NCBI GenBank assembly: GCA_019359155.1
Contig: JAHHHV010000069.1
Location: 62,001 to 126,000 of the forward strand
Length of the DNA stretch: 64,000 nucleotides
Source: Pegethrix bostrychoides GSE-TBD4-15B
GTDB taxonomy: Bacteria > Cyanobacteriota > Cyanobacteriia > Elainellales > Elainellaceae
Direction: 5' to 3'
How positions within the stretch are numbered: the stretch's first letter is position 1; each line of letters opens with the position of its first letter. Below are positions 1-64,000 of the stretch, piece by piece. The position numbers and the translations under genes were made by a program. The notes under the pieces are model-generated. The model searched no databases. It saw only the letters and a program-made list of their open reading frames with translations, and was not told the origin of the DNA.

Positions 1-3000
1 GTATAGGTGAAGGTTTCGGTGAGCGTTGTAGTTTCACTTAAACCAAGAACTGCTGGATTGCTGGGGTCTACAACATACTCATAGGTGCCGTCAGCATTAA
101 CCGTCAGGCTGCCATATTGGCTGTTGAAGGCTGTGCCCAGCGTTTTGTCGCTACCATCGAAGCTAATCTTAGTGACGTTGAGCGTATCACCTGTATCTAT
201 GTCGCTATCGTTATCTAGTAGGTTGCCTGTCGCCGCAGGTTTACCCACTGCCGTGGAGCCGTTGTCAGCGACTGCGACAGGATCATCGTTGGTGCCGTTA
301 ATTGTGATCTTGAGCGTGGTCTGATCGAAACCACCATAACCATCTGAAATCTGATAGCTATAGGTTTCGGTTAGGGTTTGACCAACGCCTAGCGTCTGCA
401 CTTCTAGATTGGCATTGTTGAGGCTGTAGCTGTAGGAGCCATCTGCATTGAGCGTCAGGTTGCCATAGTTGCCTGCTAGCGCATTGCCGACATTTGCCGC
501 ATTACCGTTTACCTGAGTGACGGTGAGAATATCGCTCTTGTCAGAGTCAATATCTTTGCCAACCCCACCCGCAATCACGTTGCCTGTGGCTGGGGTAGCA
601 ACATCTTCGGCAATGCTGTTGACATCCGCAACTGCAGTAGGCGCGTCATTCGTGCCGTTGATGGTGATAGTCAGTGTGGTGCTAGCTGTGCCGCCATTAC
701 CATCTGAGACGCTGTAGTTGAAGATTTCGGTGAGCTTGTCGCCGACGCTGAGTTCCTGAACGTCGGGTTTGCTGCTGTCGAGAACGTAGCTGTAAGTGCC
801 GTTGGCATTCAGCGTCAGATTGCCGTAGCTGCCGTTGACAGCGCTGCCCAATTTAGCCGGATCGCCATTGACTGCCGAGACACTTAGCGCATCGTTAGTG
901 TCTTTATCGGTATCGTTGGGCAGTACGTTGCCCATTGCCGGATTGAGCGCATCTTCGCTGATGCTGTTGACGTCGGCGACTGCGACTGGCGCATCATTCG
1001 TGCCCTCAATGGTCATGACAATGTTGGCTGTGCTGGTGCCGCCGTTTCCGTCAGAAATCAGGTAGCTGAAGCTGTCCGTGATCGATTCACCTATGCCCAG
1101 TGCCTGCACCGTGCCGTTGGCGTTATTGAGCAAGTAGCTGTAATCGCCGCTGGCGTTCACAGTTAGACTGCCGTAAAGTCCAGTGACGGCCTTGCCCAGA
1201 TTGGCTGCTGCCCCGTTGACCGCCGTGACATTCAGCGTATCGCCATCAACATCTGTGTCATTGGTGAGGGCGTTGCCAGTAACAGGATTCACAGCGTCTT
1301 CAGAGATGCTGTTGATGTCAAGATGAGCGACGGGCGCGTCGTTGATGCCGCCAACCGTAATGGTCAACGTGGCTGTACTAGTGCTGCCGTGATTGTCTGA
1401 AACCGTGTAGGTGAACGTTTCGGTGAGGGTTTTGCTAACGCCCAGCGCAATTACGGCTGGATTGTTGGGATCTGCGGTGTAGCTGTAGCTGCCATCAGCA
1501 TTTACTGTCAAGCTGCCATATTGGCTATTGAAGGCTGTACCCAGAAGCTTGTCGCTGCCGCCGAAGTTGAGTTGGGTAACGCTGAGCGTATCGCCCGTAT
1601 CCACGTCGCTGTCGTTGATTAACAGGTTGCCTGTCGCAGGAGGCTGACCCACAATGGTTGATTTGGCATCTGCAACGGCGACCGGCGCGTCGTTCATGCC
1701 GTTGATGGTGATGGTGAGCGTAGTGCTGGCTGTGCCGCCTTTACCGTCAGAGACAGTGTAGGTGAAGACTTCATCCGTCAATGATTGGCCAACACCCAAT
1801 GCCTGTACTGTGCTGTTGGTATTGTTGATGCTGTAGCTATATATGCCGTTAGCATTCAGCACCAACGACCCGTACTTACCAGCAATCGTTTGGCCGACAT
1901 TGCCTGCAACACCCTTGACTGCGCTGACGGTTAGCACATCACCTAAATCAATATCGCTGTCGTTTGGCAACACATTGCCCGCAGCTGGAGCAGTTGCATC
2001 TTCAAAGATAGAGTTAGTATCAGCAACGGCGACTGGCGCATCATTGGTGCCGGTAATTGTGATCGTGAGTTTGGCGCTATCGGTGAGGCTACCATCCGAG
2101 ATCGTGTAGTCAAACACCTCGTCAGTCAGGCTCTTGCCAACGCCTAGCTGCTGTACTTCTAGTTTGCTATTGTCGAGGCTGTAGATGTAGGAGCCATCTG
2201 AGTTGATTTTCAGAGTGCCATATTTGCCCATGAGCGTCTGGCCTACGTCACCTGCATTGCCGTTGACTGCACTCACCGTCAGACTGGTCAAATAGTTGTC
2301 TGGGTCGATGTCGTTGCTGCGAACATTGCCCGTCACGCTAGCAGCCTCTTCAGCAATTGTATTACTATCATCGATAGCATCTGGCGCGTCGTTCACACCA
2401 ATTACACTTATAGAAGTGCTAATGACGTTAGAAAGATTATTCGCGCCATTATTATCATTGACCTGGAAATCAATTTTTCTAGTGTTATCAGTGTCGTAAT
2501 TGGTGGGATTGTCGCTGGCAGAACTGAACATGGCTGACTGCATGACTTGCAGCAGGTTAGCACGAGTTGCTCCAGTGCCTGCCAGGGTATAAGAACCATT
2601 GCCATTATCGGTGACGGTAACACCCGTGCTGCCCACTGTAAAGCTAAGCTGGTCGCCTGTCCAGAAATCAGCAATTTTGACGGTAGCCGTCAGCAGGTCT
2701 GACTTTTCGTTGCGCGTAATCTCTACGTCACTGATATCTAACAGATTGCCGCCAATATTTACAGCAGCCAACTGCTCAGTGTAGTCTGATGCCGAACCAG
2801 CAGAGCCGTCGAGTATAGGCGCATCGTTGACTGGAGTAATCGAGGTAGCCAGCGTCGTTGTGCTGCCTGACCAGTTGCTCGTACCGCCAACGCTGCCAAG
2901 ATTAGCCGCACTGCTGAAGGTGACTGGGCTATCTGAGAAGCGAACGGTTAGCTGGCCAGGAGTACCGTTGTAGTCAGAAGCCGGGATAAATCGCAGTTTA

Positions 3001-6000
3001 GCATCAGTGGGAAGCAGGATTGCCGCCGTGTCAGAAAGGCCGCTCGTCGGAACAGATGTCCAGTTCGTGCCACCGTTAATTGAATATTGCCATTCACCCT
3101 CAGATGCTGTTGCTGCATTGTTTGTAATTGCAATGCCGCCGAATGCTGTCGAACTGTTGCCACCACCTGCAATGCTGCGCTTGTCATCGGTAATGTCTTC
3201 ATACTTAACGCTAAACAGGTTAGATACAGTATCACCTGCTGGGAGTAGCGTGTCTTCACCAACACCGACCAAAGTGGCAGCCGTAGTTGCATTGAGAATT
3301 GTCGGCGCGTCGTTCTGAGCTGTGACGCTTGCGCTAATGGTCACGTCATTATTAGACCAGGCGCTCGTTGGGCCTGTGACAAGACTTTTCTTATCAGTAG
3401 CGCTAGTACTTTCGGTAATCGCAACGCTACTATCGGCTAAACGGACTTTCAGAGTGCCAGGAGTACCATGAAAGTCAGCCGCTGGCACGAAGCGAATTTC
3501 GCGGTCAGCTCGAACCACGAGTGCGCTGCCAACTAATAAGCCACTGTCGGGGACATCAATCCAGTTGCCTGAAGCATCTTTAAATTGCCAGACCCCCTGA
3601 GCTGTTGTGTAGCTTGTGCTGCCAACAATCGCAATATAGCTTAGATCGGTTTTGGTATTGCCGCCACCGTTTGCAGTTTGGTTATCAGTATTGTCTGAAT
3701 AGTTGGCGTTAGTGATCAGCGACGAAATTACCGTGCCACTCGGATTCGTATTATCTTCTGTAACTGCACCTAAAGCTGCCGTGCCTGTTGCCACAGGACG
3801 GTCATTGACTGGATTAACGGTGATGAAAATCGATTTAGTATCTTCCTTCGCGCCGCCTGTTCCCGTATTGCCACCATCATTGATTGTGACATCCAGCTTG
3901 GCTTGTCCGTGATAGTTGGGGGTTGGCTTAAAGCGCAGGCCATCCAGCGCAGCGTTAATTTGAGCTTCAGTACCGCGAATCGTCATCAGGTCAGAGTCAG
4001 CGCCCGTAACAGTCGTTCCATCATTATTTGCCAGAGACAGAACGCCTTTATCAACCTTAACAGTCGCAACTAGATTACTGGCACCGAAATCATCTGGGTC
4101 GTTGACTAAAAATAGCTTACCTGCATTAGTAAACGTTACGAAGCTATCTTCATTCACACTAATCGAAGCGGTAGGCGCAGTCAGAACTGGTGCATCGTTC
4201 ACGCCAGAGATATTCACTACGATCGTTCTGGTGACCGTAGTAGATGCGCCAACGCTGCCTGTCCCTTCTGCTCCGTTGTTGCCATCATCTACCGTAACGG
4301 CCAGGTTAATCACTGCATCGACGTTGTAGTTCGCTGGCGTATAGCTTAAGTTATTTAGGGCGCTGTTGATGTCAGCCTGACTGCCTGTGATCGTCAGCGT
4401 GCCTGTGCCGTTGCCGCCAATCACAACGCCGCCGCCAGAACTATTCAAAGTTCCGTAAATGCTGCCATCTGAAGCTTTTTTGGCTGTAACTGTGACGGTT
4501 AGCTGATCTGATGATCCTTGAGCGATATCAATATTGTCATTGACGCTAATGGCTCCAGCGGCAAAGGTAAGGGGCGTAGCATTGTCGTTGTCAATCACCT
4601 GAACCGCCGTAGGTATCGTTAAGATTGGCGTGTCGTTTAGCGGATTAACGGTGATCACCACATCTTGACTGCCGCCTGCAGTTCCGCCACCTTCATCTAG
4701 CACCTTCACTGTTAGATTCAGGTTGCCGTTGAAGTTAGCAGTTGGTGCGAATCCCAAGCTCGCCAGCGCGGTGTTGATCTGGTCTTTTGTGCCCGTAAAG
4801 GTGAGTTTGTTGCTGCCGCTGCCTGCTGCACCTGTTGCGGTAAGGCTACCTGAACCTGCACCCACCGAAACTTCCACGGTTATGGGTCGCCCGAAATCAT
4901 CCACATCGCTGATCACGATTTTGTCGGTTTGCCCAATGCCGGAACTGCCGTTAAATAGCAGTGTGCCATCTTCATTTGCGGTTGCAGTTGCCGGAGCCGT
5001 GATAACAGCCGGATCGTTGACGCTAGAAGCGTTGATCGTGATGGTTTTGGTAACGATGTTGTAGCCAGGAGCAGCGCCAATCGGGTCAGGGCCACCGTTA
5101 TTCAGATCATTTGCTGTCACCTTCAGCGTCAGCGCGTCATCTTCGTCAATCGTAGTCTGGAGCTTCAAGCCGTCGAGCGCTGCCTGTACATCAGTCAGCT
5201 TGCCTTCAAGGGTAATTTTGCCATTACTCACAGGTGTAACGTTGAGGCCGTTGGTGGAGGCCAGCGTCAAAACTACATCATTGTATAAGTTACCGCCTTT
5301 TAGCACTTCCAGCGTCACTCGCATTACGTCGGTTTCACCCGACTGAAGCAGTACTAAATCGGGGTCAGTTACGATGATCCGGTTATTGTTGGCAGCATTA
5401 AACGTCAGGGTATCGCTGTCGATCAGAAACTGCGTTCCCGGCGTTGTCAGAACGGGTGCATCGTTGCTGGGCTTGATTTCGATATCGTAGGAACCGGGAA
5501 CCGAGGAGCCGCTACCGTCGCTGACCTGGAACTCAAATTTGTCGGCGGTGGTTTCAGAACCGTTGTGCTTGTAGGTAATCTTGCCTTCGTCGAGGTCTTT
5601 TTGGGTAAAGATACTGCTGACCGCAAGCGCCTGACCGCCTCGCAGCAGCTGACCGTTTGCTACGCCTTTGGTAATGCGGAACTGACGCTGCAAGGTGCTG
5701 TTGTCGGGGTCAAGATATTCAATATGCGCTTCGTTGCCTGCCTTACCGTCAGTGCCTTTGATTGAGCCTGTGCCGCCTTCGTCCACCACCAGCGACTTGC
5801 TGCTGTTGTAGTAAGGCAGGTCGTTGAGCTGAGCAATTTCAATATCGACTGTAGCGAGGTTGCTGGTGTTGTTGGCCGCGCCGCTGTCGTCATAGGCTTG
5901 TACCTTGAAGCTATCGGCAATTGTTTCGCCGCCGTCATGGACGTAGCGCAGCTTGCTGCCATCTAGCTCAGCTTTAGTCAGCAACGTGTTGATGTCGATG

Positions 6001-8705
6001 AGCTGCCAACTACCACTACGGAAGACTTCTAGCTTGCCATTAACAGGCAGATCAATCACTTTGAAGGTCAGAATATTGATCCTTGCGAACCCCTGCCCAG
6101 ACTTCTCACCGGAGCCGTCTACGTCTGTGACGGTGAAGACGACGTTACTCAGGTCGGTCATGCCGCCTTCCACCAAATAAGGCTTACCCTTGACCGAAAT
6201 CACGGGCGCATCGTTAAGCGGCGTAATATCTAGCTTAAATTCTTCCTCAAGCGTCACGTTAGTGCCGTCGCTGACCGTGAACTTGAAGCCGTCGATAAAG
6301 TCTTCGTCACCTGCATGTTCAAAGGTGACTTTGCCATCGTTGATATCTTGCTGAGTAAACGAGCCGAAGCGCGGCACCGTCACGCCATTGAGTTTAATCA
6401 CGCCGCTGGTGGGGGTTTGCGTGATCCGATAGACAAGCTGATCAGGCGCATTATCTACATCGCCGTATTCCAGCATTGCCTTCGTGATTGTCGCTGAACC
6501 TGCTTCAGTGGTCAGCACTTGGCCAACAATTACCTCAGTGGGAAAGGCATTGGCAGAAATCGTTGGCCCGCCGCTGTCTCCGGGGCCACCTGGAGTGGTT
6601 ACGGTAATGCTAAAGGTTAGCTCTTGCAGCTCGGAACCGTCTGCTTTCCAGATGCCACCATCGCGCTGCACACCGGGCTGTCCAGGCAGATATTCAGTGA
6701 TTTCGCTATCGCGGACTTTGAACTTGAAGCTATCGTTGAACGTTCCAGCTTGACCTTTAATAAAGGTGTATCGCAGTCTGCCGCTGTCAATGTCGTTTTG
6801 GCTGAAGCTAGCGCCTGGGGTGAGTCTGCTCCAAGCCCCGCCGCTGAATAGCTGCAATTTACCCAGCGTGCTGTCTACTGCCTGGGTCAAGGTATAGGTG
6901 AGTTGAGCCGTGCCCGAATCCAGATCGGAAACCTTCAGCTCATTGGCCGTGATTAGGCGCGTATACTGATCTTGACCGACCCCTACGCCATCTGGATCAT
7001 CGTTGGTGTTGTAGACTAGACCTGTGTTTTGGGTCAACAGCGGGTCGTCGTTGTTCGGCTTAATCTTCAGGATAATGGTGCTGGTGGTTGAACCGGGTGT
7101 GCCTGTGCCCCCGCCATCGTCCGTAACTTTGACGTTAAACATTACGTCCGGCGGATTGCCGAAGTTAGCGTCATTGCCATCATGGCTGTAGGTCAGCTTG
7201 GAGAGGTCAGCTGAGCTGAGGGTTTGATTCAGCATCACCGCAGTGCCGTTCAGCTTCAGGATGCCATCTGCGGGTAGCGATAGAATCTGAACGCTGTAGT
7301 TGGCCGCGAGCTGATCAGGATCGCTGATCGTCATGGAAACAGGCGCGTCAAGCTGACCTTCAAACAGGCTGTTGCTGCCGCCAACGGTGGGAAGCTGGTT
7401 GACCGGAGTAATATTAATTGGCATCGCGGTGGCTGCAATCGTGCCGCCCGCCCCGTCGTCGACCGTGAACTTAAACGCATCAGCCAGACCGTCGGGATCC
7501 GTGGTTTGGTTGCCCTTATGCTGATACTTGAGCTTGGCAATATCTTCGACTGAGAACAGCGATCCGACTACAAGCCGCGCCCCGTTCAGTAAGAGATCTC
7601 CCTTACCCGGCAGCTCAGTAATTTTAATCATCACCTGAGCATCGACGTTATCGACATCGACAATGCCGAAATTGCTGGCGGTGAAGGAGACCGATCCGCC
7701 TTCTAGTGCCGTCGCTGCCGAGAGTGCCAGCGTGGGTGCATCATTGATAGGCGTGATGTCAATCGCCACATCTTTAGTAGCTGTCAGGCTGGTGTCGTCA
7801 GTGACGGTAATCTTTAGGGTTTCTGTGCCTGAATAGTCATCTATTTGGCCGCTGACCGACAGCATTGTGTCGGTTGGGCTGTAGGTCATGCCGTTGAGGG
7901 CAGCGTTGATGTCAGATGCCAGCCCCGCTAGCGTCACGTTGCCAGAGCCATCTGCCGTCACCGTGAGACCAGCCGTCACAGCCAGATTGATCTGGCCGTG
8001 AGCAACCTGGAGCGTCACCGTGAGAATGCCGCCATCTGCATCTTCAATGGAAATACCCGAAATTGCTTGGGCTAGGCCTTCACCCGTGGCGCGGGTTACT
8101 TTAGTCGTGTCAGCTAGATCTGTAATCACTGGAGCCGCTAGCAGACCGGGATAGCTCGCCAAGACCTCTTGAGCAATCGGCAATTTGGCTTCCACTTGCC
8201 CCAGCTGATAGTTTAGCTTCCAGCTGCCGCCAAGCGCCGCGCTGCCGACTGGGTGAGTGGATGCGGCAATATTGGCTCCCGTAAAGCGGTGCAGCTTCTC
8301 AATGAATTCAGCGCCCGTATCTCCAGCCGCCAGACTACAGCCGTAGAGCGACAGCGACAGCGTCCGCTCCGCACAGCTCACCATCAGATCCCAGGCGTAG
8401 CGCTCTAGGGTGGTGAAATCGAGCTGGCTGTTGCCCAAGTGCAGAGATCCCGGCGTACTGTGCGCCAAGATATGCACTGCCGTAGCTGCGTCATACTGAT
8501 GAATTGCGGCAATCAGCTGCTCAACGCCATCTTGATCTGGGTCAAGTTGCAAGACTGCGGTCTGACCCTCAGCCACGCCTTCTACCGCCGAGGCTAGGAG
8601 CACGCTTTCAACACCCGCATCAATCACAACCAGCGTTTGAGCTTGGCTCGTTTCACCCATCCAGAGAGAAATTTGAGTTGGCGATTGGGCAAAATGGGTC
8701 GTCAT
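1..8705 (-). CDS. Giant DUF4347 / CSPG / cadherin / VCBS-repeat adhesin, C-terminus cut by the window edge
   Basis: One frame stays open from the ATG at 8705 to the left edge, giving at least 2901 residues. The N-terminus (about residues 20-185) matches the DUF4347 domain that opens many huge cyanobacterial surface proteins. About six CSPG/NG2-type repeats follow (residues 320-1075; motif F-x-x-x-D-I-x-x-G-x-x-x-Y-x-H-x-G). Next come cadherin-like repeats ending in N-D-A-P (about 1075-1620), two or three modules with the pattern PAADFHGTPG/RLADS (about 1620-1960), and then VCBS repeats of about 115 residues (DNA period about 350 bp) up to the edge. AGGA lies 7 nt before the chosen ATG. An in-frame ATG at 8843 would add 46 residues but has no Shine-Dalgarno sequence. 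The role is inferred as a secreted or surface-anchored adhesin. No type I secretion genes are in view. DUF4347 is seen; function is not proven. Confidence 0.9.
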   Translation of the reverse strand, partial: MTTHFAQSPTQISLWMGETSQAQTLVVIDAGVESVLLASAVEGVAEGQTAVLQLDPDQDGVEQLIAAIHQYDAATAVHILAHSTPGSLHLGNSQLDFTTLERYAWDLMVSCAERTLSLSLYGCSLAAGDTGAEFIEKLHRFTGANIAASTHPVGSAALGGSWKLNYQLGQVEAKLPIAQEVLASYPGLLAAPVITDLADTTKVTRATGEGLAQAISGISIEDADGGILTVTLQVAHGQINLAVTAGLTVTADGSGNVTLAGLASDINAALNGMTYSPTDTMLSVSGQIDDYSGTETLKITVTDDTSLTATKDVAIDITPINDAPTLALSAATALEGGSVSFTASNFGIVDVDNVDAQVMIKITELPGKGDLLLNGARLVVGSLFSVEDIAKLKYQHKGNQTTDPDGLADAFKFTVDDGAGGTIAATAMPINITPVNQLPTVGGSNSLFEGQLDAPVSMTISDPDQLAANYSVQILSLPADGILKLNGTAVMLNQTLSSADLSKLTYSHDGNDANFGNPPDVMFNVKVTDDGGGTGTPGSTTSTIILKIKPNNDDPLLTQNTGLVYNTNDDPDGVGVGQDQYTRLITANELKVSDLDSGTAQLTYTLTQAVDSTLGKLQLFSGGAWSRLTPGASFSQNDIDSGRLRYTFIKGQAGTFNDSFKFKVRDSEITEYLPGQPGVQRDGGIWKADGSELQELTFSITVTTPGGPGDSGGPTISANAFPTEVIVGQVLTTEAGSATITKAMLEYGDVDNAPDQLVYRITQTPTSGVIKLNGVTVPRFGSFTQQDINDGKVTFEHAGDEDFIDGFKFTVSDGTNVTLEEEFKLDITPLNDAPVISVKGKPYLVEGGMTDLSNVVFTVTDVDGSGEKSGQGFARINILTFKVIDLPVNGKLEVFRSGSWQLIDINTLLTKAELDGSKLRYVHDGGETIADSFKVQAYDDSGAANNTSNLATVDIEIAQLNDLPYYNSSKSLVVDEGGTGSIKGTDGKAGNEAHIEYLDPDNSTLQRQFRITKGVANGQLLRGGQALAVSSIFTQKDLDEGKITYKHNGSETTADKFEFQVSDGSGSSVPGSYDIEIKPSNDAPVLTTPGTQFLIDSDTLTFNAANNNRIIVTDPDLVLLQSGETDVMRVTLEVLKGGNLYNDVVLTLASTNGLNVTPVSNGKITLEGKLTDVQAALDGLKLQTTIDEDDALTLKVTANDLNNGGPDPIGAAPGYNIVTKTITINASSVNDPAVITAPATATANEDGTLLFNGSSGIGQTDKIVISDVDDFGRPITVEVSVGAGSGSLTATGAAGSGSNKLTFTGTKDQINTALASLGFAPTANFNGNLNLTVKVLDEGGGTAGGSQDVVITVNPLNDTPILTIPTAVQVIDNDNATPLTFAAGAISVNDNIDIAQGSSDQLTVTVTAKKASDGSIYGTLNSSGGGVVIGGNGTGTLTITGSQADINSALNNLSYTPANYNVDAVINLAVTVDDGNNGAEGTGSVGASTTVTRTIVVNISGVNDAPVLTAPTASISVNEDSFVTFTNAGKLFLVNDPDDFGASNLVATVKVDKGVLSLANNDGTTVTGADSDLMTIRGTEAQINAALDGLRFKPTPNYHGQAKLDVTINDGGNTGTGGAKEDTKSIFITVNPVNDRPVATGTAALGAVTEDNTNPSGTVISSLITNANYSDNTDNQTANGGGNTKTDLSYIAIVGSTSYTTAQGVWQFKDASGNWIDVPDSGLLVGSALVVRADREIRFVPAADFHGTPGTLKVRLADSSVAITESTSATDKKSLVTGPTSAWSNNDVTISASVTAQNDAPTILNATTAATLVGVGEDTLLPAGDTVSNLFSVKYEDITDDKRSIAGGGNSSTAFGGIAITNNAATASEGEWQYSINGGTNWTSVPTSGLSDTAAILLPTDAKLRFIPASDYNGTPGQLTVRFSDSPVTFSSAANLGSVGGTSNWSGSTTTLATSITPVNDAPILDGSAGSASDYTEQLAAVNIGGNLLDISDVEITRNEKSDLLTATVKIADFWTGDQLSFTVGSTGVTVTDNGNGSYTLAGTGATRANLLQVMQSAMFSSASDNPTNYDTDNTRKIDFQVNDNNGANNLSNVISTSISVIGVNDAPDAIDDSNTIAEEAASVTGNVRSNDIDPDNYLTSLTVSAVNGNAGDVGQTLMGKYGTLKINSDGSYIYSLDNSKLEVQQLGVGKSLTDEVFDYTISDGSLTDSAKLTITITGTNDAPVAVADTNSIFEDATAPAAGNVLPNDSDIDLGDVLTVSAVKGVAGNVGQTIAGKYGSLVLNANGIYSYSINNTNSTVQALGVGQSLTDEVFTYTVSDGKGGTASTTLTITINGMNDAPVAVADAKSTIVGQPPATGNLLINDSDVDTGDTLSVTQLNFGGSDKLLGTAFNSQYGSLTVNADGSYSYTADPNNPAVIALGVSKTLTETFTYTVSDNHGSTSTATLTITVGGINDAPVAHLDINSISEDAVNPVTGNALTNDTDVDGDTLNVTAVNGAAANLGKAVTGLYGSLTVNASGDYSYLLNNANGTVQALGIGESITDSFSYLISDGNGGTSTANIVMTIEGTNDAPVAVADVNSISEDALNPAMGNVLPNDTDKDTNDALSVSAVNGDPAKLGSAVNGSYGNLTLNANGTYSYVLDSSKPDVQELSVGDKLTEIFNYSVSDGNGGTASTTLTITINGTNDAPTAVADVNSIAEDVATPATGNVIAGGVGKDIDSDKSDILTVTQVNGNAANVGNALAGNYGNLTLNADGSYSYSLNNANLEVQTLGVGQTLTETYSYQISDGYGGFDQTTLKITINGTNDDPVAVADNGSTAVGKPAATGNLLDNDSDIDTGDTLNVTKISFDGSDKTLGTAFNSQYGSLTVNADGTYEYVVDPSNPAVLGLSETTTLTETFTY

Positions 8706-9062
8706 GTTGATTTCCTGAATGGAGTGAATACACAAAGTCTGATTGCTGTGAGCAGTGTTGTGGGGTGCTCGAATCGTCAAGGTCGTTTCCAGATGACTGC
8801 TGTTCATGGCATCAGAGTAGCGATTTAGATTCAGGCCGCTCATCGGTGCAAACAAGGGAAAGTTGAGCGTAGCTCTATTTGCCATCCGTAGCGCCACGGA
8901 TGAGCGAAAACGGATCTCCGCGAAATGGCTGAAGTGAAACCGCCATAATGCGGATCTTGCAGGAATTTTGGCGCATAAATCAACGGCACCTAAATCGCCA
9001 CAGAGCGATCCAGATGCCGTTGATTTATGCAGGGTTGATTTTTGCTAGCTAGAACCGCCTGC
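8706..9062. other. Intergenic leader of the giant adhesin, with hairpins
   Basis: This 357-bp gap lies between two leftward genes. It holds the long hairpin listed at 8973-9030 and a short stem-loop at 8883-8902 (arms CATCCGT/ACGGATG, loop AGCGCC). It also contains a possible in-frame N-terminal extension of the adhesin (from 8843). I compared the stretch around 8850-8920 with the c-di-GMP-I riboswitch pattern and it does not fit. No convincing -35/-10 pair was found. Confidence 0.5.
8973..9030. terminator. Long perfect hairpin downstream of the beta-helix gene
   Basis: Two 16-bp arms, GCATAAATCAACGGCA (8973-8988) and its exact reverse complement (9015-9030), enclose a 26-nt loop. The loop itself can form a small stem (ATCGC/GCGAT). 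The hairpin starts 33 nt past the stop of the leftward gene ending at 9063, so termination or mRNA 3'-end protection is the simplest role. There is no U-run on the minus side. On the plus side the arm is followed after a few bases by GATTTTT. It could also be a remnant of a small inverted-repeat element. Confidence 0.55.
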
Positions 9063-11624
9063 CTATTGGAAGCAGGAGCTGAAGCCCGGTTTATCTGTGA
9101 AAAATGCTCTGTTTGGGCGGAACTCAACTGTACCAATGTTGCGTACCGAGACTGTTGATAGATCGCCGACCTCAAAGAGTCCTGATATCCCTGTGCTGTT
9201 GTTGTCCAACCGAATCCCGGCAGGGCTGTTGTTATCCAGCGCCACCACGCAAACGTCAGCATTGGGATTGGTCGAGCTGACTTCAATATCAGGTCGTCCG
9301 CTGCGATTCTCAGAGAGGCTGTTACCTTTGATATCGGCAATCACCGTGCTGCTATCGTTCACCGTCAGGCTGATACCTTGGCTACCGTTGCCGGTAATGG
9401 TGTTGTTACTAATCCCCTCCGAGCCATTGGCAGCATCCGTGACGTATTCCTGAAACGAACTATTGTTGGACACAGCTCGAATCCCGGTTCCGCCGTTGTT
9501 GAGAATTTGGTTGCTGTCGATTGCTAGCTCCTGCGCGATCAGCTCATTGTTGGTAACGCTGATGCCGTCGCCCTGGTTGTTTGTAATTTGGTTGCGCCGG
9601 ATGAACAGCTCGCTCGCACCTGCGGTTGCGCCATTCAAACTGCCCGTCACCACGCGAATGCCGTCGCTGCCATTGCTGTTAATAACACTGTCGTCAATCG
9701 TGCCCTCTAGCGAACCATTGTTGAGCGTCTGGAACAAAACACCCTCTGCGCCGCTGTTGGTAATGCTGCCGTTGGTAAAGCTGACAATCTGATTGCCAAA
9801 GTCCTGCGCGTCGAGCCGCACCCCCTGCTCACGGCTGTTTTGAATAGTGGTGCGGTCGATGTTGATCACTTGAGAAGAACTCTGACGCTGGGGAATATCG
9901 CCGTCAGCATCAACTTCGATCCCAACTCGGTTGTTTCGTAAGCTGTGGCGGGCAATTGTGATTTCGGTAGAGCCGGCACTGTCCCGAATATAGATCCCCT
10001 GTCCAGAGTCAGCTCTCCCTCGCGAACCGGTGATCGCGTTGTCAAACATGACGACGCTATCGGAGATTTCATCTAGGAAAATACCCCGCTCTCCAGCGTT
10101 AGTAATGGTGTTATCTCGGATCTCGGTATTGCTGATGCTCTGCCCCGCGATGGCGTTGCCGCCTGCGTTCGCGATCCGAAAGCCAGAAATAATATTGCGA
10201 TTATTCAGCGTCACGAGGTCGCTCGCATTGGGGTCTTGAATTCGGGGGAAGCGGCCATCGTTTGAGAGCGGCAGCCGTACCGCAATGCCGCTGTTAAAGT
10301 TGGTGGTGGGCGAAAAGGGGAGCCGCACCGGACGACGTGGAAAGCCTGGAAATGGCATCCCGGCTAGAATCTGGGCTGGCCCTTGCGACAGCACCCGCAC
10401 CCGATCTGGAATCGTGAAAGCGGGAATATTGGCATTGTTGCCCTGATCGACATAGACCACAGCGTTGCCATCTGAGCGCGTTGCGTCAAGCGCAGCCTGC
10501 ACCGTACCAAACGGATTTTCAAAGGTGCCGTCGCCGCCGTTTCGCCCCAACATCACATGCTGGAAGCGGTATGGCCGCTCTTCTTCGGGGTTCATCAGCG
10601 GGCGTTCGGTTCGCTCAGTTGACTCCTCGGTTTCTTCATCTTGATTGACGACAATGCTAGCCTGACGCTCTATGGGTTCGCCTAAGCGCGTCGCGACGGT
10701 TTCGGCTTCTGGGGCAACTGTCGGATGGACACGCGGCCAGCTAATCCCGGCTGAAACTGAGAAATTAGTGCCAAACAGCTCGTCGCCTTGCAGTGCTGCA
10801 CCCAGTTCAATCGTGTCAATGGGGCGAGCAGCGACCCGGACTCGCCAGCCCAGCGTATCGTCAGAATGCTGACCGCCATAGTAGTAGAGTCCGCCATACG
10901 CCCGCAAATCTCCCTGCTGACTGCCGTTGTTCCAGTGCAGCAGTCGCGCTCCCACTTCCGCATCAAAGCCGCCCAGCGCGCTTTCCCAGAGTTGGGTGGT
11001 GCGGCGGGTGCGCTCGTTGGCCAGCACCAGCAAATTGCCCTGAAAGCCGGAAGAGACTCGGCTGCCGCTGTCAAAACTAGATTCGCGCAGCAGATCGCTG
11101 GTGTCGCCAATGGGCAGATAGCCATTGACTCGAAAATCGATGACCTCACCCAGGCTTTCAAACCCAGCGCCCAGCTGATAAAAGTGGTTGTCGTCGGTGG
11201 CGCGGTTGTCAAAGCCAAGATAGCCGCCCCAGATCCGGTCGCGCTTCGCATCGTAGATCCGGTGGCCTAAAACCAAGTTGCCGCCGATATTGGCATCGTT
11301 GTCGAGCAAAAAATTGCCGCTCAAAAAGGTGAGGTTGCGACCTATGTCTTGCCGCAGAGGCAGGAAGCCTTCAAAGCGGGTTGTGCCGTCATAGCCGCCA
11401 CCTGAGCTGCTATGGCCAATTCCCAAACGCGGCACAATCCGCAGGTCGACGGCTTCGCTAGATGCTGGCTCTAGTTCAGCTTCTGGCTCAACCTCTGGCT
11501 CAATCTCTGGCTCAACCTCTGGCGCTTTAGACGGCGCATCCTGTGCCATAGCTGGAGTCTGAATGCCTGCGTGAACGCCCAGTAAAATAAATGCAGAGAA
11601 CCACAACGACGCTTTGTTTTTCAT
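9063..11624 (-). CDS. Inverse-autotransporter (intimin/invasin-like) beta-barrel protein with right-handed beta-helix passenger
   Basis: 853 residues. A signal peptide (about 1-28, ending A-M-A-Q) is followed by an acidic Pro-rich spacer made of tandem E-P-E-V/I units. Residues about 60-300 look like the inverse-autotransporter barrel: repeated amphipathic strands such as RLGIGHSSSG, YLGFDNR, YGGLYYYGG and SAGISWPRV. Residues about 360-840 are rich in N-N-x-I-x-N-N-x-G-x-G-I rungs typical of parallel beta-helix (PbH1) repeats. In intimin-type proteins the N-terminal barrel sits in the outer membrane and exports a C-terminal passenger. A beta-helix passenger instead of Ig-like domains is unusual for the group as I know it. 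Adhesion or glycan binding/cleavage are both possible; no catalytic site was recognised. It lies in the same orientation as the giant adhesin but 357 bp away. Confidence 0.8.
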   Translation of the reverse strand: MKNKASLWFSAFILLGVHAGIQTPAMAQDAPSKAPEVEPEIEPEVEPEAELEPASSEAVDLRIVPRLGIGHSSSGGGYDGTTRFEGFLPLRQDIGRNLTFLSGNFLLDNDANIGGNLVLGHRIYDAKRDRIWGGYLGFDNRATDDNHFYQLGAGFESLGEVIDFRVNGYLPIGDTSDLLRESSFDSGSRVSSGFQGNLLVLANERTRRTTQLWESALGGFDAEVGARLLHWNNGSQQGDLRAYGGLYYYGGQHSDDTLGWRVRVAARPIDTIELGAALQGDELFGTNFSVSAGISWPRVHPTVAPEAETVATRLGEPIERQASIVVNQDEETEESTERTERPLMNPEEERPYRFQHVMLGRNGGDGTFENPFGTVQAALDATRSDGNAVVYVDQGNNANIPAFTIPDRVRVLSQGPAQILAGMPFPGFPRRPVRLPFSPTTNFNSGIAVRLPLSNDGRFPRIQDPNASDLVTLNNRNIISGFRIANAGGNAIAGQSISNTEIRDNTITNAGERGIFLDEISDSVVMFDNAITGSRGRADSGQGIYIRDSAGSTEITIARHSLRNNRVGIEVDADGDIPQRQSSSQVINIDRTTIQNSREQGVRLDAQDFGNQIVSFTNGSITNSGAEGVLFQTLNNGSLEGTIDDSVINSNGSDGIRVVTGSLNGATAGASELFIRRNQITNNQGDGISVTNNELIAQELAIDSNQILNNGGTGIRAVSNNSSFQEYVTDAANGSEGISNNTITGNGSQGISLTVNDSSTVIADIKGNSLSENRSGRPDIEVSSTNPNADVCVVALDNNSPAGIRLDNNSTGISGLFEVGDLSTVSVRNIGTVEFRPNRAFFTDKPGFSSCFQ

Positions 11625-11878
11625 ATTTTCTTATAAACCCTCACACCCATAGCCGCAGAATGTGCCTGAAAAAGCTATTCCCAGTCCCTATCCTTCATCA
11701 GGCTATCCAGCTTAGTCTACCCAGAATAGTCAGTCTCACCTAAGCTGCCCGTAAAATGTTGATAGATTGATAGAATGTCTCGGTATCAAAGCAGATTCTA
11801 TAGAACAGCAGGGCAGAGGCAGTTAAGATCAGGCAGAACACCCAATCGCTCAAGCTCAGAACAGAGGCTCTAACGCAG

Positions 11879-12388
11879 ATGGACGCTGATTCCAAGCCAG
11901 CTAGTACAACGCCCCATGTTCCGGTGCTGTATCCCTGGGACACAGGTGCAGCAGTAGCGCGAATGCAGGAACTGCTGCAAGCGCACGGCTTTCCGGTGCG
12001 GGTCGATGGCGACTTTGGTTCGCGGACTGAGGTGGCCGTCAAGCAGTTTCAGCGGCAGCACGGACTCCGGATTGACGGCGTTGTGGGGGTGGCAACCTGG
12101 AGCACTTTGACCAAGACCGTAGAACCCGGCACTCGGCTGCTGCGGCAGGGCTGTTCTGGAGCTGATGTCTATGAATTGCAGGGGTTGCTGCAAGTGAACG
12201 GGCATGTGATTCAGCGCAGCGGTCGCTATGATGCCGAAACCAAATCGGCGGTGATTGCCTTCCAGCGCGAGCACCATTTGCGCGACGATGGCACTGTCGA
12301 TTCGGTAGTCTGGTCGCTGCTGCGTGGCAAAAAGTCGGGGGGCCAACAGACAGGCAGTTTCTTAGGCTTTCGCCGCAAGCGGTCGTGA
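11879..12388 (+). CDS. Tandem peptidoglycan-binding domain protein
   Basis: 169 residues with two PG_binding_1 repeats: about 24-80 (GAAVARMQELLQAHGF, then VDGDFGSRTEVAVKQFQ) and about 92-150 (GADVYELQGLLQVNG, then YDAETKSAVIAFQ). Each has the family's three-helix signature. No signal peptide is evident and no catalytic domain is attached, so it is either cytosolic as annotated or starts elsewhere. ATG at 11879 is the only good start seen. It converges on the hydrolase gene that begins at 13783, with only 9 bp between the two stops. Binding of cell-wall peptidoglycan is a family prediction only. Confidence 0.85.
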   Translation: MDADSKPASTTPHVPVLYPWDTGAAVARMQELLQAHGFPVRVDGDFGSRTEVAVKQFQRQHGLRIDGVVGVATWSTLTKTVEPGTRLLRQGCSGADVYELQGLLQVNGHVIQRSGRYDAETKSAVIAFQREHHLRDDGTVDSVVWSLLRGKKSGGQQTGSFLGFRRKRS

Positions 12389-12397
12389 GTCGAGCGG

Positions 12398-13783
12398 CTA
12401 AATCGGCAGGAGTTTACCCCGAAGGCTAGGGGAAGGCGTGAGTCCATAGCGAGCGAGCAGGCTGGGCAAAATATCGTAGATTTGCGCGTCTTGAATCACC
12501 TGTCCGGAGCCAGGAGCCTGCGGATCATGGAAAATCATCAGGCCATAGCGAGCGTGATTGGCATCGTCAGCTCCCGTGTCGTTGTCGGTGGTATGCAACT
12601 CGCCGTTGCCGACTGTGCCAATCGAACGCCAAGCTAGCTCGTCAAAGTAGACCAGCAGATCGGGGGCAATGCCGCGCACCTTTTGGTAAATCTGCTGCGG
12701 CTTAAAGACCTGCGTGTTGAGCGGCTGCCCCTGCGGATCAGGGATGGCGGCTAGCTGCTGGCTCAGCCGATCGCGTAGCACCTCATAGTCGCGTAGAGGC
12801 ACAATGCCTGCTGGCTCGCGCCCTTGCACGTTGAGGAAGACCCGTCCGTAGTAGCCACCTGCCCCCCAAGCCTGAGTTTGACTCCAGTCTATTTCGAGCT
12901 GATCGAGTGGCGTGGGCGAAGCTGGAGACTTTTTCAGCACCAGATAGCCCGCATCGATCAGCCATTGATTAATACAGATACCGCCCATGAGCGGACGCGC
13001 TCCGTGATCGGATACAACCAGCACGGCAGCTTCACCGCACTGCGCCAACAGCTCGCCAACCCGCCGATCGACATGACAGTAATAGTCGTGGATGGCGGTG
13101 GCGTAGGGCGAATCTGACTGATGCTGCGGATGGCGAGTATCCATCGCCTTCCAAAAAGCATGATGAATCCGATCTACGCCCATATCTACCAGCATTAAAA
13201 AGTCTGGCTGGTTTTGTTCTAAAAGCTTGGCAGCTAGCGTAAATCTCTGATCGCAGAGTCTGTAGATATTGCTGAGGATGCGATCTTTTTCGTCGGAACG
13301 AAATTCGGACACGTCCAGCATGAAGTCAGGCAGCCAAGTTTGAATTTGCTGGGCTAGCTCAGGCGGATGGCTGTAGGGCACAGTTGGGTTGGGCGTGAGG
13401 AAGCAGGAAACCAGCGCGCCGTTGACTGGATAAGGGGGCGAGGTGCCGGGAACGCTGATCACCGCAACGCTCCAGCCAGCCTCTCCCAAAATGTCCCAGA
13501 GGCGCGGCTGCTTAACGGCACGGCCGTCCGAAATCGCAAAATTGCCGTAGCCTCGATTAGCGCGGTTGCGAAAGCCATAGATGCCTAGCTCGCCCGGATC
13601 GCGCCCGCTCATCATGCAGCTCCAGGCCGGAACAGTAATTGCCGGAATGCTGCTCTCTAGTCGGCCATAGCAACCCTGCGCCATCAACCGCGACAGATTG
13701 GGCAGATCGGAGCGCCACTGCTCAAACACTAGCGACGGCTCCATGCAGTCAAGACCAATAATCAGCAGCTTGGGGGCGGGCAT
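12398..13783 (-). CDS. Alkaline-phosphatase-superfamily phosphodiesterase/nucleotide pyrophosphatase-type hydrolase
   Basis: 461 residues matching the type I phosphodiesterase/nucleotide pyrophosphatase family. The metal-site order of the alkaline-phosphatase superfamily is visible: D near the start (IIGLDCMEP), the nucleophile region ITVPAWSCMMSG (Thr), then DMGVDRIHHAFW, VSDHGARPL and a late NHARYGLMIF. The substrate cannot be told from sequence; relatives in cyanobacteria and archaea are annotated as AP-family proteins of unknown substrate. There is no signal peptide, so it is probably cytoplasmic. It is a single gene, convergent with the peptidoglycan-binding gene on its left and divergent from the small exported protein on its right. 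Confidence 0.85.
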   Translation of the reverse strand: MPAPKLLIIGLDCMEPSLVFEQWRSDLPNLSRLMAQGCYGRLESSIPAITVPAWSCMMSGRDPGELGIYGFRNRANRGYGNFAISDGRAVKQPRLWDILGEAGWSVAVISVPGTSPPYPVNGALVSCFLTPNPTVPYSHPPELAQQIQTWLPDFMLDVSEFRSDEKDRILSNIYRLCDQRFTLAAKLLEQNQPDFLMLVDMGVDRIHHAFWKAMDTRHPQHQSDSPYATAIHDYYCHVDRRVGELLAQCGEAAVLVVSDHGARPLMGGICINQWLIDAGYLVLKKSPASPTPLDQLEIDWSQTQAWGAGGYYGRVFLNVQGREPAGIVPLRDYEVLRDRLSQQLAAIPDPQGQPLNTQVFKPQQIYQKVRGIAPDLLVYFDELAWRSIGTVGNGELHTTDNDTGADDANHARYGLMIFHDPQAPGSGQVIQDAQIYDILPSLLARYGLTPSPSLRGKLLPI

Positions 13784-13926
13784 GGCAGGTAATAGGCACT
13801 GCCCAAATTCTAACAGGGTGCTGGGATTATTCAGGTTCTCTCTTCCGATAGAAGACCTGCGCCAAACAACTGCGTAAAGTTCTTTACTGTTAAAAAAATA
13901 ACGTTCAGCAATTTTGGAGAATTCAC

Positions 13927-14229
13927 ATGATTTCTGCTTTGAAGCAAATCTTTCAACGAGCGCTGCTGCTCCTGATCATGCTCTGTTCGCTGAGCTTGGG
14001 CTGGATGGTTCAGCCCAGTTTTGCTACGTCTGGCGCAACGCTAGCCGATCCGCAAACGATGCCTGACGCTGAGCAAGCCTATGAAGAAGCCAAGCAGATC
14101 GCTAAAGATCCAAAAATGGGAGCCGAGAAAGCTTACGAAAAAGAAGTCGAAGTGTTTAAAGAAGAACATCCTGATAAGAATCTGATTGAGAGATCCGAAG
14201 AAGTGGCTGATAGCATTAAGACAAGGTAA
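13927..14229 (+). CDS. Small exported, charged helical protein
   Basis: 100 residues. Residues 1-34 form a clear signal peptide (hydrophobic core LLLLIMLCSLSLGWMV, cleavage near SFA-T). The mature part is short, rich in Lys and Glu and predicted helical. I do not recognise the family. GGAG lies 8 nt before the ATG. The leader has a perfect 14-bp palindrome (GTAAAGTTCTTTAC, 13874-13887) and a GTTA-A6-TAAC element (13889-13902), either of which could be an operator. A strong hairpin follows the gene. Confidence 0.75.
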   Translation: MISALKQIFQRALLLLIMLCSLSLGWMVQPSFATSGATLADPQTMPDAEQAYEEAKQIAKDPKMGAEKAYEKEVEVFKEEHPDKNLIERSEEVADSIKTR

Positions 14230-14240
14230 GCAGCAGAAAA

Positions 14241-14264
14241 CCAGAGGATCATCTGATCCTCTGG
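14241..14264. terminator. Shared terminator hairpin between convergent genes
   Basis: Perfect 10-bp stem CCAGAGGATC/GATCCTCTGG with loop ATCT. On the minus strand it is followed by TTTTCTG, so it is a rho-independent terminator for the RTX gene ending at 14308. It also lies 11 nt after the stop of the small exported protein on the plus strand. Confidence 0.8.
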
Positions 14265-14307
14265 AAGTTGGCAAACGCTGTCAGTTAGGAGATCGTAGGC
14301 AGCTTGC

Positions 14308-15756
14308 CTAGAAAGGCGCAGCTACAATCAGGAAATCAGCAGCTCCAAGCGTTGGTTTGTTGTCGAAGCTGGCGAGCTGAATCTTGGCTGCGCTGCCTCT
14401 GCCATCCTGATCGTAGAACAGCTTACCTTGTTTCTTGTTGTAGATCAGCCGATCGTTGCCGTCCTTGGCTTGCTTGCCGCGAACAAACTGGCTGGCGTTG
14501 AGCTGACCCAAGTTCAAGCCGTTGAAGCCGCTAGCAACCAGCACAAGCTTATCGCCCTCAGCTCTGGAGAAGTCTGCAATTTGGTCAGAGCCGTCGGTGG
14601 AGGCAGCGAATACGAACTTGTCAGCACCCAGACCTCCCTTGAGCAGATCGCGACCGGCTGCACCAATTAGCGTATCGTTACCTGCCGCACCATCTAGCGT
14701 ATTCACACCGCTGTTCCCGACAATCAGGTTATCAAGTTCGTTACCTGCACCGTTGAGGCTAGATGTTTCGGTGAGCACTAAATTCTCGATGTTTGCCGTC
14801 AGCCTGTAGCTAACTGAGGCAAATACGGTATCTATGCCTTCATTTACGGCTTCGATTACTTGATCGCCTGCATCGTTGACAATGTAAATATCGTTGCCCA
14901 GGCCACCAATTAGCGTATCGTCACCTTCTTTACCATTCAGCACGTTGATGCCTGCGTTACCACGGATCACGTTGTTGAGGGCATTGCCTGTGCCGTTGAC
15001 GGCATTACCCGTGAGCGTCAGGTTTTCCAGATTGGCCCCTAGCGTATAGTCGATCGCAGCATCAACGGTATCAATTCCTTCATTCAAGCCTTCTACAATC
15101 GTATCACTGGTGTCGCTAATGATGTAGGTGTCGTTGCCCGAACCGCCTAGCAGCTGGTCGTTGCCGCCTCTGCCGTCTAGGGTATCATCGCCGCTATTGC
15201 CAGATAGCACGTTGTTGGAATCATTGCCCGAAATCACGTCATTGCCGCGACTGCCGATCAGATTTTCGATACTGATCAGCGTCTCGGTACGGGTTGAGTT
15301 GCCGGGAAAGCTGACAACGCCTGTTTGCAAATCTGCGAGAATGCCGCCACTGTAGAAGTCGTAGGTGACAGTATCAATACCGTCGCCGCCATCGAGTTGG
15401 TCGAAACCGAAGCCACCATCTAAAATATCGTCGCCTGCACCGCCTGAGAGATTATTATCGCCATCATCTCCGGTAATAATGTCGTTTCCTTGACTGCCGA
15501 TCAGATTTTCAATGCTGATCAGCGTATCGACATCGGTTGAATTGCCAGGAAAGCTGACGATGCCAGTCTTGAGGTTAGCGTTGATGCCTCTTGAGAAGAA
15601 AGCATAGGTTGTAGTGTCGCTGCCCTCGCCGCCGTCAATTAGATCGAAGCCAAAGCCGCCGTCTAGAAAGTCATTTCCGCCTAGTCCAAAAATTTGATCA
15701 TTGCCATTGGTTCCAACTAGCAGGTTGTCGTCGTTCTGACCAATAAAAACTGCCAT
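14308..15756 (-). CDS. RTX (haemolysin-type calcium-binding repeat) protein
   Basis: 482 residues. Three blocks of G-G-x-G-x-D nonapeptide repeats (about 10-45, 95-120, 175-205) alternate with two near-identical inserts containing SFPGNST...TLISIENLIGS, then two modules with the pattern EG-NEGIDTV...NIENL-LTG. The C-terminal part (about 370-482) resembles the RTX-protein tail with DGSDQIADFS and KLFYDQDGRGSAAKIQLA. Such repeats bind Ca2+ outside the cell after export by a type I system through a C-terminal signal. No enzyme domain is attached, so a structural or surface role is likely. AAGGAG lies 8 nt before the ATG, and the hairpin at 14241-14264 ends the transcript. Confidence 0.85.
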   Translation of the reverse strand: MAVFIGQNDDNLLVGTNGNDQIFGLGGNDFLDGGFGFDLIDGGEGSDTTTYAFFSRGINANLKTGIVSFPGNSTDVDTLISIENLIGSQGNDIITGDDGDNNLSGGAGDDILDGGFGFDQLDGGDGIDTVTYDFYSGGILADLQTGVVSFPGNSTRTETLISIENLIGSRGNDVISGNDSNNVLSGNSGDDTLDGRGGNDQLLGGSGNDTYIISDTSDTIVEGLNEGIDTVDAAIDYTLGANLENLTLTGNAVNGTGNALNNVIRGNAGINVLNGKEGDDTLIGGLGNDIYIVNDAGDQVIEAVNEGIDTVFASVSYRLTANIENLVLTETSSLNGAGNELDNLIVGNSGVNTLDGAAGNDTLIGAAGRDLLKGGLGADKFVFAASTDGSDQIADFSRAEGDKLVLVASGFNGLNLGQLNASQFVRGKQAKDGNDRLIYNKKQGKLFYDQDGRGSAAKIQLASFDNKPTLGAADFLIVAAPF

Positions 15757-15997
15757 GATGTGACTCCTTAAATTTAATTTGCGGTAGATACACGCTGCTT
15801 GACAAGCTAAACCGACTCGAATTGATCGAGTATCAGCTCATGAAGGCTGTCTATAAATCAGTTAAAGCTTGGTTAGAGAGAGCCGCTTTGTCAGGTTTTA
15901 AGCTTGTGAGCCGCTCCGTCTTTCGATGTCTCTACTCTATGCGCTAGTTTTGGGACTGGCGATGACTAAAAAGTAAGGAAAGTTATGGATCGCGAAT

Positions 15998-18900
15998 TCA
16001 GCTCTCGCGCTCAACCATGCCCAGCGCCTTCAGCGTCTCTTTTTGAGCTGCCGTAATCCCGATCGTGTTCACGATGTTGCTATCTTGATAAGGCCGACGG
16101 GGAATCAGCCGGGTCAGCTGCTGTCCGGTTGCAATATCCCAAACCAAAATGCTGCTATGGCTGCCAGTTGCCAGTAAGCCTCCCGTCGGATCAAAGGCTA
16201 CCGAAGAACGAACAGACTGATTTTGGACAGGCAAGACACCAAGACAGTCACCCGTTAGATTCCAGAGCCGCACGGTTTGGTCGAGGCTGCTGCTGGCGAG
16301 CAACTTGCCGTCAGCGCTGAAGGCCACCGCCCAAACGTTGTTGTTATGCCCGCGCAGAACTTGCTGACAGAGACCGGATTTTACCGCCCAGAGCCGGATA
16401 GTTTGGTCGCTGCTGGCGCTGGCGAGATATGTGCCATCTGGGCTGAAGGTAATCGACTGAACCCGGCTCGTATGGCCGCTCAGGACTTGCAGGCAGTCCC
16501 CCTCAATTGACCAAAGCCGAATCGTTTGGTCATCGCTGCTGCTGGCAATCAGGTTGGCAGCAGGGCTGAAGGCGACCGACCAGACCCAGCCCGTATGGCC
16601 GCGCAATACCCGCAAGCAGTCTCCAGTTTGCAGATCCCAGAGTCTCACGGTACGGTCATCGCCGCCGCTAGCCAGCAGACGATTGCTCAAGGACACAGAC
16701 TGTACCCAGTTACTATGCCCGCGCAGAACTTGCAGGCAGGTTTGCGTTTGCAGATCCCAAAGCCGAATCGTTTGGTCGGCGCTAGCGCTGGCGAGTCGTT
16801 GCCCCTGTGGATCGAACGCGACTGCCGTGACCCAGCCCGCATGTCCGCTTAAAACTGTATAGCTACCATCGCTTTGCCAGAGGCGAACGGTTTGGTCGGT
16901 GCTGCCGCTAGCGATTTGCCAGGTTGCGGGATGGGGCTGTGGACAGAACGCCACCGAAAACACCGAGTTGCTGTAGCCCTGCATCACCTTGAGGCATTTG
17001 CCGCTGCTAGCATCCCAGATTCGCACCGTCTGGTCAGCGCTACCGCTGGCCAAGCTCTGGCCGTCAGCAGCATAGGCAAGGGCAAAAATTGTGCTGCTAT
17101 GTCCATGCATGATCCGCTGGCAAAGGCCAGTTTGCACCTGCCACTGCCGCAGCGTCTGGTCATCGCTGCTGCTGATTAACTGCTGGTCATCAGGGCTGAA
17201 GCGCACGGCGCGGACTCGATCGCGGTGGTCATTGAGCTGGTGCAGGCAGGTGAGGCTGGCGAGATCCCAGAGGCAAACTGAGCCATCTGCGCTGCCGCTA
17301 GCGAGCAATGTCCCGCCGTGGCTAAACGCAACTGACCAGATGCGGTCGGTTTGCTGAGCGAGTCTACGGTGGGTGTCGTTCTGGAGATCCCAGAGATCGA
17401 TTGTGCCATCTACGCTACCGCTGGCCAGCGTTTGATTTGAGAAAGCGAGCGTCAGGATTGGCCCCTGCTGTCCGGTGAGCTTGCGGCAACTTCCCGTCTG
17501 CAAGTTCCACAGCCGAATCGCTGACTCGTCGCTACCGCTGGCCAGCAGGCTGCCATCGGGGCTGAAGGCAATCGCCCAGATGGAGCCGCTTTGTCCGTCT
17601 AAGACCTGCTGGCAGTTTCCCGTCTGGATGTCCCAAATTCGGATCGTTTTGTCGCTGCTACAGCTCGCCAGCCTACCGCCAGGGCTAAAGGCAACTGCCC
17701 AAACCCAGCCCTGATGACCCGTCAGATTTCGCCAGAGTTTGCCATCTTGCCAGAGCCGTAGACCACCCTCAGCATCGCCAGTAGCCAGCATTGTACCATC
17801 AAGGTTAAAGGCAACTGTGAATACAATGCCGAATGTATCGGTGAAGATAGAATTACTCAGATCGGAACTTGAAAAATCAACGTTATGCAGCATCGCGTTT
17901 TGCAGATTCGCCTGCCAGAGAACGAGATGGGAGAGATCGCAACCTTGCAATTCGGGCTGGATTTGCAAGATCAAATTGAGTAAATTGCCGCCTGCATAGC
18001 CGACTTCTGAGGCGGGTTTATGTTGCAGTTGAGAGAGGAACCGCCAAAGCACTGTAGATGGCTCAGATTGCAGTTGCGTCAGAATGGGCTGGAGAATCAG
18101 CTGAGACTGGATATCACGAATATAGTCTTTGGCCGCAACCCGAAGCAGCGCGTGACTTCTCAAGGTTTTGGGAACAGATGCCTGGATCTCCTGACTGATT
18201 TGCTCCACAAGCTGATCAATCACATATTCCATAATCACGGGCTGAAGCGAGAACAGCCCTGCCTGCCGCTCAATCCAAGACTGATGCTCTAATCGTTCCA
18301 AAAGCTCAATGAGCTGAGACGGCGACAGCGTGATTAGCTCCGAACGCAAAACGGCAAAGTTGACGGGTTCGCGGCTGATGGCAAGGCTAGTGAGCAGCGT
18401 TTGTTGAGCCTCATTGAGCTGATGAAACTGCTGCGCGATTAGCTCCCGTACCGAGCCAAAGGCGAGAGCGCCCTGCTGCAAAAAATCGCCGATATTACCA
18501 TCAAATAGCGCTTGAATTGTCGTTGAAATTAGCTTTAGCGCCAGCGGATTTCCCGAATATCCCTGGATCAGATTTTTCCATTCTGTTGATGTTCCTTGAA
18601 ACTTACCTTTGAGCTTAATCAATTCTGCTCCAGCAGTATTTGATAAACCACCCAAAGCCAAAGAACGCACGGGCAGCGTTTCGCCTTCCAGCAGCGCCAC
18701 CGAACGCGGCTTTTCGCGGCTAGTTAGCACCAGACAGCTCTGATGAAGGGTTTCGCCAATCTGCTTCAACAGCTCGCTGTAGCTTTGATCTGACAAGACT
18801 GTTTCAGCATTATCCAGCACTAGCAGGCAGCGCCGCTTACGCAAATTAGACAGCAGCAGCCCCAGCTTCGCCTCTGCTGTTTCAGGCAGCTCTGAGCGGG

Positions 18901-19471
18901 TCATCACCTGCAAGCAGTCGGTCAGCCAGTCTGCAAATGCAGGAAAATTGCGAAGCGACCGCCAGATCATCTGCTCAAATTGCCCAGACTCAACCAAACG
19001 CTGCGCCAGCTTCACCGACAGCGCCGTTTTGCCCATGCCACCCATACCCAGAATGGCAACGAGCCGACAGCGCTCTGCCCCGACCCACTGCTCAAGCTGG
19101 GCGAGTTCTGACTCACGTCCGTAGAAATAGCTGATATCAATAGCTTCTCCCCAATCTTGCTGCTGGTCTAGCTCCACTGCGGGTTTACTGACTGAACCTG
19201 ATGCCTGATATCTCCGCTCGATTGCGGCTCGAAAGCTTGCTTTGGTAACTTTTTCCTGCAAAACTTCGGATAGAAGTTTCCAGAGTTTGGGGCCAACGTC
19301 GTGTTTTAAATAAGTAGCTGAGTAGCCGTAGCGATTGGCAATTTGCTCATAGTTCTGACGTTCCCACGACCAGGAAGCCTGCAAAAGCGCTTGCTGCAAG
19401 TCGTTTAGGTGTTCCCCCATTTGGGCAAACACTAGCGCATCAGTAAAAGCAATTGCGGTTTCTAGCTCCAT
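15998..19471 (-). CDS. STAND ATPase: N-terminal helix-turn-helix-like domain, NB-ARC, pentapeptide segment, 14 WD40 repeats
   Basis: 1157 residues. Residues 1-90 match the small helical domain common in cyanobacterial STAND proteins (vMAP-N-like). NB-ARC runs from about 115 to 450 with Walker A GMGGMGKT at 142-149 and Walker B RCLLVLDNAE. A short pentapeptide-like stretch (CDLSHLVLW-ANLQ-AML-NVDFSSSDLS) leads into 14 WD40 repeats (about 555-1130, about 42 residues each, ending in W-D/W-N), enough for two seven-bladed propellers. By family knowledge the propellers sense a ligand and the NTPase oligomerises to activate the N-terminal domain. Bacterial STAND proteins of this kind act in signalling or antiviral immunity. 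The start lies 19 bp from the divergent cyclase gene, so the two share a promoter region. Confidence 0.9.
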   Translation of the reverse strand: MELETAIAFTDALVFAQMGEHLNDLQQALLQASWSWERQNYEQIANRYGYSATYLKHDVGPKLWKLLSEVLQEKVTKASFRAAIERRYQASGSVSKPAVELDQQQDWGEAIDISYFYGRESELAQLEQWVGAERCRLVAILGMGGMGKTALSVKLAQRLVESGQFEQMIWRSLRNFPAFADWLTDCLQVMTRSELPETAEAKLGLLLSNLRKRRCLLVLDNAETVLSDQSYSELLKQIGETLHQSCLVLTSREKPRSVALLEGETLPVRSLALGGLSNTAGAELIKLKGKFQGTSTEWKNLIQGYSGNPLALKLISTTIQALFDGNIGDFLQQGALAFGSVRELIAQQFHQLNEAQQTLLTSLAISREPVNFAVLRSELITLSPSQLIELLERLEHQSWIERQAGLFSLQPVIMEYVIDQLVEQISQEIQASVPKTLRSHALLRVAAKDYIRDIQSQLILQPILTQLQSEPSTVLWRFLSQLQHKPASEVGYAGGNLLNLILQIQPELQGCDLSHLVLWQANLQNAMLHNVDFSSSDLSNSIFTDTFGIVFTVAFNLDGTMLATGDAEGGLRLWQDGKLWRNLTGHQGWVWAVAFSPGGRLASCSSDKTIRIWDIQTGNCQQVLDGQSGSIWAIAFSPDGSLLASGSDESAIRLWNLQTGSCRKLTGQQGPILTLAFSNQTLASGSVDGTIDLWDLQNDTHRRLAQQTDRIWSVAFSHGGTLLASGSADGSVCLWDLASLTCLHQLNDHRDRVRAVRFSPDDQQLISSSDDQTLRQWQVQTGLCQRIMHGHSSTIFALAYAADGQSLASGSADQTVRIWDASSGKCLKVMQGYSNSVFSVAFCPQPHPATWQIASGSTDQTVRLWQSDGSYTVLSGHAGWVTAVAFDPQGQRLASASADQTIRLWDLQTQTCLQVLRGHSNWVQSVSLSNRLLASGGDDRTVRLWDLQTGDCLRVLRGHTGWVWSVAFSPAANLIASSSDDQTIRLWSIEGDCLQVLSGHTSRVQSITFSPDGTYLASASSDQTIRLWAVKSGLCQQVLRGHNNNVWAVAFSADGKLLASSSLDQTVRLWNLTGDCLGVLPVQNQSVRSSVAFDPTGGLLATGSHSSILVWDIATGQQLTRLIPRRPYQDSNIVNTIGITAAQKETLKALGMVERES

Positions 19472-19490
19472 GCCCTGATCATAGAGGTGA

Positions 19491-21359
19491 ATGGCTCAGC
19501 TTCATACCAGCTCACTTATCAGATGCCCGATTATGGCTTCCCCATTAGTTTCCTGGAATCGACTGCTCAACTTTTTTCTCAAGCGCGTCGTGCTGATCCT
19601 AACGCTGATGTTTTGTATTGGCGCAGGAATCGCGCTGTCTAATATGTCGCGGCTTTCGTCAAATTTGATTGAAGCACAGGCGGTACAAAGCGCTGCGCTC
19701 TACGTCGAATCATTTAATCAGACCATTGAGCTTTACAGTACTGCGGCGGCAGATCGCGCCAAGACAGGAGCAGGCATGGAAGTGACGCACGCCTATTTAA
19801 ATAAACCGGGAGCAATTCCCTTACCCTCCACCTTCGCCATTGAGCTGGGCGACCGGATTAGCGAGCGGGACGACGGCGTGGGCGTGCGGTTTTACAGCGA
19901 CTACCCGTTTCCCTGGCGCGAAGAGGGCGGCGGCCCCAAAAATAGCTTTGAGCAGGAAGCGCTGGACTACCTGCGCCAAAATCCGCAGGCAAGTTTCTTT
20001 CGCCGCGAAGACAAGGACGGGCATGGCGTGATGCGCTACGGTGAGGCCAGCATCATGAAGGCGAGCTGTGTCACCTGCCACAACACGCATCCCAAAAGCC
20101 CCAAAACAGACTGGGAAGTCGGCGATGTGGGCGGGGTCTGGGAGATCACGCAGTCATTAGATAATTTGGTCGCGAAGGTAGACCGCAGCCTCAAGGGCAC
20201 CTTTGCGATGCTGAGCGGCTTTTCGCTGCTGGGGATTTCAGGGCTGACGCTGGTATTCGGCAAGCTCCGCCAAAATACCCGCGAGCTAGAAGGTCGGGTA
20301 AAGTCGCGCACGGCAGACTTGGCGCAGGCCAACGGCGAGCTAGAGCAGCGCAACAGCCTGATTCGGCAGGTGTTTGGCCGCTACTTGAGCGATGCCGTCG
20401 TCGCCAATCTGCTGGAGCGTCCGGAGGGTCTGCGGCTGGGCGGTGACCGACGCATGATTACAATTCTCACATCTGATCTACGGGGCTTCACCTCGCTCTC
20501 AGAGCGGCTGGCGCCAGAGAGCGTGATCCAGGTGCTCAACCTCTATCTAGAAGAGATGGCAGAGGTGATCAATCAGTATCAGGGCACGATTGACGAATTT
20601 ATGGGCGACGGTATTTTAGTGCTGTTTGGCGCGCCGACGGCTGGCGATGATGACGCGCTGCGAGCGGTCGCCTGCGCCTGTGCGATGCAGCTCAAAATGG
20701 GAGCTGTGAATGAGCGCCTAAAACAGATGAATTTAGCGCCCTTAGAAATGGGGATTGGCATTAATACGGGCGAGGTGGTAGTCGGCAACATTGGCTCCGA
20801 GCGGCGCACCAAATATGGCATTGTCGGCAGTCCGGTCAATCTTGCCTATCGGATTGAGTCTTACACCAGCGGCGGCCAAATTCTAATTGCTGAAGCGACG
20901 CTCCATGCGGCTGGAGCCAGCGTCAAAACCAGCAGGAAGCGGCAGGTGCAGCCTAAAGGGGTTCAGCAGCCGCTGACAATCTATGAGGTCTACGGCGTGG
21001 GTGGTTTTCACAATCTCTATCTGCCCAAGTCGGAGCTGATCTGGGCAACGCTGGACAAGCCAATTCTGCTGCGATATGCGTTGATTGACGGCAAGCAGAT
21101 CAGTTCGACACTTCAGCGCGGCAGATTGATTCGGCTCTCAGGTCAGAGCGGCATTGTTCAAGTCGCCTCTGGCGCGTCACTGCCGCCTGAGTTCACAAAC
21201 CTAAAGCTAAACCTTGAGCTAGAGCATCCAGAGATGCGAGCTGATCTTTATGCTAAGGTTGGAGCGCTTCAGCCTGAGCAGGACTGCTTTCGAATCGAGT
21301 TTACGGCGATACCGCCTGCTGTGCAGCAACGGCTTGAGCAGATATACCAGAATCGGTAG
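19491..21359 (+). CDS. Membrane adenylate/guanylate cyclase with Tll0287-like haem-binding sensor domain
   Basis: 622 residues. A TM helix (about 31-51) and a DUF3365/Tll0287-like periplasmic domain with a c-type haem motif C-V-T-C-H at 193-197 come first. A second TM helix (about 238-256) and a short coiled coil follow, then a class III cyclase domain (about 340-500). The metal-binding Asp residues are D349 (TSDLRGF) and D393 (GDGILVLFG), and the N-x-x-x-R pair lies in PVNLAYRIES. The C-terminal about 100 residues resemble a PilZ-like domain. It should make cAMP (or cGMP) in response to redox state or a gas ligand at the haem; this is inferred from the family. A GAGGTG lies just before the ATG. 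A second in-frame ATG at 19533 is possible. Confidence 0.88.
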   Translation: MAQLHTSSLIRCPIMASPLVSWNRLLNFFLKRVVLILTLMFCIGAGIALSNMSRLSSNLIEAQAVQSAALYVESFNQTIELYSTAAADRAKTGAGMEVTHAYLNKPGAIPLPSTFAIELGDRISERDDGVGVRFYSDYPFPWREEGGGPKNSFEQEALDYLRQNPQASFFRREDKDGHGVMRYGEASIMKASCVTCHNTHPKSPKTDWEVGDVGGVWEITQSLDNLVAKVDRSLKGTFAMLSGFSLLGISGLTLVFGKLRQNTRELEGRVKSRTADLAQANGELEQRNSLIRQVFGRYLSDAVVANLLERPEGLRLGGDRRMITILTSDLRGFTSLSERLAPESVIQVLNLYLEEMAEVINQYQGTIDEFMGDGILVLFGAPTAGDDDALRAVACACAMQLKMGAVNERLKQMNLAPLEMGIGINTGEVVVGNIGSERRTKYGIVGSPVNLAYRIESYTSGGQILIAEATLHAAGASVKTSRKRQVQPKGVQQPLTIYEVYGVGGFHNLYLPKSELIWATLDKPILLRYALIDGKQISSTLQRGRLIRLSGQSGIVQVASGASLPPEFTNLKLNLELEHPEMRADLYAKVGALQPEQDCFRIEFTAIPPAVQQRLEQIYQNR

Positions 21360-21409
21360 TGCGAAGGTGAGGCGAGAAGCTACATCTGGCTAAATCGGAT
21401 TGCAAAGCG

Positions 21410-21489
21410 CTCCCTTTGATCCAGGGCGGATTCAAGGGGGTAAGGAAACTTGCAACTCAGATAGATTCACACTTAAATTCAGCAACGCC
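21410..21489 (+). repeat. Short dispersed repeat, copy A
   Basis: About 80 bp that match copy B at 22953-23033 in the same orientation. The shared core AGGAAACTTGCAACTCAG is exact, and AGATTCA and TTCAGCAACGCC follow in both. The two copies flank a degraded membrane-protein gene. No coding sense is apparent. Confidence 0.7.
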
Positions 21490-21611
21490 AAATCTCCTAA
21501 GTAGTCCGGAGTCTGTTCTGCTGCAAGGAGGTTTCATTCCTGACCTAACTTTTGCAATCCTCTATTATCCCTCTATAAACCTGCAATCCGCTGTAAATAG
21601 ACGAAATCATT

Positions 21612-22540
21612 TCACACAAATAATGAACTCCAGGGAAGCCGCGAGAGTTGCAGAAACGCAAATAAGACAATATAAGTAACTCGAATTGCTGTGTGCTTAG
21701 GATGGCATTGGGCAAATCCCATAATAATCAGAATGTAGTCAAATCCCAAGACTGGAAGTAGAAAGTAAGTTGTAGCAATAAATAAAATTAGGAACCAATC
21801 TCGGAATCGAGATAGAAATCGAATTGGATTCACTAAAAAAGCGATCGCAACACTCCCTTCAATCAATAATGTCCAGTAAGAGGCAGCGAGTGTGAATGCT
21901 TGTAATCGAGGACTAGTTGTTAAGGTGGCACTGCCAATCGTCTGCGGAAACTGCTTGAGTAAAACTTCCAGTAACCGATTTTGCGGTAACGCACTGGGCG
22001 CTAGTCCGCCGATCGCTGTGGCAACAGACTCGACACGCTCGTCTGCCAGAAACGTGTAGTGCAAAAACGCGCCATCCCAGTACTCGCCTGCCAGAATCTT
22101 CCAGGTCGTCGCGAACAGAAACGTCAGTCCAATCAACACTCGCCGTTCCACGCCAGCACCCCATCGGCATCCTTGGCAGATACCGCCAGCGCACAGACCA
22201 AACACCAGTAAGTGATTAGAATTTTGTGATTATCAATCCACAGCCAATCGATGGCATTCACCCACCAGACAATACCGCAAATCAACACCCATATCACCTG
22301 ACTGGTTAACAAGGTGGGAGAGAGCAGCATTAACCTACACATCACCCGCAAAGGAATATCAAGAAATACGGTACTGGAGCCATACAGCAGCAAGAACAAT
22401 GCCGTAAATCGTAAGACTAACAGATGCCGAGGTTGCGCTAGTAGATCGTTCAGAAATGACAGACGAAGGGGAGGAGTAGTCAGGGTGGAAACAGGTGAAG
22501 AAACAGAAAAAGCTTGAAGTGACGAATATGAAACTAATTA
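21612..22540 (-). pseudogene. Degraded polytopic membrane protein gene
   Basis: Two reading frames together spell a hydrophobic protein of about 300 residues. The upstream part (frame ending at 22133) contains LLVLRFTALFLLLYGSS and VIWVLICGIVWWV. It joins the downstream part (frame ending at 21612, with LIGLTFLFATTWKILAG, GAFLHYTFLADERV and DWFLILFIATTYFLL) only through a one-base shift near 22150-22170. The upstream frame begins after a TAA with no ATG or GTG before its conserved part. A missing start plus a frameshift argue for a dead gene, although one sequencing error could explain the shift alone. I do not recognise the family with certainty; HTTM- or DoxX-like membrane proteins are possibilities. 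Confidence 0.65.
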
Positions 22541-22952
22541 ATATTTGCCGAACCAATCTTTGATGTAGAGCTAGTCACGCTCTCTTCAGCTTCGATATTT
22601 GTGCCAGTTAATACCAATTAATAATAGAGGTTTTCTCGGTCAAATGCACTTTTTAAGAAAGATCGTGATTTGGATATGGCTTACGCACTCTCTGCTTCCA
22701 GAATAGGAGCCTCAAAAGCCAAGTTTCATGACTCCTTAGATGAGATACTACTCAAGTAGTATTGAGGTTCCGTCGATTGTAGAGCATTCAAAAAGTGTTT
22801 GTTCCAGAAAAAGACTTACTGTTTCTTTAGGTTTTCTTTATGAATGATCTGCATCCCGTCTTGTCCTCTATATGGAGAAATCAGCATAGAGAAACCAGCT
22901 CTGCTTGTTGGTCAACCTCCATCTGTTTCTTCTACGACTTTCTCAGCAAAAT
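22541..22952. other. Non-coding stretch before sodB
   Basis: No gene is supported between the dead membrane gene and sodB (22541-23220, which also includes repeat copy B). It holds one perfect small hairpin, ATACTAC-TCAA-GTAGTAT at 22745-22762. Plus-strand frames are open in places but show no codon bias or recognisable protein. Confidence 0.5.
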
Positions 22953-23033
22953 CTCCCTTCACTGGAGTGGGGGATTCAGGGGACGAGGAAACTTGCAACT
23001 CAGCTAGATTCATACTTCACTTCAGCAACGCCC
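22953..23033 (+). repeat. Short dispersed repeat, copy B
   Basis: Second copy of the repeat at 21410-21489, same orientation, about 80% alike by eye. It ends about 190 bp before the sodB start. Confidence 0.7.
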
Positions 23034-23220
23034 GCGATTTCAGTGTCTTGACTTCAGCAATAGCAAACCTCGGTGCTGACTGCCCCTTTGCTCTGCTAGA
23101 GTACGGCTCTTCCCCTCTCGAATCTCTCTCTTAGGAAGTAGGCAAGCAAACGTCACTGCACCAATTTTTGATATAAAATTCTATCAATAGTCCTGCTGAA
23201 TACTTTAGAGAAGAGAGCAT

Positions 23221-23826
23221 ATGGCATTTACACAGAAGCCCCTACCCTTCGATCCGGGTGCGCTAGAACCACATGGCATGTCAGCCAAGACCTTTGAATT
23301 TCACTACGGTAAGCACCATGCAGCCTATGTCGCCAACCTCAATAAAATGACCGCCGACACCGAGATGGCCGACATGCCCCTCGAAACGGTGATCACCGAG
23401 TCTTTCAAAGATCCGGCCAAGAGCGGCATTTTCAACAACGCAGCTCAGACTTGGAACCACACCTTTTTCTGGGACAGCCTGACTCCCAGCGGTGGGGGTG
23501 GCACGCCCTCTGGCGCAATTGCGGCCAAAATTGACAGCGACTTCGGCGGCTATGAGAAATTCAAGGAAGCTTTCAAAACCGCGGCGGCAACCCAGTTCGG
23601 CAGCGGTTGGGCTTGGCTGGTGCTCGACAACGGCACGCTAAAAGTCACCAAAACGAGCAACGCCGAGAACCCCTTGGTGCAGGGGCAAACGCCGCTGCTG
23701 ACGCTGGATGTCTGGGAACATGCCTACTACCTCGACTTCCAAAACAAGCGCCCCGACTTCATCGATAACTATCTGGCCAACCTGGTCAACTGGGAGTTCG
23801 CCAACCAAAATCTGGCTGCTGCCTAA
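23221..23826 (+). CDS. sodB: Iron superoxide dismutase
   Basis: 201 residues, full length for the Fe/Mn family. It converts superoxide to O2 and H2O2 in the cytosol. Metal ligands are visible at H28 (EFHYGKHH), H80 (TWNHTFFW), D163 and H167 (DVWEHAYY). Q76 in NNAAQTWNH is the residue that marks the Fe-type rather than Mn-type enzyme. AGAG-rich sequence precedes the ATG, and an AT-rich stretch with TATAAA (23172-23177) may be the -10 region, though no -35 is clear. It is monocistronic. Directly after the stop lies an odd four-fold 15-bp repeat. Confidence 0.97.
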   Translation: MAFTQKPLPFDPGALEPHGMSAKTFEFHYGKHHAAYVANLNKMTADTEMADMPLETVITESFKDPAKSGIFNNAAQTWNHTFFWDSLTPSGGGGTPSGAIAAKIDSDFGGYEKFKEAFKTAAATQFGSGWAWLVLDNGTLKVTKTSNAENPLVQGQTPLLTLDVWEHAYYLDFQNKRPDFIDNYLANLVNWEFANQNLAAA

Positions 23827-23836
23827 CCTGATGCCA

Positions 23837-23896
23837 TGGCCTGAATCTCTTTGGCCCGAATACATTTGGCCTGGATACCTTTGGCCTAGATAGGGC
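23837..23896 (+). repeat. Four tandem 15-bp repeats just after sodB (W-P pentapeptide frame)
   Basis: Four units of 15 bp starting TGGCC (23837, 23852, 23867, 23882) begin 10 nt after the sodB stop. From an ATG at 23831 they read as a 20-codon frame of W-P-E/G-x-L/I units that stops at 23893. No ribosome-binding site is obvious. It may be a slippage product or a micro-ORF. Confidence 0.7.
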
Positions 23897-24004
23897 TAGC
23901 ATAGGTTCTAATAGCGGTCGTGCTAGGTCATGGCCGCTTTTTGGTGCTAACTTGCAGCTTTTACCCTGCGATGTGAACCTGCAAACCCCTGCTAGAACTA
24001 AAAC

Positions 24005-24211
24005 ATGAACAGCGATGAACTTGCCCGCTACATCGAAGCAACCGACGGTATCTCGAAGCCTTGGCTGCTGACCCAGCTTCGCCTCAAAAAACTGCAAGAG
24101 CGGCGCGACAGCCTGACTCCAGAAGCCTATGAGCGAGAGTTAGCGGAGCTACACCAAGATCTGATGAAACTGGGACAATGGTGGAAGGGAATTGAAAAGG
24201 ACGTGTTTTAG
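24005..24211 (+). CDS. Small conserved-type cytosolic protein, unknown function
   Basis: 68 residues, highly charged and helical (SKPWLLTQLRLKKLQERRDSL, then a second helix ending QWWKGIEKDVF). It has no signal peptide or cysteine. The composition and an unbroken frame between sodB and ppk1 on the same strand support a real gene. I cannot name the family. Confidence 0.65.
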   Translation: MNSDELARYIEATDGISKPWLLTQLRLKKLQERRDSLTPEAYERELAELHQDLMKLGQWWKGIEKDVF

Positions 24212-24279
24212 GTGCAGACAGCTTCTAGCTAATTCCTGTCGATGATCTTATTCCTGTTGATGATCTTGAGCGCTCTCAT

Positions 24280-26469
24280 ATGCTTGTCGAAGCGGCTATT
24301 CATACTGACCCAGAGGCTGACCCGGCTGCCTCTCAGACCCATCTAGAGACTGCTCTCAGTCAGCCCGACTACTACTTTGACCGCGAATTCAGCTGGATTG
24401 AATTCAACAACCGTATCCTGCACGAAGCGTTCGATCCGCGTACGCCTCTGCTAGAACGGCTGAATTTTATGGCGATCTTCTGCTCTAATCTGGACGAATT
24501 CTTCATGGTGCGGGTGGCTGCCTTAAAGCAGTCCGAAAAACAGTTTGAAAACCAGCCTGAAGCCAAAGCAACGCTCACAGACTCGCTCATGGCGATTGCC
24601 GAGCGGCTGCGCCCGATGGTGGAGCAGCATCAGCGGCATTTCCAGCAGGCTCTCTGTCCGCAGCTCGCCGCTCAGGGGATTGAGATCTGTAGCCACGATA
24701 GCCTCCAGCCTGAGCAGCAGGCTTATCTGGCGCAGTATTTTAGCGAGACAATTTTTCCGGTGCTGACACCGCTGGCGATCGATGCGAGCCACCCATTTCC
24801 CTACATTGCCAACCTTAGCTTGAATTTGGCGGTCGTAGTGCAGGATGGCCAGACCGGAGCGCAGCGATTTGCGCGGGTGGCTGTACCAGAGCTGCTACCC
24901 CGGTTCGTACCGCTGCCTGCTGAACTAACTGAAGCGCCCAGGAGTCGGCGGCGCAAGCCGATTTGGACGGCTGTGCCGATTGAGCAGGTGATTGCCCAGC
25001 ATCTGCCGCTACTGTTTTATGGGATGACGGTGCAGGCTCACTATGCGTTTCGGATTACGCGCAACGCCGAAGTTGAGCTGGAGGATGAGCCAGTCGATCT
25101 GCTGCGAGCTGTTGAGCAGGAGCTGCGCCGCCGTCGGGTGGGGGCAACTGCTGTACGTCTAGAGATCGAAGCAACGGCTCCCGCTTGGATTCGTCGCAGC
25201 CTGATGCGGGCGCTGGGGCTGAGTGAAGCAGATATCTATGACGTTCAAGGACTCCTAGATCTGCGTGCCCTCCGAGTTTTGGTAGCGCTGCCGCTGCCTC
25301 GGCTGAAATATCCGCCCTGGAATCCGCCTGTGCCCTCTCGGCTCCGTTCGATCCAGCCCGGTTCAATGGCGGAGCAGCTCTGCCCGTCGTCAGAGGATAT
25401 TTTTAGCCTGATTCGGCAGGGCGACCAGCTGCTGCACCATCCTTACGACTCCTTCCCGGCCAGCGTTCAGCTTTTTTTGGCGACGGCTGCCACCGACCCG
25501 CAGGTGCTGGCAATCAAAATGACGCTCTACCGCACCACCGACTCGCCGATTCTAGATAGCCTGATTGCTGCTGCCGAAAACGGCAAGCAGGTGGCGGTAC
25601 TCGTTGAGCTGCAAGCCCGCTTTGATGAAGCCAACAATATTCTCTGGGCGCGTCGGCTGGAGCAGGCGGGCGTGCATGTGGTGCATGGGCTAGTGGGGCT
25701 AAAAACCCATGCTAAGGTGATCCTGGTGGTACGCCGGGAAGGCCAAGAGCTGAAGCGCTATGTGCATCTGGGCACGGGCGACTACAACCCAAAGACAGCA
25801 GCCTTCTGCACGGACGTTGGGCTATTGAGCTGTCGGGAGGCACTGGGAGCTGATCTGTCTGAGCTGTTCAACTACCTGACCGGGCATTCGCGCCAGCGCC
25901 AGTACCGCGAGCTGTTAGTGGCTCCGGTCAATCTGCGCCAGCAGCTGATCGAGCTGATCCAGCGTGAGGCTGCGGCGGCTAAAGCAGGCGACCCGGCGCG
26001 GATTGTGGCCAAGCTGGGCGCACTGGTTGACCCGCAGCTGATTGCTGCTCTCTATACCGCCTCGCAGGCTGGGGTCAAGATTGATTTGATCATCCAAAAT
26101 ATCTGCACGCTGCGCCCCCAACTCCCCGGCATCAGCGACAATATCTGCGTGATTAGCCTGGTAGGACGCTTTTTAGAGCATTCGCGGATTCTGTATTTCC
26201 ACAACCGGGGAGCCAGCGAAACCTACATTGGCAGCGCTGACTGGATGACCCGCAGCCTGAATCGTCGCGTCGAGGTGATGGCTCCAGTCCGCGATCCGGC
26301 GCTCAGCCAAGACCTGCAAGAAATTTTGGGCATCCTACTAGCCGACAACCGCCATGCCTGGGAGCTGCGCCCCACCGGACGCTATGTGCAGCGCCGCCCC
26401 CGCGCTGTCCGCTCAGAAATTAACGCCCAGCGGCTGTTTATGGAGGCGGCGCTGGAGGCTGAGGGCTAA
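24280..26469 (+). CDS. ppk1: Polyphosphate kinase 1
   Basis: 729 residues, normal for PPK1, which reversibly polymerises the gamma-phosphate of ATP into polyphosphate. The N-terminal domain signature FDREFSWIEFNNRILHEAFD (about 32-51) and SNLDEFFMVRVAALK are present. The two PLD-like catalytic halves show KTHAKVILV followed by YVHLGTGDYNPKTA, and later RFLEHSRILYFHN, which hold the autophosphorylated and acid/base histidines. An 18-bp direct repeat (24232-24249, 24250-24267, one mismatch) sits just upstream of the ATG. It is in phase with the gene but has no start codon of its own, so translation probably begins at 24280. Confidence 0.97.
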   Translation: MLVEAAIHTDPEADPAASQTHLETALSQPDYYFDREFSWIEFNNRILHEAFDPRTPLLERLNFMAIFCSNLDEFFMVRVAALKQSEKQFENQPEAKATLTDSLMAIAERLRPMVEQHQRHFQQALCPQLAAQGIEICSHDSLQPEQQAYLAQYFSETIFPVLTPLAIDASHPFPYIANLSLNLAVVVQDGQTGAQRFARVAVPELLPRFVPLPAELTEAPRSRRRKPIWTAVPIEQVIAQHLPLLFYGMTVQAHYAFRITRNAEVELEDEPVDLLRAVEQELRRRRVGATAVRLEIEATAPAWIRRSLMRALGLSEADIYDVQGLLDLRALRVLVALPLPRLKYPPWNPPVPSRLRSIQPGSMAEQLCPSSEDIFSLIRQGDQLLHHPYDSFPASVQLFLATAATDPQVLAIKMTLYRTTDSPILDSLIAAAENGKQVAVLVELQARFDEANNILWARRLEQAGVHVVHGLVGLKTHAKVILVVRREGQELKRYVHLGTGDYNPKTAAFCTDVGLLSCREALGADLSELFNYLTGHSRQRQYRELLVAPVNLRQQLIELIQREAAAAKAGDPARIVAKLGALVDPQLIAALYTASQAGVKIDLIIQNICTLRPQLPGISDNICVISLVGRFLEHSRILYFHNRGASETYIGSADWMTRSLNRRVEVMAPVRDPALSQDLQEILGILLADNRHAWELRPTGRYVQRRPRAVRSEINAQRLFMEAALEAEG

Positions 26470-26472
26470 AAG

Positions 26473-26498
26473 CTGAGCGCTAAAGGCTGAGCGCTCAG
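26473..26498 (+). terminator. Hairpin directly after ppk1
   Basis: Arms CTGAGCGCT (26473-26481) and AGCGCTCAG (26490-26498) form a perfect 9-bp stem with an 8-nt loop, starting 3 nt past the ppk1 stop. There is no U-run. The stem arises from a 14-bp tandem repeat (GCTGAGSGCTAAA-type) covering 26458-26498. Confidence 0.5.
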
Positions 26499-26576
26499 TA
26501 CCCAGGGCAATTCCGTATTTACACGCTGTGATGCGGCAACTTCAGCCGCTAGGCGCAACTCTTGGCTCACTTCCCC

Positions 26577-26610
26577 CGTCTAATTACGCATGATCCTAAG
26601 CAATTAGACG
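26577..26610. promoter_or_regulatory. Inverted repeat upstream of the SLOG gene
   Basis: CGTCTAATT (26577-26585) and AATTAGACG (26602-26610) are perfect 9-bp arms with a 16-nt spacer, 37 bp before the SLOG start. It could be an operator or an RNA stem in the leader. No regulator gene is adjacent. Confidence 0.4.
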
Positions 26611-26647
26611 GCTATTATCCAGAGGTTCTGTAATAGAATCTCTAGCA

Positions 26648-27511
26648 ATGAACCACGGCAGCTTGGCCTCCCCACGGCGCTTGACCATGCCTTCTAGTTC
26701 CTCCTCTAGCTCCTCCTCTAGCTCTTCTGTCCAGCTCAATTTTCCGAACGGGGCATCCGCGCAGGCACTCTATGTACAGCCGCTTGACCTGCCGCAAGCT
26801 TTAGCGCGGCTGCACCTGCCGCCCTCTCAGCCTGTTTTGGTGGTCGTGGGGGGAGCTGGACATCTCGATTCAATCGATCACCAGCCGCTCACGGCACTCT
26901 TTACAGAACTCCTGGCTCCGCTGGCCGAAGAGCTGGGCATTACTGTAATCGATGGCGGCACCAATGCTGGCGTAATGCAGCTGTTCGGGGCAGCACGTGC
27001 AGCATGCCGGGGCAGCTTTCCGCTGATTGGCGTAGCGCCGCTGGGCAAGGTGCATCTACCGGGGCAGCCGCCTCTGCCTGGAACGCATGAGCTAGAGCCG
27101 CACCACAGCCATTTTTTGCTAGTTCCAGGCCAGGAATGGGGAGACGAATCGCCCTGGATTGCCTCAGCAGCCAGCCTGCTGGCCGGATCGGCACCTTCGC
27201 TGACGCTGCTGATCAACGGCGGCAATATTGCCTTGGTAGATCTGCGAGAAAGCATTGCCAGCGATCGGCCTGTGGTGGTGATGACGGGTACTGGACGGCT
27301 CGCTGACGAGATCGCTGCCGCCCTATGCAGCCCAGACTCCGAGATGCGGGCGGGGCTATCGCTAGTTGTGCAGAGTAATCTAGTCGAACTCTCCAAATCG
27401 ATGGTGCAGCTCCGCAGCGCGCTTTGCAGCCACCTCAGACCCGCTCGGCTATCCCCATCCCAACTGTCCACTCAGCCTAACGGTCAGTCGTCACTTATCA
27501 AACCGGCATAA
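26648..27511 (+). CDS. SLOG/LSDAT-like nucleotide-sensor protein
   Basis: 287 residues. After a Ser-rich N-terminal stretch, residues about 60-230 show a Rossmann-like SLOG fold of the LSDAT (TRPM-like) type: strand plus glycine motif VLVVVGGAGHLD, the conserved D-G-G-T-N-A-G-V-M loop (about 102-110), and a later LLINGGNIALVDL plus PVVVMTGTGRLADEIA. SLOG domains bind nucleotide-derived ligands. In comparative-genomic work by Burroughs, Aravind and colleagues, LSDAT genes pair with SLATT membrane effectors, and here a SLATT gene follows 105 bp downstream. ATG at 26687 is an alternative start that keeps the poly-Ser stretch, which is encoded by a 12-bp unit repeated three times at 26693-26728. 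The family call is by eye and strong, but the exact ligand is unknown. Confidence 0.75.
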   Translation: MNHGSLASPRRLTMPSSSSSSSSSSSSVQLNFPNGASAQALYVQPLDLPQALARLHLPPSQPVLVVVGGAGHLDSIDHQPLTALFTELLAPLAEELGITVIDGGTNAGVMQLFGAARAACRGSFPLIGVAPLGKVHLPGQPPLPGTHELEPHHSHFLLVPGQEWGDESPWIASAASLLAGSAPSLTLLINGGNIALVDLRESIASDRPVVVMTGTGRLADEIAAALCSPDSEMRAGLSLVVQSNLVELSKSMVQLRSALCSHLRPARLSPSQLSTQPNGQSSLIKPA

Positions 27512-27616
27512 GTTCAAAGCTATTCCAGCTAGGAAGTTCAGTAGATTTCTCCAGATTTCTGCTGCCTTGCCTGCCAATTTCTTAACAAAAGCTAATTCAT
27601 CAGGTTCGACTGAGCA

Positions 27617-28399
27617 GTGGTGAGACAGAATAAGACAAGCCCTCTTGAACAGCCGATGCAAAATCAAGAAACTCAGCTGCCCGGCAGCAACGTCCTCAAC
27701 CATCTCCAAGCTAATGCTCAAGCGGGGGGCAACTCACCTGTCCCACCTGTAGCGCCTGCCAGCGTCGTCGCGCCGCGCTCGCGCTATAGTCAAATCCTAG
27801 AAAGTCCCGAATTGGATACGCTAACGCCAATTCAGAAGGAGTTTTTGAAAGAGCGCTGGCAGGAGCAGATTAGCTGGTTTAGCCGTCGTGCTAAGCAAAA
27901 TCAAAACTGGTATAACCGCATCCGGCTCACCACTATCATCGGCAGCATTGTCGTGCCGGCCCTTCTAAGTTGGGGCAGCGTGCCGCTAACGGCTTTTTTG
28001 GTCAGCCCGCCGCCATCGCCTGAATTTGGCAGCCCGACAGCTCAGCCTCGGCTCAGCATCACCGATCCCGCCATGCAGCACCAGCTCCAGCTCTATCGGG
28101 CGGCCTTGATTACGGGCGTGGGGCTCAGCCAGCTGGTGGCGATCTGTGCGGCAGTCGAGCAGTTTTTTAAGTTTGGCGATCGCTGGCGGCACTATCGACG
28201 CAGCGCTGAACTGCTAAAAACCCACGGCTGGCAGTTTTTTGAGCTGACTGGCCCCTACGCGCCCTACAGCCAAAACGGCAAACATACCGAAGCCTTTCAC
28301 CTGTTTGCCAGCCAGATCGAAGAAATTATTCAGAGCGATGTCGATGGCTATGTCAGCCAAATCACGATTCCCAAGCCGTTTGTGCGCGAAGATCGCTAG
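27617..28399 (+). CDS. SLATT-domain (DUF4231) membrane protein
   Basis: 260 residues, GTG start at 27617 (an ATG at 27656 is an alternative). A disordered Pro/Gln-rich N-terminus is followed by the DUF4231/SLATT pattern: QEQISWFSRRAKQNQNWYNR, then a TM hairpin (about 100-125 and about 160-185), then QFFKFGDRWRHYRRSAELLKTHGWQFF. SLATT proteins are predicted pore-forming or membrane-perturbing effectors controlled by partner nucleotide sensors. The SLOG gene just upstream on the same strand is the expected partner, so the two likely form one operon. Confidence 0.8.
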   Translation: MVRQNKTSPLEQPMQNQETQLPGSNVLNHLQANAQAGGNSPVPPVAPASVVAPRSRYSQILESPELDTLTPIQKEFLKERWQEQISWFSRRAKQNQNWYNRIRLTTIIGSIVVPALLSWGSVPLTAFLVSPPPSPEFGSPTAQPRLSITDPAMQHQLQLYRAALITGVGLSQLVAICAAVEQFFKFGDRWRHYRRSAELLKTHGWQFFELTGPYAPYSQNGKHTEAFHLFASQIEEIIQSDVDGYVSQITIPKPFVREDR

Positions 28400-28514
28400 G
28401 CGACCGGAATGGGCGGCCTCTGCTGTGAAGTTTTACTGGGATTCGGTGATAAAGTCGATTGCATCTAGACTAAACCTCTAGACCTCTACAGTAGATTCGT
28501 GATCCCGTGAGAAC

Positions 28515-28543
28515 CCTGTGAGGACTGTGACCTGTGAGGACTG
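28515..28543 (+). repeat. 13-bp direct repeat at the ribosome-binding region
   Basis: CCTGTGAGGACTG occurs at 28515-28527 and again at 28531-28543. The second copy contains the GAGG that precedes the ATG at 28546. Confidence 0.7.
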
Positions 28544-28545
28544 AA

Positions 28546-28785
28546 ATGAAACGGTTGCCCCTGGCTAGACGCTGGGCTAGAATGACGCTGCTGAGCTGGA
28601 TTTCTCTGTTGACCTTGTCTCAGCTCTTGATTAGCTCCCCTAGCTTGGCTCAACGAACCGAGCGCTGCAATCCTAATGATCCTGAGACCTGTCGGGGCGG
28701 CGGCGATGACGGGCAGAAGGACGATCAGGACGATGGCAAAGATGACGGGCAGCAAACTCAAGGCGGCTCTGGCCGATCTCGCTAA
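28546..28785 (+). CDS. Small exported peptide with C-N-P-N-D-P-x-T-C motif, long form
   Basis: 79 residues from the ATG at 28546 (GAGG 7 nt upstream); a GTG at 28534 would add four residues. A Lys/Arg start and hydrophobic core LLSWISLLTLSQLLI end in SLA-Q, a signal peptidase site. The mature part starts QRTERCNPNDPETC, two cysteines seven residues apart that could form a disulfide loop, then an acidic Asp/Lys/Gly tail. The next gene repeats the same LAQR...CNPND-P-x-T-C signature. The family is unknown to me. Confidence 0.7.
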   Translation: MKRLPLARRWARMTLLSWISLLTLSQLLISSPSLAQRTERCNPNDPETCRGGGDDGQKDDQDDGKDDGQQTQGGSGRSR

Positions 28786-28928
28786 TCAAGATCGCTAGTT
28801 TCAGGTAAAGTTTAGGCGGGAAAGCTAGACAGCCTTGTGCTGGATTGGTAAGATAATGCTGTAGCTGGAGATTCCAGGCTTGAGTTCAGATTGGAAAGGT
28901 CAAACAGTTAACGCAAGGCGGTGTGGTC

Positions 28929-29099
28929 GTGAACAAAAGCTTAGTAATTTTTGGACTCTTGGCGGTAGCTGCTGCATTTCAAGTTCCGGCAGGTGTTCGG
29001 GTTCTGCAAGCTCAGCTTAACCAGTCCGGTTCGAGTAGCGAGGTCGTCTTGTTGGCTCAGCGCTCCTGCAACCCCAACGATCCTTCTACCTGCCCCTAG
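28929..29099 (+). CDS. Tiny exported peptide with C-N-P-N-D-P-x-T-C motif, short form
   Basis: 56 residues, GTG start at 28929 with AAGGCGG about 10 nt upstream. The N-terminus is a hydrophobic helix (LVIFGLLAVAAAFQVPAG). The C-terminus ends LLAQRSCNPNDPSTCP, so the peptide stops two residues after the motif shared with the preceding gene. It is either secreted whole or cleaved after LLA, leaving a mature peptide of about 13 residues. A run of nine T (29114-29122) just downstream may terminate the transcript. It converges on the TIR-WD40 gene with 28 bp between stops. Confidence 0.65.
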   Translation: MNKSLVIFGLLAVAAAFQVPAGVRVLQAQLNQSGSSSEVVLLAQRSCNPNDPSTCP

Positions 29100-29127
29100 T
29101 TCGGCCTCTAGAGTTTTTTTTTCAAAT

Positions 29128-32100
29128 CTATTTTCCCTGATCGCCATTCTCTTCAGGTGATTCTTCAGGTGATTTGGACTGTGGTTTACAGAATTCAGCG
29201 GTCTGCTGCATCAAGACGGCGGTTTCTTGATCGTTTGAGACATTGTTTAAGTTAGTTCTGAGGTGGTCGCTCAGCAGGTGACAGCCTTCATCTAACAGCT
29301 CATTCAGCGCCTTGTCGCTGGAGTCAGACGGCAGCTCATAGATTTGCACCTCTCGATCTAAGCTCGCTGAAATCAACTGCTTATTCGCTTCGTCAAACAG
29401 GACACTTTGCACAGCTCGACGGTGTTCGATGGGTTGGGCAATCGGTTTGCCCATCTTGCTCCAGAGCTTAACGGTGGTATCGCGGCTAGCCGAAGCTAGC
29501 AGGTAGTTGTCCGTGCGGTCATTGAGACTGCTGTAGGCAAGCTGGACAACAGGGGCGCGATGCCCTCTCATTGGCTCACCCACTTCCTGCAAACTGCGCG
29601 TCTGGTTTGCCTGTGAGCCTGACTGGGAGAGCTTCAGGAGCCGAATCGAGTTATCGGACTCTAGCGCAACGGCCAGAAATTTGCCGTCTGGGCTGAAGCG
29701 CACGCTGGTAATGCTGCCTAGCTGCGGCGACTGAGCTAGCCGTAGCTTCTGCGGCGCTTGTGGATTGCTGATGTCCCACAGCGTCAGGGTTTGCGGCGCG
29801 TCCGGCTGGCTGTTTCGCGCTCTGCCTGCCGCCACTAGCAGCTGGGCTTTTGAGTGAAAGTCGAGGCTGGTGATGCTGTTGCCGTTACCGGGCGTGAAGC
29901 TGGCGATGGGCTTTGGCAGGGCATTGCGATCTGCGCTGCTGTTTGAGGGGCTGAACTGCCAGAGCTGAATGGTCGAATCCTCGCTGCCAGTTGCCAGAAA
30001 TTGACCATCTGGACTGAAGCGGAGGCTGATCAGCGATGACTTTGGGGAGCTTGGCCGCAGTTCTGCTGGAGCAGCGATGGGTAGCTGAATCTGACCTGCT
30101 GAATTCAGCTTTAAGCGCCAGAGTCTGATCTTGCCCACATCGTTAATGCCAGCCAGCAGCCGATTGTCTGGACTGAGGCTAATGCCCTTGAGGAAGCCCT
30201 CTCCGCCAGCCTTGCTGATAGTTGCAAGCGGCTGCCAGTTTGGTAGAGTCGCGCTGCCCGCCTCCAGTGACGGTGCGACTTGCTGCCAGAAAAACAGCTT
30301 CGCAGAGCTGCCAGCAACTAAAAACTGTCCCTGCTGGCTCAAGACTGCGCCGCTCTCTAGTCCCTGATCGTTGCGGAGTCGCACTGCACCTTGCTGAGTT
30401 TGCCAGAGCTTAATCGTTGCGTCGGAGCTGGCTGAGGCAATCAGCTTACCGTCTTCAGAAAAGCTCAGATCCATAATCTCGTTGCGATGTCCAACCAGCG
30501 TTTTGATTAAGGCATCATCGTCGCTGTCAGTCTTCCAGAATTCTACTGAGTCCTGTGAACCCGCGCCCAGTCGGCTCGTGGGTTGCCAAAGCCTGACGGT
30601 ATCATCGCGGCCACCCGATACAATCATCCGGTCATCTGCACTAAACTCGACGCGGTACACCTGATCTTGATGTCCCCTGAGCGTGCGAAGCTCTGCTCCC
30701 GTGGCTGCATCCCAAACTTTGACAGTATTATCGGCGCTGGCTGTGGCAATCAGCTTGCCGCCATGGCTAAAAATGGCTCGATGGATCCGGGCGCTATGTC
30801 CCTTCAGCTCGTGAATTAGCCTGCCATCAGCGCCCCAGAGCTTAACCGTATTGCCGCCGCCCGATGAGACAAACTGTTCTCCGTTTGGACTCGCTCTGAC
30901 CCAGAAAGCTGGGTTGGTATCCAGCTGTTTTGCTTGTGACAAGTCCTGGCCAGTCCAAGTTCGCAAGCCGTCCTGACTAGCTGAAGCGAGCGTTTTGCCA
31001 CTCTTACCAAAGCTGACGCTGATATTCTCCGAGTTGGTGGTCAGCGTTGTCCGATAGAAGCCCTGGTCAGACCAAATTTTGATGGTGCCATCAATACTGG
31101 CTGAGGCAATCTTCTGACCATCTGGGCTAAAGCGCACGTCATAGATCCAGTCGTCGTGACTAAGATCGATCAGGCTGGGATCGGTAAGGGTGCGAATCAG
31201 AGAGCCTTTGGGCGTGCCGTCTGGCTCACGGCTAATCTCCCAAAGCTTGATGGTCTTGTCGTAGCTGGCTGAGACGAGCTTTTGCCCAGCCGGATCAATG
31301 TTCAGGGCAACCACCTTGTCTCTATGGCCATAGAGCGGCAGCTGACTGGGTGTACCGTCTGCTGTCCAGAGCCGCACCGTGCCATCTTCACTGGCAGAAG
31401 CTAAGAGCTGCTCGTCTCCCTGACCCATAAAGCTGACCCGATGAATCCGCTCTTGATGCTTTTCGAGTCGATTTTGCTCGTTGAGATTGGCGATGGACTT
31501 ATTGAGCGCATTCACGACCTTCACGGTCGGGTCAAATGGGGTGAGCCGCAGCAGGTTGCTCAGCCCACCGCTTCTGAGGTCGCGGCCAGCCTTCATGCTG
31601 ACCATCAGCGCATCTAGCTCTTGCCGGGTCTCAAGCGACGAAACCAGCGCGTTGATTTCGCCCACGGTTTTGAGCACTGTCGCCGCCAGGAAGCCCAGGA
31701 TTGTCACGGCGGCAATCCCGACTCCTAGCCCCTGCGTCAGGCGCGTTCGACCTTGATGCTTTTTAGAGGCCTGAATGAACTCGCGCTGAAGATGAGTCGG
31801 CTGTGGATCTTTCTCCTGAGTCGCTGCGTCAATACCGTTCAGCCAGTTGATCGCACTACGCAGCTTACTGCCACGCAGCAGAGCTTCTTCACTGCGATTT
31901 TGGCTGTCCCAATCATGCGCTTGAGTCAACAGCTTGGTATGTTCTTTGACATACTTTTCGTCAGTTTTGATCGCTTTGACAATATCTGCGACGAAGGCAT
32001 CAAAATCATCTTCGTACTTATTGAGATATATCCAATTTCGTTCTCTTGCCGCTTTAGGAACTTGTTCACGGTCGTAGCTACTGTCAAGCACAGCAGAAAT

Positions 32101-33021
32101 AATGCGTTTGTTATCTTGGTCTGCCTGCTTGATTTCCTCACGGCAGTAGTCAGAGGCAACCGAGTTTTGACTCATCACAAACAGCAGACTGTCTGCATCC
32201 TGAATCCCTTCCGTGAGCTTTTCGCGCCAGGGAGCCGCGACCGGAATTCGCTCCCAGTCTATCCAAACCTGCACCTGATGCTGCTTCAATGCCTGGGTGA
32301 GCCGCTCAACCAATGGCTTATCGCGTCGAGAATAAGAAATGAAGACATCAGGGTTCTGGACTTGCCGCAGCTCAATGGCTTGAGCGCTAGCCTCGACGTA
32401 CTGCTGCTGTAGCGCTGTGAGTTGGAGCTTGTTGGCCTGAGCCGTATTTTCTTGCGCCCAAGCTTTTACAGATGCTACATCGTCGGCATAGAGTAAAAAC
32501 TCTTTCGCCTGACTATTTTGCTGCCACTGCTCTGCCCTCAGCCGCAACTTGTCGTAAATGGGATACTGGATCACCTGCTGAGCGGCCCATGCAAACCCAC
32601 TTTCTGGATGCGCTGAGTCAATGCTAATCCAATGGGTCTGGGGAAACTCATCGGGCAGATGCTCCAGAGGCTCCACGGCTCGACAGAGCACCGGAATCAG
32701 CGGTTTGCCATGCTGAATAGCCGTCTGGAGCTGCTGCTGATTTTTGGGGGACTTAACTGAGGCAGGGCTAATTACAAACACAAAGCCTTCGGCCTGTTTG
32801 ATGCCGTCCTCCAGGTATTGCCACTCTTCCGACTCACTGCGATCGGGGCTGAAGGGCAAATCATCTAGGTCAATCCAGGGATCCCGACCCAGACTGCGAA
32901 TTGCGAAGTCTAGCTTTTGGACAAACTCAATATCTTCACGCGCATAGGAAATGAACAGGTCATTTTTACGCGAACTTGTGGCAGATGCCGGATTGGGTAG
33001 AGTAGAGCGACCGCCAACCAT
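29128..33021 (-). CDS. TIR-TIR-TM-WD40 protein
   Basis: 1297 residues. There are two TIR domains: TIR1 about 20-150 (DLFISYAREDIEFV, WIDLDDLPF) and TIR2 about 225-365 (DVFISYSRRDKPLV, VWIDWERIP). In TIR2 the alpha-C motif S-x-x-S-V-x-S-D-Y-C-R-E-E keeps the catalytic-position Glu (E296). In TIR1 the aligned residue is Gln (Q97), so TIR1 is probably not an NADase. A single TM helix lies at about 431-451, and about 15 WD40 repeats (about 515-1250) fill the rest, enough for two propellers. The family model is ligand sensing by the propeller and NAD cleavage or scaffolding by TIR, as in prokaryotic immunity or stress signalling. No strong Shine-Dalgarno precedes the ATG at 33021. Confidence 0.92.
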   Translation of the reverse strand: MVGGRSTLPNPASATSSRKNDLFISYAREDIEFVQKLDFAIRSLGRDPWIDLDDLPFSPDRSESEEWQYLEDGIKQAEGFVFVISPASVKSPKNQQQLQTAIQHGKPLIPVLCRAVEPLEHLPDEFPQTHWISIDSAHPESGFAWAAQQVIQYPIYDKLRLRAEQWQQNSQAKEFLLYADDVASVKAWAQENTAQANKLQLTALQQQYVEASAQAIELRQVQNPDVFISYSRRDKPLVERLTQALKQHQVQVWIDWERIPVAAPWREKLTEGIQDADSLLFVMSQNSVASDYCREEIKQADQDNKRIISAVLDSSYDREQVPKAARERNWIYLNKYEDDFDAFVADIVKAIKTDEKYVKEHTKLLTQAHDWDSQNRSEEALLRGSKLRSAINWLNGIDAATQEKDPQPTHLQREFIQASKKHQGRTRLTQGLGVGIAAVTILGFLAATVLKTVGEINALVSSLETRQELDALMVSMKAGRDLRSGGLSNLLRLTPFDPTVKVVNALNKSIANLNEQNRLEKHQERIHRVSFMGQGDEQLLASASEDGTVRLWTADGTPSQLPLYGHRDKVVALNIDPAGQKLVSASYDKTIKLWEISREPDGTPKGSLIRTLTDPSLIDLSHDDWIYDVRFSPDGQKIASASIDGTIKIWSDQGFYRTTLTTNSENISVSFGKSGKTLASASQDGLRTWTGQDLSQAKQLDTNPAFWVRASPNGEQFVSSGGGNTVKLWGADGRLIHELKGHSARIHRAIFSHGGKLIATASADNTVKVWDAATGAELRTLRGHQDQVYRVEFSADDRMIVSGGRDDTVRLWQPTSRLGAGSQDSVEFWKTDSDDDALIKTLVGHRNEIMDLSFSEDGKLIASASSDATIKLWQTQQGAVRLRNDQGLESGAVLSQQGQFLVAGSSAKLFFWQQVAPSLEAGSATLPNWQPLATISKAGGEGFLKGISLSPDNRLLAGINDVGKIRLWRLKLNSAGQIQLPIAAPAELRPSSPKSSLISLRFSPDGQFLATGSEDSTIQLWQFSPSNSSADRNALPKPIASFTPGNGNSITSLDFHSKAQLLVAAGRARNSQPDAPQTLTLWDISNPQAPQKLRLAQSPQLGSITSVRFSPDGKFLAVALESDNSIRLLKLSQSGSQANQTRSLQEVGEPMRGHRAPVVQLAYSSLNDRTDNYLLASASRDTTVKLWSKMGKPIAQPIEHRRAVQSVLFDEANKQLISASLDREVQIYELPSDSSDKALNELLDEGCHLLSDHLRTNLNNVSNDQETAVLMQQTAEFCKPQSKSPEESPEENGDQGK

Positions 33022-33187
33022 AGGACAACAGGAAACGTAAGAAAGCAGATTTAATCAGCAATCAGCGAAATTGCCGCCTTTTAGACAGGATAGAGGATGC
33101 TGGACGCTGAGGCAGAAAACTGCCTATAGATTTAATCTTGCCCGGAGCCTAGCGCTCTGGGTGCTCTGGGTACTCTGCTTGGGCGCT

Positions 33188-34630
33188 CTACTTCCGCAAC
33201 TTCTGGCTGCGCGCCTGACTCGCCAAACTAATCCGGTCGCTGAGCTGTCGCAGATTGCGCGCCAAGTCGCCGTCCACCTCTTTTTGCTGGGTGATTTTTT
33301 CGCAGCTGTAGAGCACCGTCGTATGGTCTTTGCCGCCAAACACCTCGCCAATTTTCGGCAGGCTAAGGTCGGTATGCTGGCGCATCAGGTACATGCCAAT
33401 TTGGCGAGCAACGCTAATTTCGCGGCGGCGGGAGCTGCTTTTGAGTTCTTCAATCGAGATGCCGTAGGTTTCGGTGATAGCGTTGAGGATGCTCTCAGGC
33501 GAGGCTTCTACCTGGTCGCTGGGCGGGTTGAGAATCGGGGCGATGCTTTCCACCGTCATCGGCAGACCGGATATCGAGACGTAGGCCACCGCCCGAATCA
33601 GCGCCCCTTCTAGCTCGCGGATGTTGGAGGTGTAGCTGGAGGCAATGTACTCAATTACCGCACGCGGCAGGCGCATGTTCTCGTACTCGGCTTTTTTCTG
33701 CAAAATCGCCATCCGCGTCTCCAGATCCGGCGACTGAATATCAGCAATCAGCCCCATCGAAAACCGTGAGCAGAGCCGCTCTTGCAGGCGCGGAATCAAA
33801 TTGGGGGGACGATCCGAGGCTAAGACCACCTGCTTGCCTGCTTCGTGCAGCGTGTTGAAGGTGTGGAAGAACTCTTCCTGGGTGTATTCTTTGCCCTCAA
33901 TAAACTGAATGTCATCCACCAGCAGCACGTCCACGGCGCGGTAGTGGTCGCGGAAGCTCTGCATACTGTCTTTGCGGATCGCCGAAATCAGATCGTTGGT
34001 GAACTGCTCGGTCGAGACATAGAAGATGCGAGCATCCGGGTTGATTTCCAGGCGGTAATGGCCAATCGCCTGCATCAGGTGCGTTTTGCCCAAGCCCACG
34101 CCGCCGCAGAGGAACAGCGGGTTGAATTCGCGTCCCGGCGATTCGGCCACGGCCAGCGAGGCGGCGTGAGCCATGCGGTTGTTTGCGCCCACCACAAACC
34201 GCGAGAAGATGTAGCGATTGTTCAGGTCGGTTTGCTTGAGGCGGCTGGGCGGCGCATCGGGGAGCGGGGCTTCGGGGAGCGGTTCCTGCGTCGGAGCCTC
34301 GACGGGCAGCGGCCAGAACAGTTCTGTTGACTCAGCTTCGCTAGAGCGCACCACGATCTGGATCTCAACCGCATGACCGAGAATCGCGGCGGCGACCTCA
34401 GCAATCGTTTTGACGTAGTACTTTTGCAGCCAGTTGCGGGCAAAGGGGTTAGGCGTGCAGATCACCAGCCGATCGGCTTCGAGCTGCTCCAGCACAGCAG
34501 GCTTGATCCAAGTCTCAAACGTGGGGCGGCTGAGCTGAAGCTGAAGCTGCTCTAAAACCTGATGCCAAAATTTTTCCAGGCTAGTTTCCACTACTTGCTC
34601 CAACCCCAGATGTTGCGTATAGGATGCCAT
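33188..34630 (-). CDS. dnaA: Chromosomal replication initiator DnaA
   Basis: 480 residues, complete. Domain I is at about 15-95 ([24 protein letters not shown]). Domain II is a Pro-rich linker. The AAA+ domain III has Walker A GGVGLGKT and Walker [10 protein letters not shown], and domain IV carries the DnaA-box-binding motif [15 protein letters not shown]. It binds DnaA boxes and melts oriC. No cluster of TTATCCACA-type boxes was seen beside it, so the origin is probably elsewhere, as is common in cyanobacteria, where dnaA is sometimes dispensable. The three 10-bp repeats at 34730-34759 lie about 100 bp upstream. Confidence 0.97.
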
Positions 34631-34729
34631 AAATTTCTAGATCTGGGGACGGTTTTTCAAAAAATCGGGTTGAAGCGCTGAAGTTGCCTACGAGCTTTGC
34701 GATTGCGGGTCGGTTTCGGTAAGCTGCTG

Positions 34730-34759
34730 TTGCGGACGATTGCGGACGATTGCGGACGA
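34730..34759. repeat. Three tandem 10-bp repeats between dnaA and the transporter
   Basis: TGCGGACGAT occurs in three head-to-tail copies in the 161-bp divergent region. A 10-bp period places each unit on the same DNA face, which would suit a regulator-binding array. It does not match a DnaA box. Confidence 0.7.
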
Positions 34760-34791
34760 GTTCAAGCCAAATCTATACGGGAGCATGACTC

Positions 34792-36384
34792 ATGCAGCTA
34801 GGGGCGTTTTTGAGCAGTCAGCCAATTTTGACGCTGTTTGGGGTGATTGCGCTGGGCTATGCAGTCGGGGAGATCGCAATTGCCGGGTTTAGTTTGGGCG
34901 TGGGGGCAGTGCTGTTTGTTGGGCTAGGGGTGGGAGCGATTGCCCCGGAAGCTGCGCCGCCCGCTATGCTCAGCACTGTCGGGTTAGTTTTGTTTTTTTA
35001 TGGCATTGGCATCCAGTATGGCAAGCCGTTTGTGGCGGGGTTGATTAGCCCAGACGGACAGCGCCAAAACCTGATTGCGATGGTGAGCGTGCTGGGCGGC
35101 GGGCTGCTAGCGGCGCTTTTGACGGCTCAGCTGGCGATTCCAGCGGCAACCATGGCCGGGATTTTTGCGGGGGCGCTGGTCAACACGGCAACGCTGCAAT
35201 CTGTGACCGAGAAAGTGGGCGGCGAACTGCCCGCTGTTGGCTACGGCGTGGCCTATCCGCTGGGCGTGCTGGCTCCCATTCTGGCGATCTATTTTGCCCA
35301 AAAGATTCTGCGCCCGCAGGTGAAAGCACCCGAACCCAGAGGCGTGATGGAAATTGAAGTGGTGGTCAATCAGTCGGCGGCAATTGGTCAGCCACTCTCT
35401 GCCGTGATCAGCCAGATGCCGCCGGAAGTGCAAATTGTGGCGGTGCGTCAAGACGGCCATAACCGCATGCCCAGAGGCAACCTGAAGCTGCGAGCTGGGG
35501 ACGACGTGCTGCTGGTAGGCGAAGGCAAGCCGCTGGCTGAGGCGAAACGGCTGCTGGGCGAGGAGATTGCGGGCAAAATTATCCTCGACCACCGCGATCT
35601 CGATGATCTGGATATCTACGTCTCCAAACCTGCCGTAATTGGCCGCAGGCTGGGCGAACTCAACCTCAGTGAGCATCCGCGATGCAGCATTATTTCGGTG
35701 CAGCGGGGCGATGCGGTGATGTATCCGCATCCGGGGCTGGTGCTGGAGTCGGGCGATCGGGTCTGGGCGGTGGCTGAACGCGAGCAGTTTAAGACGGTAC
35801 GCGACTTTTTTGGCAACTCGGCACGCAGCACGGCGGAGGTCAGCTATTTATCGTTAGGGCTGGGCATGGTACTGGGGGTACTGTTTGGCCTGATCCCGTT
35901 TCCGCTGCCGGGACTGGGAACCTTCAGCTTTGGCGCAGCGGGCGGGGCGATGATCGTCTCGCTGATTTTGGGCTGGCTGGGACGCACGGGGCAGCTCAAC
36001 TGGAGCATCCCGCCCTCAGCCAACCTGACATTGCGGAACTTCGGCCTGACGCTGTTTTTGGCCGTGGTCGGGATGCGCTCGGCTCAGCAGTTTTTTACAA
36101 CCCTTCAGCAGACAGGTTTGTTGCTGGTAGGTCTGGGGCTGGCGATTACGTTGGCGGTGGTGGGTGTGGCGCTGGGGCTAGGTGTGGCGTTGCGGCTACC
36201 CTATGACGAACTGCTGGGCATTGTGGCAGGCGTGACGGGAAACCCGGCGATTCTGGCTTATGCTTCGGCCAGCGTCCCCACGAACAAGCCAGAGCTGGGC
36301 TATGCGATTGTCTTTCCCACCAGCACGATTATCAAAATTGTGGCGGTGCAGGTGCTGCTGGTGCTGTTTGCTGGGGATATTTGA
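34792..36384 (+). CDS. Aspartate:alanine exchanger (AAE/AspT-YidE) family transporter
   Basis: 530 residues. Two hydrophobic halves (about 5-175 and 350-528, five or more TM helices each) flank a soluble middle part with two RCK_C/TrkA_C-like domains (about 185-265 and 270-345, e.g. LKLRAGDDVLLVGEG and LVLESGDRVWAVAE). This layout is that of the AspT/YidE/YbjL putative exchangers. G-N-T/N-P motifs recur (GALVNTATLQ and VTGNPAILAYA). Substrate is unknown; the central domains suggest ligand gating. GGGAGC lies upstream of the ATG. It is divergent from dnaA. Confidence 0.88.
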   Translation: MQLGAFLSSQPILTLFGVIALGYAVGEIAIAGFSLGVGAVLFVGLGVGAIAPEAAPPAMLSTVGLVLFFYGIGIQYGKPFVAGLISPDGQRQNLIAMVSVLGGGLLAALLTAQLAIPAATMAGIFAGALVNTATLQSVTEKVGGELPAVGYGVAYPLGVLAPILAIYFAQKILRPQVKAPEPRGVMEIEVVVNQSAAIGQPLSAVISQMPPEVQIVAVRQDGHNRMPRGNLKLRAGDDVLLVGEGKPLAEAKRLLGEEIAGKIILDHRDLDDLDIYVSKPAVIGRRLGELNLSEHPRCSIISVQRGDAVMYPHPGLVLESGDRVWAVAEREQFKTVRDFFGNSARSTAEVSYLSLGLGMVLGVLFGLIPFPLPGLGTFSFGAAGGAMIVSLILGWLGRTGQLNWSIPPSANLTLRNFGLTLFLAVVGMRSAQQFFTTLQQTGLLLVGLGLAITLAVVGVALGLGVALRLPYDELLGIVAGVTGNPAILAYASASVPTNKPELGYAIVFPTSTIIKIVAVQVLLVLFAGDI

Positions 36385-36504
36385 GCAGGACATAGCCAAG
36401 CTGAGTTTGTTGAGCGGAGTCCATTCTTGCTCGCTTAGACAAGATCATTGTCCGAACCGCAACCTTGACCACCTCGATAGATCCCAATCAGCTCTTATAA
36501 TATG

Positions 36505-36521
36505 AGAATGATTTTCATTCT
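36505..36521. promoter_or_regulatory. Zur-type operator before the COG0523 gene
   Basis: AGAATGATTTTCATTCT is a perfect 7-3-7 palindrome in the size and base pattern of Fur/Zur-family boxes. A TATAAT -10-like hexamer (36496-36501) sits next to it, 20 bp before the start of a gene family that zinc repressors typically control. No good -35 is seen. Zur rather than Fur is inferred from the downstream gene. Confidence 0.75.
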
Positions 36522-36541
36522 ATAAAAATAGAGGTGAGGGC

Positions 36542-37510
36542 ATGGGGGCAACTGAAGGGGTCACAGTTCCGGTCACGGTTTTAACCGGCTATTTGGGGGC
36601 AGGCAAAACAACCTTGCTGAATCGGATTCTGACGCATGAGCATGGCAAGAGGGTGGCGGTTATTGTTAACGAGTTTGGCGATGTCGGGATTGATCACCAG
36701 TTAATCGTCAATACAGACGAAGAAATCTTCGAGATGAATAACGGCTGTATCTGCTGCACCGTACGAGGAGATCTGATTCGGATCATCAGTAATTTGATGA
36801 AACGCCGGGATAAATTTGACCATCTGGTGATTGAAACCACTGGACTGGCTGATCCTGCTCCGGTCATTCAGACCTTCTTTATGGATGAGGATGTTCAGAC
36901 CCAAACTCATTTAGACGCTGTAGTGACAGTTGTTGATGCCAAGCATATCTCGCAACATTGGGATGCAGAAGAAGCCCAGGAACAGATTGCCTTTGCTGAC
37001 GTGGTTTTACTTAATAAAACAGATTTAGTAACACCCACAGCGCTAGATGAGCTAGAGCAGCGGATTCGATCCATGAATGCAATAGTGAAGATCTACCGCA
37101 CTCGCAACGCCGAGCTGGGAATGGATGCTGTGCTGGGTGTGGGCGCGTTTGATCTCACTCGTGCCTTGAACATTGATCCAGATTTCCTGAATGAGACAGC
37201 CCATGAGCACGATGAAACAGTCGGTTCAGTCTCATTAGTCGAGGCAGGCGCGGTAGATGGAGAAAAGATTAACCTGTGGTTGGGGGAACTGCTGCGGAAT
37301 CAGGGAGCCGATATCTTTCGGATGAAGGGTATTCTAAACATTCACGGAGAAGATCACCGCTTTGTGTTTCAAGGCGTTCACATGCTGTTTGATGGGCAGC
37401 AGGATCGTCTCTGGAAGCCAGATGAGATCCGTAAAAACGAGTTGGTATTCATCGGGCGAAATCTGGATGCAATTCAACTGAAGGCGATGTTTCAGGCTTG
37501 TTTGATGTAG
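36542..37510 (+). CDS. COG0523 (CobW/ZNG1-type) GTPase, likely zinc metallochaperone
   Basis: 322 residues. Walker A GYLGAGKTTLLNR starts near residue 14. The hallmark metal site G-C-I-C-C-T-V-R-G-D is at about 74, followed by ETTGLADPAPV and the G4 motif NKTDLV. The CobW_C domain (about 225-318) contains RMKGILNIHGEDHRFVFQGVHMLFDG. COG0523 proteins deliver Zn to client enzymes under zinc shortage, using GTP hydrolysis. The Zur-type box just upstream supports this zinc version over a cobalamin role. It is monocistronic, and a remnant of a stand-alone hisI, a gene known to accompany Zur-controlled COG0523 genes, lies just downstream on the opposite strand. Confidence 0.92.
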   Translation: MGATEGVTVPVTVLTGYLGAGKTTLLNRILTHEHGKRVAVIVNEFGDVGIDHQLIVNTDEEIFEMNNGCICCTVRGDLIRIISNLMKRRDKFDHLVIETTGLADPAPVIQTFFMDEDVQTQTHLDAVVTVVDAKHISQHWDAEEAQEQIAFADVVLLNKTDLVTPTALDELEQRIRSMNAIVKIYRTRNAELGMDAVLGVGAFDLTRALNIDPDFLNETAHEHDETVGSVSLVEAGAVDGEKINLWLGELLRNQGADIFRMKGILNIHGEDHRFVFQGVHMLFDGQQDRLWKPDEIRKNELVFIGRNLDAIQLKAMFQACLM

Positions 37511-37544
37511 CAAAGCCCTCGGTGCGCTGAATCAACCCTGTCAA

Positions 37545-37661
37545 TCAGGCGCGGTTGAAAAAACAGCTTCTCGCCCCGGTATGACAGGCCGCCTCACCAA
37601 TCTGTTCAATCTTGAGCAAAATTGTGTCACCGTCGCAGTCATAGAGCAGTTCTTTTACCTC
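37545..37661 (-). pseudogene. 3' remnant of hisI (phosphoribosyl-AMP cyclohydrolase)
   Basis: About 38 codons read [16 protein letters not shown]..., E-A-A-C-H-T-G and S-C-F-F-N-R-A-stop. This is the C-terminal half of HisI with its metal-binding D-C-D-G-D and C-H-T-G motifs. There is no start and no N-terminal half; a stop lies a few codons upstream. The fragment ends as a stand-alone HisI would, not as the HisIE fusion. Confidence 0.75.
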
Positions 37662-37668
37662 TAACCTA

Positions 37669-37883
37669 CTACTCCAGCCGCAAATAGCGCAGCAGAACGC
37701 TCAGGAATTCGCCAGGGTTTTCGATGGGTTGGGGCGGCTCCAGTCGCTGGTTTCGGCGTAGCCTCGGTTGTGGAGCTGGTGGATGGTGCGGGCAATGGCG
37801 CATTTTGATCCATAGAGGACATATTTGAGGCGTTCGCGCTGGGCTGGTTCGTGGCTGGGCAATTCTGAGAAGTCGTCTGCCAT
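37669..37883 (-). pseudogene. Frameshifted small conserved-type gene
   Basis: From ATG 37883 the frame reads MADDFSELPSHE..., RLKYVLYGS..., GYAETSDWSRP, then meets an early stop. Adding one base to the four-G run at 37731-37734 restores [21 protein letters not shown] and a stop at 37669, a sensible end for a 71-residue protein. It resembles a short cyanobacterial family with an R-L-K-x-V-L-Y-G-S motif that I recall but cannot name. A homopolymer sequencing error is a real alternative to a true mutation. Confidence 0.6.
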
Positions 37884-37989
37884 AGTTGGGAGTTGCTCTG
37901 AACTATGGGGCGAGTATAGAAGTTTGGCTGGAGTAAAGGCAAGAGTTTTCCCTAAAAGATCGGTTGATATTTATCGAGAAGTTAGGGTT

Positions 37990-38104
37990 TTATTCAAGCG
38001 AATCTAGGAATTCTTGGCTTAGCCCATGCCGCTTGAGGATCTGCTCAGCCACCTTGAGTGCGTCGATCTCGGCTAGGCGCTTTCGATACTTCTCAGGGCA
38101 AGGT
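37990..38104 (-). pseudogene. C-terminal gene fragment, family unknown
   Basis: About 37 codons (PEKYRKRLAEID..., KVAEQILKRHGLSQEFLDSLE-stop) look like the helical C-terminus of a real protein. A stop codon cuts the frame two codons upstream and there is no start. Confidence 0.45.
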
Positions 38105-38157
38105 CAATGGTACTTTGTTAGCATGGACATTCTCTGATCATAGAGTCTGAGGCAGCG

Positions 38158-40374
38158 GTGAGGATAGATCGTTCCACCTTTCTCAAGTCTCTACCGGCGC
38201 TGATTGCCTCTTTGCTGCTCACCCAACTGGCGGCAGCAAAGTCCGTAGCGCGACTGACTGCAAACCGATTAAAATCAGAGCGCAAACCGGGGGCGACAGG
38301 CGGGGCAGTGGAGATGAGCGCAGAATTTTCAGATATCGCCAATCACTGGACTAAAGATTGCATCCTGGCCTTGGCGGAGCGCAATTTGGTGAATGGTTAC
38401 CCAGACGGCAGCTTTCGACCCGATGGTATGCTCACCCGCGCTGAGTTTGCCGTCTTGAGCTTCAATGTTTTTCCCGATCTGCCTGCTGCTCGCACTGGCG
38501 GCATTTTCCCAGATACTCAAGATCACTGGGCGGGTCGAGCCATTCGCTGGGCATATGAGCGCGGCCTGTTTTCGGGCTATCCAGACGGCAGTTTCCAGCC
38601 ACATCAGCCGATTTCCCGGATGCAGGCGGTGATTGTGTTGGTAACAGCTTTAGGGATAGAGCCGAGCGATCAAACTGAACAGATCTTGCCGATCTTTTTT
38701 GAAGATGCGGCACAGATGCCTGACTGGACGCGCTGGGCAATTGCTAGCGCCACGCGCTCAGATCGGCTGATTGTGAACTATCCTGACGTGCGCTTTTTCC
38801 ACCCCGTTCAGCCAATCACACGCGGCGAAACTGTGGCAATGCTTTGTCGGGCGCTTGCTTTACCAAATGTGCCAGCTGAGAACGCCACTGAGTACATTGG
38901 CCTCTACGACCTGACGGGCAAAATTACTTTGCCGTTTGAGCGTTGGAAAGGCGCGGCCAGACTAATGCATGACATTCAGGTTTTGCTGACTCCGCTGCGG
39001 CTGTTTCCCGCTGGTAACTGGGTAACCGGGCGCTACGACTGGCAAACCGAGCAGGCAATCACCCAGTTTTGCCAGTTTTACGGCCTGCCCAATATGCAGA
39101 CTGGCCTGTTAGATGCCCAGTTTGCCACAGCGCTGCGTCAGGCTGACCCGACTGAATTTGTAATGGCGCAGGCTACAGATCGCGAGCTAGTCTACAGTAG
39201 CTACTACGCTCAAGAAACCGGATTCAATGCCGACCGATTGGCCTTCCTAGATCGCGGCTACCAAAGCTCGGCCTATGCCAGCGAGATTAGCCTGTTTCCA
39301 GAGCGAATACTGCAAAAGCCGCAGGGGCAGACAGCTTCGCTGGGGCAGAGTGCCGTCCAGACGGGCACAGGACGCAAAGTTTCGTTCCAGCCCTATCCGG
39401 CACTGGGGCAGATTCCGGACATCGAGCAGCGCTTGGAGTTCTTGCATCCGGACATTCTGCAAGCCTGCATCAGTATCGGCAGCTTTGTGAACGGCGATAT
39501 CTGGACGCGCTGGCTGGGACGCAATGCCATGCAGCCCGCTCAAATGTGGAGCAGCACCAAGATTATTCCGCTGCTGGACTTGGCTGCTCAAACGAATGCT
39601 GCTGATCCAGCGCTCAGGCTCAGCGATGGCTTGATCTGTCTGCCCGGTCAGCTCGACGGTTACGGCTTCTATAATCTGGCGGTGGATCTGGTCAGCTATC
39701 AAGCATCAATCGGCAGCTCAAATTCGGTGGCGGCGATGTTCAAGCAGTTTTCTACGCCGGGAGAGCTAGAGAGCTGGCTGAAGCGACTCACTGGCAACCA
39801 GAGCCTAGAGTTTCAGGGGCGTTATGGCGAGGAGCCGCTGCTGCGCTCGCCCTGCCTGGTGAATCAGCCTAGTAGCAGGGTGGTGCTCAACTCGCCTAAC
39901 CCCAATCACTACGGCAACAATCTGATTTCTAGCTACGACCTGACGCGCACGATCTCGCTGCTGGGTTGGCACGCGCATCTGCCGCTGACGCATCGTATTC
40001 CCAACGCTGACTGGAAAAGTCTGGAGACGATTGTGCGGGCGATGGGCACGGATTCGGCACGCTATCTGGATCGGGCGATTGAGCAGCTGAATTTGGGGAT
40101 TGCCATCGAGTCGCCGGTGATTATTTCTAAAATGGGCTTTGGCCGCAGCGAAACCCGCAACCGCACCGAGCTGAGCTACACAGCCTACTTTCAGTTCATC
40201 GACAAGCGCCCCCGTGCTAAAGGCAATCCCGGCATTCTCCGCACGGTCAGCATGGCGCTGCTGGGGGCTGAGAGTTCGGGCGATGCGAACGAAGAAGCGC
40301 GGCGGTTGGATGCCCGGATCGCGGCTGAAGTCACTGAAATTCTACGGCAGATTGTGACGCAGGAATTGGTGTGA
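38158..40374 (+). CDS. SLH-domain protein with serine-hydrolase/beta-lactamase-like C-terminal region
   Basis: 738 residues from a GTG with GAGG 6 nt upstream. A hydrophobic leader (about 10-28) is followed by three SLH repeats (about 55-110, 115-175, 180-245; F-x-D-I-x-x-H-W, NGYPDGSFRPDGMLTRAE, SGYPDGSFQPHQPISR). A peptidoglycan-binding-like segment comes next (about 265-330), then about 400 residues with an S-S-T-K (S-x-x-K) motif. That motif and its context suggest a class A beta-lactamase/transpeptidase-like serine hydrolase, but the S-D-N and K-T-G partners are not certain. SLH domains anchor proteins to cell-wall polymers, so this probably acts in the periplasm. Confidence 0.75.
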   Translation: MRIDRSTFLKSLPALIASLLLTQLAAAKSVARLTANRLKSERKPGATGGAVEMSAEFSDIANHWTKDCILALAERNLVNGYPDGSFRPDGMLTRAEFAVLSFNVFPDLPAARTGGIFPDTQDHWAGRAIRWAYERGLFSGYPDGSFQPHQPISRMQAVIVLVTALGIEPSDQTEQILPIFFEDAAQMPDWTRWAIASATRSDRLIVNYPDVRFFHPVQPITRGETVAMLCRALALPNVPAENATEYIGLYDLTGKITLPFERWKGAARLMHDIQVLLTPLRLFPAGNWVTGRYDWQTEQAITQFCQFYGLPNMQTGLLDAQFATALRQADPTEFVMAQATDRELVYSSYYAQETGFNADRLAFLDRGYQSSAYASEISLFPERILQKPQGQTASLGQSAVQTGTGRKVSFQPYPALGQIPDIEQRLEFLHPDILQACISIGSFVNGDIWTRWLGRNAMQPAQMWSSTKIIPLLDLAAQTNAADPALRLSDGLICLPGQLDGYGFYNLAVDLVSYQASIGSSNSVAAMFKQFSTPGELESWLKRLTGNQSLEFQGRYGEEPLLRSPCLVNQPSSRVVLNSPNPNHYGNNLISSYDLTRTISLLGWHAHLPLTHRIPNADWKSLETIVRAMGTDSARYLDRAIEQLNLGIAIESPVIISKMGFGRSETRNRTELSYTAYFQFIDKRPRAKGNPGILRTVSMALLGAESSGDANEEARRLDARIAAEVTEILRQIVTQELV

Positions 40375-40447
40375 GCCAGGAGCTGGACAGGTAGAATAGC
40401 TGTACTGCTTGAATGATGCGCTTAAGCTAAATGCCCGAGTTGAACGC

Positions 40448-40561
40448 ATGACTGCCTCGTTGATCCAAACTCCAGATCGCGTGTTGCTCAGCTCAATTAG
40501 CTGGCAGAGCTACCAATCGCGATCCAGCCATCTTGCTCGATCACGAAGACAGTCTCGCTGA
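40448..40561 (+). pseudogene. 5' remnant resembling a Uma2-family gene
   Basis: MTASLIQTPDRVLLSSISWQSYQ resembles the N-terminus of Uma2 (DUF820) proteins but runs into unrelated sequence after about 23 codons and stops at 40561. On the opposite strand a second fragment (about 40497-40598, ...RRAIELGRVTISETVFVIEQ..., GWIAIG) covers the break. The gap between the SLH gene and the VOC gene therefore looks like joined debris. Confidence 0.4.
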
Positions 40562-40605
40562 TCGTCACCCGCCCCAGCTCAATAGCCCTCCGGGATAAGC
40601 GCTAC

Positions 40606-41061
40606 TCAAGCCGGATCGCAGCGAATCTCAACTAAAAATCCATCTGGATCGTAGAAATAAACGCCCCGACCTGTAGGCCGACTGACTGGCCCATGATCAA
40701 TTGTCACCTGATGCAGATGCAGCACCGCCACAGCATGGTCAAACAGGTCGGGGTCGATATCAAACGCCAAATGTCCGGCGCGGGTAAATTCACGGCTCGG
40801 ATCAGGATCAGGCGGCAGCAGATTTGGCTTCGAGAACAGGTCAATCACCGTGCCGTCCGGCGTGACAAAATTAGCGGCTTCTCCCGCCTCAAATAGCGCT
40901 TTCAGCGTCTCTGGTACGTCATCACCCTGCAACTCCCGCAAGCCCAAAACCTGACCGTAGAACTGCCGCGAGGCCGCAATGTTTTGCACATGTAGCGCAA
41001 TATGATGCACCCGCCGCAGCATCCCAACGCTCAGCGCCACCCTCGATTCACTAGAAACCAT
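40606..41061 (-). CDS. VOC (glyoxalase/dioxygenase) superfamily protein
   Basis: 151 residues with the paired beta-alpha-beta-beta-beta modules of the vicinal-oxygen-chelate fold. The first starts RVHHIALHVQNIAASRQFYGQVLGL (candidate ligand His) and the second TRAGHLAFDIDPDLFDHAV, ending YFYDPDGFLVEIRCD with the expected metal-ligand Glu. Substrate is unknown. The best start could be the internal Met14 (MLRRVHHIALHV), since the first residues are not part of the fold. It is a single gene, divergent from mutY by about 70 bp. Confidence 0.85.
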   Translation of the reverse strand: MVSSESRVALSVGMLRRVHHIALHVQNIAASRQFYGQVLGLRELQGDDVPETLKALFEAGEAANFVTPDGTVIDLFSKPNLLPPDPDPSREFTRAGHLAFDIDPDLFDHAVAVLHLHQVTIDHGPVSRPTGRGVYFYDPDGFLVEIRCDPA

Positions 41062-41134
41062 AAACCACCTCCGCGCAGATTGATCTGCTGTTGATCTGCT
41101 ACCGTTAGCCTAGCCGATTCGTCCCAGATTCAGT

Positions 41135-42217
41135 TTGCAACCCATCGAGAGTTCCGCGATTCAACCCCTGCGCGATGCGCTGCTCGACTGGTATGCTCAG
41201 CAAGGCCGAGAGCTGCCTTGGCGCAATACGCGAGATCCTTACGCCATCTGGATCTCGGAGGTCATGCTCCAGCAAACCCAGGTCAAAACCGTGATTCCCT
41301 ACTACGAGCGCTGGCTGGCTCAGTTTCCCAACGCTGCCGCACTTGCCGCCGCCGATCAGCAGCAGGTCTTGAAAGCATGGCAGGGCTTGGGCTACTATGC
41401 TCGTGCCCGGAACCTGCACCGCGCGGCGCAGCAGATTGTCGAGATGGGCGGTCAGTTTCCCACCGATCTCAAATCTGCAATGGCGCTCGCCGGAATTGGC
41501 CGCACTACCGCAGGCGGTATTCTCAGCGCTGCCTTCAACCTGCCGCTGCCGATTCTGGATGGCAACGTCAAGCGTGTCCTGTCTCGGCTGGTGGCCTTAC
41601 CCAAACCGCCCAGCAAATCGCTGCCGCTGCTCTGGCAAATCTCCCAAACCCTGCTCGATCCAGTGCAGCCGCGCGACTTCAACCAGGCGATCATGGATCT
41701 CGGCGCAACGGTTTGCACGCCCAAACAGCCCGCCTGCCTGCGCTGCCCCTGGAATTTCTGCTGTCTCGCTCACCAAACCCAAATGCAAAACAACCTGCCC
41801 GTCCCCGAAACCCGCGCTCCCGTGCCCCATAAGCAAATTGGCGTGGCCGTAATCTGGAATGACTGCCAACAAATCTTGATCGACCGACGGCGGCAGGAAG
41901 GCCTGCTGGGTGGACTCTGGGAATTTCCGGGCGGCAAAATTGAGCCAGGTGAAACCGTCGAGCAGTGCATTCAGCGCGAAATCAGAGAAGAAATCGGCAT
42001 TGAAATCAGGGTGGGCGAGCATTTGATCAGCATCGACCATGCCTATAGCCACTTTCACGTCACGCTCAACGTCCACCACTGCCGCTACCTCAGCGGCGAA
42101 CCGCAGCCGATCGAATGCGACGAGATCCGCTGGGTTGCGGTCAGCGAACTCGCACAGTTTGCCTTCCCGGTCGCCAACGTCAAAATCATTCAGGCGCTGA
42201 GCCAGTCGTGTGGCTAG
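41135..42217 (+). CDS. mutY: A/G-specific adenine DNA glycosylase with C-terminal NUDIX domain
   Basis: 360 residues. It removes adenine mispaired with 8-oxoG. Catalytic E42 ([12 protein letters not shown]), the HhH motif [11 protein letters not shown], catalytic D142 ([11 protein letters not shown]) and the C-x6-C-x2-C-x5-C [4Fe-4S] site (about 194-213) are all present. The C-terminal part (about 235-355) keeps a full NUDIX box ([23 protein letters not shown]), used in MutY for 8-oxoG recognition, although such a complete box could be active. Start is TTG at 41135; no ATG lies in a plausible place. Its 3' end overlaps lipB by 32 bp, tail to tail. Confidence 0.95.
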
Positions 42218-42863
42218 TCTCTGCAACCAGCTCCAGATTGAACACCTCCGCAAAGCAGTCTCCAACCTGTCGCTGCACCTGAGCGAAATTTACCTCCGGC
42301 AAAAACTCCGCCATGCTGCCCACAGGCAGCGCCAAGCCGCAGGGTACAATCTGCTCAAATCCGCTCAAGTCAGGGCAGACATTCAGCGCAAATCCGTGCA
42401 TCGTGATCCAGCGGCTTACCTTAATCCCAATTGCCGCCAGCTTTCGCCCCGCCACCCAAATGCCCGTCATGCCCGCGATCCGCTCGCCCTTTAGCCCATA
42501 CAGCGCCAAGAGCCGAATCATGACTTCCTCCAGCTGCCGCAGATACCAGTGCAGATCCGGCTGGTGATGCTGTAAGTTTAGAATTGGATAGCCGACGAGC
42601 TGCCCCGGACAGTGATAGGTCACTTCGCCGCCGCGCTCGGTGCGGTACAGCAGATGCGATGTTTGGGCTAGATCAAACTTGAGATACTCCAGGCTCGACC
42701 CCTGCCCCAGCGTGTAGACAGGCGGATGCTCCAGCAAAATCAATAAATCCTCCAAATCCGGGTTTTCGCGCCGCGCCGCCAGCTCTCGCCGCTGCCAGTC
42801 CCAGGCTAACTCGTAGGGCATGAGGCCGGGTTGAGACAGCAAACAGCGGGGGAATCTCGTCAT
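42186..42863 (-). CDS. lipB: Lipoyl(octanoyl) transferase
   Basis: 225 residues, complete. It moves octanoate from acyl carrier protein to the lipoyl domains of E2 and glycine-cleavage H proteins. Family motifs seen: [33 protein letters not shown], the catalytic Lys in [12 protein letters not shown] and the catalytic Cys in IVPCGL. Convergent overlap with mutY (32 bp). Its promoter region is shared with the leader of the divergent lrtA gene. Confidence 0.96.
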
Positions 42864-43061
42864 TTACTTAGCATCCAGCTACTTATTATCCCAGGTCTAA
42901 ATCGTAGAGGCAAGCGTAGAAAAACGGAAGTTCTGCTGAATATTGCTGAGTTCAAATCAAGAAATATCAACGGATGCAAAAGATCTTTAACAGCTCTGTT
43001 GTCCAGAATACAAGGTGTTAGGGTAGATGTATTCGACCCAACTGTTTTAAGGAGAGAGCTC

Positions 43062-43694
43062 ATGAAGCTTGTTATCCAGGGCAAAAACATCGAAATCACC
43101 GAAGCGATCAATGAGTACGTGCATCAAAAGATTGAAAAGGCCGTTAGCCATTTTCAAAATATCACCACCGAAGTTGATGTCCACCTGTCGGTCGCTCGGA
43201 ACCCTCGGATCAATCCTAACCAAACGGCTGAAGTGACGATTTACGCCAACGGTGCTGTAGTCCGCGCTGAAGAGAGCAGCGAAAGCCTCTACGCCAGCAT
43301 CGATCTAGTCGCTAACAAAATCGCCCGTCAGCTTCGCAAGTTCAAAGAGAAGCGCCATGCTCAAACCCACGCGCCCGTCAAGGCCGTCGAGTTTTTGGAA
43401 GCTCAGCCCGTTGAGACGCTGATTTCCGAGCATCAGGCTCCTGCTCTCCCCGAACAGGTCGTACGCACCAAGTATTTTGCTATGCCGCCGATGACGCTGG
43501 ATCAGGCGATGGAGCAGCTCCAGCTCGTTGACCATGATTTCTTCATGTTCCGCAACGCCGACACAGGCGAAATCAACGTGATCTACGAGCGCAACCACGG
43601 CGGCTATGGCGTGATCCACCCTCGCAGCGGCAACGGCCATACCAACGGCAAGTTCGCTGAAATCGCTCATGCTGCCAAAGCCGCAGATCGATAG
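43062..43694 (+). CDS. lrtA: Long-form ribosome hibernation promoting factor (LrtA/HPF)
   Basis: 210 residues from the ATG at 43062, chosen because AAGGAGAG lies 7 nt upstream and the S30AE domain begins there ([26 protein letters not shown]). S30AE spans 1-100; a linker and the dimerising C-terminal domain (about 150-195, [30 protein letters not shown]...) follow. It pairs ribosomes into inactive 100S dimers in the dark or stationary phase. The gene has a leader of about 200 nt, and lrtA in cyanobacteria is known for light-repressed transcripts with a long untranslated leader, so control through this region is plausible. Confidence 0.95.
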
Positions 43695-43720
43695 TTCGGC
43701 TCAGCGCTGAATCAGATCAC

Positions 43721-43918
43721 CTAACTTCTCTGCCCGGCTGCCCTCTCAGCTGGGTATTTTTGTTGGCTAGCGGGAATGGTATGGTGAATGCCATCTCGAA
43801 TGGCGGCAAAGCTCGGAGAGAGAATCTTAATATCGACCTGATTGCAGTAGTCCTGGGTATTTTGATGTAGCTCTGAGGAGATTTTGGAGATGAAATAAGT
43901 TTCTGATGTTCTGTTCTG
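43721..43918 (-). other. Open frame continuing after the MFS stop codon
   Basis: Directly after the TAA of the MFS gene the same frame stays open for 65 codons (ETYFISKISSELHQNTQDYC..., KILSPSFAAIRDGIHHTIP) to a TAG at 43721. The text is protein-like but lacks a start codon. It may be a fragment of another gene fused behind the MFS gene, or chance. Confidence 0.3.
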
Positions 43919-45550
43919 TTATCGTCGTCTGACGGGATATTTGGGCAGTGCCATAGACAAAATGCAGCAGAGACCACTCAGCATCAAACTCACCAGCAAA
44001 ACGGTTCGGATGCCGCTGACAGCGGCGTTTTGGATAATTGCAGGCAGTGATGCCTGGACAGTTTCCGGCAGCTGACTAAAAGCAGCCCTGATGTCTGGTC
44101 GAGAATAGGTCTGAATCATCGCTTGCAGGGTCGAAACCGTAGACTGACGCTGCTCAGCCGAAAGTTCTTTGCCCAGCAGGCTCAAGATGCTGTCTACAAT
44201 CTGCTGAGAAGCAAAAAAAATCAGCAGGGTTCCCAAGATTCCTCGCCCTAGCGAACTGCCTAAATTCTGAACCGGATTATAGATGCCAGCGCTCTCTGCC
44301 CGCTCTTCTGGCGCAGCAACCGACTGCGTTAAAGCGCTAATATAGGCCAAAAACAGCCCTGAGCCGCTGCCCATCACGATCAAAGCTGGCATCAAACTCA
44401 GAGCGGTAATCTCTACGTCGATTGTCCGGTATAGCAGCCAGAGTCCTGCCGTGAGCAACGCTAGGCCAATCTGGATGGCGTATCTGGGTGGAATCTGGTT
44501 CTCTAGGATGACAAACTTGAGCAGGATGATCAGAACCACGACCATTGTTAGGGTATAGGGCAGCACGGTTAGCGCCACTTCAAAGGCATTGAGCGGCAGC
44601 AGCGTCGGCAGAAATTGATAGAGGTTGAACTGAACCCCGGTGGTAATCAGCGTATGCAGCATGGCGACCAGCAGGCCAACGACGAAGCTGCGTTTACGAA
44701 GCAGCCCGACGCGCAGCAGCGACGCGCCAGAGTGAGAGCGAGCAACCTGACGCTGCCAAAATGTAAAAAGCCCCAGGCAGACGACACCTACCGCAATCAG
44801 GATAGGGACAATTGAAACCGCAAACGGCGGAATCACCACCCCAGCAATTGAAAACACTCGTTTGGGAATCCACCAGCCATATTCTCCGGCCAAGCTTATA
44901 CCTACCAAAATTGAGCCTAGCCCCAAAAAAGAAAACAGCCCGCCGACCCAGTCGATTAGATCATGGTCAGGCTGGACAACATTGGGAACGGGCTTTGACA
45001 GCAGCAAGATGATTAGCCCCATACCAATTGCAGGCGCAAATGCCCAGCGCCAGCCAAAGGTAGCGCCCAGCAATCCGCCCAAGATTGCGCCGGTTAGCCC
45101 GCCCAGCACCGAGCACAAAATAAAGCCTAGCGTTGCCTGCTCCTTAGCCTTGCCGTCCAGTGCGGCAGTCATCACTGCCCAAGGAGCGCTAACCAGCGGC
45201 GTAGCCCCCAGCCCGGTCAGCAGCGAAAAACTGACGACTAAAACGGCCATATCAGAGCTGAGGGCGGTGATGGCAATTCCAATGCCGTAGAGCAGCAGCC
45301 CGCCGACAAAGATGGGCTTGCGCCCGTAAAACCGACAGAGGTTCTCGCTGGTGGGCGCAAAGGAAGCTGTCACCAGCGAGAACAGCACCAGGACGCTCTG
45401 GATATAGCCCATGCTAGAGTCTAGAGCGTTGACGATCAGCGGCATCAGGGGCGGCATCACACCCATGCTGTAGGCAATCATAAACAGGGTGAGGCAGAGT
45501 CCCCCAAGGGTTCTGCGGTCGATTCTGCGCGTTCGCGTCTCGTCAGGCAT
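43919..45550 (-). CDS. MFS multidrug-type transporter, 14-TM DHA2-like
   Basis: 543 residues from the ATG at 45550; a longer frame (to 45649) would translate the iterons upstream and is unlikely. Hydrophobic segments fit 14 TM helices. The loop 2-3 motif appears as SENLCRFYGRKPIF (G-x-x-x-D/R-x-x-G-R-K/R) and motif C-like G-x-x-x-G-P/A residues occur in helix 5 (LGGLTGAILGGLLGATFGWRWAF). DHA2 pumps export drugs or small toxic metabolites with proton antiport. The soluble insert at about 455-500 (SLLGKELSAEQRQSTVSTLQ) before the last helix is typical of the group. It is preceded by four 14-bp iterons that look like a regulator site. Confidence 0.9.
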   Translation of the reverse strand: MPDETRTRRIDRRTLGGLCLTLFMIAYSMGVMPPLMPLIVNALDSSMGYIQSVLVLFSLVTASFAPTSENLCRFYGRKPIFVGGLLLYGIGIAITALSSDMAVLVVSFSLLTGLGATPLVSAPWAVMTAALDGKAKEQATLGFILCSVLGGLTGAILGGLLGATFGWRWAFAPAIGMGLIILLLSKPVPNVVQPDHDLIDWVGGLFSFLGLGSILVGISLAGEYGWWIPKRVFSIAGVVIPPFAVSIVPILIAVGVVCLGLFTFWQRQVARSHSGASLLRVGLLRKRSFVVGLLVAMLHTLITTGVQFNLYQFLPTLLPLNAFEVALTVLPYTLTMVVVLIILLKFVILENQIPPRYAIQIGLALLTAGLWLLYRTIDVEITALSLMPALIVMGSGSGLFLAYISALTQSVAAPEERAESAGIYNPVQNLGSSLGRGILGTLLIFFASQQIVDSILSLLGKELSAEQRQSTVSTLQAMIQTYSRPDIRAAFSQLPETVQASLPAIIQNAAVSGIRTVLLVSLMLSGLCCILSMALPKYPVRRR

Positions 45551-45567
45551 GATCCATGATGATCGGT

Positions 45568-45623
45568 ACTGATTTGATAATACTGGTTTGATAATACTGG
45601 TTTGATAGTACTGGTTTGATAAA
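45568..45623. promoter_or_regulatory. Four tandem 14-bp iterons upstream of the MFS gene
   Basis: Units ACTGATTTGATAAT, ACTGGTTTGATAAT, ACTGGTTTGATAGT and ACTGGTTTGATAAA lie head to tail, 18-73 bp before the MFS start. The unit length is not a multiple of three, against a coding role. A tandem binding site for a regulator or an expanded slippage tract are the two readings. No regulator gene is adjacent. Confidence 0.65.
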
Positions 45624-45969
45624 AACAAATCTCCAGATTGGCGGCTCACTCAAGCATTAGAAATCGTCATCGTATCCACCGTAAATCTCCTGAACTTTTA
45701 GCAGAAAATGACCGCAAGCAGGAAGATTTTACGGTTGTAATCTTGCAGTTTCGCAATAGGAAACCGCAGGAATTTAAACATTTTCAATCACCTCGAAAAA
45801 AGATTTCCGACAAGCCACAAACCTGATTGTTTTTGTCCGGATCTACCCTACCTCAAGAGGAGAAATATAGGGCGTGGTAATCACCGCTACAAATTTGACT
45901 CTAAGTCGAATTCAGGAATGATTGCCCAACAGCAACCAATCACAGTCCGTAAACAAAGGAGAATCTTTC
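45624..45969. other. Divergent intergenic region, MFS gene and RTX gene
   Basis: About 345 bp without a supported gene. It serves both the MFS gene (leftward) and the RTX gene (rightward). AAAGGAG at its right end is the RTX ribosome-binding site. No further repeats or clear promoter boxes were seen. Confidence 0.5.
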
Positions 45970-46740
45970 ATGGCAAACGTAATTCTAGGCACGATCGACG
46001 CTGACGATCTATTTGGTACTGAGCTAGACGATGTGATCAATGGTCTGGCAGGCGATGATCTGATTGTCGATGACGAAGGCGGCAATGATATCATCGATGG
46101 CGGAGAGGGGTTCGATGTCATTGAAGCCGGTACAGGCGATGATTTCGTGCTGGGCGGACTGGATGACGATATCGTTTTTGGCGAAGAAGGCAGCGACACG
46201 CTGTACGGCGGTGATGGCCTTGACCAACTGTTTGGCGGCGAAGGTAACGACATCATTTACGGTGAAGAAGGTGATGACATCATTGATGGCGAAGCTGGCG
46301 ATGACATCTTGCTGGGCGAAGCTGGCGTAGATACGCTGACGGGCGGTCTTGGCTCTGACTTTATTTCCGGTGGTGATGATGGCGATATTCTGAATTCTCA
46401 TACGTCACGGAACGCATCTCGGATCGCCGAGAAAGATGAGTTCTATCTAGGCGGTGGCGCTGGATTTAGCGATGAGGTAAACCTGTTCAGCAACTACTTG
46501 GGTGGTGTCGGTTCTACACGCCCCAAGACTGATACCTCTAAAGCGATCATCTTTGACTTTAACAAAGCAGATGACGTGCTCAACCTGCTAGATGTATCCT
46601 CGCGGTACAGCGTTCGCTCATCTGGCAACTTCTACGGCAGCAACCGAGCCGATACGGTAATTCTGCGCGGCAGCAACACCGTGGCTATCGTAGTGGATCA
46701 AGCTTTGAGAGCCTCTGATCTGGGTCAAGTTGTGATCTAG
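45970..46740 (+). CDS. RTX-repeat calcium-binding protein
   Basis: 256 residues from ATG 45970 (AAAGGAG 9 nt upstream). Residues about 10-140 are strings of very acidic nonapeptides (GGEGNDIIYGEEGDDIIDG type) that form a Ca2+-binding beta-roll. Residues about 150-256 form a C-terminal domain (FYLGGGAGFSDEVNLF, AIIFDFNKADDVLNLLD, AIVVDQALRASDLGQVVI) common in cyanobacterial exported RTX proteins and likely to include the type I secretion signal. It is unrelated in detail to the RTX gene at 14308-15756. A strong bidirectional terminator follows. Confidence 0.87.
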   Translation: MANVILGTIDADDLFGTELDDVINGLAGDDLIVDDEGGNDIIDGGEGFDVIEAGTGDDFVLGGLDDDIVFGEEGSDTLYGGDGLDQLFGGEGNDIIYGEEGDDIIDGEAGDDILLGEAGVDTLTGGLGSDFISGGDDGDILNSHTSRNASRIAEKDEFYLGGGAGFSDEVNLFSNYLGGVGSTRPKTDTSKAIIFDFNKADDVLNLLDVSSRYSVRSSGNFYGSNRADTVILRGSNTVAIVVDQALRASDLGQVVI

Positions 46741-46763
46741 ATTATTTTAGACTAAATATTCTG

Positions 46764-46796
46764 ATGATGGGGATGTAATTGCTGCATCCCCATCAT
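46764..46796. terminator. Bidirectional terminator between RTX and glgA genes
   Basis: Perfect 12-bp stem ATGATGGGGATG/CATCCCCATCAT with a 9-nt loop. On the plus strand it is followed by TCCTATTTG. It sits 24 nt past the RTX stop and 3 nt past the convergent glgA stop. Confidence 0.85.
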
Positions 46797-46798
46797 TC

Positions 46799-48274
46799 CT
46801 ATTTGTGCCGAACGAACTCATAGATTTTTAAGTAGTCAGTCCCAGGATTTTTCCAAGAATAATCGTAGGCCATGCCCTGCTTCATCAATAGCCGAAACTC
46901 TTGTGGATAGCTGTGCCACAGTCCAATCGCTCGATCCATCGCCGACTCTAGCGCCTGCTGATCGGTCTGGTAGAACACATAGCCGTTGCGCTCTTTCGGC
47001 AGATGCGTCTGGTCGTGATCGCGGTCGAAGACGGTATTGGCTAAGCCACCGACACAGCGCACGATCGGAATTGTGCCGTATCGTAGGCCGATCATTTGGG
47101 TCAGGCCGCAGGGTTCGTAGTTGCTAGGCACGATGATCAGATCTGCTCCGGCATAGATCAAATGCGACAGCTCTTCGTTGAAGCCTAGCTCTAGATGCAC
47201 GTCTGGGTTGTCATTCAAGAAGTCTTTCTCATGCCAGAACCACTGGTTAATTCCAGCTTCGGTGGCGGAACCAAGCAGCACAAACTGAGCGCTGCGCTGC
47301 ATGGCGTAGTAGATAGCGTGATGCACCAAATGCACGCCCTTTTGATCATCTAGTCGGCCAATAAAGCAGATCAGCGGATGCTTAGAGTCCCGCAGCAGCA
47401 GACGTTCGCGCAGGGCTTTTTTGTTTTTCTGCTTGTCGTCTATTTTATCTTGGCTGTAGTTGTAGGGAATATAGCGATCGACCTCTGGATTCCAAACGTC
47501 GTAGTCAATGCCGTTGAGAATGCCGCCAAATTTGTTTTGATGAAGCTCCAGGGTATGACCCAAACCATAGCCAAACTCGCCATAGTGAGCCTCCCAAGCG
47601 TGGTTTGGCGAAACAGTCGTGACAAAGTTAGAGTAGACAATGCCGCCCTTCATAAAGTTGAGCGCAAACGGATTAAAGTTATCTCGCATCCGGCTGTACT
47701 CAAAGTAATATTCTGGGTTATTCAAACCCGTTGCTGCCAGCACATCCGCACCCGACATTCCTTGATGCTTGAAGTTGTGGATTGTGTAACAGACCCGCTG
47801 GTAGGCTAAGCCGTGATGCTTGTAAATTTCATACAGCAGCACCGGAATTAAGCCGGTCTGCCAGTCGTGACAATGGATAATATCTGGCTTCTTGCTGCTC
47901 TGCTGCAAAAACTCTAGCGCTGCTTTGCTAAAAAACGCAAAACGCATGTAGTCATCATGCGCCCCGTACACGCAGCCCCGGTTGAAGAAATTATCCTGCG
48001 AATGCGGCTCAATAAAAAAGCACTGCCGCCCATGCACCCAGCCGCAGAACACCGTGCAGTAAATCGCTGCGTCGTACCAGGGCACGCGCAGATCGCGGTA
48101 GGCTTCGTGCAGCCCCCAGATCTGGTCGTAACGCATACAGTCATACTTCGGCAGGACAATTTCGACTGTATGACCTCGAATTTCCAGCTCTCGGCTCAGC
48201 CCGTAAACCACATCGCCTAAGCCTCCGGCTTTGATCACGGGAGCACATTCAGAGGCAACCTGCACGATGTACAT
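46799..48274 (-). CDS. glgA2: Glycogen synthase (second paralogue)
   Basis: 491 residues of GT5 fold. It adds glucose from ADP-glucose to glycogen. The ADP-glucose site KAGGLGDVV (about 16-24), IHCHDWQTGLIPVLL, GILNGIDYDVWNPE, FIGRLDDQKGVH and the late SNYEPCGLTQMIGLRYG are all intact. It is the second glycogen synthase in the window. Cyanobacteria often carry two isoforms, one more distributive and one making longer chains. Same strand as trpD and the other glgA, with an 84-bp gap from trpD. Confidence 0.95.
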   Translation of the reverse strand: MYIVQVASECAPVIKAGGLGDVVYGLSRELEIRGHTVEIVLPKYDCMRYDQIWGLHEAYRDLRVPWYDAAIYCTVFCGWVHGRQCFFIEPHSQDNFFNRGCVYGAHDDYMRFAFFSKAALEFLQQSSKKPDIIHCHDWQTGLIPVLLYEIYKHHGLAYQRVCYTIHNFKHQGMSGADVLAATGLNNPEYYFEYSRMRDNFNPFALNFMKGGIVYSNFVTTVSPNHAWEAHYGEFGYGLGHTLELHQNKFGGILNGIDYDVWNPEVDRYIPYNYSQDKIDDKQKNKKALRERLLLRDSKHPLICFIGRLDDQKGVHLVHHAIYYAMQRSAQFVLLGSATEAGINQWFWHEKDFLNDNPDVHLELGFNEELSHLIYAGADLIIVPSNYEPCGLTQMIGLRYGTIPIVRCVGGLANTVFDRDHDQTHLPKERNGYVFYQTDQQALESAMDRAIGLWHSYPQEFRLLMKQGMAYDYSWKNPGTDYLKIYEFVRHK

Positions 48275-48358
48275 TTTTACTCCTCACTCAGGAAAAATTG
48301 CTTGAAAAAATATCGAGACAATAGCTGCCAGACTTAAATTCTCTGCGCCAATCGCACT

Positions 48359-49441
48359 CTACTCCAAAAAGCTGCCCAATTCCTCTACCTTTTGCCATGC
48401 TGTACCGCTTGCCAAAATCTCTTTTGCCAGAGTCACGCCTGCGGCGTAGGTTTGGGTGCGGTCTGCCAGGGCAGGAACGGCACCCCCAACGGCCAAAGCT
48501 AGCGCTGCATTCACGGCCACTGCATCCTGCTGAGCGGCTGTGCCTTGACCTTGCAGTACGGCCTGCAATATCGCGGCGTTGTCACTAACTTCGCCGCCGC
48601 GCAAGGCTGCCAGCGGAGCAGGCATCACCCCCAGCGCTTCAGGATCGATTGCCAGCGGCTGGATCTGCCCGTTTGACAGAATTGCCAGATCGGTCGGCTG
48701 AGCTAGCCCCACTTCGTCAAGTCGCTCGCGGCCATGCAGCACGATCGCCTCCGGGCGACCCAAAATTTGCAGCGCCTCGGCCACCGTCTGCACCACGCCC
48801 GCTTCAAACACGCCCATCACCTGTCCGGTAATCGGCAGTGGGTTGACCAATGGCCCCAGCAGATTAAACACCGTGCGGACTTTCAGGCTTTTGCGAACCG
48901 GAGCTAGCGGTTTTAGCGCCGGATGCCAGCCCGGAGCAAACAGAAACGTAATCCCCACCTCGCGCACCGCCGCCGCAATTCGAGCCGGGTCAGCCGTCAG
49001 ATTAATCCCTAGCGCCTCCAGCACATCTGCCGAGCCAACCTTGCTAGAAGCCGAGCGATTGCCGTGTTTGGCCACCGCAATGCCAGCTGCTGCCGCCACA
49101 AACGCCGCCGCCGTGGAGATGTTGAAGGTTGAGGAGCGGTCGCCGCCTGTGCCGCAGGTGTCAATCAAGGGAGTCGGTAAATCGGTGAGCAGCAAGCCTT
49201 TGGAGCGCGACTGAGATTGCAGTACCTGCGCCATACCCGCCAGCTCTGAGGCCGCCAGCCCTTTCATTTGCAGCGACGTCAAAATCGCCCCAGACAGCAG
49301 CTCCGGAATTGACTCGCTCAGCCAGCCCTGCATGAGTGCCGCCGACTGATCCAGGCTGAGCGACTGCCGATCCATCAACTGCTGCAACAGCAGCGACCAA
49401 TCGGTATCCGGCGTTTCAATCAGAGAAGTAGAATCACTCAT
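48359..49441 (-). CDS. trpD: Anthranilate phosphoribosyltransferase
   Basis: 360 residues, complete. It joins anthranilate and PRPP in tryptophan synthesis. The PRPP-binding and Mg-binding motifs [17 protein letters not shown] and [21 protein letters not shown] are present, as is the anthranilate-site region [18 protein letters not shown]. No other trp gene is nearby. The ATG lies 3 nt after the stop of the upstream glgA, so the two are almost certainly co-transcribed. Confidence 0.96.
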
Positions 49442-49444
49442 GCC

Positions 49445-50911
49445 CTAACGCACCAGTTCCGGACGGCGATCTTCAGGCTTTTCGTCAGGCTTGCTGGATT
49501 TCCCGTCCGGTTGAGCAGGCGCAGCGGCTTCGGCAGGTAACCCGAGCAGATTGCGGTAGAGGCTGATATAGTCGTGAGCCGATTTCGTCCAGCTAAAGTC
49601 CTGCGCCATGCCCCGCCGCTGTAGCTCACGCCACTGATCTTTGAACTGGAACGCCTCCCAAGCCCGCACCATACAGGTGTAGAGATCCAGCGGCTCGTAG
49701 CGATCAAAGCAGTAGCCTGTGCCCGTGGCTTTGGCTGGCTCAAAATGCTGCACCGTGTCTACCAAGCCGCCCGTGCGTCGCACAATCGGCACGCAGCCGT
49801 AGCGCAGCGCCAGCATTTGGCTAATGCCACAGGGTTCAAACCGCGAAGGCATTAAAAAGGCATCTGATCCGGCGTAGATGCGGCGCGCCAGCGTGTCATT
49901 ATGCAGCAGGTAGGCCGAAACTCGTCCCGGATAGCGCGAGGCAATCTGCCAGAGCTGCGTTTCGTAGTAGCGGTCGCCCGTCCCAAGTACCACAAACTGC
50001 GCGTTGGTGTAGGAAACAAACCGATCCATCATTTGTAGAATCAGATCTAACCCTTTCTGCTCCACCAGCCGCGACACCATCCCCACCAAAAAGGCACCAG
50101 AGTTTACCTCCAGCCCCAGTTCCTCTTGCAGCGTCACCTTGTTGGCAGAGCGCTGATCGAGCGTATCCGGTGTGAAGTTCTGGGTGATTACCCGGTCGGT
50201 GGCCGGATTGTAGAGGTCGCGGTCGATGCCGTTGAGGATACCGGAAGTTTTGCCGCTAATAAACGACAGCAGCCCGTCCAGCCCTTCGCCGTAGGCCGGG
50301 GTTTTGATCTGCTCGGCGTAGGTGGGTGAGACAGTGGTTACCCAGTCGGCAAACTGCACGGCGGCGGCCATCGTGTTGTGGCCTTCCATATACCAGGGGC
50401 ACCAGGTCATCTGATCCAAGCGCCAGCGCCAAGGTCCCTGATAGGCAAAGTTGTGAATTGTGAAAATTGTCTTGATATCGGGCGTTTGGTGCAGCCAGAC
50501 CGGAATCATGCCCGTGTGCCAGTCGTGGCAATGCACAATTTCGGGTCGCCAGTCGTAGTTCCAGCAGAATTCAGCGGCTCCGTTGGCAAACAGCGTGAAC
50601 CGCCAATCTTCGTCTTCGCCAGAGTAGACCCGGCGTGGCAGAAAGGAAGGGTGGCCAAACAGATAGAGCGGCACGTCGGTTCCGGGCAAGACCGACTCGT
50701 AGACGCTAAACTCCTGAAACATCGCCGTGCCTGACCAGACGGGCTTGGCCGGGATCTTCATTTTGTCGGGCAGGAAGCCGTAGTAGGGCAGAAAAATGCG
50801 GACATCATGCCCCATTTTGCGGAGCACCTTCGGCAAGGCTCCTACCACATCTCCCATGCCGCCGACCTTAGCGACGGGAACGGCTTCTGCTGCAACAAAC
50901 AAAATTCGCAT
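49445..50911 (-). CDS. glgA1: Glycogen synthase (first paralogue)
   Basis: 488 residues from the ATG at 50911, where the GT5 domain begins ([27 protein letters not shown]). A longer frame to 51076 reads an unlikely basic N-terminus. Motifs: [43 protein letters not shown] and [17 protein letters not shown]. The last 30 residues form a Pro/Asp/Lys-rich tail ([15 protein letters not shown]) not found in the other paralogue. It heads the glgA-trpD-glgA run. Confidence 0.95.
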
Positions 50912-51297
50912 ATTAATTCTCTCGTAAGTTCCCTGAGGTTGGGTCAATCTAGCCTTCAGTCCCTGCATTTCATCCTGCATCTCACAGCTTGATTGACGCT
51001 CAATCTTTGCTGGCGACCCCACCCTAAATTTACAACAAAGCCTCTCCAAAAATTTTCTGGATTTTCGCTCAGTCACAGCTGCTGCCCCAGCGAAAGCTGT
51101 TGATCAGTCCGCAGCTCAAGCGATAGGCCGGATGGTTTATTAAAAATTTATCAAAACTTTTCCCGGTCGCCCTAGATGGCCACTATGCTGAACCTATGCT
51201 TGACTTACGCTGAATTGATTAGGAAAGTCAGACTGAGGGCTAGACTGGAAACTGAGCTACACAGGACGATTGTACGGACGACTGAAGTGAGGTGGGC
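50912..51297. other. Divergent promoter region, glgA1 and comFB
   Basis: About 386 bp with AT-rich patches (around 51135-51165) and a TTGACT hexamer at 51200-51205 but no convincing paired -10. No gene is supported inside. Confidence 0.45.
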
Positions 51298-51861
51298 GTG
51301 AGTATCTATAAGAACGTTATGGAGCTATTGGTTGAGGAGGAGGTCGCGGTTCAGTTTAAGGCTCTCTCCCCCAAAGTCGCCACCTATGTCAATCAGGTTG
51401 AGTGGGTGGCCTATGCGCTGAATCAGCTGCCGCCCCTCTATGCGACCAGCGAGAAAGGCTTGCACCATCAAATGCAGCGCGGTAGAGCCAAGCATAGCGC
51501 TGAAATTAAGCAAGCTGTGGGACGGGCACTGGCCGCAATCCGCCGTGACCCGCTCCGCTCCTCGGTGCCGTTGGAGTCGCCATTTGCCCCCTTTCGGGAG
51601 GTGCTGCTGCGCCTGCGCGCTTTGCTAAGAAATGAGCAGCTGGAGTGGGACATGATCCCGCTGGCCGTTGAGCAGGCAATTACGCATCAGCCGCACCCCC
51701 AGCGACAGGCCGCTGCCGTCCAAAGATCGACGAGCTACAGTCCGGTGACTGAAGCCCCGCAGGTGGCTGCACCGCCAACCCCGCGCGCCACGACTATTTC
51801 GCGGCCTGCGGTACAAGAAGAGAATTTTGGCTGGGACGATCCGCTCTACAACCCTCGCTAA
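51298..51861 (+). CDS. ComFB-domain protein (late competence protein family)
   Basis: 187 residues from a GTG at 51298 with GAGGTG upstream; a GTG at 51292 is an alternative. Residues about 1-60 give the ComFB signature (YKNVMELLVEEEVAVQF, YVNQVEWVAYALNQLPPLYATSEKG). The remainder is a Pro/Ala/Thr-rich tail ending FGWDDPLYNPR. ComFB proteins of cyanobacteria have been reported as cyclic-dinucleotide receptors influencing motility and competence. That role is family knowledge, not visible here. Convergent with the UPF0182 gene. Confidence 0.88.
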   Translation: MSIYKNVMELLVEEEVAVQFKALSPKVATYVNQVEWVAYALNQLPPLYATSEKGLHHQMQRGRAKHSAEIKQAVGRALAAIRRDPLRSSVPLESPFAPFREVLLRLRALLRNEQLEWDMIPLAVEQAITHQPHPQRQAAAVQRSTSYSPVTEAPQVAAPPTPRATTISRPAVQEENFGWDDPLYNPR

Positions 51862-51892
51862 GCTGCCTTCTGGATCTAGGAACATCTGAAGT

Positions 51893-54800
51893 CTAGAGTT
51901 CAGGCTCAGGCGGCTCCGTGGTTCGCAGAATTGGAGCTTCGGTATCGTCAGCCTCCAAGAAAATGGCGTTCAGCGCGCCTTCGAGCGTCTCGGCCATTAC
52001 GATTCGGCTGCCATAGACTGCAATCACCCGCACCAGTGTCGGGATCTGATTTTGTTCGGCAATCAGGTACAGCGGCTCGATATACAGCAGCGACTGCTCG
52101 ATAGGAATCACGATCAGATTGCCCTGTGCTGCCCGCGATCCCCGGCGATTCCACAGCGAGATCCGCTCCGAGATCACCGGATCCTGGTTGATCCGGGCTT
52201 CAATTTGTTCAGGTCCAAACACCAGCTCCTGCTTCGGGAAGATGTAGAGCAAAATTTTGCCATACTGATTGCCGTCCGAGCGAGCTGCCGTCCAGGCAAT
52301 CAGGTTGTTGCGCTGGGCAGGCGTAAAAGGTTGCAGCAGCACAAACTCCTCGCTGCTAGCAATTGGCAGCTTCATGATCAGGTAGTAGGGATCCACCACC
52401 TGCTGCTCGCTGTTGTAGATTTCGTTGGGGGCCCGCCACTGGTCTTCGCGGTTGTAGAAGACAATCGGGTCAGTCATGTGGTAAGTCATCAGCTGGTTGG
52501 CCTGCACGCGCAGATAGTCCTGCGGGTATCGGACATGCTGACGCAGCGCCAGCGGCATGTCAGAGAGCGGTCGAAAAATGTTGGGGAAGATGCGGCTCCA
52601 GGCTTGAATCACCGGATCTTGCGGGTCGGCAATATAGAACGTAACTGAGCCATGATAGGCATCCACCAGGACTTTGACTGAGTTGCGAATGTAGTTGAAG
52701 TCGTTGTCAAGCGGGTCAGAATAAGGGTAGCGGTCACTGGTTGTATAGGCATCAATCATCCAGTAGAGATAGCTATCGTCAGCCTGACTCGCCTGACCCG
52801 CCTGACCCGCCTGCGGAGACTGGTGCTGCCACTGCTTGTTGCCCGTATCTGCCACCACCAGATAAGGGTCGCTGTCGTAGCGTAAAAACGGGGCGATGGT
52901 CTTGATCCGCTCGTTAATGTTGCGGCGGAACAGCAGCTTGCTCTGAGGCGTAAAGTCGTCTGTGAACAGCATCTGCCAGTCTTTGAGGTGCTTGGCGTAG
53001 AGCAGGCGCTGGGCTAAGTTGCCAATACTGACTCCGTCCCAACCGTCGTAACGGTTGTAGACGTTATCGCTGCCGCTGGGGTAGTCTAGCTCCTCCAGGC
53101 GCGTCTGGGTCATGACGTAGGTATCGGTGAGTTCGCCAAAATAGATCCGAGGCTTGCCGGTAGGGAGAGCGCCGCGAATGCGCGGATCTTCGGTCGTTTC
53201 GATGCCGCGAATCAAATAGTCAGGTAGCCCGCCCTCAGCCACCCGATTCACGGGGCTGACCGTAAAACCATAGCCATGCGTATAGACAAGATGCTGATTC
53301 ACCCAGGTTTGAGCGGCGGCAGGCACAGCGCTGTAGTCCAGCTCACGCGCCGCGATCAGCACCTGCTGCTGGATCGTCTGGCCTGCTTCGTTGGGCAAGC
53401 TATAGCGATCAATATCGGCATCTGGAAATTCGTAGTAGAGCCGAATCCGCTGAAGCTGGCGGTTGGTTTCCAGCAGCGGGCGTTTGTCCCAGAGCCGAAT
53501 ATTTTCAATCGTCAGGTCGTTGGCTTGCAGCGAGGCGCGCGTCAGATTATCGCTGGGGTTAAAGGTTTCGACCTCGACTTTATCCAGGTTAAAGCCTTGT
53601 CGGGTCAGGGCAATGGTGCGCTGAATAAAAGGCTGCTCTAACTGCAACTCGTTGGGTAAGACAATCAGCTGCTGCACAATCAGCGGCAGCAAGCCCGCTA
53701 GCAGCAGCGAAACTAGCAGATAAGCCCCCAGCCCCCAGCGTAGCGGTGTTAGCAACGATGGTTTGAGCGATGGGGCAGCGGCTTTAGGAGGCAAGTTGGG
53801 ACGCAAAATCGCCTCACGGTAGCGACGATAAGACGGAATGCGCTGCTCAAGTTCAGCCAAGACAGAGGGTGAGGCAGGCCGTGAGATAGGAGGTGAGACA
53901 GGCCGCGACGAATCCGGTAAATCGCTCAATCTAGGCAGCCTGGGCAGTGCAGTGCGCGCCTCCCGCAGCCGGATCGCATGGTTAAACAGCCAGCCAGCAA
54001 TCGGCAGCGCCGCCAGACTCAGCAGCCTGTAGACGGGCAGCTGCACTGCTACGCCCGTATAGGCCGCGCCATAGGTCGCGCCAGAAGCGTCATAGAGCAG
54101 CTTATAGCGATCCAGCCAGTAGCCGCAGCCCATCATCAGCACAAGCCAGCCAGCTAGCCAGCAAAGATGCCGCAGCTGACGCGCCGAAAAGCCTGGAAAA
54201 TAGCCCTGGCTCAGGCTATCTGCCGAGAGCAAATAGGTCAAGCTGACTGCCAAAAAGCAAAGCGCCGCCAGCCCCAGCAGCCAAAACTCTAGCAGCTCCA
54301 ATAGCGGCAGCGTAAAGATATAGAACCCGACGTCGGTTTCAAATAGCGGCTCGGTGGCGTTAAACGGAATTGAATTCAGCGCCAGCAGCAGCAGATCCCA
54401 GCGCTCAGACAGCACCAGCATAAACATCAGGCTCACTAGCAGCGCCACGACTCGCAGCGTCAGCCGTGGATAGATCAGCAGCAGCAGCGTCATCCCCGCG
54501 ACCAGCAAGAGCTGCCAGGGCTGAGATAGTCCGGCTTGCAGCAGGTTCCAGAGCGCGCGCTGGTCAAACTTCAGCGGCACGGGCAGCGTCGTGCTGCGGA
54601 GACTGAGATTGGGATGCCAGTGGGTGGCGGCAATCTGCCCGTAGTAGATCAAGCTAGCGGCCAGAATAGCGCTCAGCAGCAGCACCAGCGGCAGCAGCCT
54701 CCAGAGTCGCATTGAGCCAGACCGCTGAGGCCGCTCAATCTCAAATTCGGGCGACGGCCAAACCTGGCGCTGAGCAATGTCTAGCTGCAGCCCTAGCAGC

Positions 54801-55003
54801 CCCAGACTGCTGGCAAATACGGCGATACCAATGAAGCCCTGTGTCAGCAGCCGCTTGCCGAACAGCCGGAAGTAGCCAATGGTTGCAAACCAGAAGCTCT
54901 CGGCCAGCAGCGCGCTGAGCAGATCGAGCAGCAGCAGTCCGCCCAGCCCCAACGCTATCACCAGCCCAATCTGCCTGCCCTGCTTCAGCCAAAATTTCTG
55001 CAT
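51893..55003 (-). CDS. UPF0182-family large membrane protein
   Basis: 1036 residues matching COG1615/UPF0182. The N-terminal half has about seven TM helices (GLVIALGLGGLLLLDLL, LLPLVLLLSAILAASLIYY and others). The C-terminal half is a large soluble domain (about 470-1010) with family motifs VYTHGYGFTVSPVN, PRIYFGELTDTYV, LYWMIDAYTTSDRYPYSDP and DPYYLIMKLP. Function is not established. A 9-bp tandem repeat at 52783-52809 encodes Q-A-G/S units in a soluble loop. The acidic tail DDTEAPILRTTEPPEPEL ends the protein. Confidence 0.92.
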   Translation of the reverse strand: MQKFWLKQGRQIGLVIALGLGGLLLLDLLSALLAESFWFATIGYFRLFGKRLLTQGFIGIAVFASSLGLLGLQLDIAQRQVWPSPEFEIERPQRSGSMRLWRLLPLVLLLSAILAASLIYYGQIAATHWHPNLSLRSTTLPVPLKFDQRALWNLLQAGLSQPWQLLLVAGMTLLLLIYPRLTLRVVALLVSLMFMLVLSERWDLLLLALNSIPFNATEPLFETDVGFYIFTLPLLELLEFWLLGLAALCFLAVSLTYLLSADSLSQGYFPGFSARQLRHLCWLAGWLVLMMGCGYWLDRYKLLYDASGATYGAAYTGVAVQLPVYRLLSLAALPIAGWLFNHAIRLREARTALPRLPRLSDLPDSSRPVSPPISRPASPSVLAELEQRIPSYRRYREAILRPNLPPKAAAPSLKPSLLTPLRWGLGAYLLVSLLLAGLLPLIVQQLIVLPNELQLEQPFIQRTIALTRQGFNLDKVEVETFNPSDNLTRASLQANDLTIENIRLWDKRPLLETNRQLQRIRLYYEFPDADIDRYSLPNEAGQTIQQQVLIAARELDYSAVPAAAQTWVNQHLVYTHGYGFTVSPVNRVAEGGLPDYLIRGIETTEDPRIRGALPTGKPRIYFGELTDTYVMTQTRLEELDYPSGSDNVYNRYDGWDGVSIGNLAQRLLYAKHLKDWQMLFTDDFTPQSKLLFRRNINERIKTIAPFLRYDSDPYLVVADTGNKQWQHQSPQAGQAGQASQADDSYLYWMIDAYTTSDRYPYSDPLDNDFNYIRNSVKVLVDAYHGSVTFYIADPQDPVIQAWSRIFPNIFRPLSDMPLALRQHVRYPQDYLRVQANQLMTYHMTDPIVFYNREDQWRAPNEIYNSEQQVVDPYYLIMKLPIASSEEFVLLQPFTPAQRNNLIAWTAARSDGNQYGKILLYIFPKQELVFGPEQIEARINQDPVISERISLWNRRGSRAAQGNLIVIPIEQSLLYIEPLYLIAEQNQIPTLVRVIAVYGSRIVMAETLEGALNAIFLEADDTEAPILRTTEPPEPEL

Positions 55004-55098
55004 GGCCGATTGTTTAACCTACTCTCGCTGCAATCATCTCTTCAGGATATCTAGTCTTCAGGATATCTGGGAATTGCCGACTTCGAGTTCGCCCAGCA

Positions 55099-56700
55099 CT
55101 ATCCGGCCAGCGCCAAGCCATCCGCTCTCGGCTCCGAAGCCGCTACCAACGCCGCGCCCTGCCGCAGAATCATCTGCCCCTTGCCAAACGACCTGCCCTC
55201 AGCCAAAACCTCAACCTGATGCCCGCGCTCCATCAGTTCCAGCACCACCGAGCGCGGTAGCGACTGCTCCACAAACAGCTGCCTGCCTCCAGCCCGCTCA
55301 GCCACCTGCCAGCGAGGCGCATCCAGTGCCGCCTGCGGATTTAGCTGATAGTCGCAGAGATTCACCACCATCTGGACATGGCCTTGCGGCTGCATATGCC
55401 CACCCATCACGCCAAACGGGCCAAGCGGCTGGTCGCCCTGCGTCAAAAAGCCAGGAATAATCGTGTGGAACGGGCGCTTTTGAGGCGCGGCACAGTTGGG
55501 GTGATCGGGTTGAAGGCTGAAGCCCATGCCGCGATTTTGTAGGGCAATTCCGGTTTCGGGGATCAAAATGCCGCTGCCGAAGCCTTCGTAGTTTGACTGG
55601 ATAAACGACACCATCAAGTCTTGATCCGCCGTTGCCAGGTAGACCGTATCGCCGTGGGGCAGATCAGATGTAGCCTGAATCGCCTGACTGCCAATCTGCT
55701 GTCGCCGCCGATCGCTGTAGCTCTTGCTGAGCAAATGCCGGGTCGCCACCTGCATCCAGTCTGCATCGCTGACATGTTGGTAAACATCGGCAAAGGCCAG
55801 CTTCATTGCCTCGATTTGCCAGTGGAAGCTCTGCGCTGACTCGCGAGGCTGATGCTGCAGCTCGAAGCCTTCCAGCAGGTTCAGCGCCATCAGGGCGGCA
55901 ATCCCCTGACCGTTGGGCGGAATTTCCCAAACTTTCAGGTCGCGGTAATCCACCGAAATTGGCTCCACCCAATCAGCCTGATGCTGCGCCAGATCTGCCG
56001 GAGCTAGCCGCCCGCCCGTTTCACTGCCAAAGGCAATCATCCGCTCAGCTAGCCTGCCCCGATAAAAGCTGTCGCCGCCTGTCGCCGCGATTTCGCGCAG
56101 CGTCGCCGCATGAGCCAGACTGCCCCAAATCTCTCCGGCACGGGGGGCGCGATCTGATTTAAAGAACACCTGCTTGAACGGCTGAAATTCTGGGGCAGCC
56201 AGCGGCAAAAAGGTTGACTCAGCGCTCTGCCAAGCGCGACTGGTCTCTGGCGACACCGGAAAGCCCTGCTCGGCATACCGAATCGCTGGCTCAAACAGCT
56301 GCTCAAACGGCAGCTCGCCCCAGCGTTGCCAGAGCGCAAACCAGGCCGAGACCGCTCCTGGCACGGTGACGCTCAGCCAGCCCAGCCCTGGCATCTGAGC
56401 TAACCCGGCAAATTGCTCCAAGTTCAGCGCCTGCGGGCTGCGGCCTGAAGCATTCAAGCCGCGCAGCTTGCCGTCCCAGACCAGCGCAAAGGCATCAGAG
56501 CCAATCCCGTTGGAGGTAGGCTCTACGACTGTCAGCGTAATCGCCATGGCAATCGCTGCGTCCACTGCGTTACCGCCCGCCCAGTACATCTCCATGCCTG
56601 CCAGAGTTGCTAGCGGCTGACTGGTCGCTGCCGCAAACCGCTGCCCCATGACCACGCGCCGACCGGAGCTGTAGGGATATGTTGTGAGGCTAAACTGCAT
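55099..56700 (-). CDS. ggt: Gamma-glutamyltransferase
   Basis: 533 residues from the ATG at 56700; a TTG at 56739 would add 13. It cleaves the gamma-glutamyl bond of glutathione and similar peptides after self-cleavage before a Thr. The conserved nucleophile region is HGDTVYLATAD, preceded by the typical large-subunit motif PPNGQGIAALMALNLLEG and followed by SNYEGFGSGILIPETGIALQNRG and GVMGGHMQPQGHVQ. No signal peptide is evident, unlike periplasmic E. coli GGT. Divergent from the small exported gene to its right. Confidence 0.93.
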   Translation of the reverse strand: MQFSLTTYPYSSGRRVVMGQRFAAATSQPLATLAGMEMYWAGGNAVDAAIAMAITLTVVEPTSNGIGSDAFALVWDGKLRGLNASGRSPQALNLEQFAGLAQMPGLGWLSVTVPGAVSAWFALWQRWGELPFEQLFEPAIRYAEQGFPVSPETSRAWQSAESTFLPLAAPEFQPFKQVFFKSDRAPRAGEIWGSLAHAATLREIAATGGDSFYRGRLAERMIAFGSETGGRLAPADLAQHQADWVEPISVDYRDLKVWEIPPNGQGIAALMALNLLEGFELQHQPRESAQSFHWQIEAMKLAFADVYQHVSDADWMQVATRHLLSKSYSDRRRQQIGSQAIQATSDLPHGDTVYLATADQDLMVSFIQSNYEGFGSGILIPETGIALQNRGMGFSLQPDHPNCAAPQKRPFHTIIPGFLTQGDQPLGPFGVMGGHMQPQGHVQMVVNLCDYQLNPQAALDAPRWQVAERAGGRQLFVEQSLPRSVVLELMERGHQVEVLAEGRSFGKGQMILRQGAALVAASEPRADGLALAG

Positions 56701-56790
56701 GGCAGGCGACAAATTAGAATCGACTCGGAATTTAGCCAATCGTACAGGCAGGTACTAAGATTTGGAAGAGATTCGCTGGGAAAGGTGGGA

Positions 56791-57498
56791 ATGCGTCAAG
56801 CAGTGATGGGTTTAATTCTGGGTATCTCATTGAGTAGTGGACTGAGCAGTGGACTGAGTAGTGGACTGGCGCTCCCGGCAGCGGCTCAGAACAGCCCGCC
56901 ATCTGCCACCCCAGCACCCAGCTCACCAGCACCCAGCTCACCAGCTCCGCACTTCAAGACGCTGCTGCTGACGGTTGGAGGTTTAGAGCGCCGTGTCACC
57001 TTTCAGCGCTATGAGCGAATTGGCGTTCCGATGACCACCTATTTCCCCGCCACCTATCTCACCGTCAGCAGTGGCTGCACCGAGCGTGGCTGTGGAGTTG
57101 GCTTTTTTGGCCAGCCTAATCAAACCAACAGCACCGAAGGCAACTTTGTCCGATTTTTCTTTCCGCGTCAAGATACAACCGTGGAGCAAATCCGACGCTT
57201 GGCGACGGCAGGAGAGCAAAGCCTGCTGCGCTTAAATCCGGGCTGGACGGTCACTGAAACTCAGGTAGATGGCCTAGAGCAGCCCTGGATGAAAGAGGCA
57301 ACAATCTTTACAACGCCCAGCGGCAGCAAAGGCCGAATTGTGCTGGGTGAGAATGCGGGCAAAGCGTTTGGGTTTTTGGAAGTCTATCAGCAGAGTCAGG
57401 AATCAGAATTTGTACCGCTATTTGCAGCGATCTATGAGAGCTTAGAATTCGTGCCATTGACGCTAGAACTCACGCCTCGCCCAGCCGAGCAAAATTAA
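56791..57498 (+). CDS. Exported protein of unknown function
   Basis: 235 residues from ATG 56791 (AAGGTGGG just upstream). The signal peptide (about 1-32) contains S-S-G-L repeats encoded by a 12-bp unit (56833-56868). It ends ALPAAA-Q and is followed by a Pro/Ser spacer built from a 15-bp repeat (56911-56940). The mature domain (about 60-225) is globular with two cysteines in SGCTERGCG. I do not recognise it. Its 3' end overlaps gvpF by 29 bp, tail to tail, so no further gas-vesicle gene continues on that side. Confidence 0.7.
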   Translation: MRQAVMGLILGISLSSGLSSGLSSGLALPAAAQNSPPSATPAPSSPAPSSPAPHFKTLLLTVGGLERRVTFQRYERIGVPMTTYFPATYLTVSSGCTERGCGVGFFGQPNQTNSTEGNFVRFFFPRQDTTVEQIRRLATAGEQSLLRLNPGWTVTETQVDGLEQPWMKEATIFTTPSGSKGRIVLGENAGKAFGFLEVYQQSQESEFVPLFAAIYESLEFVPLTLELTPRPAEQN

Positions 57499-58207
57499 AC
57501 GGAGCCGTAAAGCTGTTGTAGCGAATCCGCAGACGGCCATCAAACTGCTGGTCTAGAGCCTCCACAGCCCGCCCAAGCTGTGGCTCTGACTCCCAGTCAA
57601 TCAAATAGGCCGCGTTGTAGATCATTGCCTCGCTGAGCGGATCGTTCTCGACGCGCTCCACAGACAGCGAATTCAGCGCAGCTCGAAAAGTCTCAATCAC
57701 CCGCTGCTGGCGCTGCTGCATCTCACGCTCAATTGCCTGACCAATCTGGATGATTTGCTCCATGCCTAGCGACTTGCCCTCTAGCTGATCGCGCCTAGCG
57801 CGCAGAGCAGTGTTCTCCTGCATCAGCAATGCTAGCTCCTGCTCTGCATCCCAAAATACCTTTACGCCCACCTCGCGCCGTCCCTCTAACTTAGCAAGTA
57901 GCTGCTTGAGTTGCTCACCGCGCGGCAGAATCAGCTGCTGCTCCACGTTTGTCCAGTCGCTAATTGTCATGCCAAACTGAAGCGGCAGCAATGCGCGATA
58001 GCCTTGTTCCATTGCCTGCTCTAACACTCGCTCATGTCCGAGCAGATTGCGGCGGCTGGCTAGATAGCGTTCCTGCTGAGCCTCTGAATAGAGGAACGTA
58101 AAGCCGCCAACTTCGCGGGTTTGCACGGGCTGCTGATCCAAGCCTGCAAAGTCTAACGCTGGAGCAGAGGCGGGGAGAATACCGTAGAGATAGAGATGAG
58201 AAGACAT
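57470..58207 (-). CDS. gvpF: Gas vesicle protein GvpF (GvpF/GvpL family)
   Basis: 245 residues with the GvpF/L pattern: YLYGILP at the start, GGFTFLYSE, LLGHERVLEQAMEQGYRALLPLQFGM, GVKVFWD and a C-terminal AYLIDWESE..., LRIRYNSFTAPFNFA. GvpF is a minor protein that contacts GvpA and helps start vesicle assembly. Last gene of the leftward run, 47 bp after gvpK. No gvpG, gvpV or gvpW follows. Confidence 0.95.
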   Translation of the reverse strand: MSSHLYLYGILPASAPALDFAGLDQQPVQTREVGGFTFLYSEAQQERYLASRRNLLGHERVLEQAMEQGYRALLPLQFGMTISDWTNVEQQLILPRGEQLKQLLAKLEGRREVGVKVFWDAEQELALLMQENTALRARRDQLEGKSLGMEQIIQIGQAIEREMQQRQQRVIETFRAALNSLSVERVENDPLSEAMIYNAAYLIDWESEPQLGRAVEALDQQFDGRLRIRYNSFTAPFNFARLGEA

Positions 58208-58254
58208 GGCTTAATGACCCAATTGGGGATATTTATCTGAATTTATCGAGCAAC

Positions 58255-58737
58255 CTAGACCGGCTGTGAAGTTAGCACCAGTTGCAGCTTGGCGTGAATC
58301 AAATTGATCTGCGCCAGTCCCAAATCCAGCTCGCCTTGTAGCACAACGCCCGTATGCAGCAGGCGATCGAGCAGCTCCAAGATTGAAGGGCTGGCAGACT
58401 TCTGACCTGGATAATAGCCGTTGCCTGGCAAGAGCGTACCTATTTCGCCCAGATTGATATTCAGATCAGCTGGATCGACCTCAAAAACCTTGCAGAGCTG
58501 CACGACCTGCTCTTCCAGTTTGCGGAGGCTATCTGAAGCGCGATCCAAATCTGCTTCGCTCAGCTGTTCGGATTCCATGCGGCGAATCACCTGCGCCTCC
58601 ATCAGCTGACGAATCAGCTCAATTACAGTCAGCAACAGGGTTGCGAGTCCGGCCTGTGATTTTTGCGACGATTTTTGCGGCGCTTCTGAAAAATTAAGAT
58701 CACTAGCAGGGGCGACTTGAAGCGATGTAGGGTTCAT
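58255..58737 (-). CDS. gvpK: Gas vesicle protein GvpK
   Basis: 160 residues. The GvpK core (about 29-105) has GLATLLLTVIELIRQLMEAQVIRRME, LRKLEEQVVQLCKVF, and DPADLNINLGEIGTLLP. The last 45 residues (SILELLDRLLHTGVVLQGELDLGLAQINLIHAKLQLVLTS) resemble GvpA/J, which I believe is normal for cyanobacterial GvpK. Needed for vesicle formation; exact role unclear. Spacing 41 bp from gvpJ. Confidence 0.95.
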   Translation of the reverse strand: MNPTSLQVAPASDLNFSEAPQKSSQKSQAGLATLLLTVIELIRQLMEAQVIRRMESEQLSEADLDRASDSLRKLEEQVVQLCKVFEVDPADLNINLGEIGTLLPGNGYYPGQKSASPSILELLDRLLHTGVVLQGELDLGLAQINLIHAKLQLVLTSQPV

Positions 58738-58778
58738 AGTTTCTGAATAGGGCGAGGGGCTATTTCGGGAGCTGAAAC

Positions 58779-59156
58779 TTAGACGGGGCTGGCAGATTTA
58801 AGCGATTGCAGCTCGGTTTCGAGAGAGCCGAGTCGAGCTTGTAGCTGCTGGTTAGTTTCGAGTAGCTGCTGATTAGCTTCGAGCAGCTGGCGGCCTTGTC
58901 CACTCAAATAGGGATCTCCTTCCCACCAGTTAATGCCCATTTCTCTGGCTTTATCGACCGAAGCCACCAGCAGCCGAATCCGAATGCTCAACAGCTCAGT
59001 TGCGCCCACGGAGACAGAAATATCGCCAGCAATCACGATACCTTTGTCGAGCACGCGCTCTAGCACATCTGCCAGTGATGAGCTGTTTGCAGCAGTTTGC
59101 ATCGGTCGGTTTTGGGCTTGAGCGGGCATGGTCTGGGGGGGCATAGAAAAAGTCAT
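58779..59156 (-). CDS. gvpJ: Gas vesicle protein GvpJ (GvpA-like)
   Basis: 125 residues. Residues about 25-75 are GvpA-like (SLADVLERVLDKGIVIAGDISVSVGATELLSIRIRLLVASVDKA). A C-terminal coiled coil of L-L-E-A/T-N-Q-Q-L repeats marks it as GvpJ rather than the shell protein. It is a minor nucleation component. Four bases separate it from gvpN, implying translational coupling. Confidence 0.94.
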   Translation of the reverse strand: MTFSMPPQTMPAQAQNRPMQTAANSSSLADVLERVLDKGIVIAGDISVSVGATELLSIRIRLLVASVDKAREMGINWWEGDPYLSGQGRQLLEANQQLLETNQQLQARLGSLETELQSLKSASPV

Positions 59157-59160
59157 GAAT

Positions 59161-60264
59161 TTATTCCTGTAGGGTAGCTTGGGGGATTGCTAGGGATGGC
59201 GCCGGGAAAATAATTTGGGGAATCGCTGAGGAGATCACGGGTTCAGGTTCGTCAGCTGCATCGCTTTCTGCGGCCAGCCACTCATCCAGCGGATCAGCTG
59301 CTTCAGCGGACGCAGCCTCAGATGCCGGAATCACTCTCACCTGAGGCGCAGAGGCCACGACCTCTTGCTGCATGGCATGGGCGGTAATCAGCGCGTTGAA
59401 AACTTCCCAGAGAATCTGAGTGGACTCGCCGAGCGGTAAGCTGGAGCGCGACAGCAAAATATCCTGGCACATATCTCGAAACTCAGGATTTTCAGGCATC
59501 GCCAAAATATCGTGCTCCTGGCAGACCTTGGCCAAGATTAAGCAGGAGCGCAGTCCAGAAGATTTCTCGGCCTGGATTCGCTGCCGGAAGTTCCTCACGG
59601 TTTCAACGATAATGGCAGCACTTTCGCGGTCGATTGCGGTTTTTTGGATGATGATTTCTTGCTGAGTTAGCTCGTCAGGTTCGGGGACATTGATTGTGAC
59701 GAGTCGGTCGAGCAGCGCGTCTTGGGTGGAATGCACGCCGCAGTATTCTTCGGGATTGGAGGTGAGAATTGCCCGGAACTTCGGATTCACCCGCACATAC
59801 TCGTTGCGGTTACTGCTGGGCGGCAAAACCAATAGCTTCTCTTCTAAGACTGAGAGCAGTACGTTGTTGACTTCCGGACGAGAGCGATTGAACTCATCGT
59901 AGATTAGCGTAAATCCTTCCCGGCAGGCCAGTGTCAACCGTGAGTCCATCCAGTTGTGCCGCAGCTCATCTTCAACCTTCACAACGCTGTGGATGTAGTT
60001 GTCTACAACTTTTTTGCGCGTATATCCCGTTTGATTCCCGATCAAGTCAGAGGTCTTATAGTCATCGTCCCCGTAGAGCAGCATCATTGGCTGGGTAAGC
60101 AGATCGGCCAGATGCAGTGCCAGCGTAGTTTTTCCGGTTCCGGCAGGGCCGCGCAGATGCACAGAAAAGCCGGATTGTAGATAGCGATAGGCTCGGTTAA
60201 CCACGCGCTCGATTGCGGGTGTACTGACAAAGCGTCGGGGGCTGACCTTCAAAACAGTAGTCAC
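59161..60264 (-). CDS. gvpN: Gas vesicle AAA+ ATPase GvpN
   Basis: 367 residues. MoxR-like AAA+ core with Walker A GPAGTGKT (about 39-46), the GvpN motif [16 protein letters not shown], Walker [18 protein letters not shown] and sensor [11 protein letters not shown], followed by [10 protein letters not shown]. The last 70 residues are an acidic, Pro/Ala-rich tail longer than usual. GvpN powers growth of cone-shaped vesicles into cylinders. 14 bp separate it from gvpC. Confidence 0.96.
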
Positions 60265-60278
60265 GGGCTTATATCCTC

Positions 60279-61184
60279 TTAAGTCAAGTCTTGGATCAAG
60301 TAAATTCGATCGCGCTGGGTAACATAGCCTTTGCGGATCAGGCTGCGTAGGGCATCCACCGTCTGGAAGCGATTCAGCGCTAGAGCTGCTTCAATTTCAG
60401 TCAGCGTCGCGCCCTGCGTTTCATGCAGGTAGGTATAGACTGCTTCTGCGAGGATGGAGGTGGGCGGCAGCACCTCTGCTTCAGGGGATGCTGTGCCGAA
60501 TGCTGTACTGGATGCTGTGCCGGATGTTGTGCCGGATGCTGTACTGGGCGGCACAATGCGCACCGTTGGCGCTGCCATATCGTGAGTAGCTTCAGCTGGA
60601 GCCGTTTCTAGTTCCTCTAATTCCGGGGATGCTGTGGGTTCACTCACGGATAGATTAACTGGAGCCGCATCGTTGCCCCAAACATACTGATGCAGTTCAG
60701 CACAGTAGCGGCGTAGCTCAGCCCGGAACTCAACGAGCTGCTCAAAGAATTCGGCCACTTCAGCGCTGCGGCGAGTTCTGTCATCTCGCAGCATCTGGCG
60801 CAGGACTGGAGCCTGCTGTTGCCGAATTTCGCTAAATTCAACGAGCTGCTGCTGCACCTCAGCCTGAAGGCTCTCAACGTAGAGCGCTAGCTCCTGCATT
60901 AGCTGAATCTGATTTTGGAGGCGAGTTTGTTGATGAGCCTGTAGCTCTGCCTGTACCTCTGTACGGCGCTGCAAAATTTCCGCCTGCATCTCTTGGCGCA
61001 GTAATGCCACATCAGCCCTCAGCTGCGAATGAAACGCGGTCAAATCCTGCCGTAGCTCAATCGCCTGTACCTGCCGAGCATGCTTAAGCTGTTCTAAAGT
61101 CGCCTGCACCTGCTGCTGGCGCTGAATCACCTCTTGCTGGCGCTGCTGCCGCTGTTCTTGCCAAGTCTGCTTGAGAGAAACCAC
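60279..61184 (-). CDS. gvpC: Gas vesicle shell-strengthening protein GvpC with an added C-terminal winged-helix domain
   Basis: 301 residues. Residues 1-170 are Gln/Glu/Arg-rich helix with degenerate repeats of about 33 residues (A-E-L-Q-A-H-Q-Q-T..., [17 protein letters not shown]) as in GvpC, which clamps the outside of the GvpA shell. A linker (171-240) includes S-G-T-A units encoded by five 12-bp repeats (60487-60546). Residues 241-301 ([22 protein letters not shown]..., [21 protein letters not shown]) look like a winged helix. Position between gvpA and gvpN matches the standard order A-C-N. The tail is not part of GvpC as I know it. Confidence 0.82.
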
Positions 61185-61350
61185 TGAAATTCTCCTAAAA
61201 CCAAATCCAGAATATCAATCCAAACCACCAACCCAAACCACCAACCCAAAACGCTATCAGTCAGAATGCCAAATAAGCTGAGGGTAAGAGGGGCGGCGCG
61301 CAGGAGCCTTCTCGCCCTCCTCGCCCTCAGTGCCAATACTCTGAATCAAC

Positions 61351-61569
61351 TTAAGCCGCAGGAACGGCAGCCTGAGAGGTCAGACCCACTGCTTCGGCAT
61401 ACTTCAGGTAGGTCTCGACTGAAGCAATCACGACGCGCGCTTCGATGGAGAGCAGTTCAATCCCGACGAGCGAGACGCGAACCCAAGCGTCAATGACAAT
61501 CCCTTTGTCCAAGATGCGGTCAACAACTTCAGCCAAGCTAGAAGAAGAGTTCACTTTTTCGACAGCCAT
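61351..61569 (-). CDS. gvpA: Gas vesicle structural protein GvpA
   Basis: 72 residues, the classic shell protein ([53 protein letters not shown]). It packs into ribs that form the gas-permeable wall. AGGTGA lies 6 nt before the ATG. There is one copy here, whereas some species carry tandem gvpA genes. The 166-bp gap before gvpC has GC-rich inverted segments that may form an attenuating hairpin, and a direct repeat of AAACCACCAACCC (61224-61250 region). Confidence 0.98.
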
Positions 61570-62030
61570 GTTAAATCACCTAATTTGTGTAGTTTGCGTT
61601 CAGGAAGTAGATCAGCCCCAATTCTTGCCGATCTCATCTGATGATTTCGGCTTGAGCGCTTCTAGCAGCATAGGTACTTGAGAATCTGCGTGAGACAGCG
61701 TAAATGCGGAATTCTTTGGGTTGAAAACTGGCATCTACAGGAAAGTACGGAACTGCTGTAGCCCTCTATTGAATTGAGGCATGTTTCGAGTCAGAATCAC
61801 ACCGAGAGCAAATCAACCATTCCTTGAAGAATCAAGCTTGGATATTGCATCACTCTTTGGAGATATATCAAGATTTCCCGCTATCTATATACCACTAACA
61901 GATTCGTAAATTATTCCTTAGTACTCACTTTAAATTATTTTTTTTGGCTATATGTGAAAAGCAAATATCCCCGCAGTCGATAGTCCACAGGGATAAAAAA
62001 AGCGATATAAGATTTGCCGATCATCCAAAC
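61570..62030. promoter_or_regulatory. Leader/promoter region of the gas-vesicle operon
   Basis: 461 bp between the CDC48-like gene and gvpA. The left two-thirds are of ordinary composition; about 61860-61960 is strongly AT-rich. Near 61967-61995 a weak stem (TATCCC/GGGATA) could end the upstream transcript. The actual gvpA promoter could not be fixed by eye. No open frame of note. Confidence 0.5.
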
Positions 62031-63893
62031 CTAGAGATCCGTCGATACTTCGCGGGCAGAACGCTGGCTGGCTAGGAGCTGATGCGCGATGGCAAAATCG
62101 GCCATTGTGATCTGGATGGCGGCATCAGGGGAAGGTTGAGCGCGATATTTACGGATCGCCTCCAGAGCCGCCTGATTGCTCAGCAGCGCCAGATCGGCTC
62201 CGTTCCAGCCTGCGGTTTGGCTAGCCCAGAGACTTAGATCTACGGCTGCTAGAGGCCGATCGCGATTGTGGACTTGCAGAATCGACAGGCGGCTGGCTTG
62301 GTCAGGCAGATCGATTTTGAGCTGAAGGTCGAGCCGTCCGGCGCGAAGCAGCGCTGGGTCGAGCGCGTCAGGCCGATTAGTCGCTCCAATTAGCAGCACG
62401 TTAGGACAGGCTTGCAGACCGTCAAGTTCGGTTAAGAGCTGCCCCACTACCCGGTCGCTGACCCCCGAATCGCCCTGAAATTGGCCGCGTGCGGGAGCAA
62501 GCGTGTCAATTTCATCCACAAAGATGACGCAGGGAGCTGCCTGTCTAGCTTTAGCAAACAGCTCGCGCATAGCTTGCTCAGCTGCTCCCACCCAGCGACT
62601 CAACAGCTCGGGGCCATTTACCGCGATAAAATTGGCGCGAGCCTGAGAGGCAACCGCTTTGGCTAGCAGCGTTTTGCCTGTGCCCGGTGGCCCCCAAAGC
62701 AGAATGCCGCGCGGGGCTTTGGCTCCGGTTTGCTGATAGAGTTCTGGGTAGAGCAGAGCGCCTTCGACCGATTCTTGCAGCGTTTGCTTCGCGGCTGCCA
62801 GTCCGCCGATCTCCGCCCAGTCTGTCTGGGGAGATTCGACTTCGACTGAGCGCAGCACCGAGGGCTTGATTGCCTTGATTGCCTGCAAAAAGTCGGCTTG
62901 CGTAATGCTCATCTCGGCAGGTACTTCAGCTTGCAGGTCAGGAACCTGTCGCCGCAGGGCAATGTAGGCCGCCTGCTGACAGACTGCCCTTAGATCGGCT
63001 CCCACTAGCCCCACCGCCAGATCGGCAATTATCGCCAGATCAACTGTCCGATCGAGCGGCATCGAGCGGGTTTGAATCTGAAGGATTTCCAGGCGACCCT
63101 CGCGGTCGGGGACGCGGAACTGCACCTCGCGGTCGAGCCGCCCAGGACGACGCAGTGCCGGATCGAGGTGGTCAGGTCGATTGGTGGCAGCTAACACAAT
63201 CACGCCGTTGGTTGGGGCGAAGCCGTCCATCAGGCTCAAGAGCTGGGCGACTAGACGTTTCTCGACCTCGCCCTCGACTTTGGCGCGATCGGGGGCAAGG
63301 CTGTCAATCTCGTCAATAAATATGATGCAGGGGGCCGAGCGAGCCGCTCTCTCAAAAATATCGCGTAGGCGGGCTTCGGCTTCGCCATAATACTTGCCCA
63401 TGACTTCAGGGCCGACAATCGCAATGTGGTTCACGCCTAGCGCTTCGGCCAGCGCACGGGCAGTCAGAGTCTTGCCCGTGCCGGGTGGCCCGACTAGCAG
63501 CACGCCCTTAGAGGGTTCTAGCCCCAGCTTGTCGAGCAGTTCGGGACGCTTCAGCGGAATTTCGATTAGCTCGCGCAGCTCTTGCAAGACAGACGACAGC
63601 CCGCCCAAATCGCGCAGCGAGACTGGAGCCGCGCCATCTGAACTGCCGTTGGCAGGTGGGGGACTCTCTGGACGAGGCGATGTTGGGTTGGGGCGCATCC
63701 GGCTAGTGCCGACATGGCTGCTAGCGGCGCTGCTAGCGGTACTGCTGCGGGGCACGCTCCCCTGACGCGGAATGCTGCTGAGCGGACGAGCGTTAATGTG
63801 AATATCGGTCTTCAGCTCTCCCTGTTCGATTTTGTCTTCTAGAGCTTTAGCTAACTCCAGCAGTTGCTCAAATCCTCGAAATAGCTCGCTCAT
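62031..63893 (-). CDS. CDC48/p97-like protein with two AAA domains
   Basis: 620 residues. A helical N-terminus (FEQLLELAKALEDKIEQGELKTDI) and a Ser/Pro-rich linker precede AAA-1 (Walker A GPPGTGKT at 135-142, Walker B IIFIDEID, NRPDHLDPALRRPGRLDRE) and AAA-2 (second GPPGTGKT at about 405, VIFVDEIDTLAP, NRPDALDPALLRAGRLD). Both sites look active. The usual p97 N-domain is missing. Such ATPases unfold or extract proteins. It lies directly upstream of gvpA on the same strand. Similar AAA genes are, to my knowledge, found near gas-vesicle clusters of other bacteria, so a role in vesicle assembly or turnover is a fair inference. The first 40 residues loosely recall helical parts of GvpH. Confidence 0.9.
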   Translation of the reverse strand: MSELFRGFEQLLELAKALEDKIEQGELKTDIHINARPLSSIPRQGSVPRSSTASSAASSHVGTSRMRPNPTSPRPESPPPANGSSDGAAPVSLRDLGGLSSVLQELRELIEIPLKRPELLDKLGLEPSKGVLLVGPPGTGKTLTARALAEALGVNHIAIVGPEVMGKYYGEAEARLRDIFERAARSAPCIIFIDEIDSLAPDRAKVEGEVEKRLVAQLLSLMDGFAPTNGVIVLAATNRPDHLDPALRRPGRLDREVQFRVPDREGRLEILQIQTRSMPLDRTVDLAIIADLAVGLVGADLRAVCQQAAYIALRRQVPDLQAEVPAEMSITQADFLQAIKAIKPSVLRSVEVESPQTDWAEIGGLAAAKQTLQESVEGALLYPELYQQTGAKAPRGILLWGPPGTGKTLLAKAVASQARANFIAVNGPELLSRWVGAAEQAMRELFAKARQAAPCVIFVDEIDTLAPARGQFQGDSGVSDRVVGQLLTELDGLQACPNVLLIGATNRPDALDPALLRAGRLDLQLKIDLPDQASRLSILQVHNRDRPLAAVDLSLWASQTAGWNGADLALLSNQAALEAIRKYRAQPSPDAAIQITMADFAIAHQLLASQRSAREVSTDL

Positions 63894-64000
63894 AGGTTTG
63901 ATAATGAATCGCCGAATCTGGCTTTAGTTATCCCAAGTTTGATGCTATCCTCGCAGTGGTCTGGAAAATAGCCGAAAAAAATAGCCGAATGTTTAGATTG

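Follow-up and report, generated by a model that had tools for sequence, protein, structure and literature searches.

A predicted winged-helix tail on the gas-vesicle proteins GvpC and GvpN of cyanobacteria, a possible docking domain

In a 64,000-nt stretch of DNA from Pegethrix bostrychoides GSE-TBD4-15B (the window), one gene encodes a gas-vesicle protein GvpC that continues, beyond its helical body and a variable linker, into about 60 further residues. This raises three questions: what the tail is, whether it is peculiar to this genome and what it might do on a gas vesicle. A preliminary description, based on the DNA alone, had read the tail as a winged-helix (wHTH) domain without any described example, and had suggested that it could bind a partner protein or nucleic acid, or link vesicle number to gene control.

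The gvp locus and the parts of GvpC

The minus strand of the window presents the gene order gvpA-C-N-J-K-F between positions 57470 and 61569 (Table 1). We did not see gvpG, gvpV or gvpW beside gvpF within positions 57400-64000. The profile of the 33-residue GvpC repeat (PF01304) gave no match to the GvpC of the window, nor did it give any in 14 control genomes. The identity of the protein therefore rests on gene order, its gene lying between gvpA and gvpN in the gvp cluster, and on clear homology to other GvpC proteins. In the body of the protein, lag 33 scores z=2.7 and lag 66 z=2.5, with higher scores at lags 51, 58 and 40. A type of GvpC with divergent repeats is known from Planktothrix (PMC5259702). 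Searching the PDB with the full GvpC (phmmer) returned coiled-coil and low-complexity noise only.

The coordinates of the open reading frame and its division into a helical body, a variable linker and a domain proved correct as first described. The rod, residues 1-170, is a helix rich in Q, E and R that ends at the same point where canonical tail-less GvpC proteins stop (e.g. ...LRQFRQDLFVSIFG). In an alignment of the GvpC proteins of the order, the linker has a majority-residue frequency of 0.20-0.24 for most of its length, the exception being the patch PTVRIVP. A close match to this patch was found only in the window's genus, and its likeness to the motif APQVRVIP of GvpN may be more than coincidence. 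The linker is followed by a compact conserved domain (residues 243-299).

Two further genes of the locus show features of their own. The C-terminus of GvpK (58255-58737, minus strand) is GvpA-like (PF00741, E 9e-14, residues 118-156), and weak similarity to GvpJ/GvpA is also present in GvpK of most related loci. A double-AAA ATPase resembling Cdc48/p97 (62031-63893, minus strand) adjoins the gvp cluster; many related genomes also have homologues of it close to their gvp clusters, and it is possibly a conserved gas-vesicle partner.

Table 1. Positions in the window of the gvp genes and of the parts of GvpC and GvpN
Feature	Position	Strand	Basis or remark
gvpA, shell protein	61351..61569	-	profile matches and gene order
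gvpC, 301 aa, GTG start	60279..61184	-	between gvpA and gvpN; homologues across the order
Putative helical vesicle-binding rod, GvpC residues 1-170	60675..61184	-	ends in the canonical GvpC C-terminal motif
Variable low-complexity linker, GvpC residues 171-242	60459..60674	-	majority-residue frequency, many gaps
PTVRIVP patch in linker, GvpC residues 206-212	60549..60569	-	resembles GvpN APQVRVIP motif
Predicted winged-helix tail, GvpC residues 243-301	60282..60458	-	Pfam profiles, model, structure matches, conservation
Predicted third helix (recognition-helix position), residues 273-284	60333..60368	-	modelled secondary structure; conserved R/Q/D/R pattern
Predicted beta hairpin without wing loop, residues 288-296	60297..60323	-	model and tail alignment
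gvpN, AAA+ ATPase, without winged-helix tail	59161..60264	-	profile matches and locus comparison
APQVRVIP motif in C-terminal extension of GvpN, in the place of the winged-helix tail	59326..59349	-	comparison of GvpN C-termini
gvpJ	58779..59156	-	profile match
gvpK with GvpA-like C-terminal segment	58255..58737	-	profile match
gvpF	57470..58207	-	profile match

Fold, conservation and distribution of the tail

Sequence profiles and a structure model agree on the fold of the tail, which can therefore be assigned with confidence: the tail is very probably a winged helix, and the preliminary reading is borne out by profiles of the TrmB, MarR and IclR families as well as by the predicted model. When the tail of the window was searched alone against Pfam, it matched TrmB (E=7e-5) and also IclR and HTH_27, just under the cut-offs. 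TrmB was matched by 21 of the 24 homologous GvpC tails (best 2.5e-6). Among homologous tails found on GvpN, 12/13 matched TrmB (best 2.2e-7) and 10/13 matched MarR_2, and an independent genome scan placed one GvpN tail over the TrmB cut-off. The AlphaFold2 model of residues 243-301, built on an alignment of two sequences (the window and one relative, L001), has the winged-helix topology helix-helix-helix-strand-strand with a pLDDT of 67.8. The model was improved by trimming to these residues, as keeping linker residues gave a poor one (pLDDT 52.6) with no useful match. Almost every PDB match of the trimmed model (Foldseek, VIA-align) is a winged-helix protein; Z reaches 8.0, 463 of the 998 chains have Z >= 5, and no Foldseek E-value for this model was below 0.001.

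Within the order, no segment of GvpC is more conserved than the core of the tail, whose majority-residue frequency is 0.78, compared with 0.52-0.63 in the rod; this is therefore not a chance open reading frame. We identified a GvpC match in 29 of the 36 genomes of the order. Among the 28 GvpC ends that could be read, 25 carry the tail in frame, one carries it intact but out of frame (G004) and two lack it (G029 and G015), so that, G004 included, the tail is present at 26 of 28 informative loci. It is thus ordinary within its lineage, being standard in the GvpC of related species, and not an oddity of this genome. In G004 (L059:4826-6078), the body and the tail of GvpC are encoded in different frames, due to a frameshift in the linker that is either real or an assembly error.

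We also surveyed a phylum-wide sample of 386 genomes, 56 of which possess GvpN. Of these GvpN-bearing genomes, 19 present the tail on GvpC and 26 present it on GvpC or GvpN. Across the 386 genomes the domain subfamily is confined to these two proteins, bar weak matches in one picocyanobacterial family (f31, 126-180 aa); we rejected the latter as relatives, since they resemble DtxR/MntR-type regulators and fall outside the clade of GvpC/GvpN tails. A search of viral contigs found no relative of the tail. The tail has been lost several times, in planktic-type Planktothrix, in Nostocaceae and in Microcystis-like clusters. Such losses would fit a reading of the tail as a functionless, neutral remnant of an old fusion. 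This reading is contradicted by the conservation of the tail, which is the best conserved part of GvpC across the order while the preceding linker is free to drift, and we consider it very improbable.

Other GvpC ends were met in the same survey. Two proteins in the position of GvpC (L147:8583-9608 and L149:6153-7115; families f25 and f26) possess another conserved helical C-terminal segment, ...VRDLLA.GA..L..DPS.IL.TL..M..., which represents a second kind of GvpC tail. One genome (G296) holds two gvp clusters, one with a tailed GvpC and the other with a classical short GvpC (L156 and L157). GvpN of the short-GvpC cluster groups with the Microcystis-like family f5, and this points to horizontal transfer.

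A homologous tail on GvpN and the candidate role of the domain

A homologous C-terminal tail is found on GvpN, the AAA+ assembly ATPase, in 38 of 75 GvpN rows. In our tree, the tails of GvpC and GvpN fall together in a single family, apart from a picocyanobacterial winged-helix outgroup, with strong clustering by C and N label. This topology would fit a single old duplication within the operon, the tree being built on 61 columns, too few to settle the matter. The tail on GvpC and the tail on GvpN are associated (odds ratio 6.7, p 2e-4, uncorrected for phylogeny). Each of them also occurs alone, that of GvpC in about 12 clusters and that of GvpN in 9. We therefore rejected an obligatory pairing of the two tails: neither requires the other, which excludes a strict GvpC-GvpN tail pair. 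GvpN of the window presents in place of the tail an acidic C-terminal extension with the motif APQxR(V/I)IP. Among the GvpN proteins of the order (L033-L062), this motif was found in 11/12 of those without a tail and in 0/13 of those with one (p 3e-6, uncorrected for phylogeny); the winged-helix tail and the motif-bearing extension never occur together on GvpN in the order.

That GvpN of many relatives carries a copy of the tail suggests a docking module rather than a gene regulator. We propose that the tail may be a winged-helix protein-docking domain on the vesicle surface, to which GvpN foremost would dock, a reading to which we give roughly an even chance. The rod of GvpC would bind along the ribs of the vesicle, as in Anabaena, where GvpC rods lie along the ribs and are arranged end to end (PMC10185304). 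Because the rods lie along the ribs, a tail attached by a flexible linker would project outward from the vesicle surface, and the tail of the GvpC of the window would likely be exposed in the same way. The projecting tail would then dock a gas-vesicle assembly factor, most likely GvpN first, and this contact would couple shell growth with coating by GvpC. At its own C-terminus, GvpN has a homologous tail in many cases, and in others, the GvpN of the window included, the acidic APQxR(V/I)IP extension.

By analogy, docking, whether between GvpC and GvpN or between GvpC molecules, is the best-supported mechanism because the C-terminal domain of Halobacterium GvpC binds GvpN and associates with itself. 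In Halobacterium salinarum, the part of GvpC that binds GvpN and GvpO is its globular C-terminal domain, whereas the N-terminal repeats do not bind them, and an interaction of a C-terminal fragment with GvpC was seen as well (PMC9372576). In the cyanobacterial data, docking is favored by the fold (from profiles and model), by the top conservation of the tail within GvpC, by its restriction to GvpC and GvpN (bar the weak f31 matches), by the common family that the tails of both proteins form, by the association of the two tails across clusters and by its near-neutral surface without a wing. Against docking, each tail also occurs without the other, planktonic Anabaena/Microcystis-type clusters lack the GvpC tail, and one Planktothrix strain with tailed GvpC and one with short GvpC did not differ in the abundance and size of their aerotopes (PMC5259702). 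A more specific scenario, which we hold only tentatively, is that one winged-helix module was duplicated in the gvp operon onto GvpC and GvpN to form a homotypic docking pair linking the motor to the growing coat, and that the copy of the motor was exchanged for a peptide motif in some lineages.

Winged-helix domains often dimerise. Alternatively, then, the tail could be a self-association domain, with dimerising tails of adjacent GvpC molecules locking the rods end to end, or those of adjacent vesicles bundling them into aerotopes. The interaction of the Halobacterium C-terminal fragment with GvpC (PMC9372576) is in line with this alternative, as are the abundance and end-to-end arrangement of GvpC on the ribs (PMC10185304) and the retention of the GvpC tail in 12 clusters whose GvpN has none. 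However, self-association alone leaves unexplained why the same domain is found on a scarce ATPase, and aerotopes are also formed by species without the tail; we regard it as rather unlikely.

The tail might instead bind DNA or RNA, tying vesicles to the nucleoid or to the control of gvp expression. The nearest profile families, TrmB, MarR and IclR, are indeed DNA-binding regulators, and Arg residues are conserved in the third helix and the hairpin of the tail. However, the tail core has a mean net charge of 0.4 (42 tails), whereas 16 MarR/TrmB-type control matches average 2.1 per 45 aa, with wide overlap between the two; an acidic residue (D/E) is conserved in the third helix of 41/42 GvpC tails; and all 42 GvpC tails lack the wing loop, with no insertion in the hairpin. 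In addition, a coat protein present at hundreds of copies per vesicle would be an unlikely regulator. We searched upstream of gvpA at tailed loci for a palindromic operator of the operon itself, using exact dyads with half-sites of 4-6 bases: apart from GCGA/TCGC, none was common to these loci more often than in shuffled sequences. With a near-neutral core, no wing loop and no other shared dyad, the suggested link to gene control finds no support. Beyond the fold, nothing supports binding of nucleic acid by the tail, which we deem improbable. What stands of the preliminary reading is that the tail is a predicted winged helix and probably a binding module at the vesicle surface.

Relation to known systems

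The statement that no example of such a tail had been described holds in part. In non-planktic Planktothrix, a GvpC of about 40 kDa (GvpC40) has a conserved 60-residue C-terminal extension, which resembles 60 residues of GvpC from Geitlerinema sp. PCC 7407 and contains a stretch of 28 residues that is 64% identical to GvpN (PMC5259702). The extension and its similarity to GvpN were thus noted in 2017, but that account is limited to the similarity, without a winged helix, a survey or a mechanism (PMC5259702). We found no literature match joining GvpC with "winged helix" in a search covering few subscription journals. New here are the fold assignment and the survey, together with the findings that GvpC and GvpN share the tail in general and that GvpN has an alternative extension. 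The laboratory models stem from lineages that lost the tail, planktic-type Planktothrix and Anabaena/Microcystis-type clusters, which would explain why it was overlooked. Since the domain is common to the assembly motor GvpN, the finding is slightly more interesting than first stated. A domain common to coat protein and motor offers a concrete contact site for testing how GvpN meets the shell, and gas-vesicle engineering could use the tail as a natural handle for attachment.

Protein sizes agree with the Planktothrix forms. The tailed GvpC proteins of G191 and G296 (39.9 and 39.6 kDa) fit GvpC40, whereas those of G289 (28.6 and 20.4 kDa), which have no tail, fit the planktic forms. GvpC of Halobacterium salinarum also consists of a helical body followed by a globular C-terminal domain, which binds GvpN (PMC9372576). 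This haloarchaeal domain includes a zinc-finger motif and not a winged helix, and we liken the two by position and architecture. GvpC of Anabaena flos-aquae, with its 33-residue repeats (PF01304), is encoded at the same place after gvpA and before gvpN, and it shares with the GvpC of the window an amphipathic helical body and a similar last body motif, FRQDLF.S..G. In contrast, it has neither linker nor tail, and PF01304 does not match the window protein. Relative to the winged-helix domains of TrmB, MarR and IclR, the GvpC tail presents the same predicted fold and the same pattern of hydrophobic core residues, but it lacks the wing loop, has a near-neutral surface and is joined to a vesicle coat protein.
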